Assembly: GCF_900141915.1 (NCBI RefSeq)
Contig: NZ_FQZG01000010.1
Coordinates: 1 to 64,000 of the forward strand
Direction: 5' to 3'
Length of the DNA: 64,000 nt
From: Tessaracoccus bendigoensis DSM 12906
GTDB lineage: Bacteria > Actinomycetota > Actinomycetes > Propionibacteriales > Propionibacteriaceae
Every line of letters starts with the position of its first letter. Position 1 is the stretch's first letter. The notes beneath the pieces were generated by a model. That model made no database searches. It was given only the letters and a program-made list of their open reading frames with translations, and was not told the origin of the DNA. Below, one piece after another: positions 1 to 64,000 of the stretch. The position numbers and the translations under genes were made by a program.

Positions 1-39
1 CGTCGGGCACTGGCCGATCCTCGACACCAGACAGACCAG

Positions 40-58
40 AATCGACCAGTGGTCGATT
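40..58. terminator. 9-bp perfect palindrome, possible terminator or operator
   Basis: The nine-base arms AATCGACCA and TGGTCGATT flank a single G. On the plus strand the second arm runs into TTTTC, so it could act as a short intrinsic terminator (7-bp stem, 5-base loop) for a plus-strand gene left of the window. It also lies about 90 bases beyond the end of the minus-strand potassium-channel gene. The symmetry equally fits a protein-binding site. The rest of 1-148 shows nothing recognisable. Confidence 0.3.
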
Positions 59-148
59 TTCGGGACCCCGCCCCGACGGATCCCGACGAACCCAAACACC
101 GAGGGCCCCGTCACCGACGCGGCAAACCCTCCCGATCGCGACTCCGGG

Positions 149-1234
149 TCAGTCGTCCCGCCAGCGAAGGACGTCCTTGTCTCTCGGCGAGGGTGGTTGG
201 GCCCGACGCACGACGATCAGTTCGTCGCCGATCTCGACCCGGGTCGCCGTCTTGTCGTAGAAGCGGCGAAGAGTGCCGTTGCGGATGATCCCGATGACCC
301 GCTCCCCCGTCACCGCGGACGGCGGTTGGCCCACCTCATCGGCGGTGGCCAGCCGCTGATGGACCTCCAGCCCCTCGGCGCCGGTGAGCATGTCCTGCAT
401 GATCGTGCCCAGTTCCGGCCCGACGGCGGACAGTCCGAGCAGGCGACCGACCGTCTCCGAGCTCGTGACCACCGCCGAGGCTCCGGACTGTCTCACCAGA
501 GGCACATTCTCCTGTTCGCGCACCGACACGATCACCCCTGCCGTCGGGTTCAGTTGCCGCACGGTCAGGGTGGTAAGTATTGAGGCGTCGTCACGGTCGA
601 GCGAGATGATCACCTGACGTGCCTTGCTGACCTCGGCCCGTCGGAGGAGCGAGCGTCTGGTGGCGTCGCCCTGGAAGGCCGCGTAGCCGTCGTAGTTCGC
701 CTCGCTCACCGCCGTCGGGTTCTCGTCGATGACGACGATGCGGTCGGGTTTCTCCCCCTGACGGCGCAGGGTGTTGACGGCGCTGCGGCCCTTGGCACCG
801 TAGCCGATCACGATGACATGGTTGCGCAACTTCTTCCTCCAGATCGAGTCCTTGATGGCGCGGCTGCCCTGGTTCGCGAGCACCTCGATGGTCGTGCCGA
901 CCAACACCACCAGGAAGGCGATCCTCAGTGGTGTGATCACCAGGGCGCTGAGCAGCCTCGCATGCTGGGAGAGCGGTGTGATGTCGCCGTAGCCGGTGGT
1001 CGTCACCGTGACGGTGGCGTAGTAGAGGGCGTCGACGAAAGAGACACCATCCTGGCCGACGTTGTCGACGTAGCTGCCACGGTCAAACCACACCAGCAGC
1101 GTGGTCGCGAGCAGCAGGCCGAGCGCCAGCAAACCCCGACGGGCAAGCTCCCTGAACGGGCTTACCGCCAGCCGCGGGAGGCTGACCGTTGACAGGATTC
1201 CGCCCACGGTCGCCCCCTTCTGGAGCTTCTCCAT
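149..1234 (-). CDS. Two-TM potassium channel with RCK (TrkA-N/TrkA-C) domain
   Basis: A 361-residue predicted K+ channel. Near the N-terminus are a hydrophobic helix (about residues 31-50), a pore loop with the selectivity filter TVTTTGYGD (about 95-103), and a second helix. These are followed by a cytoplasmic RCK domain opening with a Rossmann glycine motif (VIVIGYGAKGRS), and a TrkA-C-like domain near the C-terminus (TGERVIGIIRNG...GDELIVV). This is the Kch/MthK-like architecture, in which four subunits form the pore and the RCK ring senses a ligand such as nucleotide or Ca2+; the ligand here is unknown. The ATG is 4 bases beyond the apt stop, so it is probably co-transcribed with secDF-apt. 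In many actinomycetes relA sits at this position instead. Confidence 0.9.
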   Translation of the reverse strand: MEKLQKGATVGGILSTVSLPRLAVSPFRELARRGLLALGLLLATTLLVWFDRGSYVDNVGQDGVSFVDALYYATVTVTTTGYGDITPLSQHARLLSALVITPLRIAFLVVLVGTTIEVLANQGSRAIKDSIWRKKLRNHVIVIGYGAKGRSAVNTLRRQGEKPDRIVVIDENPTAVSEANYDGYAAFQGDATRRSLLRRAEVSKARQVIISLDRDDASILTTLTVRQLNPTAGVIVSVREQENVPLVRQSGASAVVTSSETVGRLLGLSAVGPELGTIMQDMLTGAEGLEVHQRLATADEVGQPPSAVTGERVIGIIRNGTLRRFYDKTATRVEIGDELIVVRRAQPPSPRDKDVLRWRDD

Positions 1235-1238
1235 CCGA

Positions 1239-1766
1239 TCAGACTGTCACCAGTGCGGTGCAGTTGTCGATGCCTGCGGCCGAGAGTCGCTCCCGCCCCC
1301 CGAGGAAACCGAGTTCCATCACGACGCTGACGTGGACCAGTTCGGCACCCATCGCACTCAACAGTTCGGCCGTAGCGCCGACGGTGCCTCCCGTGGCGAG
1401 GACGTCGTCGACCACGAGCACGCGCGCGCCCGGCCTGATCGCGTCGCGGTGGATGGTGAGGGTCTCCGAACCGTACTCGAGCTCGAAGGAGTGGCTGAGC
1501 ACCTCACCTGGCAGTTTCCCCGGCTTGCGGACCGGGACGAACCCGGCCCCGAGCGCCAGAGCCACCGGTGCGGCGAAGATGAACCCGCGGGCCTCCATCC
1601 CCACGACCACGTCGATACCCTCCGGTGCCGACGCGACGAGTTCGTCGACCGTCAGACGGAACCCCTCGGGCGACCCGAGCAGCGGGGTGATGTCCTTGAA
1701 CACCACCCCGGGTTTGGGGAAGTCCGGGACGTCGTAGATCAGCTTCGCGATCAGGTCCCGGTTCAC
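1239..1766 (-). CDS. apt: Adenine phosphoribosyltransferase
   Basis: A 175-residue purine-salvage enzyme converting adenine and PRPP to AMP and PPi in the cytoplasm. The sequence has the type I PRTase PRPP loop (ARVLVVDDVLATGGT, about residues 115-129), the N-terminal YDVPDFPKPGVVFKDITPLL segment diagnostic of Apt, and the EARGFIFAAPVA segment. Length is normal for the family. The start is a GTG inside a GTGA overlap with the secF stop, so the gene is translationally coupled to secDF. This yajC-secD-secF-apt order is common in actinomycetes. Confidence 0.96.
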   Translation of the reverse strand: MNRDLIAKLIYDVPDFPKPGVVFKDITPLLGSPEGFRLTVDELVASAPEGIDVVVGMEARGFIFAAPVALALGAGFVPVRKPGKLPGEVLSHSFELEYGSETLTIHRDAIRPGARVLVVDDVLATGGTVGATAELLSAMGAELVHVSVVMELGFLGGRERLSAAGIDNCTALVTV

Positions 1767-2884
1767 TTCCCCTTCTTCCGGTCGGCGCGGCTCACATTCG
1801 TCCGTCGAGGCTGGCGTGCCCCCGGCTCCCCCACGACGGCTGCACGCTCGGCGACCGGTCCGGCCGCGGCCGCAACGCTATCCCGGTAGGCCGCCTTCGC
1901 TGCCGCCCTGGCACGTCGGTGCTCGATCTGGGCGCGGTGTTCGACCATCTTCGGTTCACGCTCACGCAGCCAGGCCAGCAGCGGGGCGGCGATGAAGAGC
2001 GAGGAGTAGGCGCCCGCGATCATGCCGACCAGCAGCGCGAGACCGAGATCTGCAAGCGGATCGCTCTGCAGCGAGGTGCCTGCGATGAACAGGGCCAGCA
2101 CCGGGATGACACCGATGACGGTCGTGTTCAGCGACCGCACCAGAACCTGGTTGACGGCCCGGTTGGCCTCGTAGGAATACGTGCGGTCGGTCTGCTCAAG
2201 CCCGGCGGTGTTCTCGCGAATCTTGTCGAACACCACGACGGTGTCGTACAGCGAGTACCCGAGGATCGTCAGCACCGCGATGACCGTGGCCGGGGTGACG
2301 GTGAAACCGACCGCTGCGTAAACACCGACGGTCACGACGAGGTCGTGCAGCACCGCCACGATCGCCGATATCGACATCTTCCAATCCCGGAAGTAGACCG
2401 CGATCAGCAGCATCACCAGGCCCAGGAACACCACGAGTGCAACCGCGGCGCGCTCGGTGATCTGCTTGCCCCAGGAGGCTCCGATGGAGTTGTAGGTGAC
2501 CTCTGCAGGCTCGACACCCGCAAGCGTGGCGATCTCCGCGCGGGTGGTGGTGATCTCGTCAGGCGTGAGCGAACGGGTCTGGACCCGGATGTTCGAGGTG
2601 CCGAGAGAGAACACCTGCGCCTCCAGGTCCTGGACCGTCAACTCGTTGAGGTGCGAACGCACATCGTCGACGGTGGTGGTCTCGATCGTCATCGGAGCCT
2701 GGAAATCGGTACCGCCACGAAACTCGATGCCGAGCGTCAAGCCTCGGAGGACGACGATCAGGATCGTCAGCGCGACGAGGGCCCCGGAGAAGATGAACCA
2801 GCCCTTCCGGGCCTTCATGAAGTCGTAGGACAGGTGCCCGGAGTACAGCCGCTCCGCGACACTCACCTTCTTCTCAGCCATCAT
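1763..2884 (-). CDS. secF: Protein translocase subunit SecF
   Basis: A 373-residue membrane protein of the SecDF complex, which uses the proton motive force to help pull exported proteins across the membrane. It has one N-terminal TM helix, the FRGGTDFQ segment at the start of the periplasmic region, and a C-terminal block of five TM helices including YFRDWKMSISAIVAVLHD and the conserved GYSLYDTVVVFDKIREN. The C-terminal tail is basic and probably cytoplasmic. It starts in an ATGA overlap with secD; a second Met follows immediately and could also serve as the start. Confidence 0.97.
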   Translation of the reverse strand: MMAEKKVSVAERLYSGHLSYDFMKARKGWFIFSGALVALTILIVVLRGLTLGIEFRGGTDFQAPMTIETTTVDDVRSHLNELTVQDLEAQVFSLGTSNIRVQTRSLTPDEITTTRAEIATLAGVEPAEVTYNSIGASWGKQITERAAVALVVFLGLVMLLIAVYFRDWKMSISAIVAVLHDLVVTVGVYAAVGFTVTPATVIAVLTILGYSLYDTVVVFDKIRENTAGLEQTDRTYSYEANRAVNQVLVRSLNTTVIGVIPVLALFIAGTSLQSDPLADLGLALLVGMIAGAYSSLFIAAPLLAWLREREPKMVEHRAQIEHRRARAAAKAAYRDSVAAAAGPVAERAAVVGEPGARQPRRTNVSRADRKKGK

Positions 2885-4500
2885 GCCTCCTGCGGGGTCG
2901 TCGAAGTGGTGCCTTTGCGCCGCAGGCGGCGGCCCAGGAGCGCCTCCTGCGTGACACCCATGTGCGCGGCGTCCAGGCCGGAACCGCGCCTGCCCTCACC
3001 GAAGTAGCGCGTCCGGCCCAACAGTTCGACCAGGGGCCGCGTGAAGAAGAACACCACGGCGAGGTCGATCAGAGTGGTAAGACCCAGCGTGAATGCGAAC
3101 CCACGCACCGAACCGACGGCCAGCAGGAACAACACGCCTGCGGAAAGCAGCGACACCGCATCAGAGATCACGATGGTGCCCCTTGCCTTCTCCCACCCGG
3201 AGGTCAGAGCCGACTTGAGCGAGTTGCCTTCGCGGATCTGGTCACGGATCCGTTCGAAATAGATGATGAAGGAGTCGGCCGTCACCGCGATACCGACGAT
3301 CGCACCGGCGATACCCGGCAGGTTGAGTGCGAACCCGACCACCGACCCCAGCAGCACCATCATCGCGTAGGTGGCAGCGCCTGCCACCGCAAGCGAGGCG
3401 ACCACGACGATACCCATCGCCCGGTAGTACAGGAACGAGTACAACGCGACGACCGCTAGGCCGATGAGGCCCGCAATGATGCCGACCCGCAACTGCTCGC
3501 CACCGAGCGTCGGGGAGACCGTCTCGACCTGGCTCGGTTCGAAGCTGAGCGGCAGCGAACCGAACTTCAACACGTTGGCCAGCGCCGACGCGGAATCCGC
3601 ATCGAAGCTGCCGCGGATGATGGCCTCACCGTTGGCGATCTTGTCCTGCGCCGTCGCGGCAGACTCGACGGTACCGTCGAGCACGATCGCGAACATGTTG
3701 CGCGGGTCCTGGTTGCCGACGAGCGTGCCCGTCAGTTCGGACAGCCGAGCGGCACCCTCAGAGTTGAAGCTCAGGGTGACCGCGTAGGCGAGGTCACCCT
3801 GCGGGATCCCGAACGATGCGGTTTCCAGGTCCTGACCACGGATCGCCGTCAGGCCGAGGAGGTACTTCGCGGAACCGGACTCGTCACACGCTACGAGGGT
3901 CCGGGTCGGGTCCTCGTGCGTCGGATCGCCACAGGTGAAGTCGGCCAGCGCCTGCAGGTCAGCCTCGGTGGGCTCGTAGGCCAGCACGTCGGCCATATCC
4001 AGCAGCGCGGCGTCGGCGCTGCCCGAGGTTCCTTCAGACGGTGTCGCCGTTGGGCTGGGCGGAGCGGTCGGCAGCCCGGGTGCGGGCGTCTCTCCCGGCT
4101 CCGGGGTCGGGGTCGCGCTGGTGCCGGTGCCGGCCGCTACCTGCAGGACAGGTCGGAACGCCAACTGCGCGGTGGTTCCGACCAGCTCGGCCAGGTCGTC
4201 GCGTTCGACGTTCGGTGCGGACACGACGATGTTCTGATCGCCCTGGATCGCCACCGATGCCTCACCGACGCCCAGACCGTCAACACGCTGCTGGATGATG
4301 TCGCGGGCCAGTTCTAGCGACTCCATCGGAACGGTTTCGTTGGTGGCGGTCAACGTGATCGTCTGACCGCCCCTGAGGTCGAGGCCGAGCTTAGGGGTCC
4401 AGGTCTTCGTAAGGCCCATGATCACATAGAGGCCGACGATGATCAGGAGGAAGACTGTCATCACGACGCCTGGTCGGCGCCGTTTCGCGGTTGCTGCCAC
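2881..4500 (-). CDS. secD: Protein translocase subunit SecD
   Basis: A 539-residue partner of SecF. It shows an N-terminal TM helix, the LGLDLRGGQ motif (about residues 38-46), a periplasmic domain with duplicated P1-like halves, and a C-terminal six-helix RND-type block containing GIAVTADSFIIYFERIRDQ. The periplasmic part is interrupted by a low-complexity Pro/Thr/Ser/Ala linker (about residues 120-165), typical of actinobacterial SecD. The start is a GTG two bases after the yajC TAA stop. It is 4-bp overlapped with secF, giving a yajC-secD-secF-apt unit. Confidence 0.97.
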   Translation of the reverse strand: MAATAKRRRPGVVMTVFLLIIVGLYVIMGLTKTWTPKLGLDLRGGQTITLTATNETVPMESLELARDIIQQRVDGLGVGEASVAIQGDQNIVVSAPNVERDDLAELVGTTAQLAFRPVLQVAAGTGTSATPTPEPGETPAPGLPTAPPSPTATPSEGTSGSADAALLDMADVLAYEPTEADLQALADFTCGDPTHEDPTRTLVACDESGSAKYLLGLTAIRGQDLETASFGIPQGDLAYAVTLSFNSEGAARLSELTGTLVGNQDPRNMFAIVLDGTVESAATAQDKIANGEAIIRGSFDADSASALANVLKFGSLPLSFEPSQVETVSPTLGGEQLRVGIIAGLIGLAVVALYSFLYYRAMGIVVVASLAVAGAATYAMMVLLGSVVGFALNLPGIAGAIVGIAVTADSFIIYFERIRDQIREGNSLKSALTSGWEKARGTIVISDAVSLLSAGVLFLLAVGSVRGFAFTLGLTTLIDLAVVFFFTRPLVELLGRTRYFGEGRRGSGLDAAHMGVTQEALLGRRLRRKGTTSTTPQEA

Positions 4501-4502
4501 GG

Positions 4503-4994
4503 TTACTTGTCGCCCTCCGGGCGAGGCTCGTCGTCCTTGGGCGCCTCGAAGCTGGGGAGATCCTTGCGTTGCCAGGGCTCATAGGGGGATTCCGCGGTCT
4601 TCGCGTCCGAAGCTTCGTCGGCCTCATCCTCGGTAGCCAGCATGGCCTCGAAGGATTCAGCGGTCAGAGCATCGTCGGACTGCGGCTGCGCCTGCTCGGC
4701 GGGCTGCGTCGCGGAATCGTCGGTGAACTCGAACTCCTCGTCGGCCACATCGACCTTGCGTGCCACGTTCCCCTTCAGGACCGTGACCTCGACGCCGGGA
4801 GCCAGCTCGACGATCATCTGGCGTTCGCCGATGTGCGCGACGGTGGCGAAGACACCCGAGGTGAGAAGCACCCGGTCGCCCGGAGAGAGTTGCGAGCGCA
4901 TCTCCTGGTCCTCACGCATCTTCTTCTGCTGCGGACGGATCATCAGGAAGTACATGATCGCGAACATCGCGACCAGTAGCAGGATCATTTCCAT
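4503..4994 (-). CDS. yajC: Preprotein translocase accessory protein YajC
   Basis: A 163-residue single-pass membrane protein associated with SecDF. The N-terminal helix (LLLVAMFAIMYFLMI) is followed at once by the family signature RPQQKK and the LSPGDRVLLTSGVFATVAHI segment. The C-terminal 60 residues are acidic, Glu/Asp/Ala-rich and probably disordered, so the protein is longer than the E. coli version (about 110 residues), as usual in actinomycetes. It is the first gene of the sec unit, with 71 bases separating it from the downstream end of ruvB. Confidence 0.95.
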   Translation of the reverse strand: MEMILLLVAMFAIMYFLMIRPQQKKMREDQEMRSQLSPGDRVLLTSGVFATVAHIGERQMIVELAPGVEVTVLKGNVARKVDVADEEFEFTDDSATQPAEQAQPQSDDALTAESFEAMLATEDEADEASDAKTAESPYEPWQRKDLPSFEAPKDDEPRPEGDK

Positions 4995-5065
4995 GGGGTT
5001 ACTCCGGATCTAGTTCAGGGCCACCGCTCAGAATAGCGGAGGCTCGCGGGTACTCATCAACCGCG

Positions 5066-6094
5066 TCATTCGACATCGTCAAAGAGGGCGGGCATGGTTG
5101 CTGGAGGACGGATGCCGAGATGCCTGTAGGCCGCCCTGGTGGCGACCCTTCCGCGGGGGGTCCGGACGAGCAGACCCTCCCGGATCAGGAAAGGCTCGGC
5201 AACTTCTGAGACGGTCTCGATCTCCTCGCCCACGCTCAGCGCGAGGGTTGAGAGGCCGACGGGACCGCCGTCGAAGAGTTTGCACAAGGCGTCGAGCACC
5301 GACCGGTCCAGCCGGTCGAGGCCGCGTTCGTCGACCTCGTAGAGTTCCAACGCGGCCCGGGCGACGTCGCGGTGCGCGGTGGCGTGCCCCCTGACCTGTG
5401 CGAAATCCCGGACCCTGCGAAGGAGCCGGTTGGCGATGCGGGGGGTGCCTCGTGAGCGACGGGCGATCTCGCCTTCTGCCTGCTCGTCGATCCGGATCCC
5501 GAGCTTGCCTGCCGAGGCGGCCACGATGCCGGCCAGGTCCGCCGGATCGTAGAAGTCGAGCTGGGCGGTGAAACCGAAGCGGTCGCGCAGCGGGCCGGGC
5601 AACATCCCCGCCCTCGTGGTCGCCCCGACCAGCGTGAAGGGCGGCAAGTCGATCGGGATCGCGGTCGCACCCGGCCCCTTACCGACGATCACGTCGACGC
5701 GGAAATCCTCCATCGCCAGGTAGAGCATCTCCTCGGCGGGTCGGGACAGGCGATGGATCTCGTCCAGGAACAACACGTCGCCCTCGTCGAGCCCGCTGAG
5801 GATGGCCGCCAGGTCACCGGCATGCTGGATGGCGGGGCCTGAGGAGATCCTGAGCCCCGTGCCGAGCTCTGCCGCGATGATCATCGCCAGGGTGGTCTTG
5901 CCCAGCCCGGGAGGACCGGAGAGCAGCACGTGATCCGGCGTCGAACCGCGGTGCTTCGCGGCGTCAAGCACCAGCCCCAACTGCTCCCTCACCCTCGGCT
6001 GTCCCTCGAACTCGACCAACCGCTTGGGCCTGAGGGCCGCCTCGTAGTCGCGTTCCTCAGCCAGCACCTCGGGGTCCACCTCCGACTGCTCCAT
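5066..6094 (-). CDS. ruvB: Holliday junction branch-migration ATPase RuvB
   Basis: A 342-residue AAA+ motor that drives branch migration of Holliday junctions on RuvA. It has Walker [10 protein letters not shown], Walker [10 protein letters not shown], sensor GATTRAG, the arginine-finger region RDRFG, and a C-terminal winged-helix DNA-binding domain ending in [13 protein letters not shown]. An in-frame TTG lies 21 bases further upstream. I chose the ATG at 6094 because AGGAGG sits about ten bases before it, partly overlapping the ruvA stop. It is the last gene of the ruvC-ruvA-ruvB unit. Confidence 0.97.
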
Positions 6095-6101
6095 CGTCTG
6101 C

Positions 6102-6716
6102 CTACCTCCTGGCAAGCGAGTTCAGTGCCGCACGGAGCAGCTTGCCGACAGGGATTCCCGGGTCCGCCTCGACCAGGTGCGCGACGTTGTCGGCCGCGGC
6201 CTCTGCATCCCGGGCGGACCAACCGAGCCCGGTTAGGCCCTCGGAGACCTGCAGGCGCCAGAGCTCCGGCTCCAGAGGGTTCTCCTGCGACGGTGCAGCG
6301 TCCTGCCCGGCGGCCAGGACGACCACCTTGTCCTTCAGTTCGATGACCAGCTTCTGCGCGCCTTTGCTGCCGATGCCGGGCACGGTACACAGCCTCGCCA
6401 GGTCCGAGGATTGCACGGCGCGACGCAGCTCGCCCGGCGACAGGACCGAGACTATGGCGAGCGCCAGCTTCGGGCCGACCCCCGATGCGCTCTGAACCAG
6501 CTCGAACGCTTCCCGGTCGCCCTCATCGGAGAACCCGAACAGCGTCATCGAGTCCTCGCGCACCACCATCGAGGTGTGGAGCGTGGCCTGTTCCCCGGGC
6601 CGCAGCCCGGCAGCGGTCGACGCTGTGACCTGAGCGAGGAACCCGACGCCCCCGACGTCGAGTACGCACGAGGTGGCCCCGGCCTTCAGGACGGTGCCCG
6701 TAAGTTGCGCGATCAT
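6102..6716 (-). CDS. ruvA: Holliday junction branch-migration subunit RuvA
   Basis: A 204-residue DNA-binding partner of RuvB. The N-terminal OB-fold starts [11 protein letters not shown] tandem helix-hairpin-helix region follows, with [15 protein letters not shown] and [19 protein letters not shown]. The C-terminal three-helix domain that contacts RuvB covers about residues 150-204 ([20 protein letters not shown]). The start is fixed by an ATGA overlap with the ruvC stop, although the frame stays open well upstream. Confidence 0.96.
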
Positions 6717-7234
6717 CGCTTCCCCTTGGCTGCCGCCACCGCGGCTGCATATCTGTTGGTTCCCGCCCCACGCCACACCTGGGTGATGGCGATGGCGAGG
6801 GCGTCTGCCGCGTCGGCCGGCCTGGGCGCGGCCCCAAGTTTCAGGATCCTGGTGACCATGGCCGCCACCTGCGCCTTGTCCGCCGAACCGGACCCGGTCA
6901 CGGCGGCCTTGACCTCGCTCGGCGTATGGAATGTGACCGGCACCCCCCTGCGTGCGGCGGTCAACGCGGCCACCCCGGAGGCCTGGGCAGTGTCCATCAC
7001 CGAGTTCAGGTTGTGCTGCGCGAAGACCCGCTCGATGCCTACCGCCTCCGGCTGGTACTCGTCGAGCCACTCGTTGATGCCCCGTTCAAGGCTGACCAGC
7101 CTCGCCGCGACGTCTTCAATGACCGGCGTCCGTACGACACCGACGGCGATCATCGTCGGCGGCCGCCCGACCTTGCCTTCGACCACACCGATACCGCAGC
7201 GCGTGAGGCCGGGGTCGATCCCGATGACCCGCAT
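6713..7234 (-). CDS. ruvC: Crossover junction endodeoxyribonuclease RuvC
   Basis: A 173-residue resolvase that cuts Holliday junctions as a dimer. The RNase H-like fold begins with [13 protein letters not shown] (first catalytic Asp at residue 7). Further acidic ligands are visible in [11 protein letters not shown] (Glu) and in the C-terminal [10 protein letters not shown] (Asp pair). Length is normal. It lies 9 bases after the yebC stop and overlaps ruvA by four bases, giving the yebC-ruvC-ruvA-ruvB order common in actinomycetes. Confidence 0.96.
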
Positions 7235-7243
7235 CCCGGCCCG

Positions 7244-8017
7244 TCAGTCCTCTTCGTCGAGCGCCCCGGCCACCTCGGGGGTGAGGTCGACATTGGTGTA
7301 GACGTTCTGGACGTCGTCGGAATCCTCCAGGGCGTCGATGATGCGGAAGATCTTGGCTGCGACGTCGACGGAGTCGACCTCCTGGTCGAACGAGGCCACG
7401 AACTGAACCTCGGACGAGTCATAGTCGAGCCCTGCCGCCTCGATGGCCTTGCGGACCTCCACTAGGTCGTTCGGGTCGGTGTATGCCTCGAACTCGTCGC
7501 CTTCGTCCGAGATCTCCTCGAGCCCGGCCTCGAGCGCCACCTCGAGCAACGTATCTTCCGAGAGAGGGCCGGATGTCTGCTTCTTAGGCACCACGACGAC
7601 CCCCTTGCGGGAGAACAGCCGCTGGACGGAGCCGACATCGGCCATGGTGCCGCCGTTGCGGGTGACGGCGACCCGGACATCGGAGGCGGAGCGGTTGCGG
7701 TTGTCGGTGAGGCACTCGATCAGCATGGCGACACCCGCCGGGCCGTAGGCCTCGTACATGATCGTCTCGTAGTCGGCGCCACCGGATTCGGCGCCCGAGC
7801 CGCGCTTGACCGCGCGGTCGATGTTGTCGTTGGGCACAGACGACTTCTTGGCCTTCTGGATCGCGTCATAGAGCGTGGGGTTTCCGGAAGGATCGCCACC
7901 GCCGAGCCTGGCAGCCACCTCGACGTTCTTGATCAGCTTCGCGAAGAGCTTGCCGCGTTTGGCATCGATCACGGCCTTCTTGTGCTTCGTCGTTGCCCAC
8001 TTGGAATGGCCGCTCAT
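7244..8017 (-). CDS. YebC/PmpR-family regulator or translation factor
   Basis: A 257-residue member of the YebC/TACO1 family. Members have been described as transcriptional regulators (PmpR) and more recently as factors that relieve ribosome stalling at proline-rich stretches. The protein starts [23 protein letters not shown], the family signature, and has the [11 protein letters not shown] and [21 protein letters not shown] segments. The family start is the ATG at 8017. A further in-frame Met 39 bases upstream would add non-conserved residues. It is the first gene of the ruv unit. Confidence 0.95.
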
Positions 8018-8072
8018 CCGGTCCCACTTTCTCGTCGCAGAGTTGTCTCGGGGCAAAGCTTATCGTGCTGGG

Positions 8073-9032
8073 CTAAACGACCCTGCTCAGCAGCGCCACG
8101 GCGTCGCGTTTGACGTACCCGAGCGCCTCGGTCAACTTCGACAGGCCGTAGCCGTCCGGGGTGTCGATCCCGATCCCGGCCTCGGTGCAACCACTGCCGC
8201 GCATGGCCAGGAGACACTTACCCAGGAGTGTGAGCGAGATTCCCCGACGGCGATAGTCGGGATGGACCCCGAAACGTTCGGTCCAACCACAACCCGGTTC
8301 GCCGTCGTCCTCAACGCTCATCGCATATCCGACGATCCGCTCCCCGTCGCGCGCCACGAACGACCAGTCCGCCCGAAACTCCGGTTCGCCAAGGTGTCCT
8401 TCCCACTCCGGGACATCGACATCCGAGCCACCGAGCGGCCGGAAGCACAGGTTGTGCAGCACCCGGACCTCTTCGGCATCGCTGTCGCAGAATGGTTCAA
8501 CCGCGATCCCGTCAGCGTCGGGGACCTTGATCTTGGTCGTCAGATCCCTGAACAGGTCGTAGTAGTAGCGCTCAGGCCGGAAACCGTGGGCTGCGGCGAC
8601 CCGTTCCAGACCGGGCCGACCGAGTTCGGCGTAGCAGCCCAGCCACATCGGGACGCCCGGATGCTTCGCGTCACGCCAGGCGATGGCCCTGGCCACCTGC
8701 CACTTCAGCATAGCCGTGCCGATCAGCATGTGACGATGGACGGGGTGCACCCCTCCCATCAGGTACAACCGGAGCGGATCGGTGCTAACCACCACACCGG
8801 AACTGAACGCAGACAGGGAGTTGTAGGCGTCCCAGCCGCCGACGGCAAGTCCCTCGGCCTGTTCGGATCCGCCCTCGAAAACGGCGGCGCTGAGCCCGGA
8901 CAGCACCGAATTGTCCAGCGCCTCCAGTTGCCCCCGGAAATGCTCCACCTCATCCGCATCGTCCGCGTTGAGGAATCGCCACCTTAGGTGGGGTTCCACA
9001 TATGCCTCCGCGGCGGGCTGGATCCGGCTCAC
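8073..9032 (-). CDS. Tandem GNAT-fold acetyltransferase
   Basis: A 319-residue protein with two GNAT-like halves. Each has the acetyl-CoA-loop pattern after a beta strand: GGVHPVHRHMLIGTAMLKW in the N-terminal half and FGVHPDYRRRGISLTLLGK in the C-terminal half. The second ends with a GNAT-typical LSKLTEALGYVKRDAVALL. Tandem GNAT enzymes include mycothiol synthase MshD, but the diagnostic MshD segments are not evident, so the substrate is left open. The start is a GTG in a GTGA overlap with the preceding PlsC-like gene; the frame remains open beyond it without a better start. It is the last gene of a tightly overlapped four-gene set (see findings). Confidence 0.85.
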   Translation of the reverse strand: MSRIQPAAEAYVEPHLRWRFLNADDADEVEHFRGQLEALDNSVLSGLSAAVFEGGSEQAEGLAVGGWDAYNSLSAFSSGVVVSTDPLRLYLMGGVHPVHRHMLIGTAMLKWQVARAIAWRDAKHPGVPMWLGCYAELGRPGLERVAAAHGFRPERYYYDLFRDLTTKIKVPDADGIAVEPFCDSDAEEVRVLHNLCFRPLGGSDVDVPEWEGHLGEPEFRADWSFVARDGERIVGYAMSVEDDGEPGCGWTERFGVHPDYRRRGISLTLLGKCLLAMRGSGCTEAGIGIDTPDGYGLSKLTEALGYVKRDAVALLSRVV

Positions 9033-9820
9033 CGCCAGATCCGAGCACGGGTGTCCGCCGGTGGGGCGGCCTGGTCCCAGAGCCTGCGCCACCTGGGCGC
9101 AGGCTCCGCCCCGTGAGGTGAAGGCGACCCGGTCCGCCGACGCTCCACCGTCCACCAGCTCAGTTCACCCTCATGCACCAACTGCTCGACGTTGCGCTGC
9201 AGCTCGGCTGTCGCGTCCTGCAGCCCCCTCCCGCGTGGATAGAGGGGGGCACCGAACCTGATCGACACCTTCGGCCGTGCCCGCAGCGGCAGCTTCAGCA
9301 GTTCCTTCAGCTTGAAGGTACCGACGAGCCCGACCGGGACGACCGCCACGTTATGTTGGCTGGCAAGGCCTGCCGCCACGTCGGAGAACTCCCCGACCTG
9401 CCGTCCAGCGGCTGGCTCGTCCGTGAAGACGATCACGTTGCGACCCCTGGCCAGCGCACGCGACAGCGCGATGTTCGTCGGACGGAGCTGTGAAGGCATC
9501 GCCATTCTGAGAAGCTGCAGGTCAAGCACCCCCTGCTCGTTCGCAGCGAGCACGAATGGGCGGCGCAGCCCGGTCAGGGAATCGTCTCCCACAAGCTCGA
9601 TGTCGAACCGCAGGGCCAGCAGGCGCAGCGTCAGGTGCCTTCCCGGCCGCTCAGCGCGGGGCCACAGTTGGCGGGCCGGAACCGGGTTCGGGGGCACTCC
9701 CCCCGGCCGACGCCGCTGCAGGGTTGCGCTCAGCGCGTCGAGGAGATCGTTCAGGAGGGTCAGCCTGGGACGTTTCTTCTTCTTGGTGCTCTGCGCCCAG
9801 GACGGGAGGTCCCTGCTCAT
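9029..9820 (-). CDS. PlsC-like acyltransferase-fold protein, catalytic His absent
   Basis: A 263-residue protein resembling 1-acylglycerol-3-phosphate acyltransferases (PlsC/LPLAT). Motif I is NHxxxxD in active enzymes; here it reads NEQGVLD, with Glu in place of the catalytic His. Motif III, usually FPEGTRS, reads FTDEPAAGR. Motif IV is recognisable as VAVVPVGLVG. The C-terminal 40 residues are Arg/Pro-rich. It may be non-catalytic, use different chemistry or be structural. It starts in an ATGA overlap with the LarA-like gene and ends in a GTGA overlap with the GNAT gene, so its synthesis is coupled to both. Confidence 0.75.
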   Translation of the reverse strand: MSRDLPSWAQSTKKKKRPRLTLLNDLLDALSATLQRRRPGGVPPNPVPARQLWPRAERPGRHLTLRLLALRFDIELVGDDSLTGLRRPFVLAANEQGVLDLQLLRMAMPSQLRPTNIALSRALARGRNVIVFTDEPAAGRQVGEFSDVAAGLASQHNVAVVPVGLVGTFKLKELLKLPLRARPKVSIRFGAPLYPRGRGLQDATAELQRNVEQLVHEGELSWWTVERRRTGSPSPHGAEPAPRWRRLWDQAAPPADTRARIWR

Positions 9821-11337
9821 CGGACGTCACCGAGGACAAGCCCCGGGCCCCGCAGCATCGTGATGCTGGGATGCATGCCTACTGTGCCGGAAGCGATCTC
9901 CAATGCGTCGGCATAGGTGGTGGCCGACCGGTGGCCGAGGAGGGCGGCGCACCGACGGTCGCCACCGACCCAGATGATCTCCGAGAACTGCTCGGCCGCC
10001 CTGGCCGTCTCATACCAGAGCTGGTAGACGCGCAGCGGATGGTCCGCGAAGTTCTTGCGGTAGAGGTCCAGGTACCACTCATCGTCCATCGCGCGTGCCT
10101 GGAAGCGGGCCGCGATTTCCCCGGCGTCGGTGGTCTCGGTCAGCACCTTGGCGAAGAAGTCCGCGGCGGCGGACTGGCGGCGGTTGGAGAACCGGTTGCG
10201 CAGCGGATGGAAGGCGATCAGCGCGCCACCCTCACGCGCGAGGGGCTTTGCCAGGTGGCTTCCTGCGCGCCTGACGAGCGCGTGATGGGCCACGTCGAGT
10301 GGTGAGCCGATCGAGTCGACGGCATCGACCGCGGGTCCCCACACGGATGTGACGAGGACATCGGCGGAGCCGTTCACCTCAACGGAGTTCGCGGCCTGCC
10401 ACACCCCGAGAGAGTCGGACAACGATGAGGCGTACCCGCCGCCCACCACGTCGATGACCGCGTAGTCGGCGCGAGGATTCCCGTTGACCAGTTGCGCCCC
10501 CTGCCTCGGCAGCGCCGCGATGATCTGGCGCGACCCGGCCAGCGCGAGCCGGTCGGTGAGCTTCCACTCCCATTCACGGGTCGCCAGGAAACGCAGGCTC
10601 CATGCGAGCAGCGGCTGGCCGAGGACGGCGAACAGCGCGAAAGGCTCGACGGCCCCACGGATCAGGTCGCTCACGCCCTCTGCGAACCCGGGGGCAGGGT
10701 CGAAGCCGAGTAGCCGGTCCAGCGTGGCCAGGTCGGTCAACCCGACCGCGAGCGGATCGTGTTCCGAGGCGTCGGCGCGCACGCCGATGACGACCACCAC
10801 ATCCGATTGTGCGACGCGCCGGTTCAGCAGCACCGGGAAGCCCTGCACCTCACCGATGCTGACGAGGTCGTCGCTGGTGACGTCGTGGCTGCTGATCAGG
10901 GAGTCCGGCAGGAAAGATGTCGCGACCCGGTCGCCGAGCGCCCTGCTGACCTGCTGGGTCGACCAACGTTGCTTCAGCCCGTTGGCGACGACCAGTTCCA
11001 CATCATCGACGCCCCTGCGGGCCGCGATCTCCAGGACCCGCTCGGTGAGTGCCCGGCGCGGATCGAAGTGGGGGCGAGGAAGGGGCGCGTCCTGATCGAT
11101 GATGACCAGGGTCAGTTTCATCCCCGGGCTGAGCTGCTCCGCCAGCGGCGCGCCACCGGTCGGGGCCCCCACCGCCGCCTCGATCAGCCCGACCGGATCT
11201 GAAGATTCTTCGGCATCGGCGGTGTAGACCACCTGGGTGCCGATGCCGAAGCGCTCAAGCCGAAGCTGGGCGCCGGACATCGTCAAGAGGTGTGGGGTCT
11301 TATCGTCGACCTCCAAGACGAACCCGGGACGAGGCAT
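9817..11337 (-). CDS. LarA-fold (DUF2088-like) protein, not an obvious lactate racemase
   Basis: A 506-residue protein resembling the nickel-dependent lactate racemase LarA family. Family-like segments are the N-terminal IIDQDAPLPRP, VDDVELVVANGLKQRW (LarA has a GTHR-type motif here), and SSHDVTSDDLVSIGEVQG followed by PVLLNRRVAQSDVVVVIG. The later GGAK-type segment, carrying the lysine that holds the nickel-pincer cofactor in LarA, is not recognisable; the region reads GVRADASEHDPLAVGL. A racemase role is therefore unlikely and the function is unknown. The ATG follows the reductase-HAD stop by 16 bases, and the stop overlaps the PlsC-like gene. Confidence 0.65.
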   Translation of the reverse strand: MPRPGFVLEVDDKTPHLLTMSGAQLRLERFGIGTQVVYTADAEESSDPVGLIEAAVGAPTGGAPLAEQLSPGMKLTLVIIDQDAPLPRPHFDPRRALTERVLEIAARRGVDDVELVVANGLKQRWSTQQVSRALGDRVATSFLPDSLISSHDVTSDDLVSIGEVQGFPVLLNRRVAQSDVVVVIGVRADASEHDPLAVGLTDLATLDRLLGFDPAPGFAEGVSDLIRGAVEPFALFAVLGQPLLAWSLRFLATREWEWKLTDRLALAGSRQIIAALPRQGAQLVNGNPRADYAVIDVVGGGYASSLSDSLGVWQAANSVEVNGSADVLVTSVWGPAVDAVDSIGSPLDVAHHALVRRAGSHLAKPLAREGGALIAFHPLRNRFSNRRQSAAADFFAKVLTETTDAGEIAARFQARAMDDEWYLDLYRKNFADHPLRVYQLWYETARAAEQFSEIIWVGGDRRCAALLGHRSATTYADALEIASGTVGMHPSITMLRGPGLVLGDVR

Positions 11338-11353
11338 CAGTGGTCCTTTCCGT

Positions 11354-13699
11354 TCACGACATGATTAGACGGGGCAGCGGAGACATTTCCGGCCACTCGA
11401 CGATTGACCAGCCCCTGGACTTGGCGGCGCGCATGAGCCCGATGTCCGGGCTCACGGCCACCGGGTTTCCCACCGCCCCCAGCATCGGCAGGTCCACGTG
11501 GCTGTCAGCATAGGCATACGACGCGGCAAGGTCGATGCCGTGCAACTGCGAGTAGTGGTTGAGCCAGGCGGAACGGGACTCGCCGACCATGGGGGGCCCA
11601 CTCAGGAACCCCGTACACACCCCATCCTCGTCGGTGGCGAGTTCGGCTGCGACGATCGTGTCGAACAGTCCTTCGAAGGGCCGGGTCAGTGGGCGGATCA
11701 CCCCCGTCATCAGGATCGTGGTGTGACCGGCGTTCCGGTGCTCCCTGATCCGGCGGATGGCTTCCGGGGACATGCGGTCGAGGATCAGCGGGGCGAGCTT
11801 CTCGTCGACGCATTCCTCGAGCGCGGCCAGATTTGCGCCGGCGTAGCGCCGGTAGATGGACCGGAGGAAGACACCACGGTCGCGTCTCTCCGCGGCGAGA
11901 TAGACGGGCAACCGCAGCGCCAGGCCTGCGACCTCACCTACCCGCTTCAGCGGGGAGAGTTCCGGCAGCCTGGCCCACAGGTAGGTCTCAACGACGTTGG
12001 TCGCCATGACGGTGCCGTCCAGGTCGAACGCGGCGAGTACGGTCCCCGGCTCGGCCTGTTTCAGGTCACGGAAGGTCGATGAGCGCGACTTGCGGCGTTT
12101 GCGGGCGGATTCCAAGCGACGCACCGGATCGGTGATCGCCGGGATGTGGACCTCTTCCATGTAGTGGGTCCACTCAAAACTGGCGGAGTCGAACCCGAAC
12201 CGTTCCCGATCGTCTTCGTGAAGGCTGTTGTGCAGCGCCAGGGTGCAGTCGTCGACGAAGTGGAGTTCCGACTGCAGGTACTCGCCGTAGAGGGAGAGGT
12301 ACTTGCCTAGGAAGTCCAGCTGCTTTCTGGCCTTGTCCAGTGAGGTGGCCAACTGCCGCGTCCGCTTTCCCCGCCACGCGAAGCTGAGCGCCAGGTTCCC
12401 GAGTTTGACCCCCTTGTCCGCGACCTTCAGGAACGTCTCCACCGGCTCCGCCCCCGGGAAATTCCAGGTGGCTGGCGCCGTCGACCCGAGGCCCGTGGCG
12501 TAGGGGTGTTGGCTGAAGTAGTTGCGGACGTGTTCGTAGATGCCGCGGAAGGTCAGCGGGTTCCTTGCGCCGGAGCTGCAGTGGTAGTACTCGGGTTTGC
12601 CGACCTCCGGCTGCGTGGCGCAGACCGCGACGATCGCGTTGACGACGAAGTCGCACGGGATGATGTCGATCACCGCGTCCGGCGAAGCCGGGAACTCGGG
12701 CAGTTGCCCGCGCCCGTAGGCGAGGATGATCGGGTCGGCCATCTTGAAGCCCTCGATCCAGCCCGGGTACGGGTCTTTCAGCGAAGACTCGACGATGGCG
12801 GGACGCACGATCGAGGCCCGGAAGTCGCCGCAGAGGTCGGCCACCACCCGTTCGGCCAAGGCCTTGGCGAAGGTGTACACGTCGGTCCAGCCGAGGGACC
12901 TAGCCCGTTCGGTGCCCGCCGCCACGAGTTCACGCTTTACCCACTCCAGGCGGCGGCGCTCGGTGTCTTCGGAGGTCGTCAGGTACCCCGCCTGCCGGTG
13001 CAGGGCCTCCGCCTCCTCACGCAACGCGGTCAGTTGCTCGGCGCTACGGGACCGTGCTTCGATGTGCTCCTTCATCGCCAACGCGGCACGGGTCTCGGCC
13101 TCGTAGTCGATGTTGTGGATGTGCCCGGCCTCCGGGATCGCACCGCGCCGCCGCCCTGCCGTGTAGGCGGTGGAAACGTGCAGATAGTGCGGGACCCGCA
13201 CCAGGTTGCCATCCTCGTCCGAACAGGCCTCCCTCAGCTTCGCCAGGAGCGCCTTGGTGCCCACGACGTTGGTCATGAACGCCTGGTCGATGGGTGGGTC
13301 GAACGAGACGTCACCTGCGCAGTGCAGGAGCACATCGAGGTCACGAGGAAGATCGGGCACCTGCGGCAGGTCGCCTTCGATCACGGCGACGCGGGTGCGC
13401 ATCAGCTCCTCAACACCCCCCGCGGCACGCACCACGTCCGCGAAGATCTTCTTCTTCAGTAGGCCCGCCACCCGCTGCTCAGCGGTCACCGAACCCTTGC
13501 GGCGCACGAGCACCGCCGTCACCGTGTCGGGGCATTGGGTGAGCACCTTCCAGAGGATCTGCTCGCCGATGAACCCGGTAACCCCGGTCATCACGATCTT
13601 CTTGCCTGCCAGCAGGTCGGCGATGCGCCCGTCGAGCAGGGGTGGCACGTGGGTGGTGGTCGAGCCGGTCCCGAACGTGCTGGCTGGGGCGTTGACCAT
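11354..13699 (-). CDS. Fatty-acyl reductase-like SDR fused to HAD-IB phosphatase
   Basis: A 781-residue fusion. Residues about 33-400 form a male-sterility/NAD-binding-4 type extended SDR: GVTGFIG at 39-45, STAYT at 176-180 and catalytic YTFAK at 275-279. This family includes acyl-CoA or acyl-carrier reductases. Residues about 553-765 form a HAD subfamily IB hydrolase: motif I DLDGT at 559-563, a motif II threonine near TGVIRPL, and motif III ADSHVDLPML from 731. The linker (about 410-540) is basic and helical. The start overlaps the hisA stop by one base (TGATG). An in-frame start 312 bases upstream was rejected because it would lie inside hisA. A lipid or isoprenoid substrate is plausible but unproven. 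Confidence 0.85.
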   Translation of the reverse strand: MVNAPASTFGTGSTTTHVPPLLDGRIADLLAGKKIVMTGVTGFIGEQILWKVLTQCPDTVTAVLVRRKGSVTAEQRVAGLLKKKIFADVVRAAGGVEELMRTRVAVIEGDLPQVPDLPRDLDVLLHCAGDVSFDPPIDQAFMTNVVGTKALLAKLREACSDEDGNLVRVPHYLHVSTAYTAGRRRGAIPEAGHIHNIDYEAETRAALAMKEHIEARSRSAEQLTALREEAEALHRQAGYLTTSEDTERRRLEWVKRELVAAGTERARSLGWTDVYTFAKALAERVVADLCGDFRASIVRPAIVESSLKDPYPGWIEGFKMADPIILAYGRGQLPEFPASPDAVIDIIPCDFVVNAIVAVCATQPEVGKPEYYHCSSGARNPLTFRGIYEHVRNYFSQHPYATGLGSTAPATWNFPGAEPVETFLKVADKGVKLGNLALSFAWRGKRTRQLATSLDKARKQLDFLGKYLSLYGEYLQSELHFVDDCTLALHNSLHEDDRERFGFDSASFEWTHYMEEVHIPAITDPVRRLESARKRRKSRSSTFRDLKQAEPGTVLAAFDLDGTVMATNVVETYLWARLPELSPLKRVGEVAGLALRLPVYLAAERRDRGVFLRSIYRRYAGANLAALEECVDEKLAPLILDRMSPEAIRRIREHRNAGHTTILMTGVIRPLTRPFEGLFDTIVAAELATDEDGVCTGFLSGPPMVGESRSAWLNHYSQLHGIDLAASYAYADSHVDLPMLGAVGNPVAVSPDIGLMRAAKSRGWSIVEWPEMSPLPRLIMS

Positions 13700-14430
13700 C
13701 AGAGCCGCCCCCCAGCCACCTGGAGCGCCTCCTCGATGGTGAACCTGCCGACGTAGAGCGCGGTGCCGATGATGGCTCCTTCGATCCCCTGGGGGACCAG
13801 CGCCCGGAGGTCGGCCAGGTCCTGCAACGTCGCGATGCCCCCTGAGGCAATGACGGGTCGGCCACTGCGCTCTGCCACGGCGGTGAGCAGGTCGACGTTG
13901 GGGCCGGTCAGCATGCCGTCCGAGTTGACGTCCGTGACGACGAAGCGCTCGCATCCAGCGGCCACCAGCCTGTCGAGGGTCTCGGTCCAGGCTCCACCCT
14001 CGGTCGTCCAACCTCGGGCGGCCAGGTTCTCACCGCGCACATCGAGCCCGACGGCGACCCGGTCGCCGTAGCGGGCGACGACCTCGTCGCACCAGTCGGG
14101 ATTTTCTAGGGCCGCCGTCCCGATGTTGATCCTCCTGGCACCCGTGGCGAGCGCCCGCTCCAGCGAGGATTCGTCGCGGATGCCGCCGGAGAGTTCGACC
14201 TGGATGTCGAGCCGACCGACGATGTCTCGGAGCAGTTCCGCGTTCGAGCCGCGGCCGAATGCGGCGTCGAGGTCCACGAGGTGGAGCCAGCTCGCGCCGC
14301 CGTCCTGCCAGCGCAGCGCCGCCTGTAGCGGGTCGCCGAACTCCTTCTGGGTTCCGGCCACCCCCTGAACCAGTTGGACGGCCTGCCCGCCCTGCACGTC
14401 AACCGCAGGCAACAATTGCAAAGTCTCCAC
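13699..14430 (-). CDS. priA: ProFAR isomerase HisA, probably bifunctional PriA
   Basis: A 243-residue TIM-barrel enzyme of histidine biosynthesis that isomerises ProFAR to PRFAR. It starts with [20 protein letters not shown] (catalytic Asp in AVDV). The conserved LSGGIRD and [14 protein letters not shown] (second catalytic Asp), the phosphate-binding [12 protein letters not shown] and the [17 protein letters not shown] end are present. In actinomycetes the orthologue PriA also does the TrpF step. No trpF is present in this window although trpE, C, B and A are, which fits PriA. It is the last his gene of the hisD-C-B-H-A run; hisF, the usual next gene, is replaced by the SDR-HAD fusion. Confidence 0.93.
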
Positions 14431-14454
14431 GACGCCACACCCTATCCGAATCGG

Positions 14455-15057
14455 TCAACCAATCATGTGCAGCCAGTTCGCGATGAGTCGCGCACCGGCC
14501 CTTCCCGACTTCTCGGGGTGGAACTGGGTCGAGGACAGGTTGCCGCGCTCGACCGCTGCGACGAACCGGCCCCCCTCGTGCTCGGCGACGGACGTGAGGC
14601 ATCCCTTGGGTGCGTTCAAGGCGGCATACGAGTGCACGAAGTAGAACCGTTGCCCGGACAACCCGTCGAGCAGTCGTGTTCCGGCGGGCGCCTCGACGGT
14701 GTTCCAGCCCATGTGGGGCAGCCTCCTGGCGGGCAACTCCTCGACCTGCCCCTCGAACAGGCCGAGCCCTGGGGTCGCCACACCGTGTTCGGTGCCCCCG
14801 TCGAAGAGGACCTGATGCCCGACGCAGATGCCGATCAGCGGACGGTCTGCCGCAACCCAGTCCCGGATGAGCTCCACTCCCCCGGCTGCGGTCAGCCCAC
14901 GCACGCACGCCTCGAAAGCGCCGACCCCCGGCACGACCAGCGCGTCCTGTCGACGTAGGAGACCAAGGTCGGACGTCACGCTGACGCGAGCCCCGGCGTC
15001 CTCGAACGCACGGGCCGCCGAGTGCAGGTTTCCCGATCCGTAGTCGAGCAGTCCCAC
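14455..15057 (-). CDS. hisH: Imidazole glycerol phosphate synthase glutaminase subunit HisH
   Basis: A 200-residue class I glutamine amidotransferase that supplies ammonia to HisF. Visible are GLLDYGSGNLHS at the N-terminus, the oxyanion region PGVGAFEACV, the nucleophile elbow GICVGHQVLF (usually GICLGMQ) with the catalytic Cys, and the His-Glu pair in QFHPEKSG near the end. The start is a GTG nine bases beyond the hisB stop; no ATG is available nearby. The partner hisF is not in this window. Confidence 0.94.
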   Translation of the reverse strand: MGLLDYGSGNLHSAARAFEDAGARVSVTSDLGLLRRQDALVVPGVGAFEACVRGLTAAGGVELIRDWVAADRPLIGICVGHQVLFDGGTEHGVATPGLGLFEGQVEELPARRLPHMGWNTVEAPAGTRLLDGLSGQRFYFVHSYAALNAPKGCLTSVAEHEGGRFVAAVERGNLSSTQFHPEKSGRAGARLIANWLHMIG

Positions 15058-15065
15058 CCGCCTGT

Positions 15066-15674
15066 TCAGAGCGCACCCTTTGTGCTCGGGATCCCCTGCT
15101 GGCGCGGGTCGATCTCGACGGCCTCGCGCAACGCCCGGGCCAGCGCCTTGAACTCGGCCTCGACGATGTGGTGCGGATCGCGGCCGGCAAGCAGCCGGAG
15201 ATGCAAGCAGATACCCGCGTTGAGCGCCAGCGCCTCGAAGACGTGGTAGGTCATGGAACCGGCGTAGGGCACCCCGCTGCCACCGATGAGCGCATAGGGC
15301 TGCCCCTCCGGCTCCCCTGTGCAGGTGACGTAGGGGCGGCCTGCAACATCGACGACGACATCGGCGATCGCCTCGTCGAGCGGGATGACCGCGTGCCCGT
15401 AGCGCCGGATGCCCGCCTTGTCCCCGAGCGCGGCCTTCAGCGCCTGGCCGATGCAGATGGCGGTGTCCTCCACCGTGTGGTGGCCGTCGATGTGCAGATC
15501 GCCTTCAGCGCTTACGCTCAGGTCGATCAGGGAGTGTTTCGACAGCGCGGTGAGCATGTGGTCGTAGAAACCCACGCCGGTGGTCACGTCGGAGGCGCCG
15601 GTACCGTCCAGGTCGACGGTCACGGTGATCGTCGACTCGCTGGTGGATCGGCTGACGGTCGCGGTGCGGCTCAT
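15066..15674 (-). CDS. hisB: Imidazoleglycerol-phosphate dehydratase
   Basis: A 202-residue monofunctional IGP dehydratase acting on imidazoleglycerol phosphate in histidine synthesis. The family's metal-binding segments are visible: [24 protein letters not shown], the second-half [15 protein letters not shown], and [21 protein letters not shown]. The HAD phosphatase domain found in E. coli HisB is absent, as is usual in actinomycetes. The start overlaps the hisC stop by four bases (ATGA). Confidence 0.96.
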
Positions 15675-16762
15675 GCGGGGTTCCCTTCGAGCTTGGGTGA
15701 GAGTTCGTCTAGCGCGGAACGCAGTATCGCCATCTCGTGCGGGGTGCCCGCGGAGACGCGCAGGTAGCCGGCCGGTCCGGTCTCGCGGATCAGGATTCCC
15801 CGGTCCAGGAGATCCTGCCAGACCATGTGCCGGTCCGGGAACCGGCCGATCAGCGAGAAGTTCGCCTCGGAGTCGACGACGTCGTATCGGCGGCCACGGG
15901 CCCACGCCTCGAACGCCCTAGCCTCGCCCGCCAGGGCCCGGACCTGTGCGAGCAGCTCGTCGGAGTGCGCGAGCGCCACGCGGGCGATGGCCTGGGTCTG
16001 AGCGCTGAGGTGGTACGGGAGCCGCACGATCCGGCAGGCGTCGACGATCGCCGGGGCCGCGGCGAGGTAGCCGATGCGGCCACCGGCCAGGGCAAACGCC
16101 TTCGACATGGTGCGCGACACGATCAGCCTCGGGTACCGGTCGAGCAACTCCAGCGCGCTCGGCCGGCTGGAGAACTCCTGGTATGCCTCGTCGACCACGA
16201 TCAGCTTGTCGGTGCCTTGCGCGATCGCTTCGATCGTGTCCAGATCGACCGCCGTACCCGTCGGGTTGTTCGGTGTGGTGATCAGAACCAGCGTCGGATC
16301 GTGCTCGGCGATGGCGCGCAGCACCAGCTCGGTGTCCACGGTGTAGTCGGCGCGGCGGGGGACGGTGACATAGCCCGTGCAGGTGTTGCGGGCGTACTCG
16401 GGGTACATCGAGTAGGTGGGCGTGAACGTCAGCACCTTCCTACCCGGGCCACCGAAGGCGGTGAGCAGATGGGACATCACCTCGTTGGAACCGTTGGCGA
16501 CCCAGATGTCGGCAGCGGTCAGGCCGTGACCGAGGTAGTGGGCGAGGTCGCTGCGCAGCGCCGTCGCCTCGCGGTCTGGGTAGCGGTTCAGGCCACCGGC
16601 CAGCGAGACCACGGCCGCGGCCATTTCGTGGCGGATCGCGGGCGACGGGGGGTAGGGATTCTCGTTGACGTTGAGCACGACGGGCACGTCCAGCTGTGGC
16701 GCCCCGTAGGGTTCCTGACCGATCAGGTCTTCGCGTAGCGGCAGGTCGGAGAGCCGGATCAT
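15671..16762 (-). CDS. hisC: Histidinol-phosphate aminotransferase
   Basis: A 363-residue PLP-dependent class I/II aminotransferase converting imidazole acetol phosphate and glutamate to histidinol phosphate. It opens with [35 protein letters not shown] is the cofactor phosphate region, [13 protein letters not shown] and [10 protein letters not shown] follow, and the Schiff-base lysine sits in [17 protein letters not shown]. Length is normal. It is overlapped by four bases at both ends, with hisD upstream and hisB downstream. Confidence 0.96.
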
Positions 16763-18063
16763 GGGCGCCGCCTGACGGCCACCGCAGCGGCGTGGCCCGG
16801 CAGATTCTCGGCCAACGCGAACCGTTCGACGCCGTCTGCCAGGCCGAGTAGGCCCTCCTCGTCGTAGGCGATGACGTGCATGGTCCTCACGAACGAGCGG
16901 ACGGTCAGCCCTGAGGAATGCGCCCCGGCCCCTGCGGTCGGCAGCACGTGGGTCGACCCGGCCGAGTAGTCGCCGACCGAGACCGGCGAGTAGTCGCCGA
17001 CGAACACCGCACCGGCGTTACGGACCCGCGCGGCAACCGCCGCCGCGTCCGCGGTCTGGATCTCCAGGTGTTCGGCCGCGTAGGCATCGGCGACGCGCAC
17101 CGCCTGGTCGATGTCGCGGACCAGCACGACGGCGGACTGCTCGCCGCCGAGCGCCGTCCGGATCCGTTCCGAGTGGAGGGTGGAGGCCACCTGCCTCTCG
17201 ACCTCCGCTCTGACCTCGGCCGCGAGTTCTGCCGAGGTGGTGATCAACACTGATGCGGCGAGTGGGTCGTGCTCGGCCTGTGAGATGAGGTCGGCGGCCA
17301 CGAAGGCGGGGTTGGCTGTCTCGTCGGCGACGATGGCGATCTCGGTCGGCCCGGCCTCGGAGTCGATGCCGACGATTCCGCGGACGAGACGCTTCGCGGC
17401 GACCACATAGATGTTGCCGGGACCGGTGACCAAAGAAACCGGCTCGCACAACCCCTCCACCCCGTAGGCGAACATGGCGATCGCCTGCGAACCACCCACG
17501 GCATAGACCTCGTCCACGCCCAGCAGGTGACAAAGGGCCAGGATGTTGGGGTGCGGCAACCCACCAAACTCGCGCTGCGGAGGAGATGCGATCGCGATGG
17601 ATTCGACCCCCGCGACCTGCGCGGGCACCACGTTCATGATGACGCTTGACGCCAACGGCGCCAACCCGCCAGGCACATACAGCCCTACCCGGTCCACCGG
17701 CACGTTGCGGAGCGAGACGTAGGCCCCGTCGGCCAGGACCGCGGGGGCCTGATCGGCATCGACTTCAAGCTCCTCCGCGACCTGTCGGCGGCGCCGGATG
17801 GACTCGGAGAACGCGGCAAGCAACTCGGGATCGAGCTCATCTGCCGCCCTGCGCAACTCCGCCACGGGCACCCGGACGGCCGCAGGTGCGACCCCGTCGA
17901 ACCGCTCGGAGTACTCGATGATGGCCGGTACGCCCCGGTGGGCGACATCTGCCACGATCGGGCGGACCACGTCAAGGGCCGCGTCGACGTCGAACCGGCC
18001 ACGCGGGAGACGCGACCGGTATCCGCCGTCTATCCCGGTGAAGTCAAGAGTCTGGAGCACCAT
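16759..18063 (-). CDS. hisD: Histidinol dehydrogenase
   Basis: A 434-residue zinc enzyme that oxidises histidinol to histidine in two NAD-dependent steps. Diagnostic blocks include [71 protein letters not shown], and the C-terminal [21 protein letters not shown] with the catalytic region. It is the first his gene here and starts six bases beyond the stop of the small membrane gene, so it may be transcribed from upstream of dnaE. Confidence 0.97.
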
Positions 18064-18069
18064 CCGAGT

Positions 18070-18639
18070 CTATCGGTTACCCGCAGGCTCGCCCTCTGCC
18101 TGATCATTGGGCGGCTCAGGCCAGAAGGCGGCCAGGAGCATGATGGGCGTCACCGCGGCGAATGGACCGACCAGAAGCGCGGATAGGGCCCTCAGCTGCA
18201 GGTCGACCTGGACCGTGTCTCCGGCCGAGGCGACCGCGAGCCGCTGGGTGAATCCGGAGGAGCCCACGATGGTCCCGAGCCTCCATGCCATCAACGAGGC
18301 CCCTAGCGCCGCGGCAGGAGGCACGATCGTGACCACCCAACCGGCCCTGTGCAGCACCATCCAACCGCCCACGCCGATCACCAGCCCGACGATCCCGGTG
18401 ATCAGGGTGAAACTGGCATCGGCACCGATGATGTCGGCCAGTTCGAGTTCCGACATGGTGGCCGACAGGTCTTCGCGGACTACGTACGAGGGCAGGTGCG
18501 TGGTGAGGGCCCAGACGAGCCCGCCCACCGCCCCGAGCAGTACTGCCCCGCCGAGGAACACGGCGACCTTCCAGATCCTCCGCTCCCAGAGAGCGGCCAG
18601 TTGCCCGCTGGAGGGGATCGCCAGTTTGGGTGCGGTCAT
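18070..18639 (-). CDS. Four-TM membrane protein of unknown function
   Basis: A 189-residue protein with four hydrophobic segments: about residues 25-46, 78-96, 100-120 and 152-172. A cytoplasmic basic stretch (WERRIWK) precedes the first helix, and the tail is acidic and Pro-rich. It resembles the DUF2567-type membrane proteins of actinomycetes, but I cannot assign a function. It is coupled to dnaE through an ATGA overlap and lies six bases before hisD, so it bridges the two. Confidence 0.75.
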   Translation of the reverse strand: MTAPKLAIPSSGQLAALWERRIWKVAVFLGGAVLLGAVGGLVWALTTHLPSYVVREDLSATMSELELADIIGADASFTLITGIVGLVIGVGGWMVLHRAGWVVTIVPPAAALGASLMAWRLGTIVGSSGFTQRLAVASAGDTVQVDLQLRALSALLVGPFAAVTPIMLLAAFWPEPPNDQAEGEPAGNR

Positions 18640-21600
18640 TGGGTCTCCCTCTCGAGTCCGACGGAGGAGGGCCCCAGCACGGCCTTCAGGTCGGCGAACA
18701 GCGCGGAGGTCAGTTCGACCCGGAACCCGTCGCCCAACCGGAAGGTCTTGACCTGTTCACCGGTGCGCAGGTTCAGGTGGACCTCGGCGGAGCCGGGGTA
18801 CAGCGCGAGGATCCGCTTGAGCTCCCCCACCACACCGGGCGTACACCTGACGGCCGGCAGCATCAGCGCCAAGGGCCCGATGTTGCCCTCCGCGCTCAGA
18901 TGCGGCACGGTGACGCCCTGAGCACGCACCCGACCCCGGTCCTCACCCTGCTCGACGATGCCATCAACCGACACGATCGTGTCCGGCGCGAGGTGTTGTG
19001 CGACCTGGTCGTAGACGCGGGGAAACACCGTCACCTCGATCGAGTTGGTCAGGTCCTCAAGGACCACCTGGGCCCAGATGTTGCCAGCCTTGTTCACCCG
19101 CCGGTTGACCGAGGTGATCAGCCCGCATAGCTTGGCCGGGCCGCGGTAGCCGTCCTCGGCGACGGCCGCCGCGATCGAATGGTCTCCGTTGGCGTGGAGC
19201 ACATGTTCGAGGCCGTTGAGGGGATGGTCGGAGACGTAGAGGCCGAGCATTTCGCGTTCGAATGCCAACTTCGTGCGACGGTCCCATTCCTCGACCTCGG
19301 GCACCTGACCGCGGGTCGGACCCGCGTCCTCGTCGAGCTCCCCCGTGTCGAAGCCGAAATCGAAGCCGTCCTGCCCGTTCTCCGCGTTGCGTTTGAGGTC
19401 GATGATCGCATCGACGGCATTCTCGAACACCGCCATCAGCGAACGCCGGGTGTGGCCCAGTTCATCGAATGCCCCGGCCTTGATCAGCGACTCGATGACC
19501 CGCTTGTTACACATCGGCAGCGGTGCCTTGTCGAGGAAGTCGTAGAAGTCGGCCCCCGGCCCCAACTTCTCGCGTTCCTCAATCCAGGCCGTAACGACCT
19601 TGTCGCCGACGTTGCGCACCGCGCCCAACCCGAAGCGGATGTGGTCGTCGACCGGGGTGAACATCACCTCGGAGGAGTTCACATCGGGCGGCAGCACCTC
19701 GATTCCCATGTGACGGCATTCGGCCAGATAGAGCGCCGACTTGTCCTTGTCGTCGCGCACCGACTGCAACAGGGCGGCCATGTACTCAACAGGGTGGTTG
19801 GCCTTCAGCCAGGCGGTCCAGTAGGAGACGACGCCGTAAGCCGCGGAGTGAGCCTTGTTGAACGCGTAGTCGGAGAACGGCAGCAGGATGTCCCACAGCG
19901 TCTTGACCGAATCCATCGAGTAGCCGCGCTCCAGCATGCCGGAGGAGAAGACCTCGTACTGGGCGTCCAGTTCGGCCTTCTTCTTCTTGCCCATGGCGCG
20001 GCGCAACATGTCGGCCCCACCGAGCGTGTAGCCGGCCAGTTGCTGCGCGATCGCCATCACCTGCTCCTGGTAGACGATCAGGCCGTACGTCTCACCGAGG
20101 ATCGGTTCGAGCGCCTCCGCCAGATCCGGATGGATCGGTTCGACGGGCTCGCGCCCAGTCTTGCGGCGCGCATACTTGTTGTGGGAGTCGGCGCCCATCG
20201 GGCCAGGTCGGTACAACGCACCTACGGCCGAGATGTCGTCGAAACAGTCGGGCTGCATCGAGCGCAGCAGCGCCCGCATCGGGCCCCCGTCGAGCTGGAA
20301 CACGCCGAGCGTGTCACCGCGCTGGAGCAGGTCGAACGTCAGCGGATCGTCGAGCGTGAGCGTCTCGAGGTCGACGTCGATGCCCTTGTTCAGTTTGATG
20401 TTGGCCAGCGCATCGGCGAGCACGGTCAGGTTCCGCAGCCCGAGGAAGTCCATCTTGATGAGCCCGAGGCTCTCGCAGCCCGGGTAGTCGAACTGCGTGA
20501 TGATGGCCCCGTCAGCCTCACGTTTCATCAGGGGCACGACATCTGCGATGGGGGCCCGGCTCATGATCACGCCTGCGGCATGCACGCCCCATTGCCGCTT
20601 GAGCCCCTCGATGCCCCTTGCGGTGTCGACGACGGTGCGCACGTCCGGCGAGGACTGGTACAGCTCACGGAACTCGGCGCCCTCCGCGTAGCGCTTGTGC
20701 TGCTCGTTGAACAGGTCTCCGAGCGGGACACCCTTGCCCATCACGTCGGGCGGCATGGCCTTGGTGATCTGCTCTCCAATCGCGAACGGCATGTCGAGCA
20801 CCCGTGCCGAATCCTTCACCGCCGCCTTCGCCTTGATGGAGCCGTAGGTGATGATCTGCGCGACGTACTCCTTGCCGTACTTCTCCGTGACGTAGTTGAT
20901 CACCTCACCGCGGCGGCGGTCGTCGAAGTCGATGTCGAAATCGGGCATCGAGACACGCTCCGGGTTGAGGAAGCGTTCGAAGATCAGGCCGTGTTCAAGC
21001 GGATCGAGGTCGGTGATGCGCATCGCGTACGCACACATCGAACCGGCACCCGAGCCACGCCCCGGGCCGACGCGGACCCCGTTGCGCTTTGCCCAGTTGA
21101 TGAAGTCGGCCACGACGAGGAAGTAGCCGGAGAACCCCATCTGGACGATGATCCCCATCTCGAACTCCGCGCGTTCCCGCACCGCGTCGCTGACACCGCG
21201 TGGGTAGCGGTAGTCGAGCCCACGCGCGACCTCCTTGCGGAACCAGGAGTCCTCCGTCTCCCCATCAGGCACGTCGAAGCGGGGCATGTAGGTGCCGGTG
21301 CCCTCTTCGAAAACCGTCTCGATACGTTCGGCGATCGCCAAGGTGTTGTCACACGCCTCTGGCAACTCGCGAAACAGCGCGCGCATCTCCTCCGGGGATT
21401 TGAGGTAGTAGCCGTTGCCGTCGAACTTGAACCGGTCGGTCTGTGCCTTCCTGGAGCCAGAGGAGACGCACAGCAGGGTGTCGTGGGAGTCGGCGTCGTC
21501 TGCGTGCACGTAGTGCAGGTCGTTCGACGCCACCAGCGGCAGGCCGAGGTCCTTCGACAGCCGGAGCAGGTCCTTCCTGACCTTGGTCTCGATGTCCAGC

Positions 21601-22175
21601 CCGTGGTCCATCAACTCGACGTAGAAGTTGCCATCGCCGAAGATGTCTCGGAACTCGGCCGCAGCGGCCACGGCGTTGTCGTACTGCCCGAGCCGCAGGA
21701 AGGTCTGCACCTCACCCGAGGGGCAACCCGTCGTCGCGATCAGTCCCTTGCCGTACTCACCCAGCAGTTCCCGGTCGGCACGGGGCTTGTAGAAGAACCC
21801 CTCGAGTGAAGACCTGGTGCTCAGCTTGAAGAGGTTGTGCATCCCTTCGGGGTTCGCGGCCCACATGGTCATGTGGGTGTAGGCGCCTTTCGAGGCGACG
21901 TCGTCGCCGGTGCCGTCGCCAAACTGGACGCGTTTGCGCTCCGACCGGTGGGTACGGGGGGTCAGGTAGGCCTCGAGCCCGATGATGGGCTTGACGTCGA
22001 AGTTCTTGGACGCCTTGTAGAACTCGTAGGCGCCGTACAGGTTGCCGTGGTCGGTGATGGCCAGCGCGGGCATGCCCGTCCGCTCGGCGCCTTGGAAGAG
22101 ATCCTTGATCCGTGCCGCACCGTCCAGCATCGAGAACTCGGTGTGGGTGTGCAGGTGCACAAACGAGTCCGACAA
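18636..22175 (-). CDS. dnaE: DNA polymerase III alpha subunit, DnaE1 type
   Basis: A 1179-residue replicative polymerase. The N-terminal PHP domain opens with SFVHLHTHTEFSMLDGAARI. The polymerase core has the catalytic aspartates in MPDFDIDFDDRRRGEVI and the GPGRGSGAGSMCAYA loop. Tandem HhH, OB-fold (AKLCGLITSVNRRVNKAGN) and C-terminal regions follow. Length fits DnaE1. I chose the TTG at 22175 because AGGAGG lies six bases before it and the family sequence begins there; the open frame extends 66 bases further upstream without family similarity. It probably heads the his run on this strand. Confidence 0.97.
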   Translation of the reverse strand: MSDSFVHLHTHTEFSMLDGAARIKDLFQGAERTGMPALAITDHGNLYGAYEFYKASKNFDVKPIIGLEAYLTPRTHRSERKRVQFGDGTGDDVASKGAYTHMTMWAANPEGMHNLFKLSTRSSLEGFFYKPRADRELLGEYGKGLIATTGCPSGEVQTFLRLGQYDNAVAAAAEFRDIFGDGNFYVELMDHGLDIETKVRKDLLRLSKDLGLPLVASNDLHYVHADDADSHDTLLCVSSGSRKAQTDRFKFDGNGYYLKSPEEMRALFRELPEACDNTLAIAERIETVFEEGTGTYMPRFDVPDGETEDSWFRKEVARGLDYRYPRGVSDAVRERAEFEMGIIVQMGFSGYFLVVADFINWAKRNGVRVGPGRGSGAGSMCAYAMRITDLDPLEHGLIFERFLNPERVSMPDFDIDFDDRRRGEVINYVTEKYGKEYVAQIITYGSIKAKAAVKDSARVLDMPFAIGEQITKAMPPDVMGKGVPLGDLFNEQHKRYAEGAEFRELYQSSPDVRTVVDTARGIEGLKRQWGVHAAGVIMSRAPIADVVPLMKREADGAIITQFDYPGCESLGLIKMDFLGLRNLTVLADALANIKLNKGIDVDLETLTLDDPLTFDLLQRGDTLGVFQLDGGPMRALLRSMQPDCFDDISAVGALYRPGPMGADSHNKYARRKTGREPVEPIHPDLAEALEPILGETYGLIVYQEQVMAIAQQLAGYTLGGADMLRRAMGKKKKAELDAQYEVFSSGMLERGYSMDSVKTLWDILLPFSDYAFNKAHSAAYGVVSYWTAWLKANHPVEYMAALLQSVRDDKDKSALYLAECRHMGIEVLPPDVNSSEVMFTPVDDHIRFGLGAVRNVGDKVVTAWIEEREKLGPGADFYDFLDKAPLPMCNKRVIESLIKAGAFDELGHTRRSLMAVFENAVDAIIDLKRNAENGQDGFDFGFDTGELDEDAGPTRGQVPEVEEWDRRTKLAFEREMLGLYVSDHPLNGLEHVLHANGDHSIAAAVAEDGYRGPAKLCGLITSVNRRVNKAGNIWAQVVLEDLTNSIEVTVFPRVYDQVAQHLAPDTIVSVDGIVEQGEDRGRVRAQGVTVPHLSAEGNIGPLALMLPAVRCTPGVVGELKRILALYPGSAEVHLNLRTGEQVKTFRLGDGFRVELTSALFADLKAVLGPSSVGLERETQ

Positions 22176-22333
22176 CTGAAACCTCCTGGGGCACGGGATG
22201 ACGACGCCCCACCTTACCTTCCGCCGACGGGGATCACCCATCGTTCATCCGGTGTTGCCTAAGCACTATCATCGCCAACTCGATCAGCTCCGAGAGCGCG
22301 GGCCGCAACGTCATCATCGTCATCGGTGACGGC
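22176..22333. other. Short dnaE/phoA junction with no phoA start codon
   Basis: The first part is the leader of dnaE (minus strand). In the phoA frame the plus strand is open from 22202 but has no ATG, GTG or TTG before 22334. The frame reads as phoA-like protein from about 22277 ([21 protein letters not shown]). No signal peptide is encoded in any frame. An AGCACTATC string at 22262-22270 matches the end of the dispersed palindromic repeat described below, perhaps by chance. Confidence 0.6.
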
Positions 22334-24013
22334 ATGGGCGACTCCGAGATCACCATCGCCCGCAACTACCTCAAGGGGGCGGGCGGCTTCCTTGAGGGCC
22401 TCGACGCGCTTCCGCTCACCGGCCAGATGACCACCTACTCGGTGACGAAGAACGGCCTGCCCGACTACACGCCCGACTCCGCCGCCACCGGCACCGCCTG
22501 GGCCACCGGCAGCAAGTCCTACGACGGGGCCATCTCGGTCGACCGCACGGGCCAGCCGCTCAAGTCGCTGCTGAAGGTGGCGAAGGAGACCGGTCGCGCC
22601 ACCGGTAACGTGAGCACCTCCGAGGTGCAGGACGCCACCCCCGCCGTGCAGATCGCCAGCGTGACGAGCCGTCGCTGCTACGGTCCTTCGACGACCACGG
22701 CCCAGTGCTCGGGCAACGCCCTCGAGAACGGTGGCGCCGGCTCCATCAGCGAACAGCTCATCGAGACTCGTCCCGACGTCACCCTCGCGGGCGGCTCAGC
22801 GACCTTCGCCGAGGAGGCGACCGCCGGAGATTGGGCCGGCAAAACCCTCGAAGCACAGGCCAAGGAGCGTGGCTTCCAGTACCTGACGGACAAGGCCGAT
22901 CTCGACTCGATCACCGCCGCGAGCCAGGACAGCCCAGTGCTCGGCCTCTTCTCCACAGGCAACATGCCCGTGCGGTTCAACCCGTACATCGCACAGCCAG
23001 GAAAGGCGACGACGCAGGAGTGCACCGTCAACCCGGACTTCGCCGAGGTGCCCACCCTGAAGGAGATGACGGACAAGAGCATCGAGCTGCTGTCCGAAAG
23101 CAAGGCGGGCAAGAAGAACGGATTCTTCCTGCAGGTCGAATCGGCCTCCATCGACAAGAAGGACCACGCCGCCGACGTGTGTGGCCAGATCGGTGAGACC
23201 GAGCAGATGGACGAGGCCGTGAAGTCGGCCCTCGACTTCGCCAAGGCGGATGGCAACACGCTGGTCGTCGTCACGGCAGACCACGCGCACACCTCACAGA
23301 TCATCGACACGGAAGGCCCCGGCCTCAACAGCCGGGTCACCACGCACGACGGCTCCGAGATGGTTGTCGGCTACAACACCTCTGCGGCCGGCGGTTCGCA
23401 GCAGCACACCGGCACGCAGATCCGGGTGGCGGCCTACGGGCCCGGCGCTGCAAACGTCGTCGGCCTGATCGACCAGACCGACCTGTTCTATGTCGCCTCC
23501 GACGCGATGACCAACTGGGATGGGACGAAACCCAGCGCGACCGCCACACCCAGCGCCTCAGTCGAGCCAACTGCCACACCCACTGCCCCTTCGACCGTGA
23601 ACGTCTACACCACGCCCGGCACACACGATGTCAACGGCCGCCGCTGGCAGACCACCTGTGAGTCGTACTCGAAGACCACCAGGTGCCTCACCAACATCTG
23701 GTCCACCGTGGTCGTCCGTGACGGTGCGGCCTACAAGCAGGTGACCGGTTGGCACTTCAACAACCTGACATACCTTCCCGAGATGACAAGGGCCCAGTGG
23801 GGCACCAACCCGATCGCCAACACCGGCGAGTTCACCTCGGAAGGTCGGCAGTGGCGCACCGAGTGCGACACCGCATCCTCTGGCTCCAACGCGTGCCGCA
23901 GCTTCATCAAGACCGACGTCGTGGCGGCTGAGCGAAACGCGGCGGGCGCCTGGACGTACTCCACCAGCAAGCAGTGGGTGTTCAACAACCAGGTCCTGTT
24001 CAAGCTGGCCTGA
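22334..24013 (+). CDS. phoA: 5'-truncated PhoA-type alkaline phosphatase with C-terminal repeats (probable pseudogene)
   Basis: A 559-residue frame closely resembling E. coli PhoA from Met53 onward. The nucleophile is in [13 protein letters not shown] (residue 49), phosphate-binding Arg in VTSRRCYGP, metal ligands in [19 protein letters not shown] and [10 protein letters not shown], and the last His in [15 protein letters not shown]. The normal protein is periplasmic or secreted, but no signal peptide is encoded. The first usable ATG comes after the metal-binding Asp of GDGMGDS, so the product would lack that ligand. A Pro/Thr/Ser linker (about residues 400-424) leads to two tandem repeats of a Trp/Cys-rich module. 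It may be a deletion pseudogene or an assembly join. Confidence 0.8.
23618..23776 (+). repeat. C-terminal module, repeat 1 of 2, in the phosphatase
   Basis: This encodes about 53 residues beginning [17 protein letters not shown], with a second cysteine in TTRCLTNIW and the closing signature [10 protein letters not shown]. It aligns with repeat 2 through GRxWxTxC, a second Cys followed by an aromatic or charged stretch, and WxFNN. The cysteine pair could form a disulfide in a secreted protein. I recall similar modules at the C-termini of exported actinobacterial proteins, but no function is known to me. Confidence 0.6.
23825..24001 (+). repeat. C-terminal module, repeat 2 of 2, in the phosphatase
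   Basis: This encodes about 59 residues beginning [17 protein letters not shown], with [12 protein letters not shown] and the closing [10 protein letters not shown]. It is a diverged copy of repeat 1, sharing the GRxWxTxC start, the second Cys and the WxFNN end. Confidence 0.6.
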
Positions 24014-24027
24014 TCCATAAAGCAGAA

Positions 24028-24055
24028 TCGGGGGCCGTCGAAAGACGGCCCCCGA
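24028..24055 (+). terminator. Strong hairpin after phoA
   Basis: A perfect 12-bp stem (TCGGGGGCCGTC with its complement) is closed by a GAAA tetraloop and lies 14 bases after the phosphatase stop codon. No T-run follows, which is common for terminators of high-GC actinomycetes. It also separates the plus-strand phosphatase from the convergent rpiB. Confidence 0.75.
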
Positions 24056-24087
24056 ATCCCGCGTTCTGCGCCCGCTCGGCCGGTTGT

Positions 24088-24567
24088 TCAGCAACGACTC
24101 CCGGGGTCGACCTGGTCCTCGACCTCTATCCCGTCGTCGATGGCTCCCAATTGATTGACGCGGCGCTGATGGCGCCCCCCTTCGAACTCGGCCTCCAACC
24201 ACATCGCGGTGATCATCTTGCCCAACTCGACTCCGATGACGCGGGCGCCGAGCGCAAGCATGTTGGTGTCGTTGTGGTTGCGCGAAAGCACCGCCGAGTA
24301 CGGCTCCGAGCACACCACGCAGCGGATCCCGTGCGTCTTGTTCGCCGCGATCGAGATGCCCACGCCTGATCCGCAGATCAGGATCCCGCGGTCGAACCGG
24401 CCTGCGGCGACGGCCTCAGCGGCCTGCTGCCCGAAATACGGGTAGTCCGCCCGATCCGGATCGTTCGTACCGAGGTCTGTGACGTCGTGGCCGAGGGCCC
24501 GCACCGCGTCGGCGAGTTCACGCCGGAACCCGATGGCGGCATGATCAGAGGCAATGACGATTCGCAC
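24088..24567 (-). CDS. rpiB: Ribose-5-phosphate isomerase B
   Basis: A 159-residue RpiB/LacAB-family isomerase interconverting ribose-5-P and ribulose-5-P in the pentose phosphate pathway. The start RIVIASDHAAIGFR, the catalytic-Cys segment GILICGSGVGISIAANK and the SRNHNDTNMLALGARVIG block are diagnostic. The start is a GTG preceded by GGAAGG. The gene stands alone downstream of gltD with a 58-base gap. Confidence 0.94.
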   Translation of the reverse strand: MRIVIASDHAAIGFRRELADAVRALGHDVTDLGTNDPDRADYPYFGQQAAEAVAAGRFDRGILICGSGVGISIAANKTHGIRCVVCSEPYSAVLSRNHNDTNMLALGARVIGVELGKMITAMWLEAEFEGGRHQRRVNQLGAIDDGIEVEDQVDPGSRC

Positions 24568-24625
24568 GGCGTTCCTTCCGGGAGATGGTTCCGCCAGCTA
24601 CCTTACCCGGAAGCAGGAGGCCCCG

Positions 24626-26084
24626 TCAGGCCAGCAACTGACGCACCTCTGGCCCGATCGGCCTTGGCAGCTTCGACTCCCCGCTGAGGAAGGCGTCGAC
24701 GCCCTGCGCGCAGCTGCGGCCCTCCGCGATCGCCCACACGATCAGCGACTGTCCACGCCCCGCATCGCCGCACGCGAACACGCCTGGCACGCTCGTGGCG
24801 AAGTTGTCGTCGCGGGCGATGTTGCCGCGGGCGTCGAGCTCGCAACCGAGTTCCTCGACCAGCCCGGCCCGCTGCGGCCCGGAGAACCCCATCGCCAGCA
24901 GCACCAGTTGCGCCGGGATGTGCCGTTCACTCCCTTCGACCGGGGTGAACCGCCCCGCTTCGAAGCGGACCTCGACGATGTCGAGCCCCTTGACCCGGCC
25001 CTCGCCGTCGTCAACGAAACGGTTGGTGGACACTGCGTAGACCCGGTCGCCGCCCTCCTCGTGCGCCGAGGTGACCTTGAAGGTCATCGGGTACGTGGGC
25101 CATGGCTGGCCTCCCGGGCGCTCCTCGGGGGGCATCGGCATGATCTCCAGTTGGGTGATGGAACGGGCACCCTGACGGATCGAGGTCCCCAGGCAGTCGG
25201 CCCCGGTGTCTCCGCCGCCGATGATCACGACGTCCTTACCCGCTGCTGTGATCTGGTCGACGACCTCCTCCCCGAGCGCGACACGGTTTGCCTGTGGCAG
25301 GAACTCCATCGCCTGGTGGATCCCGCCGAGCTCGCGCCCGGGAACGGGTAGGTCCCTCGGCAGGGTCGACCCGATGGCCAGCACCACCGCCTCGTACTGC
25401 TCGCGCAGGTCCTCTCCGGTGAGGTGCTCTCCGATGTTAACCCCGGTCTTGAACTGGGTGCCCTCCAACACCATCTGCTTCAGGCGCCGGTTCAGGACCG
25501 CCTTTTCCATCTTGAACTCGGGGATGCCGTATCGCAGGAGCCCTCCGATCGCGTCGGCCCGTTCGTAGACGACGACGGTGTGTCCGGCCCTGGTCAGCTG
25601 CTGCGCCACCGCCAGCCCCGCAGGGCCTGAGCCGACGACTGCCACGGTCTTCGTGGTGTGCCACGCGGGCTGCTGGGGCGTGACGCGGGAGTCGTCCCAC
25701 GCCTTGTCGATGATCGAGACCTCGACGTTCTTGATGGTGACCGGGTCGCGGTTGATGCCCACGACACACGCAGTCTCGCACGGCGCGGGGCAGAGCCGCC
25801 CGGTGAACTCGGGGAAGTTGTTGGTGGCGTGCAGCCTCTCCAACGCCGGTTGCCACTCCCCTCGCCAGACCAGGTCGTTCCATTCGGGGATGAGGTTACC
25901 GAGCGGGCAGCCGTTGTTGCAGAACGGGATGCCGCAATCCATGCACCGACCCGCCTGCTTCGAGATGATGGGCAACAGCGCACGCCCGGGGGTCCCGGGA
26001 TAGACCTCACGCCAGTCGTGGACCCGCTCTTCGACGGGTCGCCGGGTCGCCACCTCACGCGGCGTTGTCATGAACCCCTTCGGA

Positions 26085-26092
<8 letters not shown>
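24626..26092 (-). CDS. gltD: Glutamate synthase small subunit GltD
   Basis: A 488-residue flavoprotein that carries electrons from NADPH to the GltB large subunit. The N-terminal ferredoxin-like region has the Cys clusters [17 protein letters not shown] and [15 protein letters not shown] binding is marked by [17 protein letters not shown] and NADPH binding by [15 protein letters not shown]. The C-terminal [19 protein letters not shown] closes the FAD site. Its start overlaps the gltB stop by eight bases, giving a gltB-gltD operon. Confidence 0.97.
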
Positions 26093-30614
<4,522 letters not shown>

Positions 30615-30728
30615 CGGCTTGACCTCCTGTGATCTGTGGGCGCACGGGCGCCAGCGGGGAAAACAGTACGGTCGTGGAATCGACGTCGCCAGCCAGTTCC
30701 ACGGCGTGCGAAATCTCTTCGCACAATT

Positions 30729-30744
30729 GTTACGCGGCCGAAAC
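30729..30744. promoter_or_regulatory. GlnR-type binding site upstream of gltB
   Basis: GTTAC-GCGGCC-GAAAC matches the actinobacterial GlnR half-pair consensus GTnAC-N6-GAAAC exactly. GlnR is the OmpR-type nitrogen regulator of Streptomyces and mycobacteria. The box lies 115-130 bases before the gltB start codon, next to an ACAATTGT palindrome. Nitrogen control of gltBD makes biological sense, but a second half-pair at the standard spacing is not clear. Confidence 0.5.
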
Positions 30745-30771
30745 ATGGCCAGCGTGGCCAGCACGCTGCGA

Positions 30772-30838
30772 CACCAGCGATAACCCTCGACACCAGCGGA
30801 ATGTCCCCGTCACCAGCGATAACCCTCGACACCAGCGG
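30772..30838. repeat. Array of four CACCAGCG repeats at two-helical-turn spacing
   Basis: CACCAGCG occurs at 30772, 30791, 30811 and 30830, spaced 19, 20 and 19 bases. The unit is a 28-base block repeated perfectly at 30772-30799 and 30811-30838. Further CCAGCG/CCAGCA copies lie at 30749 and 30758, and an inverted copy at 30883. Even spacing of about two helical turns upstream of gltB suggests cooperative protein binding, but it could be an inert tandem duplication. Confidence 0.6.
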
Positions 30839-30992
30839 TATACGGCAGGTATCCAGACTGACCGTTGGTAACCGCCGCACAACGCTGGTGACGACGAGAT
30901 CCGCGGGTGGCACCGAAAGCCGCTCGCAACACCGAGTCGACGGCGCCGTCGACCTCGCTCGCCGGCTCGTGCCGCTCGGCGCGGTCGTGACG

Positions 30993-31094
30993 TTGAGCAC
31001 TATCCCGGACTGGATGCCCCAAGAGACCCGTTGTCACGTTCAAATCCCCATCGAACCCCGAATAGTGCTCAAGGCCCGACGCGACCACAGCCCC
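30993..31094. repeat. Dispersed palindromic repeat, copy A
   Basis: An 80-base core (30993-31072) is bounded by the perfect 11-base inverted ends TTGAGCACTAT and ATAGTGCTCAA and can fold into a long imperfect hairpin. The 22-base right flank (GCCCGACGC...CACAGCCCC) is also shared with copy B at 38449-38550. It lies 17 bases past the end of the SCO1 gene and could act as a terminator of the trp operon. Confidence 0.75.
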
Positions 31095-31110
31095 CGCGGA
31101 CGGCCTTGAG

Positions 31111-31734
31111 CTAGCTGGCGATGAGACGTTCGAAGTCGTCCTTCATGTCGCCGGCCGAGGTGGCGTTCCAGATCACCTGCATGGTGCGCGGCTCACCGAA
31201 TCCCAGGACGTAGGTGCCGTGGTCAACCTCATAACCCCCGGATGGGAGTTGAGTGCCCTGCGCGATGTCGATCCCGAGGCTGAGGGCAGCAGGCTTGATC
31301 GCCTCGAGGTCGCCGGTCAACCCGATGAAGGCGTCGTCGATCCGCGCGAGATAGTCCCGCAGCACCTCGGGGGTGTCCCTCGCCGGGTCGGTCGTGACCA
31401 GGATGAGGCTGATGTCGTCGACGAGGTCGGGGGGCAACCGCCGCTTCGCGGTCGCCATGTCCGCCATGATCCCTGGGCACACATCCGGGCAGTTGGTGTA
31501 GCCGAAGAAGAGCGCGACCGCCTTCGTGGTCGGGTCGGTTGCGAGGTTGAAGGGCTGGCCTGCCTGGTCGGTGAGGGTGAGGTCGGGCAGGGGCGCCCCT
31601 CCACCCTCGAGATAGGTGCCGTGCCAGTCATCCTGCAAGGTGCCGACGCTGGCTGCGGGCCCTGGCGACGGCGCCCCACAGCCCGCAAGCACGCCGATGG
31701 CGCCAAGGCTCAGGAACGACCGGCGCCGGATCAC
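31111..31734 (-). CDS. SCO1/SenC-family copper-binding lipoprotein
   Basis: A 207-residue thioredoxin-fold lipoprotein of the SCO1/SenC family, which delivers copper to cytochrome c oxidase or protects against thiol stress. The N-terminus has a basic start, a hydrophobic core and the lipobox LAGC (Cys19), so it is probably membrane-anchored outside the cell. The copper ligands are the CxxxC of GYTNCPDVCPG and the His of YEVDHGTYVLG. The start is a GTG in a GTGA overlap with the trpA stop. No oxidase gene is nearby, so the coupling to trpA may simply be positional. Confidence 0.9.
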   Translation of the reverse strand: MIRRRSFLSLGAIGVLAGCGAPSPGPAASVGTLQDDWHGTYLEGGGAPLPDLTLTDQAGQPFNLATDPTTKAVALFFGYTNCPDVCPGIMADMATAKRRLPPDLVDDISLILVTTDPARDTPEVLRDYLARIDDAFIGLTGDLEAIKPAALSLGIDIAQGTQLPSGGYEVDHGTYVLGFGEPRTMQVIWNATSAGDMKDDFERLIAS

Positions 31735-32579
31735 CTGCGCGACCTCGCCACACCGTCGGCCAATTCACCTGCCAACGTGCGGAGCCTCACGAGGTCGCCT
31801 GGCAGGTCAGCACCGTCAGAATCGAGGCACTTCAGCAGGGCGGAACCGACGATCACGAGGTCTGCGAAAGCACCGATCTCGGCCGCCTGGGCCCCGTTGC
31901 TGACGCCAAGGCCGATCCCGACCGGCAGCCCCGGGTCGACCTTGCGGGCGCGCTCCACGATGACGGGGGCCGCATCGGAGGTGTCGGATCGGGTACCCGT
32001 CACCCCCATGACACTCGACGCGTACACCCAGCCGCGACATGACTCCATGGTGAGCTTGATCCGCTCATCCGTCGACGACGGCGCGATCAGGAAGACTCGG
32101 TCGAGCCCATGTGCGTCGGTCGCCTCGAACCACTCGGGGCAGTCGTCCGGCGGGAGATCGGGGGTGATCACGCCCGCCCCGCCAGCCGCGGCCAGGTCGC
32201 GGGCGAAGCGGTCGGGGCCGTAGGCCTCAATCAGGTTCCAATAGGTCATCACCATCGGGGTGGCCGAGGTCGCCGCGACGGCCTCGACCGCGGTGAACGC
32301 ATCCCTGATGCGCACCCCCCGCTCCCGGGCGCGGGTGGTCGCGTGCTGGATGACCAGGCCGTCCATCAGCGGGTCGGAGTACGGCATCCCGATCTCGACG
32401 ATGTCGACGCCGTTACCGTCGATCCCCTCGGTGATGGCACGGACGGCCTCGACTGATCCGCTGACATCCGGGTAACCGACGGGAAGGTATCCGACGAGAG
32501 CCGGGCGCCCCGCGGCGAGACAGGAGGCCACGACCCTGCCTGAGATGCCGAGACGCTCCTGGTCGGTGAATGTGTTCAT
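31731..32579 (-). CDS. trpA: Tryptophan synthase alpha subunit
   Basis: A 282-residue TIM-barrel subunit that cleaves indole-3-glycerol phosphate to indole and G3P. Visible are [16 protein letters not shown], the catalytic region [18 protein letters not shown] (Glu and Asp), [26 protein letters not shown] and the phosphate-binding [12 protein letters not shown]. It overlaps trpB (ATGA) and the SCO1 gene (GTGA). Confidence 0.96.
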
Positions 32580-33811
32580 TGGAGCCCTCCGACTGTCTTG
32601 TCAGGCTCGCCCGGGAGGCCGAAGTACTCGAACGCGGTTGCCACGTCCTTGTCCCCGCGGCCTGAGAGGCACACCAGGATGGTGGGCCGTGCGTCCGGGT
32701 CGGCGTCTGCGATCCGCAGCCCGAGGCGGCGCGCGCCGGCGAGCGCGTGCGCGGATTCGATCGCGGGGATGATGCCTTCGGTGCGGGTGAGGAGTTGGAA
32801 GGCGTCCATCGCCTCGGCGTCGGTGACCGGCTCGTAGTGTGCGCGTCCGGTCTCGGCCAGCCAGGCGTGCTCCGGCCCGACCCCTGGATAGTCGAGCCCC
32901 GCAGAGATCGAGTGCGATTCGATGGTCTGGCCGTCCTCGTCCTGCAGCACGAAGGTCCGGGTGCCGTGCAGCACGCCCGTGGATCCCGCTGTGATGGTGG
33001 CGGCGTGTCGTCCGGTCTCCACCCCTTCTCCGGCGGCCTCGAACCCGTAGAGTTCGACGTCGGCGTCGGGCACGAAGTCGGCGAACATGCCGATGGCGTT
33101 GGACCCGCCGCCAACGCAGGCCGCCACGTAGTCTGGCAACTGGCCGTACGCGTCGAGCATCTGCTGGCGGGCCTCGGTTGAGATGATCCGTTGCAGTTCG
33201 CGCACCAGGTAGGGGAACGGGTGCGGGCCGCTGACGGTGCCGATCAGGTAGTGCGTGTTTTCGACGGTGGTCACCCAGTCGCGCATCGCCTCGTTCATGG
33301 CGTCTTTCAGCGTCCTCGAACCGGCGGCGACCGCGTAGACCTCGGCCCCGAGCAGCTGCATGCGGGCGACGTTGAGCGCCTGGCGCTTGGTGTCCACCTC
33401 GCCCATGTAGACGCGGCATTCGAGCCCGAGCAGCGCGGCGGCGGTCGCGGTCGCGACGCCGTGCTGGCCTGCGCCCGTCTCGGCGATCACTCTGGTCTTG
33501 CCCATCCGTTTGGTGAGCAGCGCCTGGCCGAGGACATTGTTGATCTTGTGGGCGCCGGTGTGGTTCAGATCCTCGCGTTTGAGGAGCACCCGGGCATTTC
33601 CGCAACGCTCGGAGAACCTGGTCACGTCGGTGATCGGCGTCGGCCGGCCAGCGTAGTCGCGCTGCAGCCGGGCCAACTCGGCGTGGAACGACGGGTCGGC
33701 CATCGCCTCGTCGAAGGCGTCGGTGAGTTCTCTGAGGGCCGCGTGGAGCGCCTCTGGGACGAAACGTCCCCCGAAGCGACCGAAGTGTCCGGCCGAGTCT
33801 GGCAGTTCCAT
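32576..33811 (-). CDS. trpB: Tryptophan synthase beta subunit
   Basis: A 411-residue PLP enzyme joining indole and serine to give tryptophan. It starts [14 protein letters not shown]. The PLP lysine is in [14 protein letters not shown], the catalytic Glu in [14 protein letters not shown], the phosphate loop in [10 protein letters not shown], and the serine at the pyridine nitrogen in CLSGRGDKD. It is TrpB1-type and paired with trpA by a 4-bp overlap; ten bases separate it from trpC. The window holds a second copy at 38593-39792. Confidence 0.97.
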
Positions 33812-33821
33812 GCCTTCTTCT

Positions 33822-34607
33822 TTACCTTTCTGCGGCGGACATGAAGTCGCCGATGGCAGAGCGGGGATCGCCGTGCTTGACGAGGGCCTCGCCTACGAGG
33901 ATGACGTCGGCCCCTTCGGCGGCGACCCGTGCGACGTCCGCGGTGCCGAGGATTCCCGACTCGGCTACCTTGACGGCCCGGTCGCCGATGCGTTCGGCGA
34001 GCGCCCCGAAGGTGCCGAGATCAACCTCAAGGGTCTTCAGGTTGCGGTTGTTGACCCCGATCAGTTGTGCGCCAAGCCCAAGTGCACGGTCGACCTCAGG
34101 GGCGGTGTGGGTCTCGACCAACGCGGTCATTCCGAGGTCGGAGGTCAGTTCCAGGAACCGGCCCAGCTTGGCGTCGTCGAGCGCCGCGACGATCAGCAGC
34201 ACGATGTCGGCGCCGTGCGCGCGGGCCTCGTAGAACTGGTACTCCTCGACCATGAAGTCCTTGCGCAGCACCGGGACATCGACCGCGGCGCGCACCGCGT
34301 CGAGATCTTCCAGGGTGCCGCTGAAGCGTCGTTCCTCGGTAAGCACCGAGATCGCGGCGGCCCCGCCGGTCGCGTAGGCCGAGGCCAACTCCGCCGGATC
34401 GGCGATGTCGGCCAGGTGCCCCTTTGACGGCGACCTCCGCTTGACCTCGGAGATGACGGCCAACTCAACTGCCCTGAACCGCGGCATGGGGTCAAGCGCG
34501 AGCGGAGCAGAAGCGGCGGCCTCGATCAACTGGTCGAGGCCGCGAATGGCCGTCCTGCGGTCGAGGTCGAGTCGGACTCCGGCGATGATGTCGTCGAGGA
34601 CGCTCAC
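33822..34607 (-). CDS. trpC: Indole-3-glycerol-phosphate synthase
   Basis: A 261-residue TIM-barrel enzyme closing the indole ring from CdRP. Diagnostic segments are [18 protein letters not shown] (catalytic Lys), [53 protein letters not shown], and [30 protein letters not shown]. There is no TrpF domain fused to it. The start is a GTG overlapping the HGxxPAAW gene stop (GTGA). Confidence 0.96.
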
Positions 34608-34810
34608 GGCTGGCCGAGGCCCATGGCCTTCATGACCATGGTCGTCAACAGGCCGACGAGCACGACGGCGCCGCCCGCGATAGCGATTGGCCAGTTCGGG
34701 CCCGTCACGGAACCGATGGCGCCCAGCACGAAGCCGACGGCCGCGATGACCGAGCCCGTCCAGGCGGCAGGGCTCCGCCCATGATGGTAGAACTTCGAGG
34801 TTCGCGCCAT
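34604..34810 (-). CDS. HGxxPAAW-box small membrane protein
   Basis: A 68-residue protein of the actinobacterial HGxxPAAW family, with YHHGRSPAAWTGSVIAAVGF near the start and two hydrophobic helices (about residues 14-31 and 36-58). The function is unknown, but the family is regularly found next to trp genes. I chose the ATG at 34810 because the conserved box lies ten residues after it; the frame extends 48 bases further upstream, into the preceding gene's neighbourhood. Confidence 0.85.
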   Translation of the reverse strand: MARTSKFYHHGRSPAAWTGSVIAAVGFVLGAIGSVTGPNWPIAIAGGAVVLVGLLTTMVMKAMGLGQP

Positions 34811-34854
34811 TGGTTCAGCCTTCCGGGAGTGGTCTAGTCCGGCAAAGCCTACCG

Positions 34855-35256
34855 TCAATCCTCATCAACTGATGGCACCTGTTCAGCGGTCGGGTCGAGA
34901 CCCCGGTCCATCGCCTTCCACGGGTCTTCGCGCGCCGCTTCCCGTCCGGAATGGGACTGCCTCCAATTCGGTCCCCACACGAGGATCCCGAGGGCCGCCA
35001 CCACGACGAGCACGAATCCACCCGACGCGACCCACTGGCCCTCATGGATGGCCCAACCGGCGCCGACGACCGCGAGGACGCTCAGCAGCACTCCGACGAT
35101 GCGCAACCCGAACCCCCGCAGCATGAGGGACAACCCCACCCCTGCTGCGAGCGCCCAGCCGAGCGAGGCCAGCGGCGATCCGCCGACCTGAGCCGCACCG
35201 CCAGCCAACAGCGCGCCGAAGGCGGCCGCCAGCGTGACCGGCCAGCGTCCCTTCAC
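34855..35256 (-). CDS. Trp operon-associated membrane protein
   Basis: A 133-residue integral membrane protein corresponding to the TIGR02234/Trp_oprn_chp family found between trpE and trpC in actinomycetes. About four hydrophobic segments are visible, and the C-terminal tail is charged. The function is unknown; a regulatory or transport role in tryptophan metabolism has been guessed from context. The start is a GTG in a GTGA overlap with the trpE stop. Confidence 0.85.
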   Translation of the reverse strand: MKGRWPVTLAAAFGALLAGGAAQVGGSPLASLGWALAAGVGLSLMLRGFGLRIVGVLLSVLAVVGAGWAIHEGQWVASGGFVLVVVAALGILVWGPNWRQSHSGREAAREDPWKAMDRGLDPTAEQVPSVDED

Positions 35257-36743
35257 CGTCCGGTCATCCCCTCGGCCCGGGCGACCGCGGTGATCACCGC
35301 GCGCGCCTTGTGCTGGCACTCGGCGTCCTCGGTGGCGGGATCCGAGTCGGCGACGATCCCGGCACCGGCCTGCACGTGCGCCACACCGTCCTTCAGGACC
35401 GCCGTGCGGATCGCGATCGCCACATCGGCGTTGCCTGCGAGATCGAAGTAGCCGATCACGCCGCCGTACACGCCGCGGCGCGTGGCCTCCAGGTCGTCGA
35501 TGATCTGCATGGCGCGCACCTTCGGGGCGCCTGACAGAGTGCCGGCCGGGAAGCAGGAGAGCACCGCGTCGAGCGCGCTGTGTCCCGGAGCGATTCGGCC
35601 CGACACCTCGGCCTCGAGGTGCATGATGTGCGAGTAGCGGCCCACCTTGGCGAACTCGTGGACGGTGACGGTGCCGGGTGTGCTGATCCTGCCGAGGTCG
35701 TTTCGCCCGAGGTCGACCAGCATCAGGTGCTCGGCCTTCTCCTTCGGGTCGGCGACCAGTTCCTCGGCCAACCTCCGATCCTCTTCCGGCGTGGCGCCGC
35801 GCGGGCGCGACCCGGCGATCGGCCGCGTGGTCGCGACTCCATCCGATACCGTCACGAGGGCCTCGGGACTCGAGCCGACGATGGCGAAGCCGGGAAGCCG
35901 CAGCAGGTAGAGGTACGGGCTCGGGTTGGTCAGGCGCAATGCCCGGTAGAGCTCGAGGGCGTCCACATCGGTGCGGATGTCGAAACGCTGCGAGACCACG
36001 ATCTGGAAGGCCTCGCCCGAGCGAATCTCCTCTTTCGCGGCCTCGACCATGGCCATGTACTCGTCTGAGGTGCGCTGCCGGATGATCTCGGGTGTCGACT
36101 GCGCTCCCTCCTGGCAGGCCAACGAGGCCCTCGGCTTGGCCAACTGGGCGGCCATTGCCTCGATCGAGGCCGCGGCGTCATGGTAGGCCCGCTCAATTCC
36201 CTCGTCAGTGCCGTCGAAGTTGATCGCGTTGGCGATCAGCCACAGCTCACCGCGGTGGTGGTCGAAGACGGCAAGCTCGCTGGCGAGCATCATCACCAGT
36301 TCGGGAACCTGGAGGTCGTCCTCGACCGAGTTTGGCAGCCTTTCGAGGCGCCGCACCACGTCGTAGCCGAGGTAGCCGACCATGCCCGAGTGGAACGGGG
36401 GAAGCCCCGGCATCGTCTCGGTCGCCAGTTCCGCGAGGGTCTGGCTCAGCACCTGGAGCGGGTCGCCGTCGTCCGGCACCCCTACCAGTTCGCGTCCGAG
36501 CCATACCGCGCGACCGCCGCGCTCCGTCAGGGTCGACGCGGTGCGCACCCCGATGAATGACCAGCGGGACCACACGCCGGCATCGGCGGACTCGAACAGG
36601 AAGGTGGATTCGCGGCCCCCGCAAAGCGCCTGGTAGACGCTCACCGGGGTCAGGTCGTCGGCCCGCAACCTGGCGTAGACGCTGATCACGCGCCGGTTCC
36701 CGGCCAGCCGGGCGAACTCCTCGAGACCGGGTTCGACGATCAC
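35253..36743 (-). CDS. trpE: Anthranilate synthase component I
   Basis: A 496-residue chorismate-using enzyme, the committed step to tryptophan. An N-terminal allosteric region contains [18 protein letters not shown], typical of feedback-inhibited TrpE. The C-terminal chorismate-binding domain has [44 protein letters not shown] and [20 protein letters not shown]. The glutaminase partner trpG is not in the operon. It starts with a GTG overlapping the hisI stop, which couples histidine and tryptophan genes. Confidence 0.96.
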
Positions 36744-37066
36744 GACAGACTCTCAGCCGTGAGTTGGGTGAAGAAGCAGGTGCGGTTGCCGGTGTGACAG
36801 GCGGCACCCGTCTGCCTCACGGTTAGCAGGATCGTGTCCGCGTCGCAGTCGACGGCGACACCGACCACCTGCTGGTGATGTCCCGAGGTCTCCCCCTTTA
36901 CCCAATACTCCTGCCTGGACCTCGACCAGTAGGTCGCCTGGCCGGTGGCGAGGGTGCGGCGCAGCGCCTCATCGTTCATCCAGGCGAGCATGAGCACCTC
37001 CCCGGATGCTTCGTCCTGGGCAATGGCAGGCACTAGCCCATCGGAGTTGTAGGCGATGTCGAGCAT
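36740..37066 (-). CDS. hisI: Phosphoribosyl-AMP cyclohydrolase
   Basis: A 108-residue HisI (PRA-CH) opening the purine ring in histidine synthesis. Signature segments are [37 protein letters not shown], and the metal-binding [28 protein letters not shown]. In-frame ATGs also lie 9 and 33 bases upstream. I prefer 37066 because it is nearest the conserved region and a CACAAT hexamer lies seven bases before it. It heads the trp run; there is no HisE domain. Confidence 0.93.
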
Positions 37067-37101
37067 GGCCCCCATTGTGCCAAGTCGGTGGCGCCCCATG
37101 T

Positions 37102-37797
37102 TCAGGCGTCCGGGCCCAGCCGCCGAGCCTCATCCGAGTCGAGGCTCCCGGCCACGCGGCGCGCGAGCTTCGCCACCCAGCGAGCTGGCATGCCGGGAGC
37201 GTCGATCAGCCTGCGGGCACCGTCGAGGTCGCGCTTGTCACGGTTCAGCACGCGGGAGACCTCACCGACGCTCGGCGCATCGGAAGGGCGCTCGAGCAGC
37301 TCCACATCGTCTCCCCTGGCGACGGCGCCAGGTTCGACGACCCTCAGGTACCAGCCGACCCATCCGGTCTGTTGGGCGCGCCGGACCATGTCGTCGATTC
37401 CCCAACGTCTCGCGAGTTTGTAGCAGGGGCTTCGCGGCTGGGTCACCTGCACCACGGCACCGCCCAGCCGCCAGGTCTCGCCCAGCACCACGGTCGACTC
37501 ATCGACCCCCGGGGCTTCGAGGGTCACGTTCTCGAAGAACCCGCCTTCCGGGAGGTCGAGGCCGAGCCGACGCCAGTCGTCGTACCGGTGCCTGGCAAAC
37601 ACAAGGACGGCCTTGTCGGGGCCGCCGTGGTTCAGGGTGTCTGCCTGTTCGTCGCCTGCCAGGCCGAGCGGTCCGAGGTGGATACGACCGTCGACTTCTT
37701 CCTTCACGGCCGCACTGGACACGCCTTTCGGTGCCCATGGTTGCGTCACCGCCCGACCTACCCGTAGACCGGCGATTGACCCAAGTGTCGCGTTCAC
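37102..37797 (-). CDS. MOSC domain protein (YiiM-like)
   Basis: A 231-residue protein with a MOSC domain, a beta-barrel sulfur-carrier fold related to molybdenum cofactor sulfurase C-termini. It has [32 protein letters not shown] and the conserved Cys in [15 protein letters not shown]. YiiM-type members reduce N-hydroxylated compounds as part of Moco-dependent systems; the substrate here is unknown. The start is a GTG at 37797 with TAGCCT eight bases upstream. It is transcribed divergently from the 37833 gene, with 35 bases between them. Confidence 0.88.
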
Positions 37798-37832
37798 GGG
37801 TCGCAAGGCTACCCGGCGACAAGCTGAGTCCC

Positions 37833-38441
37833 ATGAGCTTCGCATCTCGGCAGCGCGCCGCCCTGGCAGACCTCCTGGAGGAACTCGGCCCCTTTGCACC
37901 CACCGAGTGTGACGGGTGGCAGACCCAGGATCTCGCGGCCCACCTCTACATCAGGGAACGGCGGCTGGACGCATTGCCCGGCATCGGTCTTGAGCGGTTC
38001 GCAGGCAAGACCGATCAGATCCAACAGGAGGTGCTGCACTCGATGGACTACCCGGACCTGGTCCGGGAGATCCGCACCCCAGGTTGGATCATGCGCCCGC
38101 TCGACAAGCTGGTCAACACGAGTGAGCTGTTCATCCACCACGAGGATGTCCTGCGCGCCAACGGACGTTCGCAGCGGTTGACGCCCAAGGAACAGGCCGA
38201 GTTGTGGCCGTTGGTGGGCGTGATGGCGCGGCGGGTGCAGGCCAAGGCAGGCATCCAACTCCGGCTCGGTCGGCTCGACACGGGCGAAGAGAAGCAGATC
38301 GGGACTGGGAGCAGGATCGCCCACCTGCGGGGTCTGCCGTCGGAGTTGCTCCTGCACCTGACCGGCAGGCAGTCCGACGTCGAACTGATCGCCGACCCGC
38401 CGGTCCTCGACCGGTGGGAGGGATCGGTCGCTTCGCTCTAG
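37833..38441 (+). CDS. TIGR03085-family (maleylpyruvate isomerase/DinB-like) protein
   Basis: A 202-residue protein of the TIGR03085 family, related to mycothiol-dependent maleylpyruvate isomerase and DinB-type four-helix proteins. The start RQRAALADLLEELGP is followed by CDGWQTQDLAAHLYIRERR (family motif with a His), ELFIHHEDVLRANG (His pair) and HLRGLPSELLLHLTGRQ. The His set suggests metal binding; the exact reaction is unknown. The frame is open far upstream, but the family sequence and the only sensible start are at 37833. Confidence 0.82.
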   Translation: MSFASRQRAALADLLEELGPFAPTECDGWQTQDLAAHLYIRERRLDALPGIGLERFAGKTDQIQQEVLHSMDYPDLVREIRTPGWIMRPLDKLVNTSELFIHHEDVLRANGRSQRLTPKEQAELWPLVGVMARRVQAKAGIQLRLGRLDTGEEKQIGTGSRIAHLRGLPSELLLHLTGRQSDVELIADPPVLDRWEGSVASL

Positions 38442-38448
38442 CCCGGCC

Positions 38449-38550
38449 ATGAGCACTATCCCGGACTCGATAGCCGAAATGGCCTGTTTTCGCGTTCAAA
38501 TCCCCATCGAACCCCGAATAGTGCTCAACGCCCGACGCAACCACAGCCCC
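38449..38550. repeat. Dispersed palindromic repeat, copy B
   Basis: Same 80-base core and 22-base flank as copy A. The ends TGAGCACTAT and ATAGTGCTCA are inverted, and the arms can pair over about 23 bases with few mismatches. The right half (from TTCAAATCCCC) is identical between copies through the inverted end; the central 20 bases differ most. It begins eight bases past the stop of the TIGR03085 gene. Confidence 0.75.
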
Positions 38551-38580
38551 TCGCCGATGGCACCGGGGCACTGGGGCCGA

Positions 38581-38592
38581 TAGCATCCGGCC
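38581..38592 (+). promoter_or_regulatory. Putative -10 for a leaderless trpB paralogue
   Basis: TAGCAT at 38581-38586 is followed by six bases and then the ATG, so transcription would start at or within a base of the start codon. No purine-rich ribosome-binding site is present. A -35 hexamer is not obvious. Confidence 0.4.
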
Positions 38593-39792
38593 ATGACATC
38601 GCTCACCTACGCCGACGAGGCCGGATTCTTCGGAGCCCACGGCGGACGCATCCTTCCCCCGCACCTTGAGGCCCCCATGGCCGAGGTCGCCGCCGCCTAC
38701 GCCGATGCAAAGGACGACCCGGACTTCCAAGCCAGGTACGAGGCCCTGCTCGCCGACTACGTCGGCCGACCCTCACCCCTGTTCCTCGCACAGCGACTGA
38801 CGGCGGAACTCGGCGGCGCGAAGATCTACCTGAAGCGCGAGGACCTGAACCACACGGGTGCCCACAAGATCAACCACACCCTCGGTGAAGTCCTGCTCGC
38901 CCAGCGGATGGGCAAGAAGAAGGTGATCGCCGAAACCGGGGCCGGTCAGCACGGCGTCGCGCTCGCCACCGCCGCGGCTCTGCTCGGGCTCGAGTGCGAG
39001 ATCCACATGGGCGCCATCGACATCGAGAAGCAGCACCCGAACGTGGTGCGGATGCGGCTGCTCGGAGCCAAGGTGGTCCCGGTGGAAAGTGGTGGACGCT
39101 GCCTGAAGGACGCCGTCGACTCCGCCTTCGCGGTGTGGGCCGCAGATTTCGGCGAGACGATGTTCGCGATCGGCTCGGTGGTCGGCCCGGATCCGTTCCC
39201 ATCGATGGTGCGCGACTTCCAGGCGGTCGTCGGACGGGAGGCCCGCCGCCAAATTCTGGAGAAGGAGGGCAGGCTGCCCACCGCACTGGTCGCCTCGGTC
39301 GGCGGCGGTTCGAACTCCCTCGGCCTATTCCAGGCTTTCCTGGAGGACGCCGCCGTGGCCATCTACGGTGTGGAGCCGGCGGGGCGGGGCCTGGAGAATC
39401 CGGGCGACCACGCGGCCACCATGACACTCGGCACCCCCGGCACGATCCACGGCATGCGCACGATAGTCCTGCAGGACGAGGCCGGTGAACCGTGGCCCGT
39501 GCATTCGATCGCCTCCGGGCTCGACTACCCCGGCGTCGGTCCGCAGCACGCCCACCTGAAAGACATGGGCCGGGTCGACTACGTGACCGCCACCGACGAC
39601 GAGACGCTCGACGCCTTCCAGGTGCTGTGCCGCACCGAGGGCATCATCCCGGCCATCGAGTCAAGCCACGCGCTCGCCTACGCGATGAAACTGGCCCCGA
39701 CGCTTGGAGCCGACGACACGATCATCGTCAACCTTTCAGGCCGCGGCGACAAGGACATCGACTTCGTGGCGGAGCGCCTCGGGATGGAGTAG
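38593..39792 (+). CDS. trpB: Second tryptophan synthase beta subunit (TrpB1 type)
   Basis: A 399-residue paralogue of the operon trpB at 32576-33811, on the opposite strand and without a trpA. All catalytic segments are kept: [15 protein letters not shown] (PLP Lys), [26 protein letters not shown] and [12 protein letters not shown]. It is of the TrpB1 type (similar length and motifs), not the TrpB2 type. It may use free indole, pair with the TrpA encoded upstream, or have shifted specificity. It appears leaderless and has its own promoter, so it is regulated separately from the operon. Confidence 0.93.
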
Positions 39793-39811
39793 GCCCCTGC
39801 CGGAGCCGAGT

Positions 39812-40177
39812 TCAGTCACGAAGCTGTTCAACCCTCGCCGTCGAACCCCACGCGCGATCGGCGGTGAGGGTCGAACACCCCAGCCGACGCCCAAGCGCAA
39901 GGCACAACCGATCCCCGAGGGACAGCCCGGCCCCGGGCCGCCACAGCGACGCCGCGAGCTCTGCATCTGCCTCCGTGACCGGCTCGACGCGCAGGCCGTA
40001 GCTGAGCAGCAGCTCCCTCGCCTGGCCCCAGTCTGCACCTCGGGAGAGGACCTTCTGGCTCACCTCGGACCAGTTCGCCGCGCCGATGACGCCCTCCTCA
40101 AGGGCTTCTTCCACCCGGGGCGCGCCAGGCTCGCCCTGGAGAAGCGCGAGAACTGCCGAGGCGTCAAGAACGATCAC
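39812..40177 (-). CDS. vapC: VapC-type PIN-domain toxin
   Basis: A 121-residue PIN-domain ribonuclease, the toxin of a VapBC pair. It starts MIVLDASAVLALLQGEPG with the first acidic residue at Asp5. The middle acidic residue is probably in AANWSEVSQK, and the C-terminal acidic residues are in LSLGDRLCLALGRRL and TLTADRAW. VapC toxins cleave RNA, often tRNA, when VapB is degraded. Its start overlaps the vapB stop by four bases. Confidence 0.9.
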   Translation of the reverse strand: MIVLDASAVLALLQGEPGAPRVEEALEEGVIGAANWSEVSQKVLSRGADWGQARELLLSYGLRVEPVTEADAELAASLWRPGAGLSLGDRLCLALGRRLGCSTLTADRAWGSTARVEQLRD

Positions 40178-40419
40178 GCGTCGTCTTCACGATGGGCGTT
40201 CGCGCGACGCTCGGCCAGGAGTTCGTCGACAAGGGACTCCCCCGCAAGCTGGGCCCGCAGCGACGCCTTCGCCTGTTCCCGCGTCATCACCACGACCCCA
40301 TCCGGGGTCTCCACGAAGAGGAGCGGCTGCCCCTGCTTCCACCCCTGCCTGGCCCGCAGCTCCGCCGGGACCACCAAGCGTCCCCTGTCCCCCAGCGGCG
40401 CGGAAAACGTGGTACTCAT
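40174..40419 (-). CDS. vapB: VapB-type AbrB-family antitoxin
   Basis: An 81-residue antitoxin with a SpoVT/AbrB swapped-hairpin DNA-binding domain (GDRGRLVVPAELRARQGWKQGQPL) and a C-terminal acidic, Arg-rich tail that would bind VapC. It is the first gene of the pair. Such proteins repress their own promoter, and inverted and direct repeats lie over and just before its start codon. Confidence 0.9.
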   Translation of the reverse strand: MSTTFSAPLGDRGRLVVPAELRARQGWKQGQPLLFVETPDGVVVMTREQAKASLRAQLAGESLVDELLAERRANAHREDDA

Positions 40420-40436
40420 ACCACCAACGTACCACC
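40409..40436. promoter_or_regulatory. Candidate VapB operator over the vapB start
   Basis: GTGGTA-CTCA-TACCAC is a perfect palindrome spanning the vapB start codon (40409-40424). TACCACC is repeated at 40419 and 40430, 11 bases apart, about one helical turn. This is the kind of site an AbrB-family antitoxin would use for autorepression. Confidence 0.45.
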
Positions 40437-40452
40437 GCGCAGTACGCGGTGG
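40432..40452 (-). terminator. Hairpin between gatB and vapB
   Basis: CCACCGCG and CGCGGTGG form a perfect 8-bp stem with a CAGTA loop, nine bases past the gatB stop. It lacks a T-run. It could end the gatCAB transcript or be part of the vapB operator region. Confidence 0.4.
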
Positions 40453-40460
40453 GCCTCAGG

Positions 40461-41948
40461 TCAGGTGAGCTTGGCGAGGATCAGTTCGCGGACCTTGCCC
40501 GCGTCGGCCTGACCACGCATCGCCTTCATCACCTGACCGATCAGCGCCCCGGCGGCCTGTACCTTGCCCGCACGGATCTTATCTGCGACATCCGGGTTGG
40601 CCGCGATCACCTCATCGACGGCGGCACCCAACGCCCCCTCGTCGGAGACGACCACCAGCCCGCGCGACTCGACGACCTCTGCAGGTTCACCCTCCCCTGC
40701 GAGCACCCCGTCGATCACCTGGCGGGCAAGCTTGTCATTGACGGTGCCTGCGTCGATCAGGGCCTGGACGGCGGCGACCTGGGACGGCGTGATCGCCAGC
40801 TCGTCCAGGTCGACCCCCTCCTCGTTCGCGCGCCTGGCCAGCTCGGTTACCCACCACTTGCGGGCAGCAGCCGGGCTCGCCCCTGCCGCCACGGTCTCCT
40901 CCACCAGTGCGAGTGCGCCGGAGTTGACGACCGCGGCGAAGTCGATGTCAGTGAAGCCCCATTCGCTCTGCAGCCTCGCGCGTCGTTCGGCGGGAGGCTC
41001 GGGAAGGGTGGCACGGAGCTCCTCGACCCACGCCCTGCCAGGGGCAATCGGCATCAGGTCGGGTTCGGCGAAGTAGCGGTAGTCCTCCGCCTCCTCCTTC
41101 GAGCGCCCCGCCGAGGTGGTGCCGTCGCTCTCGTGGAAGTGTCGCGTCTCCTGCTTGATCTTGCCGCCGCCGTCGAGGACCGCGGCCTGGCGGGTCATCT
41201 CGAACCGGATTGCGCGCTCGACGGATCGCAGCGAGTTGACGTTCTTGGTCTCGGTGCGCGTGCCGAGAGTCTCGGACCCGAGCGGCGCCAACGAGATGTT
41301 GGCGTCGCAGCGCAGCGACCCCTGCTCCATCTTCACGTCGGAGACCCCCAGCGCCTTCATCAGTTCCCGCAGGTGTGCGACGTATGCCCTGGCGACCTCG
41401 GGCGCCTTCGCGCCGGTACCACGGATGGGTTTGGTGACGATCTCGATGAGCGGGACGCCCGCCCGGTTGTAGTCGATCAGCGAGTAGTCGGCGCCCTGGA
41501 TGCGGCCCGACCCGCCGACATGCGTGGCCTTGCCCGCGTCCTCCTCCATGTGGGCGCGTTCTACCTCGACACGGTAGGTCTGCCCGTCCACCTCCAGGTC
41601 GACCCAGCCGTCGAACGCGATCGGTTCGTCATACTGCGAGGTCTGGAAGTTCTTCGTCATGTCCGGGTAGAAATAGTTCTTCCTCGCCATCCGGCACCAC
41701 GGCGCGATCGAACAGTTGAGCGCCAGCCCGATCCGGATGGCGGATTCGACCGCCTTGCCGTTGATCACCGGCAGCGAACCCGGCAGGCCGAGGCACACCG
41801 GACAGACGTGCGTGTTCGGCTCGCCGCCGAACTCGTTGACGCAGCCACAGAACATCTTGGAGCTGGTGTTCAGCTCGACGTGCACCTCGAGCCCGAGCGC
41901 CGGCTCGTAGCGGGTGAGCAGTTCGTCGTAGTCGACCGTCTCACTCAT
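40461..41948 (-). CDS. gatB: Asp/Glu-tRNA amidotransferase subunit B
   Basis: A 495-residue subunit of GatCAB, which makes Gln-tRNA(Gln) or Asn-tRNA(Asn) by amidating mischarged tRNA. GatB binds tRNA and carries out the phosphorylation step. It shows [22 protein letters not shown], the zinc-site segment [38 protein letters not shown] and [15 protein letters not shown]-type sequence, plus a C-terminal helical/YqeY domain ([15 protein letters not shown]). The start is the ATG overlapping the gatA stop; the frame is open 60 bases further. Confidence 0.96.
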
Positions 41949-43453
41949 GCGGTCACCGCCTTCGTTCCGTCGAGCCGTTCCGTCGTGGCCAGGAGTGGGC
42001 CGCCCCACCGTTCCTCGAGGGTGCGTTCGAGCACACCCCCGACGCGGTAGAGGCGGGCGTCCTCCATCGGGGGCGCCATTACCTGCAGCCCCACAGGTAG
42101 CCCCTCACTCAGCCCGGCGGGGAATGACGCCGCGGCGTTGCCCGCCATGTTGCTGGGGATGGTACACAGGTCGGCGAGGTACATGCTCATCGGGTCGGCC
42201 GTGCGTTCCCCGAGCCGGAACGCGACGGTGGGGGTGGTCGGCGAGACCAGCACGTCGACCTGTTCGAACGCCTTGTCGAAGTCCTGCTGGATGAGACTGC
42301 GGACCTTCTGGGCCGAGCCGTAGTAGGCGTCGTAGTATCCGGCCGACAGGGCGTAGGTGCCGATAATGATGCGCCGTTTCGCCTCGCGCCCGAAGCCCTC
42401 CTCCCGGGTGAGGTTCATGACCTGCTCGGCGGACTTGGTGCCGTCATCGCCAGCGCGCAGCCCGTAGCGCATGCCGTCGAAGCGGGCCAGGTTGGAGCTG
42501 AGCTCGGCCGGCTGGATCAGGTAGTAGGCGGGAAGGGCGTAGGTGAACGACGGGCACGAGACCTCTACGATCTCGGCCCCTGCACCGCGCAGGACCTCGA
42601 CGGCCTCCTCGAACCGGTCGAGCACCCCGGGTTCGTAGCCTTCGCCCTTGAACTCGGAGACGATACCGACACGCACCCCGGCCAGGTCGGTGGCGCGCGA
42701 CGCCTCGACGAGGTCGGGCACCGGCTGGTTGATAGAGGCGGAATCGTGCCGGTCGTAGCCGCCGATCACCTGCTGCAGCAGGGCGGCGTCCTCCGTGCTC
42801 CGAGCGACCGGGCCGGGCTGATCGAGGCTGGACGCCATGGCGACCAGGCCGTAGCGTGACACGCCGCCGTAGGTGGGCTTCACCCCGACGGTGCCGGTTA
42901 CCGAGCCGGGCTGCCGGATCGAGCCGCCCGTGTCGGAGCCGACGGCGAGCGGCACCATGAACGCGGCGACCGCGGCCGCCGAGCCGCCACCCGAGCCTCC
43001 GGGGATCCGGTCGGTGTCCCATGGGTTGCGGGTCGGGCCGAAGAACGACGTCTCGGTCGAGCTGCCCATGGCGAACTCGTCCATGTTGGTCTTGCCGACG
43101 ATCACCAGTCCCGCCTCGCGGAGCCTGGCAACGACGGTGGAGTCATAGGGTGGCACCCAACCGTCGAGCATCCTGGAGCCGCAGGTGGTCGGGAAGTCGG
43201 TGGTGCAGAAGTTGTCCTTCACGCCGATCGGGATGCCCGCAAGGGGGCCGAGCTCCTCGCCCGCGGCGCGGTGGGCGTCGATGGCGCGGGCCTGCACGAG
43301 CGCGGCGTCGCCGTCCACGCTCAGGAACGCATTGAGAACGGGGTTGAGGGCCGCGATCTGGTCAAGGCACGCCAGCGTGACCTGCTCCGAGGTCAGTTCA
43401 CCGGCCGCCATGGCGCGGCCGAGGTCTGCGGCGGAACGCGTCAGGATGCTCAT
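41945..43453 (-). CDS. gatA: Asp/Glu-tRNA amidotransferase subunit A
   Basis: A 502-residue amidase-signature glutaminase that supplies ammonia to GatB. The catalytic Lys is in [12 protein letters not shown], and the cis-Ser/Ser nucleophile region is in [34 protein letters not shown]. Length is normal. It lies three bases after gatC and overlaps gatB by four. Confidence 0.97.
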
Positions 43454-43456
43454 CGC

Positions 43457-43750
43457 TCAGTCCTCACTCAGGATCTGGGGGACACGGAACCGGCCATCCT
43501 CTTCCTCAGGGGCGCCCGAGAGCGCCTGCGTCTGGGTGAGGGATGCGGTCACGACATCCGCGCGGAACACGTTGCTCATCGGGATCGCATGGGTTGCGAG
43601 CGGCACGTCCGGTCGTGCGACCTCCGAGACACTCGCTACGGATTCCAGGATGACGTCCAGCTCTGGGGCAAGCTCCGCACAATCCTGCTCGGTGAGCTGG
43701 ATTCGTGCCAGGGCTGCCAGGCGAGCCACGTCGTCGGCGGTGAGACCCAC
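43457..43750 (-). CDS. gatC: Asp/Glu-tRNA amidotransferase subunit C
   Basis: A 97-residue GatC that holds the A and B subunits together. The sequence runs VGLTADDVARLAALARIQLTE, the family N-terminus, and ends with GRFRVPQILSED, as GatC does. The frame is open 78 bases further upstream. I chose the GTG at 43750 because AAGGAG lies seven bases before it and the length then matches the family. Confidence 0.9.
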   Translation of the reverse strand: MGLTADDVARLAALARIQLTEQDCAELAPELDVILESVASVSEVARPDVPLATHAIPMSNVFRADVVTASLTQTQALSGAPEEEDGRFRVPQILSED

Positions 43751-43833
43751 TTCTTCGCTCCTTGGTCGGTTGCGCACCGCGGTGGCGGCGGTGCCCATCT
43801 TAGGGCCCGTTCCCCGGGTGCCTCGCAACCGCC

Positions 43834-44037
43834 TCAGGCGCCGGTCAGCAGCAGGTAGAACATGCGGCCCAGGAAGAACAGGGCCACGGCGATCCCGATG
43901 ACGATGACAGGAACGATGATCCGTTGGATCTTCTTCCAGCGTGTCGACGGCACGCCTGCCGCCCCCCAGCCGCCACGCCCGGGCTGCGCCCGCGTCGGCG
44001 CCTGGCCATCCAGGTTGAGGTCGGAGAACACGCGCAT
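43834..44037 (-). CDS. Small single-TM membrane protein
   Basis: A 67-residue protein with an N-terminal hydrophilic segment (Gly/Arg/Gln-rich, to about residue 35) and one strong hydrophobic helix, IIVPVIVIGIAVALFFLG. The frame extends upstream, but MRVFSDLNLDG at 44037 is the likely start. It lies between the MetE-like gene (17 bases) and gatC (83 bases). I do not recognise a family. Confidence 0.6.
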   Translation of the reverse strand: MRVFSDLNLDGQAPTRAQPGRGGWGAAGVPSTRWKKIQRIIVPVIVIGIAVALFFLGRMFYLLLTGA

Positions 44038-44054
44038 GGCCGCCAGTCTATGCG

Positions 44055-45008
44055 TCAGCCGCGCGCCAACGCCTCCTCGACCAGGTTGGCCGCCCTCCCG
44101 AGGGCCGTCAGCTGAGGCTTCACGTCTCTCAGCTGCCAACCGGACAGGCCGCAGGCGGTGCCGAGCACCAGCCCGGGATACGGGTCGGCCTGGATCGCGC
44201 GCAGGACGCGCAGCGACTCGCGGACGAGGTCGTCGACGCCCTGCGCCGTCCGGTCGTCGGTGCGCACGACCCCGAGCGCGACTTCCCGCGACTCGTCGCA
44301 CCACTGAGCCAACTCGTCGAGGTCGACGAGCCTCGAGTCGACGGCGACACCGGCGAATCCGGCCCGCCGGGCCACGTCCAGCCAACGGCCGGGCGCGCAG
44401 CAGTGCAGCCAGGCGCCGTCGGCGAAGGGGACCAGCGCGCCCACCAGTTCCGGCAAGTCGACGCCTCGGTGCCGCGAGAACCCGGACGCGGTCGGGACCG
44501 CACCCTGTGCGACGGCGTTCAGGGCCGGCTCGTCGACCTGCAGCAGCAGGCGCGCCCCGGGCAGTCGCCTGGCGACCTCGGCACGCAACTCAGCGACCCC
44601 CTCCGCGAGGGCCTGGGCGAGTTCGCGCCGTGCGCCGTGGTCGGCGAGCAGCCGGTCACCGGTGGGCCGTTCGACCGCGGCTGCCAACGTCCAGGGACCT
44701 GCCAGCCCCACCTTGAGGACCCGGTCGAAGCCATGCAGCAGTTCCTCGGCATCGTCGAGGTCTCGACGCCACTGCGCCCGGGCGCGGCGGTGCTCGACGG
44801 TCGAATGAGGTGTCAGACGCCAGCCTGCGGGCTGGAGGTCGAACCCCAGGCCTTCCACCAGGCCGAGCGCCCGCCCGACCATCTGAGACACGATTCCCCT
44901 AGCAGGAAGCTCGGGGAGAGGCAGCACGTCGGGCAGCAACTCACTCATCGCCGAGAGCGCCCCCCGGAAGTCGTCCCCGGGCAGCGACCCGGCGGCGGTG
45001 ATCCTCAT
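44055..45008 (-). CDS. MetE C-terminal-domain-like (core-MetE) protein
   Basis: A 317-residue protein resembling only the C-terminal, catalytic barrel of cobalamin-independent methionine synthase. It lacks the N-terminal barrel, so it is under half the normal MetE length. It starts [16 protein letters not shown]. The zinc-type ligands appear as [13 protein letters not shown] (His-Cys) and a late Cys in [12 protein letters not shown]. Short core-MetE proteins are thought to use other methyl donors, such as methylated corrinoid protein. It overlaps mnmA by four bases, an odd place for a methionine enzyme. Confidence 0.75.
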
Positions 45009-46078
45009 GCGGCCGAGGCGATGACGGCACTTCCCAGCACCTTGTCGCCTGCGTAGACGACCACCGTCTGACCTGGGGCGACACCGGAGGCCGGCTCGTC
45101 CAGCGACACGAGGAGTCCGCCGTCACGCGCCTCGATGGTGGCCTCCTGGGCGGCGCCGTGCGCGCGGTACTGCGCGCGGCCCCGGAAGGCACCCTCCACG
45201 GGCGAGCCGGTCCAGGTCGGCCGGATGCCGGTGAGCCGACGCACCGCAAGGTCGTCGCGGGGCCCGACCACGACGGTGTGCGAGACCGGCTCGATGCTGA
45301 GCACGTAGCGGGGGTCGCCCGACGGTGAGGGGACGCGCAGGTCGAGGCCCTTGCGCTGCCCGACGGTGTAGCGGTGCGTCCCCCGATGTCGTCCGAGGAC
45401 CGTGCCGTCGGCGTCGACGATGTCGCCTGGGGCATCGTCGATGTAGCGCTGCAGGAAGCCTTGGGTGTCGCCGTCGGCGATGAAACAGATGTCGTGCGAG
45501 TCGGGCTTCTTCGCCACCCCGAACCCGAGCGCCCTGGCCTCAGCCCGCACGACAGGCTTCTCGACGTCGAAGAGCGGGAACAGACAGTGGGAAAGTTGGG
45601 TCTGGTCGAGCATGCCGAGCACGTACGACTGGTCCTTTGCCCCGTCGGCGGCTCGGTGCAGCGTGACGCTGCCGTCATCGTGGCGCCGTAGGTCGGCGTA
45701 GTGGCCGGTGGCCACCGCGTCGAACCCGAGCGCGATACCACGGTCGAGGACGGCCGCGAACTTGATCTTCTCGTTGCAGCGCAGGCACGGGTTCGGGGTG
45801 CGCCCGGCCCGGTACTCGGCGACGAAGTCCTCGACGACCGCCTCGTGGAACTCCTCGGCGAAGTCCCAGACGTAGAAGGGGATGTCCAACTTGTCTGCGA
45901 CTCGGCGTGCGTCGTGTGAATCTTCGAGCGAGCAGCAGCCGCGGGCACCTGTCCGGTAAGAGGCCGGGTTCTTCGAGAGCGCCAGATGGACCCCTGTAAC
46001 GTCGTGGCCCTGCGCCACGAGGCGCGCCGCGGCGACGGCGGAGTCGACGCCGCCCGACATGGCCGCAAGTACCCGCAC
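45005..46078 (-). CDS. mnmA: tRNA-specific 2-thiouridylase MnmA
   Basis: A 357-residue ATP-dependent enzyme adding sulfur to U34 of Lys, Glu and Gln tRNAs. The PP-loop is [18 protein letters not shown]. The nucleophile Cys is in [15 protein letters not shown], and the second catalytic Cys is in [11 protein letters not shown]. The C-terminal barrel ends [18 protein letters not shown]. The cysteine desulfurase just upstream (51-base gap) probably provides the persulfide sulfur. Confidence 0.96.
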
Positions 46079-46129
46079 GTTGTCCTCCTCTGATGCGTGA
46101 GCCGGACCAGTCTATGTCGATCTCAGCGT

Positions 46130-47245
46130 TCAGCGGACGGCGCGGGCCTGCTCAACGGCGAGGGGCAGGACAGACTCCAGCCTGGTGATGTCCAGATCGG
46201 TGGTGGTGTGCCCGAGGGAGAACCGGAGCGACTGACCCGCTTCATCGACGGTGCGTCCCATGGCGAGCAGTACCTCGCTCGGCTGATGCACCCCTGCCCG
46301 GCACGCCGACCCGACGGAGGCGTGCACCCCCCGCTGGTCGAGCAGGAACAGCAGTGCGTCGGCGCGGATGCCGCCGAATGTGGCGTTGACGATGTGCGGG
46401 GCACCATCGACGCGGGAATTGAGCCGGGCACCCGCCGCGACTGCGGCAGCGGCGACCCGGTCCCTCAACTCGCCGAGACGCAAGGCTTCGGCCTCCAACT
46501 CCTGCACGGCCAGCCGCGTCGCACACGCAAAGGAGGCTGCCAGCGCCACCGCGGCCGTGCCGGAGCGCACTCCACGCTCCTGGCCTCCTCCGAGCCCGAT
46601 GGCGGCAGGCGTGATCGCCCGGCCGGCAAGCAGCGCCCCGATGCCCACCGGGCCACCGATCTTGTGAGCCGACAAGCTCATCAGGTCGAGGTGGCTGGCC
46701 CCGAAGTCGACCGGCACATGGCCGAGCGCCTGCACCGCGTCGCTGTGCATCCAGGCGCCGGATCGCGCAGCCAGGCGGCGGATCTCCTCCACGGGCTGGA
46801 GCACCCCGGTCTCGTTGTTCACTGCCATCACCGACACGACCGCGACCGTCGCATCGATCATCCCGGCTGCCGCGGTGGCGTCCACGACGCCGTCGCGGGT
46901 GACAGCGAGGAGTTCGGCCCCGTGCCCGACGGCCCCGATCACGGCGGGATGCTCGATCGCGGACACCAACATTCGGTGTCGCCCCTCGCTCTCACGTGCC
47001 GCAAGCCCACCCAGAACGGCGATCGAGTCGGCCTCAGACCCGCCTGAGGTGAAGATCACCTCGCTCGGCTGCGCCCCGAGCGCCTCTGCCAAGCCCTCGC
47101 GGGCCTCCTCCAACACCGAGCGGGCCCGCTGTCCCGAGCGGTGCAACGACGCCGGGTTCCCGACCACCGCGGACGCCTCGACGAACGCCTCAACCGCCTC
47201 CGGACGCATGGGCGACGAGGCGGCGTGATCGAGGTAGACACTCAT
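46130..47245 (-). CDS. Cysteine desulfurase (IscS/NifS class)
   Basis: A 371-residue class V PLP aminotransferase-fold enzyme that releases sulfur from cysteine as a protein persulfide. The start VYLDHAASSPMRPEAVEAF, EVIFTSGGSEADSIAV, the PLP lysine in MSLSAHKIGGPVGIGAL and the persulfide cysteine in VGSACRAGVHQPSEVL are all visible. Its position ahead of mnmA mirrors the YrvO-MnmA pairing of Bacillus, so tRNA thiolation is its likely main task. TAGACT lies eight bases before the ATG. Confidence 0.94.
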   Translation of the reverse strand: MSVYLDHAASSPMRPEAVEAFVEASAVVGNPASLHRSGQRARSVLEEAREGLAEALGAQPSEVIFTSGGSEADSIAVLGGLAARESEGRHRMLVSAIEHPAVIGAVGHGAELLAVTRDGVVDATAAAGMIDATVAVVSVMAVNNETGVLQPVEEIRRLAARSGAWMHSDAVQALGHVPVDFGASHLDLMSLSAHKIGGPVGIGALLAGRAITPAAIGLGGGQERGVRSGTAAVALAASFACATRLAVQELEAEALRLGELRDRVAAAAVAAGARLNSRVDGAPHIVNATFGGIRADALLFLLDQRGVHASVGSACRAGVHQPSEVLLAMGRTVDEAGQSLRFSLGHTTTDLDITRLESVLPLAVEQARAVR

Positions 47246-47259
47246 GAATCTCGAGTCTA
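47246..47259 (-). promoter_or_regulatory. Putative -10 for the cysteine desulfurase
   Basis: TAGACT (minus strand, 47259-47254) lies eight bases before the ATG, in the 87-base divergent gap to glgX. No ribosome-binding site is visible, so a leaderless or nearly leaderless transcript is possible. Confidence 0.4.
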
Positions 47260-47332
47260 GCCAGGCGCGCTTTCAGGACTTCTGCCGAAGTCGTGGCACA
47301 ATTGTCGCGCAGATCAGACCCAGAGAGCCCAA

Positions 47333-49480
47333 ATGCACACTCCCGACACAAGCGCCCTCGGTGCCCACGTCACAGCCCGTGGCGCCGCCTTCGCAGTGTG
47401 GGCGCCACGTGCGGACAGGGTTGACCTCGTCCTCATCGACTCGCGCAACGCCCAGAAGAACCTCCGCATGACCAAGGACGCCGACGGCATCTGGTCGATC
47501 GAGGTGCCGGGCGTCCGCGCCGGGCAGCAATACGGATTCCGGGCACACGGCGAATGGGACCCCTCCGACGGTTCGCGGTTCAATCCGGCCAGGTTGCTGC
47601 TCGACCCGTATGCGCGCGCCATCGCCGGCGGCATCGACTTCCATGGCCCGATCCTCGACCATCTGCCTGGCAGCCCCGACGTGATGTCGATGGAGGATTC
47701 GTTCGGTGCGGTCCCCGTGTCGGTCGTTGTGGAGGACACCCCACCGCCGACTCCGATCGCCAGGCGCAGACCGATGTCAGAGACGATCATCTACGAGACA
47801 CATCTGAGGGGTTTCACCAAACTGCACCCCGATGTGCCCGAGGAGTTGCTCGGTTCGTACCTGGGCATGGCCGAGCCTGCGGTCATCGACCACCTGCACC
47901 GCCTCGGGGTCACCGCGGTGCAGTTCCTGCCATTGCAGCATTTCGTGAGCGAGCCGTTCATCGCGCAGAAGGGCCTGCGCAACTACTGGGGATACAACAC
48001 GCTCGGCTTTTTCGCGCCGCACGCGGCCTACGCCACCCGCGGCACCGTCGGAAACCAGGTCGAGGAGTTCAAGCAGATGGTCTCGGCCCTGCACGAGGCC
48101 GACATTGAGGTGATCCTGGATGTGGTCTACAACCACACCGGCGAGGGGGGCCAGGAGGGCCCCACCCTATCCATGCGGGGCATCGACCAGAACGCCTACT
48201 ACCGCCTCACCAGCGACCGCCGTGACGATTACGACGTCACGGGCTGCGGCAATTCGGTCAACACGGCACACCCGATGGTGCGTCGCTTCGTGCTCGATTC
48301 CCTGCGGTACTGGGTGCGCGAGATGGGCGTCGACGGGTTCCGGTTCGACCTCGCGACGACACTCATCAGGGACTGGTATCACAACGTCGACCATCAACAC
48401 CAGTTCAAGCAGACCTTGGCCTCCGATCCGGCATTCGAGGGGATCAAAATGATCGCCGAACCATGGGACATCGGCCCCTACGGTTACCAGGTGGGCGCCT
48501 GGGGACCCGACTGGAGCGAGTGGAACGACCGGTTCCGCGACCACGTCCGCGACTACTGGCGCGGCTCGGTCCATGGCGTGCAGGAGCTCGCGACCCGCCT
48601 GGCTGGATCCCCCGATCTGTTCGACCGTCCTGGCCGGACCCCGCAGGCCAGCATCAACTTCGTCACCGCGCACGATGGTTTCACCATGCGCGACCTCGTC
48701 AGCTACGACGTCAAACACAACCTGGCCAACGGCGAGGCCAACCGGGACGGCTCCGACAACAACCGGTCCTGGAACCACGGCTGGGAGGGCGAGACCACCG
48801 ACCCGCAGATAAACGCCACTAGACGCCGCCAGGTGCTGAACATGATGGCCACACAACTACTGGCGGCCGGCACCCCGATGCTGCTGGCAGGCGATGAGTT
48901 CGGCCGTACCCAGAGGGGCAACAACAACGCCTACTGCCAGGATTCCTCCATCTCGTGGGTCGACTGGGCGGCCTCGCCCGAATGGAGTCAGATACTTGAG
49001 CGCGTCGCCGCCCTCATCACGCTGCGCCGCGAGCACCCGACGCTGCGCCTGGACCAGTTCGCGTATCACACCGAGGTGCTGGGCCCCAACGGCGAGAACC
49101 TGCAGCGCGTCGATCTCACCTGGATGGACGGCACCAACGGCCAGATGGGCGAGGACGCCTGGCACGACGGCTCCCGGCGACTCCTGGGAATGTACGTCTC
49201 GGACGAGGACGAGGCGTTCCTCACCTGGTTCAACTCGTCGCCCGATTCTGTCGCGGTGAAGCTGCCGGGGCTGCCCTGGGGGTACGGATTCCAGACCGTC
49301 TGGCACAGCGCCGAGGAGTCGGAACTGCCGCTCGGGGTACGGCTGCCAGCCAAGGCACGACTCCTGGTACCGGGCCGCAGCGTCACCGTGATGCGCGTGG
49401 ATGTGCCCAAGAGCGCCCCAGAACTTCTGGAACTACGGGCATTGGAGGCCGGGCCGACGCCGTCCTCCGGCATGACCTGA
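47333..49480 (+). CDS. glgX: Glycogen debranching enzyme GlgX
   Basis: A 715-residue GH13_11 isoamylase-type debranching enzyme hydrolysing alpha-1,6 branches of limit dextrins. An N-terminal CBM48 (about residues 10-110: AAFAVWAPRADRVDLVL) precedes the barrel. The barrel has DVVYNHTGEGG, the nucleophile in GVDGFRFDLATTL, the acid/base in KMIAEPWDIGPYGY and the transition-state Asp in FVTAHDGFTMRDLVSYD. It heads the alpha-glucan cluster. A GCACAATTGT sequence 28 bases before the start is identical to one upstream of gltB. Confidence 0.96.
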   Translation: MHTPDTSALGAHVTARGAAFAVWAPRADRVDLVLIDSRNAQKNLRMTKDADGIWSIEVPGVRAGQQYGFRAHGEWDPSDGSRFNPARLLLDPYARAIAGGIDFHGPILDHLPGSPDVMSMEDSFGAVPVSVVVEDTPPPTPIARRRPMSETIIYETHLRGFTKLHPDVPEELLGSYLGMAEPAVIDHLHRLGVTAVQFLPLQHFVSEPFIAQKGLRNYWGYNTLGFFAPHAAYATRGTVGNQVEEFKQMVSALHEADIEVILDVVYNHTGEGGQEGPTLSMRGIDQNAYYRLTSDRRDDYDVTGCGNSVNTAHPMVRRFVLDSLRYWVREMGVDGFRFDLATTLIRDWYHNVDHQHQFKQTLASDPAFEGIKMIAEPWDIGPYGYQVGAWGPDWSEWNDRFRDHVRDYWRGSVHGVQELATRLAGSPDLFDRPGRTPQASINFVTAHDGFTMRDLVSYDVKHNLANGEANRDGSDNNRSWNHGWEGETTDPQINATRRRQVLNMMATQLLAAGTPMLLAGDEFGRTQRGNNNAYCQDSSISWVDWAASPEWSQILERVAALITLRREHPTLRLDQFAYHTEVLGPNGENLQRVDLTWMDGTNGQMGEDAWHDGSRRLLGMYVSDEDEAFLTWFNSSPDSVAVKLPGLPWGYGFQTVWHSAEESELPLGVRLPAKARLLVPGRSVTVMRVDVPKSAPELLELRALEAGPTPSSGMT

Positions 49481-49559
49481 CAGGTCGGCCCGTTCCGGCA
49501 TTTCCGAATCGGCGGCTCCGGAAACCGCAGTTCGTTCTGACTCGGGGCGCGCGGACGGC

Positions 49560-49571
49560 TAGGCTGAGGCC
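49560..49571 (+). promoter_or_regulatory. Putative -10 for leaderless glgE
   Basis: TAGGCT at 49560-49565 is followed by six bases and the GTG start of glgE. TTCTGA 19 bases upstream is a possible weak -35. A GAGG three bases before the GTG is too close to be a good ribosome-binding site. This would give glgE, maltokinase and glgB their own promoter inside the cluster. Confidence 0.45.
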
Positions 49572-51578
49572 GTGACCGAGCAGATCCCAGCCAGCGCCGA
49601 TAGGCGTATCGTCCGCACCGAAGGGGGCTTCGGCCGAATCCCCGTCACGGGGGTGACCCCGGTGATTGAGAATGGTGCCTACCCCGTGAAAGCGGTCACC
49701 CACGAGCGGCTCCTCGTGCAGGCCAACGTCTTCCGAGAGGGCCATGACGCCGTCAACGCTTCAGTGATCCTCACCTCGCCGAACGGCACGCAGCGACGCA
49801 TCGACATGGCCCAGGTGGAGCCTGCCGGGCTCGACATCTGGCAGGCCCACGTCCGGATGGCCGAGCCGGGCGACTGGACGTTCCGGGTCGAGGGCTGGTC
49901 GGATCCGTGGCATACCTGGACCCACAACGCCGAGAAGAAGCTGCCCGCAGGCGTCGACGTCGACCTGGTCCGGCTTGAGGGTCGCGACCTGCTTGAGCGG
50001 GCCGCAAGGCAGGCCGACGCGATGCAGAGTTCGGGGGCGGCCGGGCTGCTGCACGCCGCCGCCGAGTCCCTCACGCCGGGCGTCGAGATCGACGAACTCT
50101 TGGAACTGGTCGACTCCGCCCCGATCACCCGCGCGATGGCCCGGTTCGGCCCTCGGGAGCTGGTCTCGCCGACGCCCGAGTATCCGGTGCGCGTGGAGCG
50201 TCGACGGGCACTGTATTCCTCCTGGTACGAGTTCTTCCCCCGCTCGCAGGGCGCCTGGTGCGACGACCAGGGCAACTGGCATTCCGGCACTTTCGCGGCG
50301 TCCCATGAACGCCTCGAAGCCGCGGCCGCCATGGGCTTCAACGTGGTCTACCTGCCACCGATCCATCCCATCGGCCGAGCCTTCAGGAAGGGGCCGAACA
50401 ACACCCTAACCCCAGGGCCTCAGGACCCCGGATCGCCTTGGGCGATCGGCTCGGAGGAGGGCGGCCACGACGCCATCCACCCCGACCTCGGCACGTTCGA
50501 GGACTTCGACGATTTCGTCGCGAAGGCCAGGTCGCTGAACCTGGAGATCGCCCTGGACATCGCCTTGCAGGCCTCACCCGACCACCCGTGGGTCGAGGAC
50601 CACCCCGAGTGGTTCACGAAGCGGTTCGACGGGACGATCGCCTACGCGGAGAACCCCCCGAAGAAGTACCAGGACATCTACCCGATCAACTTCGACAACG
50701 ATCCGGTCGGCATCTACCACGAAGTGTTGCGGATCATCGAGTTCTGGATCGGTCACGGCGTCAGCATCTTCCGCATCGACAATCCGCACACCAAGCCGGT
50801 GGAGTTCTGGGACTGGCTGATGAGCCGGGTCGCCGAATCCCACCCCGAGGTGATCTTCCTGGCTGAGGCATTCACCAAGCCCCAGATGATGGGGGCGCTC
50901 GGCAAGGTCGGCTTCCAGCAGAGTTACACGTACTTCACGTGGCGCAACGTGAAGTGGGAGCTCACGGAGTACCTGACGGAGTTGTCCACCGAGACCGCCG
51001 CATATTACCGACCCAATTTCTTCGTCAACACCCCGGACATCAACCCGTTCTTCCTGCAGTCTGGAAACCAGGCGGCCTTCGCGATCCGGGCGATCCTGGC
51101 GTCGACCATGTCGCCGTCGTGGGGCGTCTACTCGGGCTTCGAACTCTTCGAGCATGAGCCCCTCGCCCCGGGCAAGGAGGAATACCGCGACTCCGAGAAG
51201 TTCCAGTTCCGCCCCCGGGACTACAACGCGGAGCCGAACCTGAACCTGCTGCTGGGCAGCCTCAACGCCATCCGGGACGCCCACCCCGCGCTGCAACAGC
51301 TCCGTGACGTCCACTTCCACCACGCACCCCACGATTCGGTGATCGCCTTCTCGAAGACGGACGGTGACGACACCGTCCTGGTCGTGTGTTCGCTCGATCC
51401 GGACAACACGGTCGAGTCGCAACTGTTCCTCGACACGCAAGCGCTGGGATTCCCGGGCGCCGAGCAGCTACAGGTCCGCGACGAACTGACCGGCGAGGAG
51501 TACCTCTGGGAACCCACCGCGTACCTCAGGCTCTATCCGGGCAAGCCCGCGCACATCATGCACGTCACCCTTCCATGA
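49572..51578 (+). CDS. glgE: Alpha-1,4-glucan:maltose-1-phosphate maltosyltransferase GlgE
   Basis: A 668-residue GH13_3 enzyme that elongates alpha-glucan with maltosyl units from maltose-1-phosphate. The N-terminal domains (IPVTGVTPVIENGAYPVKAV) are GlgE-specific. The barrel contains YSSWYEFFPRSQG, NPPKKYQDIYPINFDND, the nucleophile in SIFRIDNPHTKPVEFWD and the acid/base in IFLAEAFTKPQMM. It starts with GTG in an apparently leaderless setting and overlaps the maltokinase gene by four bases, as in the mycobacterial glgE-mak arrangement. Confidence 0.96.
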   Translation: MTEQIPASADRRIVRTEGGFGRIPVTGVTPVIENGAYPVKAVTHERLLVQANVFREGHDAVNASVILTSPNGTQRRIDMAQVEPAGLDIWQAHVRMAEPGDWTFRVEGWSDPWHTWTHNAEKKLPAGVDVDLVRLEGRDLLERAARQADAMQSSGAAGLLHAAAESLTPGVEIDELLELVDSAPITRAMARFGPRELVSPTPEYPVRVERRRALYSSWYEFFPRSQGAWCDDQGNWHSGTFAASHERLEAAAAMGFNVVYLPPIHPIGRAFRKGPNNTLTPGPQDPGSPWAIGSEEGGHDAIHPDLGTFEDFDDFVAKARSLNLEIALDIALQASPDHPWVEDHPEWFTKRFDGTIAYAENPPKKYQDIYPINFDNDPVGIYHEVLRIIEFWIGHGVSIFRIDNPHTKPVEFWDWLMSRVAESHPEVIFLAEAFTKPQMMGALGKVGFQQSYTYFTWRNVKWELTEYLTELSTETAAYYRPNFFVNTPDINPFFLQSGNQAAFAIRAILASTMSPSWGVYSGFELFEHEPLAPGKEEYRDSEKFQFRPRDYNAEPNLNLLLGSLNAIRDAHPALQQLRDVHFHHAPHDSVIAFSKTDGDDTVLVVCSLDPDNTVESQLFLDTQALGFPGAEQLQVRDELTGEEYLWEPTAYLRLYPGKPAHIMHVTLP

Positions 51579-52747
51579 CGCGACCTGACCTCACCGGGGA
51601 ACTCTGGACGCTGGCGCTGGGCCAGCGCTGGTTCTCCGGCAGGGCCGGGCGTCCCGTCGGCGTCGAACTCGGCGACTGGGCCTCGGCACCCGTGCCCGGT
51701 CCCGGCCTCAGACCCGCCTTCCTGGCGGTGGAGTTCCCAGACGGCAGGCAGGAGCGTTACCTGATCCCGCTGCTGTACCGCGGCGACGGCCCACCCATCG
51801 ACGCCTGCGACGACGCCGGGATCCTGCTTGACCTGCTGCGAGACGGGGCACCGGGGTTTGAGCGGTTGCGTCCTGTACCCGACAACCTGCCGGCACGCCG
51901 CTACACGGGGGAGCAGTCCAACACGAGCATCTTCTTCGGTGACGCGTTGCTCGCCAAGGTCTTCCGCCGCATCGAACCGGGCAGCAACGTCGATGTAGAA
52001 CTCCATCGGGCCCTGCGGGGAAGCGGCGTGGTCGCCGAGCTCTACGGTTCGTGGAGCGTCGACGGCACCGACCTGGCGGTATTCCTCGAAACACTGCCCG
52101 ACCCGACGGACGGCTACGTGCTGGCCACGGAATATGCCGCCGGGGGTCGCGACTTCTCGGGGCAGGCCCACGCCCTTGGGGACTCGCTGGCCACCGTTCA
52201 CCGCATCCTCGCCGAACGACTCGGCACCGGGCTCCTACTGGGTGCCGAGGTCGCCGACGGGATGCGGGCAAGGTTCGATGGCGTGGCGTCGGAGTTCCCG
52301 CAGGTACGACCGTTCAGGGCCGCTGCCGAGCGCGTCTTCGACGAGGTGGCCGATTCAGAGATCCCCGTGCAACGGGTCCACGGCGACTGTCACCTCGGCC
52401 AGGTGCTCCTGACGCAGGGGCGATGGCTCTACGTCGATTTCGAGGGTGAGCCGCTGAAGTCGCTGGCCGAGCGCCGGATGCCCGATTCCCCGCTGCGTGA
52501 CGTGGCGGGGATGCTGCGTTCATTCGGCTACGCCCGGGCCGCAGGCGACGCCGACGCCGGCTGGCTGAGATCGGCCCGCCATGCGTTCCTTTCCGGGTAC
52601 GGCATCGATCCGACAGCCCCGAATCCGCTGCTCGCGGGATACGAAACGGACAAAGCGGGCTACGAAGTTGCGTATGAGTCCGCCTATCGACCCCATCTTG
52701 TCCGAGTACCGCTAGATTTTCTGTCAACACTTCCTGAAGGAGCATGA
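51575..52747 (+). CDS. mak: Maltokinase
   Basis: A 390-residue aminoglycoside-phosphotransferase-like kinase making maltose-1-phosphate for GlgE. The N-terminal cap (WTLALGQRWFSGRAG) is Mak-specific. The ATP-binding lobe includes LLAKVFRRIEPGSNVDVELHR. The catalytic loop is VQRVHGDCHLGQVLL, and the metal-binding Asp is in WLYVDFEGEPLKSLAERR. It is somewhat shorter than the roughly 450-residue mycobacterial enzyme. It is not fused to TreS and no treS is in the window. It overlaps glgE (ATGA). Confidence 0.93.
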   Translation: MTRPDLTGELWTLALGQRWFSGRAGRPVGVELGDWASAPVPGPGLRPAFLAVEFPDGRQERYLIPLLYRGDGPPIDACDDAGILLDLLRDGAPGFERLRPVPDNLPARRYTGEQSNTSIFFGDALLAKVFRRIEPGSNVDVELHRALRGSGVVAELYGSWSVDGTDLAVFLETLPDPTDGYVLATEYAAGGRDFSGQAHALGDSLATVHRILAERLGTGLLLGAEVADGMRARFDGVASEFPQVRPFRAAAERVFDEVADSEIPVQRVHGDCHLGQVLLTQGRWLYVDFEGEPLKSLAERRMPDSPLRDVAGMLRSFGYARAAGDADAGWLRSARHAFLSGYGIDPTAPNPLLAGYETDKAGYEVAYESAYRPHLVRVPLDFLSTLPEGA

Positions 52748-52749
52748 CC

Positions 52750-54648
52750 ATGGCACACGACCAGTTCGGAGAACTCACCGGCTGGGACCTCGAAGGGTTC
52801 CACAACGGTGGTGACACCGAACTGTGGAAACGGCTCGGCTCCCACGTCGTCCACGAGAGCGACGACGAACGCGGCGACATCGCGGGGGTCCGGTTCGCGG
52901 TCTGGGCCCCGAACGCCAAGTCGGTGCAGGTGATCGGCGACTTCAACTGGTGGACCGGCGATGCGATGCACATCATCCCGGGCAGCGGGGTGTGGGGCGC
53001 ATTCATCGAGGGCCTCGGTGAGGGCACCCTCTACAAATACCGGATCGAGACGCAGGACGGGCGCTGGATCGAGAAGGTCGATCCGATGGCACGGTTCAGT
53101 GAGCAGGCCCCGGCCAACGCGTCGATCGTCTACGAATCGAAGTACGTCTGGTCCGACGATGATTGGCTCGAGCAGCGGCGCGCCGCCAGGGCGCACGCCG
53201 AACCGATGAGCGTCTATGAAGTCCACCTCGGCGGGTGGCGACGCGGCAAGAGCTACCTGGATCTCGCTGAGGAACTGGTCAGCTACGTCAAGTGGCAGGG
53301 CTACACCCACGTTGAGTTCATGCCCCTGGCCGAACACCCGTTCGAACCCAGCTGGGGCTACCAGGTGACTGGTTACTTCTCGCCGACTTCACGCTTCGGC
53401 AAGCCCGACGATCTGCGTTACCTGATCGACCGACTGCACCAAGCAGGCATCGGGGTGATCATGGACTGGGTGCCCGGCCACTTCCCCAAGGACGAATGGG
53501 CGCTGGGCCGCTTCGACGGGACGGCGCTGTATGAGCACGCCGACCCTCGCCAGGGCGAGCATGTCGACTGGGGCACCTACATCTTCAACTACGGCCGCAA
53601 CGAGGTGAAGAGCTTCCTCGTCAGCAACGCGCTCTACTGGATCGACGAGTTCCACATCGACGGCCTGCGCGTCGATGCGGTCGCCTCAATGCTCTACCTC
53701 GACTACTCCCGCGAAGAGGGTGAGTGGATCCCGAACCAGTACGGAGGCCGCGAGAACCTCGAGGCGATCGATTTCCTGCGCTACGTCAACCGTCATCTCT
53801 ACGAACGCGCTCCCGGTGTGGTGATGATCGCGGAGGAGTCGACCAGCTTCGCCGGGGTCACCAAGCCGGTGCATGAGGGCGGTCTCGGGTTCGGCTTCAA
53901 GTGGAACATGGGCTGGATGAACGACACTCTCCGCTACCTTCAGCTGGACCCGATCTACCGCCAGTACGAGCACAACCTGCTCACGTTCGCGATGGTTTAC
54001 CAGTACTCGGAGAACTTCGTGCTGCCGATCAGCCACGACGAGGTCGTGCACGGCAAGGGCTCGATGGTCAACAAGGTGCCTCAGGACGACTGGCGCAAGT
54101 TCGCGTCGCTGCGCGCCTACTACTCCTTCATGTGGTCCTTCCCCGGCAAGCAGCTTGTGTTCATGGGATGCGAGTTCGGGCAGCGCCCCGAGTTCAACGA
54201 ATCGGTCAGCCTGGAATGGTGGGTGACGGAGCTCTGGGGCCACGGCGGGCTTCAGCGGCTGTTCCGCGACCTCAACCACATCTACCGCGACAACTCGGCC
54301 CTCTACGAGCTGGACAGTGAGCCGGCCGGGTTCACCTGGATCAACGGCGACGACCGTGCACACAACACCCTGGCATGGGTGCGCAACGACTCGGAAGGAA
54401 ACCACGTCGCCTGCATCACGAACTTCTCCCCCGAGCCCCTCAACGACTACGAGGTCGGGCTGCCGCAAGCAGGTGCCTGGGAGGAGATCCTCAACACCGA
54501 CTCCCCCATCTACGACGGGTCCGGTGAGTTCGGCAACCTCGGTGAGGTACAGGCCACACCCGAGCCCTGGGGTCACTTCCCGGCGAGGGCCCGCGTCACC
54601 GTTCCGCCGCTCGGCTCGATCTGGTTGCGCCGCAATCAGGTTTCGTGA
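52750..54648 (+). CDS. glgB: 1,4-alpha-glucan branching enzyme GlgB
   Basis: A 632-residue GH13_9 branching enzyme introducing alpha-1,6 links. A CBM48 (FAVWAPNAKSVQVIGDFNWW) precedes the barrel with EVHLGGWRRGKSYLDLAEEL. The nucleophile is in DGLRVDAVASMLYLDYSR, the acid/base in MIAEESTSFAGVT and the third acid in PISHDEVVHGKGSM. Two ATGs lie six bases apart. I chose 52750 because AAGGAG is seven bases before it and only one base before the first, which overlaps the mak stop. Confidence 0.95.
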   Translation: MAHDQFGELTGWDLEGFHNGGDTELWKRLGSHVVHESDDERGDIAGVRFAVWAPNAKSVQVIGDFNWWTGDAMHIIPGSGVWGAFIEGLGEGTLYKYRIETQDGRWIEKVDPMARFSEQAPANASIVYESKYVWSDDDWLEQRRAARAHAEPMSVYEVHLGGWRRGKSYLDLAEELVSYVKWQGYTHVEFMPLAEHPFEPSWGYQVTGYFSPTSRFGKPDDLRYLIDRLHQAGIGVIMDWVPGHFPKDEWALGRFDGTALYEHADPRQGEHVDWGTYIFNYGRNEVKSFLVSNALYWIDEFHIDGLRVDAVASMLYLDYSREEGEWIPNQYGGRENLEAIDFLRYVNRHLYERAPGVVMIAEESTSFAGVTKPVHEGGLGFGFKWNMGWMNDTLRYLQLDPIYRQYEHNLLTFAMVYQYSENFVLPISHDEVVHGKGSMVNKVPQDDWRKFASLRAYYSFMWSFPGKQLVFMGCEFGQRPEFNESVSLEWWVTELWGHGGLQRLFRDLNHIYRDNSALYELDSEPAGFTWINGDDRAHNTLAWVRNDSEGNHVACITNFSPEPLNDYEVGLPQAGAWEEILNTDSPIYDGSGEFGNLGEVQATPEPWGHFPARARVTVPPLGSIWLRRNQVS

Positions 54649-55418
54649 CGCAGTTCGAGGTCCACGTCGACGTCTCGGGCACCGTCGGTATCCTGCGCTG
54701 GGAAGCGCAGCAGGTTGACACCGAAACTCTGCAACGCGCGATCTCGCTGGCGGCCGACGACGTGCTCGTCGGCCGCGGCCTGCGTCGCCTCCAGGTGGAG
54801 ATCCCCGAATGGGACACCGCGGCGCGCACCGCGCTGCATCGCTGCGGTTTCCGGTTGGAGGGACGTCTGCGGGCAGCGCTCGAACGGGCCCCCGACGAGT
54901 TCCACGACGCGCTGATCTACGCTCGGCTGGCGGTTGACCCGGTCTACGGTGGACATGGCACCACCGGCGTGCTCGACTCGATCCTGCCCACCAAGCGCAT
55001 CATCGCGCACGCTCTCTTCCGGGATCGGCGGGGCCGCATCCTGCTCCTCGAGACGACCTACAAGCCCGACTGGGAACTACCCGGCGGCGTCGTCGAGCCT
55101 GGCGAATCGCCGAAGGTTGCTGCCGAACGGGAGATCCTGGAGGAGATCGGCCTGGCCGTGACGCTCGGCCAACCCCTGCTGGCCGACTGGATGCCGCCCT
55201 ACCTCGGCTGGTCCGACGCTGTCGAGTTCATCTTCGACGGCGGCGTGCTCGACCCGGACACGGCCACCCGTCTGATACCCACTGACAGGGAGATCAGAGC
55301 GGTGCACTGGGTCGAGCCCTCCCTGGTCGGTGAGCACGTGACAGGGCTGTCGGCCAGGCGGATGGCGTTGCTGGTGGCCGGCGGCCGCGGCTACTCCGAG
55401 GCGGGCTACCTGCTCTGA
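54645..55418 (+). CDS. GNAT-remnant plus Nudix hydrolase fusion
   Basis: A 257-residue two-part protein. Residues about 1-100 look like the C-terminal half of a RimJ-type GNAT (LQVEIPEWDTAARTALHRCGFRLEGRLRAAL ... FHDALIYARL). Residues about 115-250 are a Nudix hydrolase with a perfect Nudix box, G-x5-E-x7-REILEEIG, starting at GGVVEPGE. The substrate is unknown; a nucleotide-sugar or sugar-nucleoside diphosphate would fit the glucan cluster. The start is a GTG in a GTGA overlap with the glgB stop. Confidence 0.85.
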   Translation: MTQFEVHVDVSGTVGILRWEAQQVDTETLQRAISLAADDVLVGRGLRRLQVEIPEWDTAARTALHRCGFRLEGRLRAALERAPDEFHDALIYARLAVDPVYGGHGTTGVLDSILPTKRIIAHALFRDRRGRILLLETTYKPDWELPGGVVEPGESPKVAAEREILEEIGLAVTLGQPLLADWMPPYLGWSDAVEFIFDGGVLDPDTATRLIPTDREIRAVHWVEPSLVGEHVTGLSARRMALLVAGGRGYSEAGYLL

Positions 55419-55426
55419 GCGCACGT

Positions 55427-55438
55427 TAGAGTGGCTTA
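55427..55438 (+). promoter_or_regulatory. Putative -10 for leaderless treY
   Basis: TAGAGT at 55427-55432 lies six bases before the GTG start of treY. No ribosome-binding site is present in the 20-base gap after the Nudix gene. A -35 hexamer is not clear. Confidence 0.45.
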
Positions 55439-57976
55439 GTGCAGCAACGACCCACTCCCGTCCTGCCCACCTCAACCTACCGGCTCCAGCTCAACCAGCA
55501 GTTCACCTTCGACGACGCCACGAAGCAGGTTCCCTACCTGGCCCAACTCGGTGTCAGCCATGTGTTCTGCTCTCCCATCCTGCAGGCCGTCCCGGGGTCG
55601 ATGCACGGCTACGACGTGGTCGATCACTCCCGCATCTCCGCGGAGTGCGGCGGCGAGGCCGGGTTCCGTCGGCTGGCGGAGACCGCACACAGCCACGGCC
55701 TCGGGGTCATCGTCGATGTGGTGCCGAACCACATGGCAGTCCCGACCCCGCTGTGGCGCAACGCGGCGCTCTGGGACGTGCTCCGCAACGGCCACCTGTC
55801 GCCCTGCGCAAACTGGTTCGATCTCGACCTCACCTCTTCCAGGGCGGTGGTGATGCCAGTGCTGGGGCGACGCATCGGAGACGAGTTGGCGGCCGGCAAC
55901 CTCCGGGTGGAGGAACGTCGCCTGGACGGTCGGCACGAACACGTGATCGTCTACTTCGACCACGTCTTCCCCATCCGCCCCGGAACGGAGCACCTCCCGG
56001 TCGCGGACCTGCTCGAGCGGCAGTGGTACCGGCTGGCCTACTGGAAGGTCGCCAACGAGGAACTGAACTACCGACGTTTCTTCGACGTCGACACCCTCGC
56101 GGCGCTCCGGGTGGAGGACGACGATGTGTTCGATGCCACTCACGACCTGCTGCTCGACCTCTACCGCGACGGCCTGATCGACGGCTTCCGGATCGACCAT
56201 CCCGATGGCCTGGCCACCCCCCGCGGCTACCTCCAGCGCCTCCACCGCGCCACCGGCGGCGCATGGGTCGTCGTCGAGAAGATCCTCGAACCCCATGAGC
56301 AGTTACCCGAGGGTGCCCGGTGCGCCGGTACCACCGGATACGACGCCCTGATGCGGGTCGCCGGGCTGTTCCACGACCCGAACCAGCTGCCTGCGCTGGA
56401 CGAAGTCTGGTCTGGCTGCGGAGGGGGCGACGCGGGCGCATTCCCGCAGGCGCTACTCGCCGCGAAGCGCGAGGTGGTGCGCGACCTGTTGTTCACCGAG
56501 GTCAACCACCTGACCTCCATCGCCGTCGCCATCTGCGAATCGGATCTCGCGCTCTTCGACCACACCCGGCGTGAGCTGGGTCGCACCATCGCGGGGCTGC
56601 TGGTGAGGATGGACCGCTACCGGGCCTACGTCGAGCCGGGGCGTGTCACTCCACAGGCCGAACGGCAGGTGATCGCGGAAGCCGCGGCGCGGGTCCGCCC
56701 CGAACTGGACGACGACGAACGCTCGACGCTCGACCTCATCGTGCGGCTCGTTCTCGGCGACTCCCCCACCGGCGACGGCAAAGACTCGGAGAGCCTGCCG
56801 ACTCCTGCGCAGCACCGCGACACCACGGTCGACCGGATCGACTCGCTGCGTGCCGAGTTCATGATCCGGTTCGCGCAGACGTGCGGCCCGGTGATGGCAA
56901 AGGCGAAGGAGGACACCGCGTTCTACCGCTGGAACAGGTTCCTGGCTGTCAACGAGGTCGGCTCGGAGCCGACGCTGATCGGCGGCTCGACCGATTCGTT
57001 CCACGACTTCTGCGCCCAGCTCAGCACCGCGTGGCCTGCGACCATGACGACCATGTCTACCCACGACACCAAGCGGTCAGAGGATGTCCGGGCCCGGCTC
57101 ACCGCGATGCTCGAGCACGCGAGACAGTGGCAGGCCTGTCTCAGCGAATTGCGTGGCGCCACCGAGTCAGTCAGGTCCCCGCTCGTCGACGGCCCCACCG
57201 AACTGCTGCTTTGGCAGACGGTGCTCGGCACCTGGCGGCTTCCAGGCACCGCGGCCGGGCGTGAGCCGATTCCGGCGCCGCGGCTTCGTGACTACCTAAC
57301 CAAGGCCATGCGCGAGGCCCGCACGTTCACCAGGTGGACCGACCCCAACCACGCCTATGAGGCGGCCGTACTGGCGCTCGGCGACGCCGCTCTGACCGAT
57401 GCCGGGTGCGCCGCGGCTCTCGACGCCTTCGTCGAGGCCTCGTGGGAGGCCACCAGGGGCGTCATCCTCTCCTCCAAGCTGATCCAGCTGACCATGCCTG
57501 GCATTCCGGACGTCTACCAGGGCAACGAGATCGTCGACCTGTCGCTGGTGGACCCCGACAACCGTCGCCCCGTCGATTTCGGCCTCCGCCACCGGGTGGT
57601 CGCCGATCCCGGCGAGTTCCCCCTGGACCACGCGAAGCTGCTGGTGGTCCGCCACGCCTTGGCACTGCGCCGCGCCCACCCCGACGCGTTCCGGGGATCG
57701 TCGGCAACCTACGAACCCGTAGCCACGACTTCCGGCCAGGCGATCGCGTTCGCGCGCGGGGTCCGGGGAGCGGGCTCCCCGACGGCCATCACGGTTGCGG
57801 CCCGCTTCCTCACCCAGGTCGCCGAAAGGGGCGGCTGGGCGGCGCACCAGATCATCCTCCCCGCCGGGCGTTGGGTCGATGCCTTCACCGGCCACCGGTT
57901 CGAGGGGGGCGCCGTGCCGCTCGCCGAGGTCTTCCTGGAGCTGCCCGTCGCGCTGCTGACGGCGGCCGACCGGTGA
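55439..57976 (+). CDS. treY: Maltooligosyltrehalose synthase TreY
   Basis: An 845-residue GH13_26 enzyme converting the reducing-end maltose of glucan chains to a trehalose linkage. TSTYRLQLNQQFTFDDATKQVPYL at the start is family-specific; DVVPNHMAV, the nucleophile in DGFRIDHPDGLATPRGYL and the acid/base in VVVEKILEPHEQLP follow. TMSTHDTKRSEDVRARL and MPGIPDVYQGNEIVDLSLVDPDNRR close the barrel. It ends in a TGATG overlap with treZ, as in most treYZ pairs. Confidence 0.96.
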   Translation: MQQRPTPVLPTSTYRLQLNQQFTFDDATKQVPYLAQLGVSHVFCSPILQAVPGSMHGYDVVDHSRISAECGGEAGFRRLAETAHSHGLGVIVDVVPNHMAVPTPLWRNAALWDVLRNGHLSPCANWFDLDLTSSRAVVMPVLGRRIGDELAAGNLRVEERRLDGRHEHVIVYFDHVFPIRPGTEHLPVADLLERQWYRLAYWKVANEELNYRRFFDVDTLAALRVEDDDVFDATHDLLLDLYRDGLIDGFRIDHPDGLATPRGYLQRLHRATGGAWVVVEKILEPHEQLPEGARCAGTTGYDALMRVAGLFHDPNQLPALDEVWSGCGGGDAGAFPQALLAAKREVVRDLLFTEVNHLTSIAVAICESDLALFDHTRRELGRTIAGLLVRMDRYRAYVEPGRVTPQAERQVIAEAAARVRPELDDDERSTLDLIVRLVLGDSPTGDGKDSESLPTPAQHRDTTVDRIDSLRAEFMIRFAQTCGPVMAKAKEDTAFYRWNRFLAVNEVGSEPTLIGGSTDSFHDFCAQLSTAWPATMTTMSTHDTKRSEDVRARLTAMLEHARQWQACLSELRGATESVRSPLVDGPTELLLWQTVLGTWRLPGTAAGREPIPAPRLRDYLTKAMREARTFTRWTDPNHAYEAAVLALGDAALTDAGCAAALDAFVEASWEATRGVILSSKLIQLTMPGIPDVYQGNEIVDLSLVDPDNRRPVDFGLRHRVVADPGEFPLDHAKLLVVRHALALRRAHPDAFRGSSATYEPVATTSGQAIAFARGVRGAGSPTAITVAARFLTQVAERGGWAAHQIILPAGRWVDAFTGHRFEGGAVPLAEVFLELPVALLTAADR

Positions 57977-59703
57977 TGGCTGGGCAGGTCTGGGCACCGC
58001 GTGCGCAGTCGATCAGCCTGGTTCTGGGAGACGGCTCGGAGCTAGCGATGCTCCCGCGGGGTGACGGCTGGTACGACCCGGAACGCGGGCTCCGGACGGG
58101 CGAGCGCTACGGGTTCATGGTTGACGGTGCGGGCCCTTTCCCCGACCCCCGCTCCCTCAGCCTGCCCGACGGGGTCCACGGCCTGAGCAGGGTGGTCGAC
58201 CCGGCGGTCTTTTCACGGGAGACCGGTTGGCCTGGCACGGAGGTGCTCGGCGGCGTGTTGTATGAGCTGCATGTCGGCACGTTCACCAGCGATGGCACTC
58301 TCGATGCGGCCATCTCGCACCTCGACCATCTGGTCGAGCTCGGGGTGGACGCCGTCGAACTGATGCCGCTGACCGAGTTCCCCGGCTCCCGCGGGTGGGG
58401 CTACGACGGGGTGGCCCCGTGGTCGGTACACCACGCCTACGGCGGTCAGGAAGCCCTGGTGCGTTTCGTGGACGCGGCACACTCCAGGGGGCTCGCCGTG
58501 ATCGTCGATGTGGTACACAACCACCTCGGCCCCGAGGGCAACTACCTCCCGCGTTTCGGCCCGTACCTCACATCGCAGCATGACACCCCCTGGGGGCAGG
58601 GCCTCAACTTCGACGGCTTGGACTCGCTCGAGGTGCGCGAGTTCTTTCTGGGCTCCGCCAGGCACCTGCTCGTCGACATCGGCGTCGACGGGTTGCGGCT
58701 CGATGCGGTGCATGCCATCGCGGACGACTCGGTGATGCACTTCCTGGCCGAGTTGGCGCTGCGGACGAGGGCCTGGGAGATTGAGGTCGGCCGTCGGCTA
58801 ACGCTGATCGCGGAATCAGACCTCAACCAGCCGACCATGGTGATGCCGCTTGGCACGGCGACGGAGGCGTCCGGAATGGACGCGCAGTGGGCCGACGACG
58901 TCCACCATGCGCTCCACGCGTTCTTCGGCCGGGAGACCGGCGGCTACTACGTCGACTTCGGCTCAGCTGAGACGCTGCGGCAGGCCCTCACCAAGGTCTT
59001 CGTCCACGAGGGCGGCTATTCCACGTTCCGGGGCGCGAACTGGGGTGCCCCCTTGGACCGGGCCTCCCTCCACTATGACGGCCACTCGTTCGTCGCTTTC
59101 CTGCAGGATCACGACCAGGTCGGCAACCGGGCCATCGGCGACCGATTCGCCCAGCATGCAGGTGTTCCTGCTCAGGCGGCGGCCGCGGCCCTCTACCTGC
59201 TCTCACCGTGTACGCCGATGCTCTTCATGGGAGAAGAGTGGGCGGCAGGGACGCCGTTTCCCTTCTTCAGCGACCTCGGCCCCGAGCTCGGCCCGCTCGT
59301 CACGGAGGGGCGATCCCGCGAGTTCAGGGCAATGGGATGGGCCCAGCCGACCCCGGATCCGCAGTCTAAGGCGACCTTTCAGACGGCGAAGCTCGACTGG
59401 GCAGAGCCCGGCAGCGGCGTGCACGCGGAGTTGCTGGGCTGGTACCAGACGCTGATCGGGTTGCGTCGGCGTCACCCAGACCTGAAGGATCCTGACCTGC
59501 GTGACGTGCAGGTCGATGTCATCGACGGCGACACCCTAGTACTTCACCGGGGACGCTTCCAGGTGGTGGTCACCAGGGCTGAGGAGTGCGTGGTCACCAT
59601 TGACCGGCGAGTCAGGCAACTGGCCTCCTGGGACGCGTGCAGCGTGTCCGACTCCGACATCCGGCTGGCAGGCCCCGGCGCCGTCGTGCTTGAAGGGCTC
59701 TGA
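57976..59703 (+). CDS. treZ: Maltooligosyltrehalose trehalohydrolase TreZ
   Basis: A 575-residue GH13_10 enzyme that cuts free trehalose from the TreY product. A short N-terminal CBM48-like region (GQVWAPRAQSISLVLGDGSE) leads into the barrel. DVVHNHLGPEGNYLPRF, the nucleophile in GVDGLRLDAVHAI, the acid/base in LIAESDLNQP and QDHDQVGNRAIGDR are visible. The ATG overlaps the treY stop by one base; a GTG one codon earlier is an alternative start. Confidence 0.95.
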   Translation: MAGQVWAPRAQSISLVLGDGSELAMLPRGDGWYDPERGLRTGERYGFMVDGAGPFPDPRSLSLPDGVHGLSRVVDPAVFSRETGWPGTEVLGGVLYELHVGTFTSDGTLDAAISHLDHLVELGVDAVELMPLTEFPGSRGWGYDGVAPWSVHHAYGGQEALVRFVDAAHSRGLAVIVDVVHNHLGPEGNYLPRFGPYLTSQHDTPWGQGLNFDGLDSLEVREFFLGSARHLLVDIGVDGLRLDAVHAIADDSVMHFLAELALRTRAWEIEVGRRLTLIAESDLNQPTMVMPLGTATEASGMDAQWADDVHHALHAFFGRETGGYYVDFGSAETLRQALTKVFVHEGGYSTFRGANWGAPLDRASLHYDGHSFVAFLQDHDQVGNRAIGDRFAQHAGVPAQAAAAALYLLSPCTPMLFMGEEWAAGTPFPFFSDLGPELGPLVTEGRSREFRAMGWAQPTPDPQSKATFQTAKLDWAEPGSGVHAELLGWYQTLIGLRRRHPDLKDPDLRDVQVDVIDGDTLVLHRGRFQVVVTRAEECVVTIDRRVRQLASWDACSVSDSDIRLAGPGAVVLEGL

Positions 59704-59740
59704 CAGCGTCTGAACGCCCACCTGACGACTCGTAGTCCAA

Positions 59741-59753
59741 TAGGATCGGATCC
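59741..59753 (+). promoter_or_regulatory. Putative -10 for leaderless amylosucrase gene
   Basis: TAGGAT at 59741-59746 lies seven bases before the GTG. The AGGA inside it could alternatively serve as a ribosome-binding site, so the leaderless reading is less certain here. Confidence 0.35.
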
Positions 59754-61646
59754 GTGGCCACTCTCACCGCTGAGACCGATACCGACAAGCAGTTCATCCG
59801 AGACTGGGCCGAGGCCCGTTCCGGCGCCTTCGAGGCCTCTTTCGCCACCCGATTCGACGAACACTTTCCGGAGTTGCACCGCCTCTTCCTCCTGATCTAC
59901 GGCACGCACCCCGATGGCCTGGAGGCCCTGGCCGAGGTGGTCACGCTGGCTGCGGAGTCTTGGAAGCAGCGCCCGGCCGACCTGCGCCTCCTCGACGCCG
60001 AACGGGTGGCCGACCCAGGCTGGTACCGGTCGGAGCGGATGCTCGGGGGCGTCTGCTACGTGGACAGGTACGCCGGATCGATCAGCGCCGTGGCGGACCA
60101 CATCGGCTATTTCCGCGAGCTGGGGCTCACCTACCTGCACCTGATGCCGCTGTTCCGCTGCCCAGAGGGAAACAACGACGGCGGCTACGCCGTCAGCAGC
60201 TACCGCGAGACCGATCCGCTTCTCGGCACGATGGACGACCTGGCGGAACTAACCCCCAAACTCCGCGCGGCCGGCATCTCGCCGGTGGTCGATTTCATCT
60301 TCAACCACACCAGCTCCGAGCATGAATGGGCACGCCGCTGTGTGGCTGGCGATCCCGCCTACAAGGACTTCTATCTCATCTTCCCCGACCGCACGATGCC
60401 GGACGCCTACGACCGCACCACCCGCGAGATCTTCCCGGACGACCACGCCGGATCGTTCGTCCAGCTCCCTGACGGCCGCTGGATCTGGTCGACCTTCTAC
60501 CACTTCCAGTGGGACCTGAACTACGCCAACCCTGCCGTTTTCCGCGCGATGGCCGGCGAGATGCTCTTCCTCGCCAACCAGGGCATCGAGGTGCTGCGGA
60601 TGGATGCGGTCGCATTCATCTGGAAGCGGCTGGGCACCAGCTGCGAGTCCCTGCCCGAGGCGCACTACCTGCTGCAGGCGTTCAACCGGGTCCTCCGGCT
60701 CGCCGCTCCGGCGCTGATCTTCAAATCGGAGGCGATCGTCCACCCGGACGAGGTCATCCAGTACATCTCACCGGGGGAATGCCAGATCTCCTACAACCCC
60801 CTCCAGATGGCGCTGACCTGGGAGGCGTTGGCGACCCGCGATGCCCGGCTACTGAGCCAGGCGATCGAACGCCGTCATGGCCTCCCCGACGGCACCGCCT
60901 GGGTCAACTACGTTCGCGGACACGACGATATCGGCTGGACCTTCGCAGACGAGGACGCGGCAGAGCTCGGCATCAACGGCTTCGAGCACCGTCGCTTCCT
61001 CAACAACTTCTACATCGGTCGCCACCCAGGTACCTTCGCCCGCGGTGCCGCCTTCCAGGAGAATCCACTGACAGGCGACGCGCGGATCGCGGGCACCACC
61101 GCCTCGCTGGCGGGCATCGAGGCCGGTGACGCCGGGGGCGAGGACCGCGTCATCCTGGCACATGCCGTTGCCATGAGCACCGGCGGCATGCCGCTGCTCT
61201 ACCTCGGCGACGAGGTCGCCCAACTCAACGACTACTACTACCGGGACCGCCCGGCTGAGGCGGGCGACAGCCGGTGGGTGAACCGGCCGTTCCGCCCCGA
61301 GGTCGCCTACAACGCGCGCCATGACACCAGGACGACGGCCGGGCGCGTCTTCACGCGGCTCAGGCACCTGCTGGAACTCCGAGGGGAGACCCCGGAGTTC
61401 GGTGGCAACGAGCTGACGGCGTTCCACACGCCGCACCCCTCGGTGCTGGCCTATCAGCGGCCCGGCGCCGACCATGTGGTCCTGGTTCTCGCCAACTTCG
61501 GCGACCACCCCGTCCACATCGAGGCCTTGACCCTCTCCGGCTTTGCGGCCTCTGCCGAGGACCTCATCAGCGGAGGACAGGCCGACCTCAGCCAGGGAGT
61601 CAGCCTCCCCGGGCACGGCTTCAGGTGGCTACGGGTGGCCCGCTGA
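59754..61646 (+). CDS. Amylosucrase-like GH13_4 glucansucrase
   Basis: A 630-residue GH13 protein with amylosucrase architecture. A helical N-domain (RFDEHFPELHRLFLLIYG) leads into GGVCYVDRYAGSISAVADHI, GNNDGGYAVSSYRETDPLLGTMDDL, FIFNHTSSEHEWARRC and the amylosucrase-typical FPDRTMPDAYDRTTREIFPDD. The nucleophile is in EVLRMDAVAFIWKRLGTSC, the acid/base in IFKSEAIVHPDEV and the third acid in VRGHDDIGWTF. Amylosucrase makes alpha-1,4-glucan from sucrose. Sucrose hydrolase is the main alternative. It sits where treS often lies in GlgE clusters. Confidence 0.88.
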   Translation: MATLTAETDTDKQFIRDWAEARSGAFEASFATRFDEHFPELHRLFLLIYGTHPDGLEALAEVVTLAAESWKQRPADLRLLDAERVADPGWYRSERMLGGVCYVDRYAGSISAVADHIGYFRELGLTYLHLMPLFRCPEGNNDGGYAVSSYRETDPLLGTMDDLAELTPKLRAAGISPVVDFIFNHTSSEHEWARRCVAGDPAYKDFYLIFPDRTMPDAYDRTTREIFPDDHAGSFVQLPDGRWIWSTFYHFQWDLNYANPAVFRAMAGEMLFLANQGIEVLRMDAVAFIWKRLGTSCESLPEAHYLLQAFNRVLRLAAPALIFKSEAIVHPDEVIQYISPGECQISYNPLQMALTWEALATRDARLLSQAIERRHGLPDGTAWVNYVRGHDDIGWTFADEDAAELGINGFEHRRFLNNFYIGRHPGTFARGAAFQENPLTGDARIAGTTASLAGIEAGDAGGEDRVILAHAVAMSTGGMPLLYLGDEVAQLNDYYYRDRPAEAGDSRWVNRPFRPEVAYNARHDTRTTAGRVFTRLRHLLELRGETPEFGGNELTAFHTPHPSVLAYQRPGADHVVLVLANFGDHPVHIEALTLSGFAASAEDLISGGQADLSQGVSLPGHGFRWLRVAR

Positions 61647-61652
61647 CGCGTC

Positions 61653-62546
61653 TCAGAAGAGGACGGTCGCGAGTCGACGACGGGCTTTGAGCACCACCTG
61701 CTCCGTGCGGCCAGCGACCTCGAACAGTTCGAGCAGGCGCACCCGGATCGGGTCGCGATCTTCAGCGGCGACCTCCGCCGCGAGGCCGAGCAGACGGTCG
61801 AACGCCTCCTCGTAGCGGCCGTTGATCACCTCGAGGTCGGCCGCGTCGAACTGGGCCGGCAGGTCGTCGGGCTTCTCGGAGGCCGCGCGCACGATGGCCG
61901 CGGCATCGAATCCGGTGCTCCGGTCGAGCAGCGCCGCTTGCGCGCGCCCGGCGATCACCTCGGCATCGCGCGGGGTTTCCTTCAGCAGTGCGTCGAACTC
62001 GGTGACCGCCCGGGAGAAGTCCCCGGCCGCGAGCGCAGCGTCGGCCTTGTCGAAGCGCGGGTTCGTGGGGGGCTCCTCGTCTCCGGAGGTTGGGGCACCC
62101 GCGACGGGCTCGGCCCGGCCCGTCAGGCCGTTGGCGACGGCGAGCTGCGCCACCTGGTCGAGCACCGCCGAGATGTCCTCGCGTGAAGACGTGCCCTGGA
62201 AGAGCGGGGCCAGCTGACCGCCGATCAGCGCAACCACGGTCGGCACCGCCTGCACGCCGAGCGCCTGCGCCAGCCTTGGCTCGGCGTCCACGTCGACCCT
62301 CGCGAGCAGGAAGCGGCCCGCGGCGGCGTTGACGATGTCCTTCAGCGACTCGGAGACCGCGCTTCCTGACGGGTCGCGAGGCGAATGGAACTCCACGATG
62401 ACCGGGTGCTTGGCCGACCTGCCGACCACGGCCTCGAAGTCCGCCTCCGTCAGATCCATCACGTAGCCACCGGCAGCCGGCGCCCCAGAGCCGGAAAGGG
62501 AGGACAGGTCAACGGCGCCGGGTCGGCTGAAATTCGCATCGGTCAT
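61653..62546 (-). CDS. YbbN-like thioredoxin-TPR protein, no CxxC
   Basis: A 297-residue protein with a thioredoxin-fold N-terminal domain (about residues 27-140) and a C-terminal TPR-like helical region, the layout of the co-chaperone YbbN/CnoX. The thioredoxin active site normally reads WCxxC; here the segment is EFHSPRDPSGSAV with no cysteines, so it cannot do disulfide exchange. The cis-Pro region VQAVPTVVALIGGQLA is kept. I chose the ATG at 62546; the frame is open further upstream. It is convergent with the amylosucrase gene (six-base gap) and divergent from pgm. Confidence 0.85.
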   Translation of the reverse strand: MTDANFSRPGAVDLSSLSGSGAPAAGGYVMDLTEADFEAVVGRSAKHPVIVEFHSPRDPSGSAVSESLKDIVNAAAGRFLLARVDVDAEPRLAQALGVQAVPTVVALIGGQLAPLFQGTSSREDISAVLDQVAQLAVANGLTGRAEPVAGAPTSGDEEPPTNPRFDKADAALAAGDFSRAVTEFDALLKETPRDAEVIAGRAQAALLDRSTGFDAAAIVRAASEKPDDLPAQFDAADLEVINGRYEEAFDRLLGLAAEVAAEDRDPIRVRLLELFEVAGRTEQVVLKARRRLATVLF

Positions 62547-62593
62547 ACCCCCTATCTTGGCCGCGGTTTGCCCTACCTTCAACCGCACGGCAA

Positions 62594-62605
62594 TAGGATG
62601 GGACC
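62594..62605 (+). promoter_or_regulatory. Putative -10 for leaderless pgm
   Basis: TAGGAT at 62594-62599 lies six bases before the pgm ATG. TTGCCC at 62568-62573 is a poor -35 candidate. The AGGA or GGGA here could instead act as a ribosome-binding site. Confidence 0.4.
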
Positions 62606-64000
62606 ATGGCACATGAGCGCGCCGGGCTACCGGCCCAGGAATCCGATCTGATTGATGTGGACAAGGTCATCGCGGCCTACTACGACCTCGTCCCCGATCC
62701 GAATCATCCCGACCAGCGGGTCGTCTTCGGCACCTCGGGGCACCGGGGCTCCAGCCTCGACACCGCCTTCAACGAGGCCCACATCGCGGCCACCACACAG
62801 GCGATCGTCGAGTACCGCGCGGCGCAGGGCACCACCGGGCCGCTGTTCATCGGCAAGGACACCCACGCCCTTTCGATGCCGGCCTGGAAGACGGCCATCG
62901 AGGTGCTGCATGCCGCCGGCGTCGAGGTGCTGGCTGAGCGTGAAGACGAGTACACCCCCACCCCCGCAGTTTCGCGGGCCATCATCCGCTACAACATGGA
63001 CCGCCGCGACGCGCTGGCAGACGGGATCGTCGTCACCCCTTCGCACAACCCGCCCCGCGACGGCGGCTTCAAGTACAACCCACCCAACGGTGGCCCCGCC
63101 GACACCGATGCGACCTCGGTGATCGCGGCAAGGGCAAACGAACTGCTGGCGGACTTCCGCTCGATCGGCAGGCAGCCGTACGAGCGGATCTCGGGCGAGA
63201 TCACCCGCTACGACTACCGCACGCCCTACTGCAACGAGCTCTCGCTCGCGCTGAACCTCGACGCGATCCGTGGCTCGGGCCTGCGTCACGGAGCCGACCC
63301 CCTGGGTGGCGCCTCGGTGCAGTACTGGGAGTTCCTGGCCGAGCAGGGGCTGCCGATCGAGGTGGTAAACCCACTGGTCGATCCGACTTGGCGCTTCATG
63401 ACGCTCGATACCGACGGCAAGATCCGGATGGACTGCTCCTCGCCCAACGCGATGGCTTCCCTCGTGCAGCAGCGCAGCGCCTACTCGTTGGCCACCGGAA
63501 ACGACGCCGACTCCGACCGGCACGGCATCGTCACCCCCGATGCGGGCCTGATGAACCCCAACGCCTATCTCGCGGTGGCGATCAACTATCTCTTCGCCAA
63601 CCGGCCTGGCTGGTCGCCGGAGGCTGGAGTCGGCAAGACGTTGGTGTCGAGTTCGATCATCGACAAGGTCGCGGGCAAGCTGGGCCGCCGCCTCGTCGAG
63701 GTACCGGTCGGCTTCAAGTGGTTCGTCCCCGGCCTTACCGATGGGTCGATCGGGTTCGGCGGCGAGGAGTCGGCAGGGGCCTCGTTCCTGACCCTCGCGG
63801 GGAAGACGTGGACCACCGACAAGGACGGCATCCTGCTGGCACTGTTGGCCTCCGAGATCCTGGCTGTGACCGGCAAGACCCCGAGCCAGCACTACGCGGA
63901 ACTCGAAGCCGAGTTCGGCCGTTCGTTCTACGCGCGTGTCGACGCCGACGCCGACCGTGAGCAGAAGGCCAGGCTGTCGAGGCTCAGCGCGGAAGACGTC
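62606..64000 (+). CDS. pgm: Phosphoglucomutase, partial (3' end beyond window)
   Basis: 465 codons are visible before the window ends, without a stop. This is a phosphohexose mutase interconverting glucose-1-P and glucose-6-P. VVFGTSGHRGSSLDTAFNE opens the conserved part, and the phosphoserine loop is VVTPSHNPPRDGGFKYNPPN. The metal-binding loop is TGNDADSDRHGIVTP and the sugar-binding loop is GFGGEESAGASFL. Full-length enzymes of this type are about 545 residues, so roughly 80 are missing. It links the adjacent glucan cluster to central metabolism. Confidence 0.95.
   Translation, partial: MAHERAGLPAQESDLIDVDKVIAAYYDLVPDPNHPDQRVVFGTSGHRGSSLDTAFNEAHIAATTQAIVEYRAAQGTTGPLFIGKDTHALSMPAWKTAIEVLHAAGVEVLAEREDEYTPTPAVSRAIIRYNMDRRDALADGIVVTPSHNPPRDGGFKYNPPNGGPADTDATSVIAARANELLADFRSIGRQPYERISGEITRYDYRTPYCNELSLALNLDAIRGSGLRHGADPLGGASVQYWEFLAEQGLPIEVVNPLVDPTWRFMTLDTDGKIRMDCSSPNAMASLVQQRSAYSLATGNDADSDRHGIVTPDAGLMNPNAYLAVAINYLFANRPGWSPEAGVGKTLVSSSIIDKVAGKLGRRLVEVPVGFKWFVPGLTDGSIGFGGEESAGASFLTLAGKTWTTDKDGILLALLASEILAVTGKTPSQHYAELEAEFGRSFYARVDADADREQKARLSRLSAEDV

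Follow-up and report, generated by a model that had tools for sequence, protein, structure and literature searches.

A four-gene unit behind hisA in a Tessaracoccus/Arachnia-like genome as a probable remnant of an actinobacterial ether-lipid operon

Which pathway is served by four tightly packed genes, if two of the encoded proteins lack the residues of their families' active sites? This question is raised by a locus in the window, the stretch of 64,000 nucleotides analyzed here, whose host genome is a Tessaracoccus/Arachnia-like member of the Propionibacteriaceae. Directly behind hisA/priA (13699..14430, minus strand) the reading of open reading frames gave four uninterrupted frames, all on the minus strand. 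The ATG of the first gene, P0001, has one base in common with the stop codon of hisA (TGATG). P0001 and P0002 are separated by 16 bases, and P0002 and P0003 overlap by ATGA. For P0004 the mechanical reading frame starts at 9155 and ends at 8073, and an in-frame GTG at 9032 results in a 4-base overlap (GTGA) with P0003. Of 18 relatives with a P0004 homologue beside the unit, 10 align only from residues 42-50 of the long form onwards, and 8 align from an earlier position. Because of this split the start at 9032 is likely, but not certain. Frames, overlaps and gap of the four-gene set proposed in the initial annotation were all confirmed. The composition and a tRNA scan of the window showed nothing unusual.

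P0001 (11354..13699, minus strand; 781 aa) is a fusion of a fatty-acyl reductase-like NAD_binding_4 domain and a HAD-IB phosphatase, in the following named SDR-HAD. By Pfam search the reductase domain was assigned to residues 38-356 (12632..13588, minus strand; 5.8e-44, 150.6 bits with a cut-off of 20.1) and the HAD domain to residues 556-740 (11480..12034, minus strand; 5.4e-32, with 112.2 bits for PF12710). The score for TIGR01488 was above the cut-off (47.2 vs. 45), that for TIGR01490 just under it (96.6 vs. 98.3), and a C-terminal 'Sterile' domain reached 32.1 bits with a cut-off of 35.4. Similarity was detected to the solved fatty acyl-CoA reductase 7eoz (7.4e-53) and to the HAD protein 3fvv (9.2e-14). 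The reductase residues Ser-Tyr-Lys (Ser and YxxxK) and the four HAD aspartates (DxDGT) are kept. The early assignment of both domains was borne out by these matches and motifs. P0001 is the best conserved of the four members. The second HAD aspartate is replaced by Gln, Glu or His in 23 loci outside the Propionibacteriaceae; the phosphatase step may thus not apply to all loci.

The second protein, P0002 (9817..11337, minus strand; 506 aa), had been described as a LarA-fold protein without a visible cofactor lysine. A Lar_N match was obtained with Pfam (3.1e-14), and the structure model (pLDDT 89) confirmed the fold by comparison with the solved nickel-pincer protein 9q3k (Z 34.9, 435 aligned residues, rmsd 2.8). 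P0002 shares fold and operon place with the LarAH14/15/16 group (NF052592), but with 318.7 bits it is below the curated cut-off of 740, and the cofactor lysine, the nickel histidine and the catalytic histidine are all missing. The nickel histidine is replaced by leucine and the catalytic histidine (His115 of LarASp) by lysine at residue 122 (10972..10974, minus strand). At the place of the cofactor lysine (Lys195 of LarASp) stands Asp194 (10756..10758, minus strand), whose exact column depends on the alignment because the loop is shortened. LarASp and LarABw, single-histidine LarA proteins, are the closest solved relatives by sequence and fold (available excerpt of PMC12611868), but P0002 has lost the Lys, His and Asn of their site.

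Outside the two affected lineages the cofactor lysine was present in 77 of 77 readable rows, whereas inside them it was found in 0 of 79 (Propionibacteriaceae) and 0 of 9 rows; 17 gapped 'other' rows and one presumed second copy of the window's protein were left out of this count. In the relatives with intact operon, the lysine and the histidine of the LarASp site are shared by all 77 readable rows and the asparagine by 75. A displacement of the lysine to a nearby position was considered and rejected: only 3 of 80 distinct Propionibacteriaceae rows contain any lysine up to about 10 residues away, and its position differs between the three. P0002 and its relatives document a protein of the nickel-pincer family that has persisted in many genera of a single bacterial family after losing its cofactor site.

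For P0003 (9029..9820, minus strand; 263 aa) no Pfam match was obtained at E 1. Its model (pLDDT 71) matched PlsC 5kym with Z 16.2 over 175 residues. The motif blocks are absent, with NEQGVLD at the place of HxxxxD and FTDEP at that of FPEGTR, and the protein is about 36 residues shorter in one stretch. Glu95 (9536..9538, minus strand) replaces the catalytic histidine of HxxxxD, in agreement with the first reading of the sequence as a PlsC-like protein lacking this histidine. P0004 (8073..9032, minus strand; about 319 aa with the inferred GTG start) is a tandem GNAT, for which Pfam gave a GNAT match.

To what extent the unit is conserved was investigated in 394 genomes of the class, with cut-offs of 1e-60 for SDR-HAD, 1e-40 for LarA and 1e-80 for alkyl-DHAP synthase (AGPS), an enzyme of ether-lipid synthesis. 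SDR-HAD was detected in 77 genomes and LarA in 56; 54 genomes contained both, which is not chance. LarA is located directly downstream of SDR-HAD in 49 of the 54, including the window genome (G000), which was added from the window itself; in the remaining five the genes are on different contigs. LarA without SDR-HAD at the cut-off was observed for G327 and G382. Elsewhere the operon consists of SDR-HAD, a zinc alcohol dehydrogenase (MDR), an intact LarA of the LarAH14-16 group and an active PlsC; MDR and PlsC were scored by six-frame homology, as several were missed by a crude gene finder. The operon LarA of the groups f2 (Kribbella-like) and f4 reached 916 and 924 bits with the NF052592 cut-off of 740. 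The group code f2 is inferred to mean Kribbella, and g1 Tessaracoccus/Arachnia, from matching named loci.

Co-occurrence of the four families across Actinomycetota, named as a check in the initial annotation, could be shown well beyond this genome for three of them. Outside the Propionibacteriaceae, each of the 27 named loci with enough flank contained SDR-HAD, LarA and PlsC. Within this family SDR-HAD and LarA were found in 33 of 36 such loci (31 scripted; L038 and L060 added). The GNAT belongs to the unit in 27 of these 36 loci, but in 0 of the 27 others. It was rejected as a core member, and a Propionibacteriaceae addition is the best reading of its distribution.

In other lineages SDR-HAD adjoins AGPS. 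Among 22 genomes of the groups f23, f39, f46 and f49 that contain both genes and no LarA, the distance was at most 5 kb in 21; in the exception, G384, they are on different contigs. The identity of AGPS was checked on the L183 copy (2uuu, E 4.8e-106; 4bby, 7.2e-82). L185 carries PlsC and AGPS in a single frame. The link also appears within the Propionibacteriaceae: in each of the 4 loci read from genus g18 (L289, L290, L291, L308), SDR-HAD and SDR-AGPS are divergently oriented neighbors. The window genome has an SDR-PlsC-AGPS operon of its own at G000:C88, on a different contig from SDR-HAD. Its AGPS (G000:C88:1843-3495, 835 bits) contains SHHHGVG, and its PlsC has an intact motif, NHSSHLD.

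AGPS and intact LarA exclude each other in the sampled genomes. AGPS orthologues were defined by more than 700 bits, or as fragments, and homologues with low scores (at most 424 bits) were treated separately. Of the 77 genomes with SDR-HAD, 33 possess AGPS, and LarA is absent in 23 and lacks the lysine in 10 of these. In all 44 genomes without AGPS orthologue LarA and MDR are present, the cofactor lysine being intact in 43 and unreadable in one. Intact LarA together with AGPS was found in 0 of 77 genomes and neither of them likewise in 0 of 77; these counts and those of the switches rest on hand-compiled genome lists, in which G345 is unreadable and G473 partial. AGPS without SDR-HAD was observed in G356, G382, G425 and G465, which all belong to g72 and consist of 560 to 880 contigs.

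These data suggest that the unit is probably a remodelled remnant of an actinobacterial ether-lipid (alkyl-glycerol) operon, with an active P0001 reductase, P0002 and P0003 as non-catalytic relics and P0004 as a later addition. The site losses, linkages and exclusivity were computed, whereas the chemical steps, without exception, and the sequence of gains and losses are inferred. Most likely, P0001 would convert fatty-acyl thioesters to fatty alcohol for ether-bond formation, and its HAD domain may remove phosphate from a pathway intermediate. The ether bond itself would most likely be formed by the separate SDR-PlsC-AGPS operon. By the steps of the eukaryotic pathway, PlsC would acylate dihydroxyacetone phosphate, AGPS would put the alcohol in place of the acyl chain, and the ketone would be reduced by the SDR. 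P0002 and P0003 would derive from a nickel-pincer LarA and a PlsC which, with MDR, form the AGPS-free operon of other families. In lineages with AGPS both would have lost their catalytic sites, yet purifying selection would have maintained the proteins, which probably serve P0001 as scaffolds or as partners without catalysis of their own. A lipid or envelope pathway, as initially supposed, is thereby supported for three of the four families and can be named as ether-lipid synthesis via AGPS; for the GNAT it is not.

The eukaryotic-type ether-lipid pathway (fatty acyl-CoA reductase, GNPAT, AGPS and alkyl-DHAP reductase) calls for four kinds of enzyme, and the window genome has proteins of these kinds: a fatty acyl reductase-like protein, PlsC, AGPS and an SDR. 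In contrast to that pathway, the reductase carries a fused HAD phosphatase and its gene lies in the his operon, alongside dead relics of LarA and PlsC, and relatives have an AGPS-free version with LarA and MDR. AGPS of Myxococcus is a case for comparison (excerpts of PMC9702350 and PMC11868695). The PlsA/PlsR, Ger and ElbD routes likewise lead to bacterial ether lipids without AGPS, but no LarA-type protein belongs to their descriptions in the same excerpts. PlsA/PlsR orthologues, another route to ethers, are reported for Propionibacteriales (PMC9702350, in part). Literature searches for Propionibacteriaceae with plasmalogen and for Tessaracoccus with dimethyl acetal or other ether-lipid terms yielded nothing relevant in the library searched; hence, ether lipids in Tessaracoccus are undocumented here. 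Nor did pairing ether-lipid or acyl-reductase terms with LarA or lactate racemase give any relevant paper.

Since LarA is intact only where AGPS is missing among the sampled SDR-HAD genomes, there is a hint of a nickel-based ether-lipid route. Tentatively, intact LarA of the LarAH14-16 group might replace AGPS together with MDR, in a nickel-dependent and FAD-free route of actinobacteria. In one possible mechanism the pincer would borrow a hydride from the C2 carbinol of the 1-acyl glycerol phosphate made by PlsC, which would let the fatty alcohol supplied by SDR-HAD take the place of the C1 acyl group, and would then return the hydride. The window would then represent what remains after AGPS took over. 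The replacement pattern suggests a new way of forming ether bonds and would give the LarAH14-16 group a concrete, testable role. LarAH14 of Frankia was inactive in seven tested reactions, and the authors consider that LarA homologues without certain catalytic residues might perform another hydride reaction (PMC7583248, in part). LarASp and LarABw were placed in carbohydrate contexts (PMC12611868, in part).

The tree requires at least three switches, forced by the starred branches; three are few, and would also fit if the exclusivity were lineage history, AGPS and intact LarA happening to be fixed in different clades and LarA and MDR belonging to another pathway (e.g. sugar-acid or polyol metabolism) in which SDR-HAD has a different use. 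Of the 44 genomes without AGPS orthologue, 30 combine LarA with a low-scoring AGPS paralogue that could in principle serve there, which also favors this explanation; the other 14 have neither paralogue nor orthologue. We regard it as rather unlikely, as the switches lie in separate clades, one of them within the single family f21 (g72 vs. g55, g83 and g100), and no exception was found among the 77 genomes in either direction. Furthermore, LarA and MDR lost their metal sites in g72, while the motifs of SDR-HAD and PlsC stayed: the zinc ligands of MDR are intact in 105 loci (duplicates included) but lost in 9 of 9 g72 genomes read, where Ser-Tyr-Lys and the HAD aspartates are intact in 9 loci and HxxxxD of PlsC in 7 of 7 read. 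In G178 one zinc ligand of MDR is changed from Cys to Ser. A simple exchange of MDR for SDR was rejected, because AGPS of g72 has no such SDR alongside (3 loci), yet the zinc ligands are lost. Thus, LarA and MDR appear to go together.

Returning to the remnant operon, it has to be asked whether P0002 and P0003 are still maintained. For LarA without site the median dN/dS was 0.21 (30 pairs of de-duplicated genomes, range 0.09-0.44), and the family median of the PlsC-like protein was 0.20 (22 pairs). With SDR-HAD as the reference, constraint is weaker on LarA without site (0.21 vs. 0.10 for SDR-HAD) than on the intact form (0.12 vs. 0.21), as slow decay would also give. Both genes might therefore be decaying and kept only for translational coupling in the his operon. 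L048, L053 and L078 have dropped LarA and PlsC and kept SDR-HAD, which means that a scaffold is dispensable in these relatives, and broken copies occur in G008, G015 and L079, although these may be sequencing errors. Such decay is nevertheless unlikely, since all 30 pairs were below 0.45 and no internal stop was detected in the operon-type LarA matches of a 147-genome family sample (50 genomes, some partial).

The same purifying selection, along with the intact and tightly coupled frames, could indicate four working enzymes of a single envelope-lipid pathway, the altered sites of P0002 and P0003 having taken on new chemistry. This is improbable: the residues lost are those for nickel binding, cofactor holding and acyl transfer, the lost LarA positions vary freely between genera, unlike those of a re-built active site, and the genome already has a motif-intact PlsC beside AGPS. 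Moreover, the window genome gave no match to TIGR00299 (LarC) and none over the cut-off to TIGR00268 (LarE). In its genus LarC was found in 3 of 25 genomes (three of the 25 being less than 90% complete), while the LarA-like protein was present in 25 of 25. All 12 f2-f4 genomes with LarA had LarC and LarE above the cut-off, compared with 0 of the 4 f3 genomes lacking LarA. Against the relic reading, LarC is still present in 22 of 50 family genomes with site-less LarA. Because of the missing catalytic and cofactor residues, four active enzymes, and with them the four chemistries initially envisaged for one pathway, were rejected for P0002 and P0003.

The fatty acyl reductase family also serves wax-ester synthesis, and P0001 matches a solved fatty acyl-CoA reductase, but a role in making wax esters or hydrocarbons, by way of fatty alcohols or aldehydes, instead of ether lipids is hardly probable given the positive link alone, i.e. 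the recurrence of AGPS, PlsC and SDR beside SDR-HAD. The gene hisA/priA, too, adjoins SDR-HAD in Kribbella loci and in many loci of the Propionibacteriaceae.

The four-gene set proposed in the initial annotation was borne out: all four genes lie on the minus strand, immediately after hisA. By domain search, P0001 (781 residues) consists of an NAD_binding_4 reductase domain fused to a HAD domain (SDR-HAD); the nearest solved structures are the fatty acyl-CoA reductase 7eoz (7.4e-53) and a HAD protein. P0002 was identified as LarA-like and P0004 as GNAT, with the in-frame GTG at 9032 as its likelier start. No match was obtained for P0003 in the Pfam domain search; structure comparison of its predicted model revealed the PlsC fold. 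The window genus was first sampled with the window genome and 24 others. Two copies of the unit (G008, G015) and locus L079 are split into several frames, possibly by sequencing errors. A second tandem GNAT resembling P0004 (29% identity) is located elsewhere in the window genome (G000:C110:50277-51197).

P0002 has the predicted fold of LarA with high confidence (Z 34.9 against the single-histidine LarA of Streptococcus). The active-site residues of the latter were taken from the available text of PMC12611868, and an intact relative was aligned with the solved structure to place their columns. In P0002, the catalytic histidine is replaced by Lys122, Asp194 stands at the cofactor-lysine column, and the nickel histidine is missing. 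Among distinct, readable sequences the cofactor lysine was found in 0 of 79 from Propionibacteriaceae, in 0 of 9 from g72, a genus of family f21, and in 77 of 77 from elsewhere; this count leaves out 17 rows of the last group gapped at the column, one gapped row per affected lineage and one row regarded as a duplicate of P0002 itself.

P0003 carries NEQGVLD instead of NHxxHLD and lacks a stretch of 36 residues. The HxxxxD motif is intact in all 116 rows outside Propionibacteriaceae (duplicates counted). Within the family it is retained in some Microlunatus-like members and gone in the Tessaracoccus and Arachnia rows; T. caeni (NHCGQLG) has kept the His and not the Asp. P0001 retains the Ser-Tyr-Lys of the reductase and the Asp residues of the HAD domain. 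The same holds for the other complete Propionibacteriaceae SDR-HAD rows, three excepted: in two the second Asp is replaced by Asn, and in the third the letter at the Ser column could not be read. Among rows from other families, 23 have Gln, Glu or His at the second Asp. Judged from this residue, the HAD half may lack phosphatase activity in certain lineages.

The genes for the nickel-pincer cofactor, LarC and LarE, were searched in 41 genomes. Both exceeded the cut-off in all 12 genomes of families f2-f4 with a LarA homologue, and neither did in the four without. All 25 genomes of the window genus encode the LarA-like protein (a fragment in G006, in pieces in G008 and G015); LarC passed in three of them and LarE in two. 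Operon-type LarA was detected at E 1e-49 or better in 50 of 147 family genomes, with LarC absent in 28 and present in 22. Further LarA-family matches beside the site-less protein occur in the Propionibacteriaceae genomes G145, G151, G113, G166, G170 and G046, all except G046 with LarC.

In the loci counted from Kribbella, Nocardioides, Actinopolymorpha and unnamed sources, the genes after SDR-HAD encode a zinc alcohol dehydrogenase (MDR), LarA and PlsC. The latter three were found in all 27 named loci with sufficient flank outside Propionibacteriaceae, and GNAT in none of these. LarA of one f2 and one f4 genome passed the NF052592 cut-off. The 36 Propionibacteriaceae loci contain LarA in 33 (31 by script plus L038 and L060, where it sits within a long overlapping frame), PlsC in 31, GNAT in 27 and, by script, MDR in one. 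SDR-HAD is retained without LarA in L048, L053 and L078. PlsC is gone from these three as well, and in L048 and L053 GNAT comes directly after SDR-HAD; hence, the latter two loci can do without the dead genes. A class-wide sample of 394 genomes contained 77 with SDR-HAD, 56 with LarA and 54 with both. LarA immediately follows SDR-HAD in 49 of these 54; the other five have them on separate contigs.

The occurrence of LarA was compared with that of alkyl-DHAP synthase (AGPS), an ether-lipid enzyme. The AGPS model search gave two score classes, orthologues above 700 bits and distant homologues up to 424 bits; orthologues were present in 37 of the 394 genomes. Of the 77 SDR-HAD genomes, 44 are devoid of an orthologue and all 44 possess LarA and MDR. 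The cofactor lysine is intact in 43 of them, of which G473 is partial and the other 42 complete; in G345 it could not be read. In the 33 genomes with AGPS, LarA is absent (23) or lysine-less (10). Hence, none of the 77 combines intact LarA with AGPS, and none lacks both. Like the folds, the residue losses, the missing cofactor genes and the linkage, this exclusivity was computed directly. At least three changes of state are required on the SDR-HAD tree, forced by its starred branches. This tree comprises 87 proteins, 75 from the class genomes with SDR-HAD (all 77 except the incomplete G315 and G489) and 12 from Propionibacteriaceae, two unlabelled; it was built by a quick method without bootstrap, and gain and loss are not distinguishable on it.

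Genus g72 is the most instructive example. Its AGPS stands alone in the three loci examined and the operon is retained. LarA lysine and MDR zinc ligands are lost in 9/9 genomes, the SDR-HAD motifs are kept in 9/9 and HxxxxD in 7/7 read. The other sampled f21 genera, without AGPS, have intact sites wherever readable. In L177, L179, L216, L217 and L218 of g72 the MDR can still be recognised although its zinc ligands are gone, which makes it the second metal enzyme of this operon to persist without a metal site. Elsewhere, the ligands are complete in 105 loci (duplicates counted). G178, the sole Propionibacteriaceae genome in which MDR was detected, carries Ser instead of the catalytic Cys; three SHECCCC rows were taken as copies of this genome.

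The exclusivity raises the possibility that LarA and MDR do the job of AGPS in other lineages. In the available text of PMC7583248, LarAH14 showed none of the seven activities tested, which such a role, if true, would explain. No paper connecting LarA or lactate racemase to ether lipids was found in a search limited to an open-access library.

With duplicates removed, the median dN/dS of site-less Propionibacteriaceae LarA was 0.21 (30 pairs, 0.09-0.44) and of SDR-HAD there 0.10 (30 pairs). Intact LarA gave 0.12 (37 pairs) and SDR-HAD of intact operons 0.21 (34 pairs). Thus, the dead LarA is constrained, though less than its SDR-HAD partner, and the order is reversed in intact operons. P0002 and P0003 probably now act without catalysis.

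P0001 is likely to supply ether-lipid synthesis with fatty alcohol. Where SDR-HAD lineages lack LarA, an AGPS-matching protein (2uuu, 4.8e-106), PlsC and an SDR are among its neighbours. In the f23/f39/f46/f49 group, SDR-HAD and AGPS are at most 5 kb apart in 21 of 22 genomes, and the last one carries the two on separate contigs. The AGPS orthologue of the window genome (835 bits) belongs to an SDR-PlsC-AGPS operon with intact motifs, on another contig than the unit. Among the 50 family genomes encoding operon-type LarA, 49 also have AGPS (a fragment in G104), G042 being the exception. The surroundings of AGPS were read in 28 distinct Propionibacteriaceae genomes: 24 have SDR and PlsC close by (with the SDR of L303 ~3 kb away), and in the remaining four, of genus g18, SDR-HAD directly adjoins SDR-AGPS.

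A small ferritin-like protein also neighbours SDR-HAD in lineages without LarA and adjoins one LarA-type operon (L184). This protein of ~264 residues lies near SDR-HAD in nine loci of both settings (among them L184:4988-5812, L185:7596-8387 and L188:7993-8802), eight of which have a second, distant copy. It weakly matches FA_desaturase_2 (7.8e-5) and might desaturate ether lipids in an oxygen-dependent reaction. Finally, PlsC and AGPS domains share one open frame of 855 residues at L185:13253-15817 (G277:C13), ~3.5 kb from SDR-HAD, possibly a natural fusion of two ether-lipid steps.
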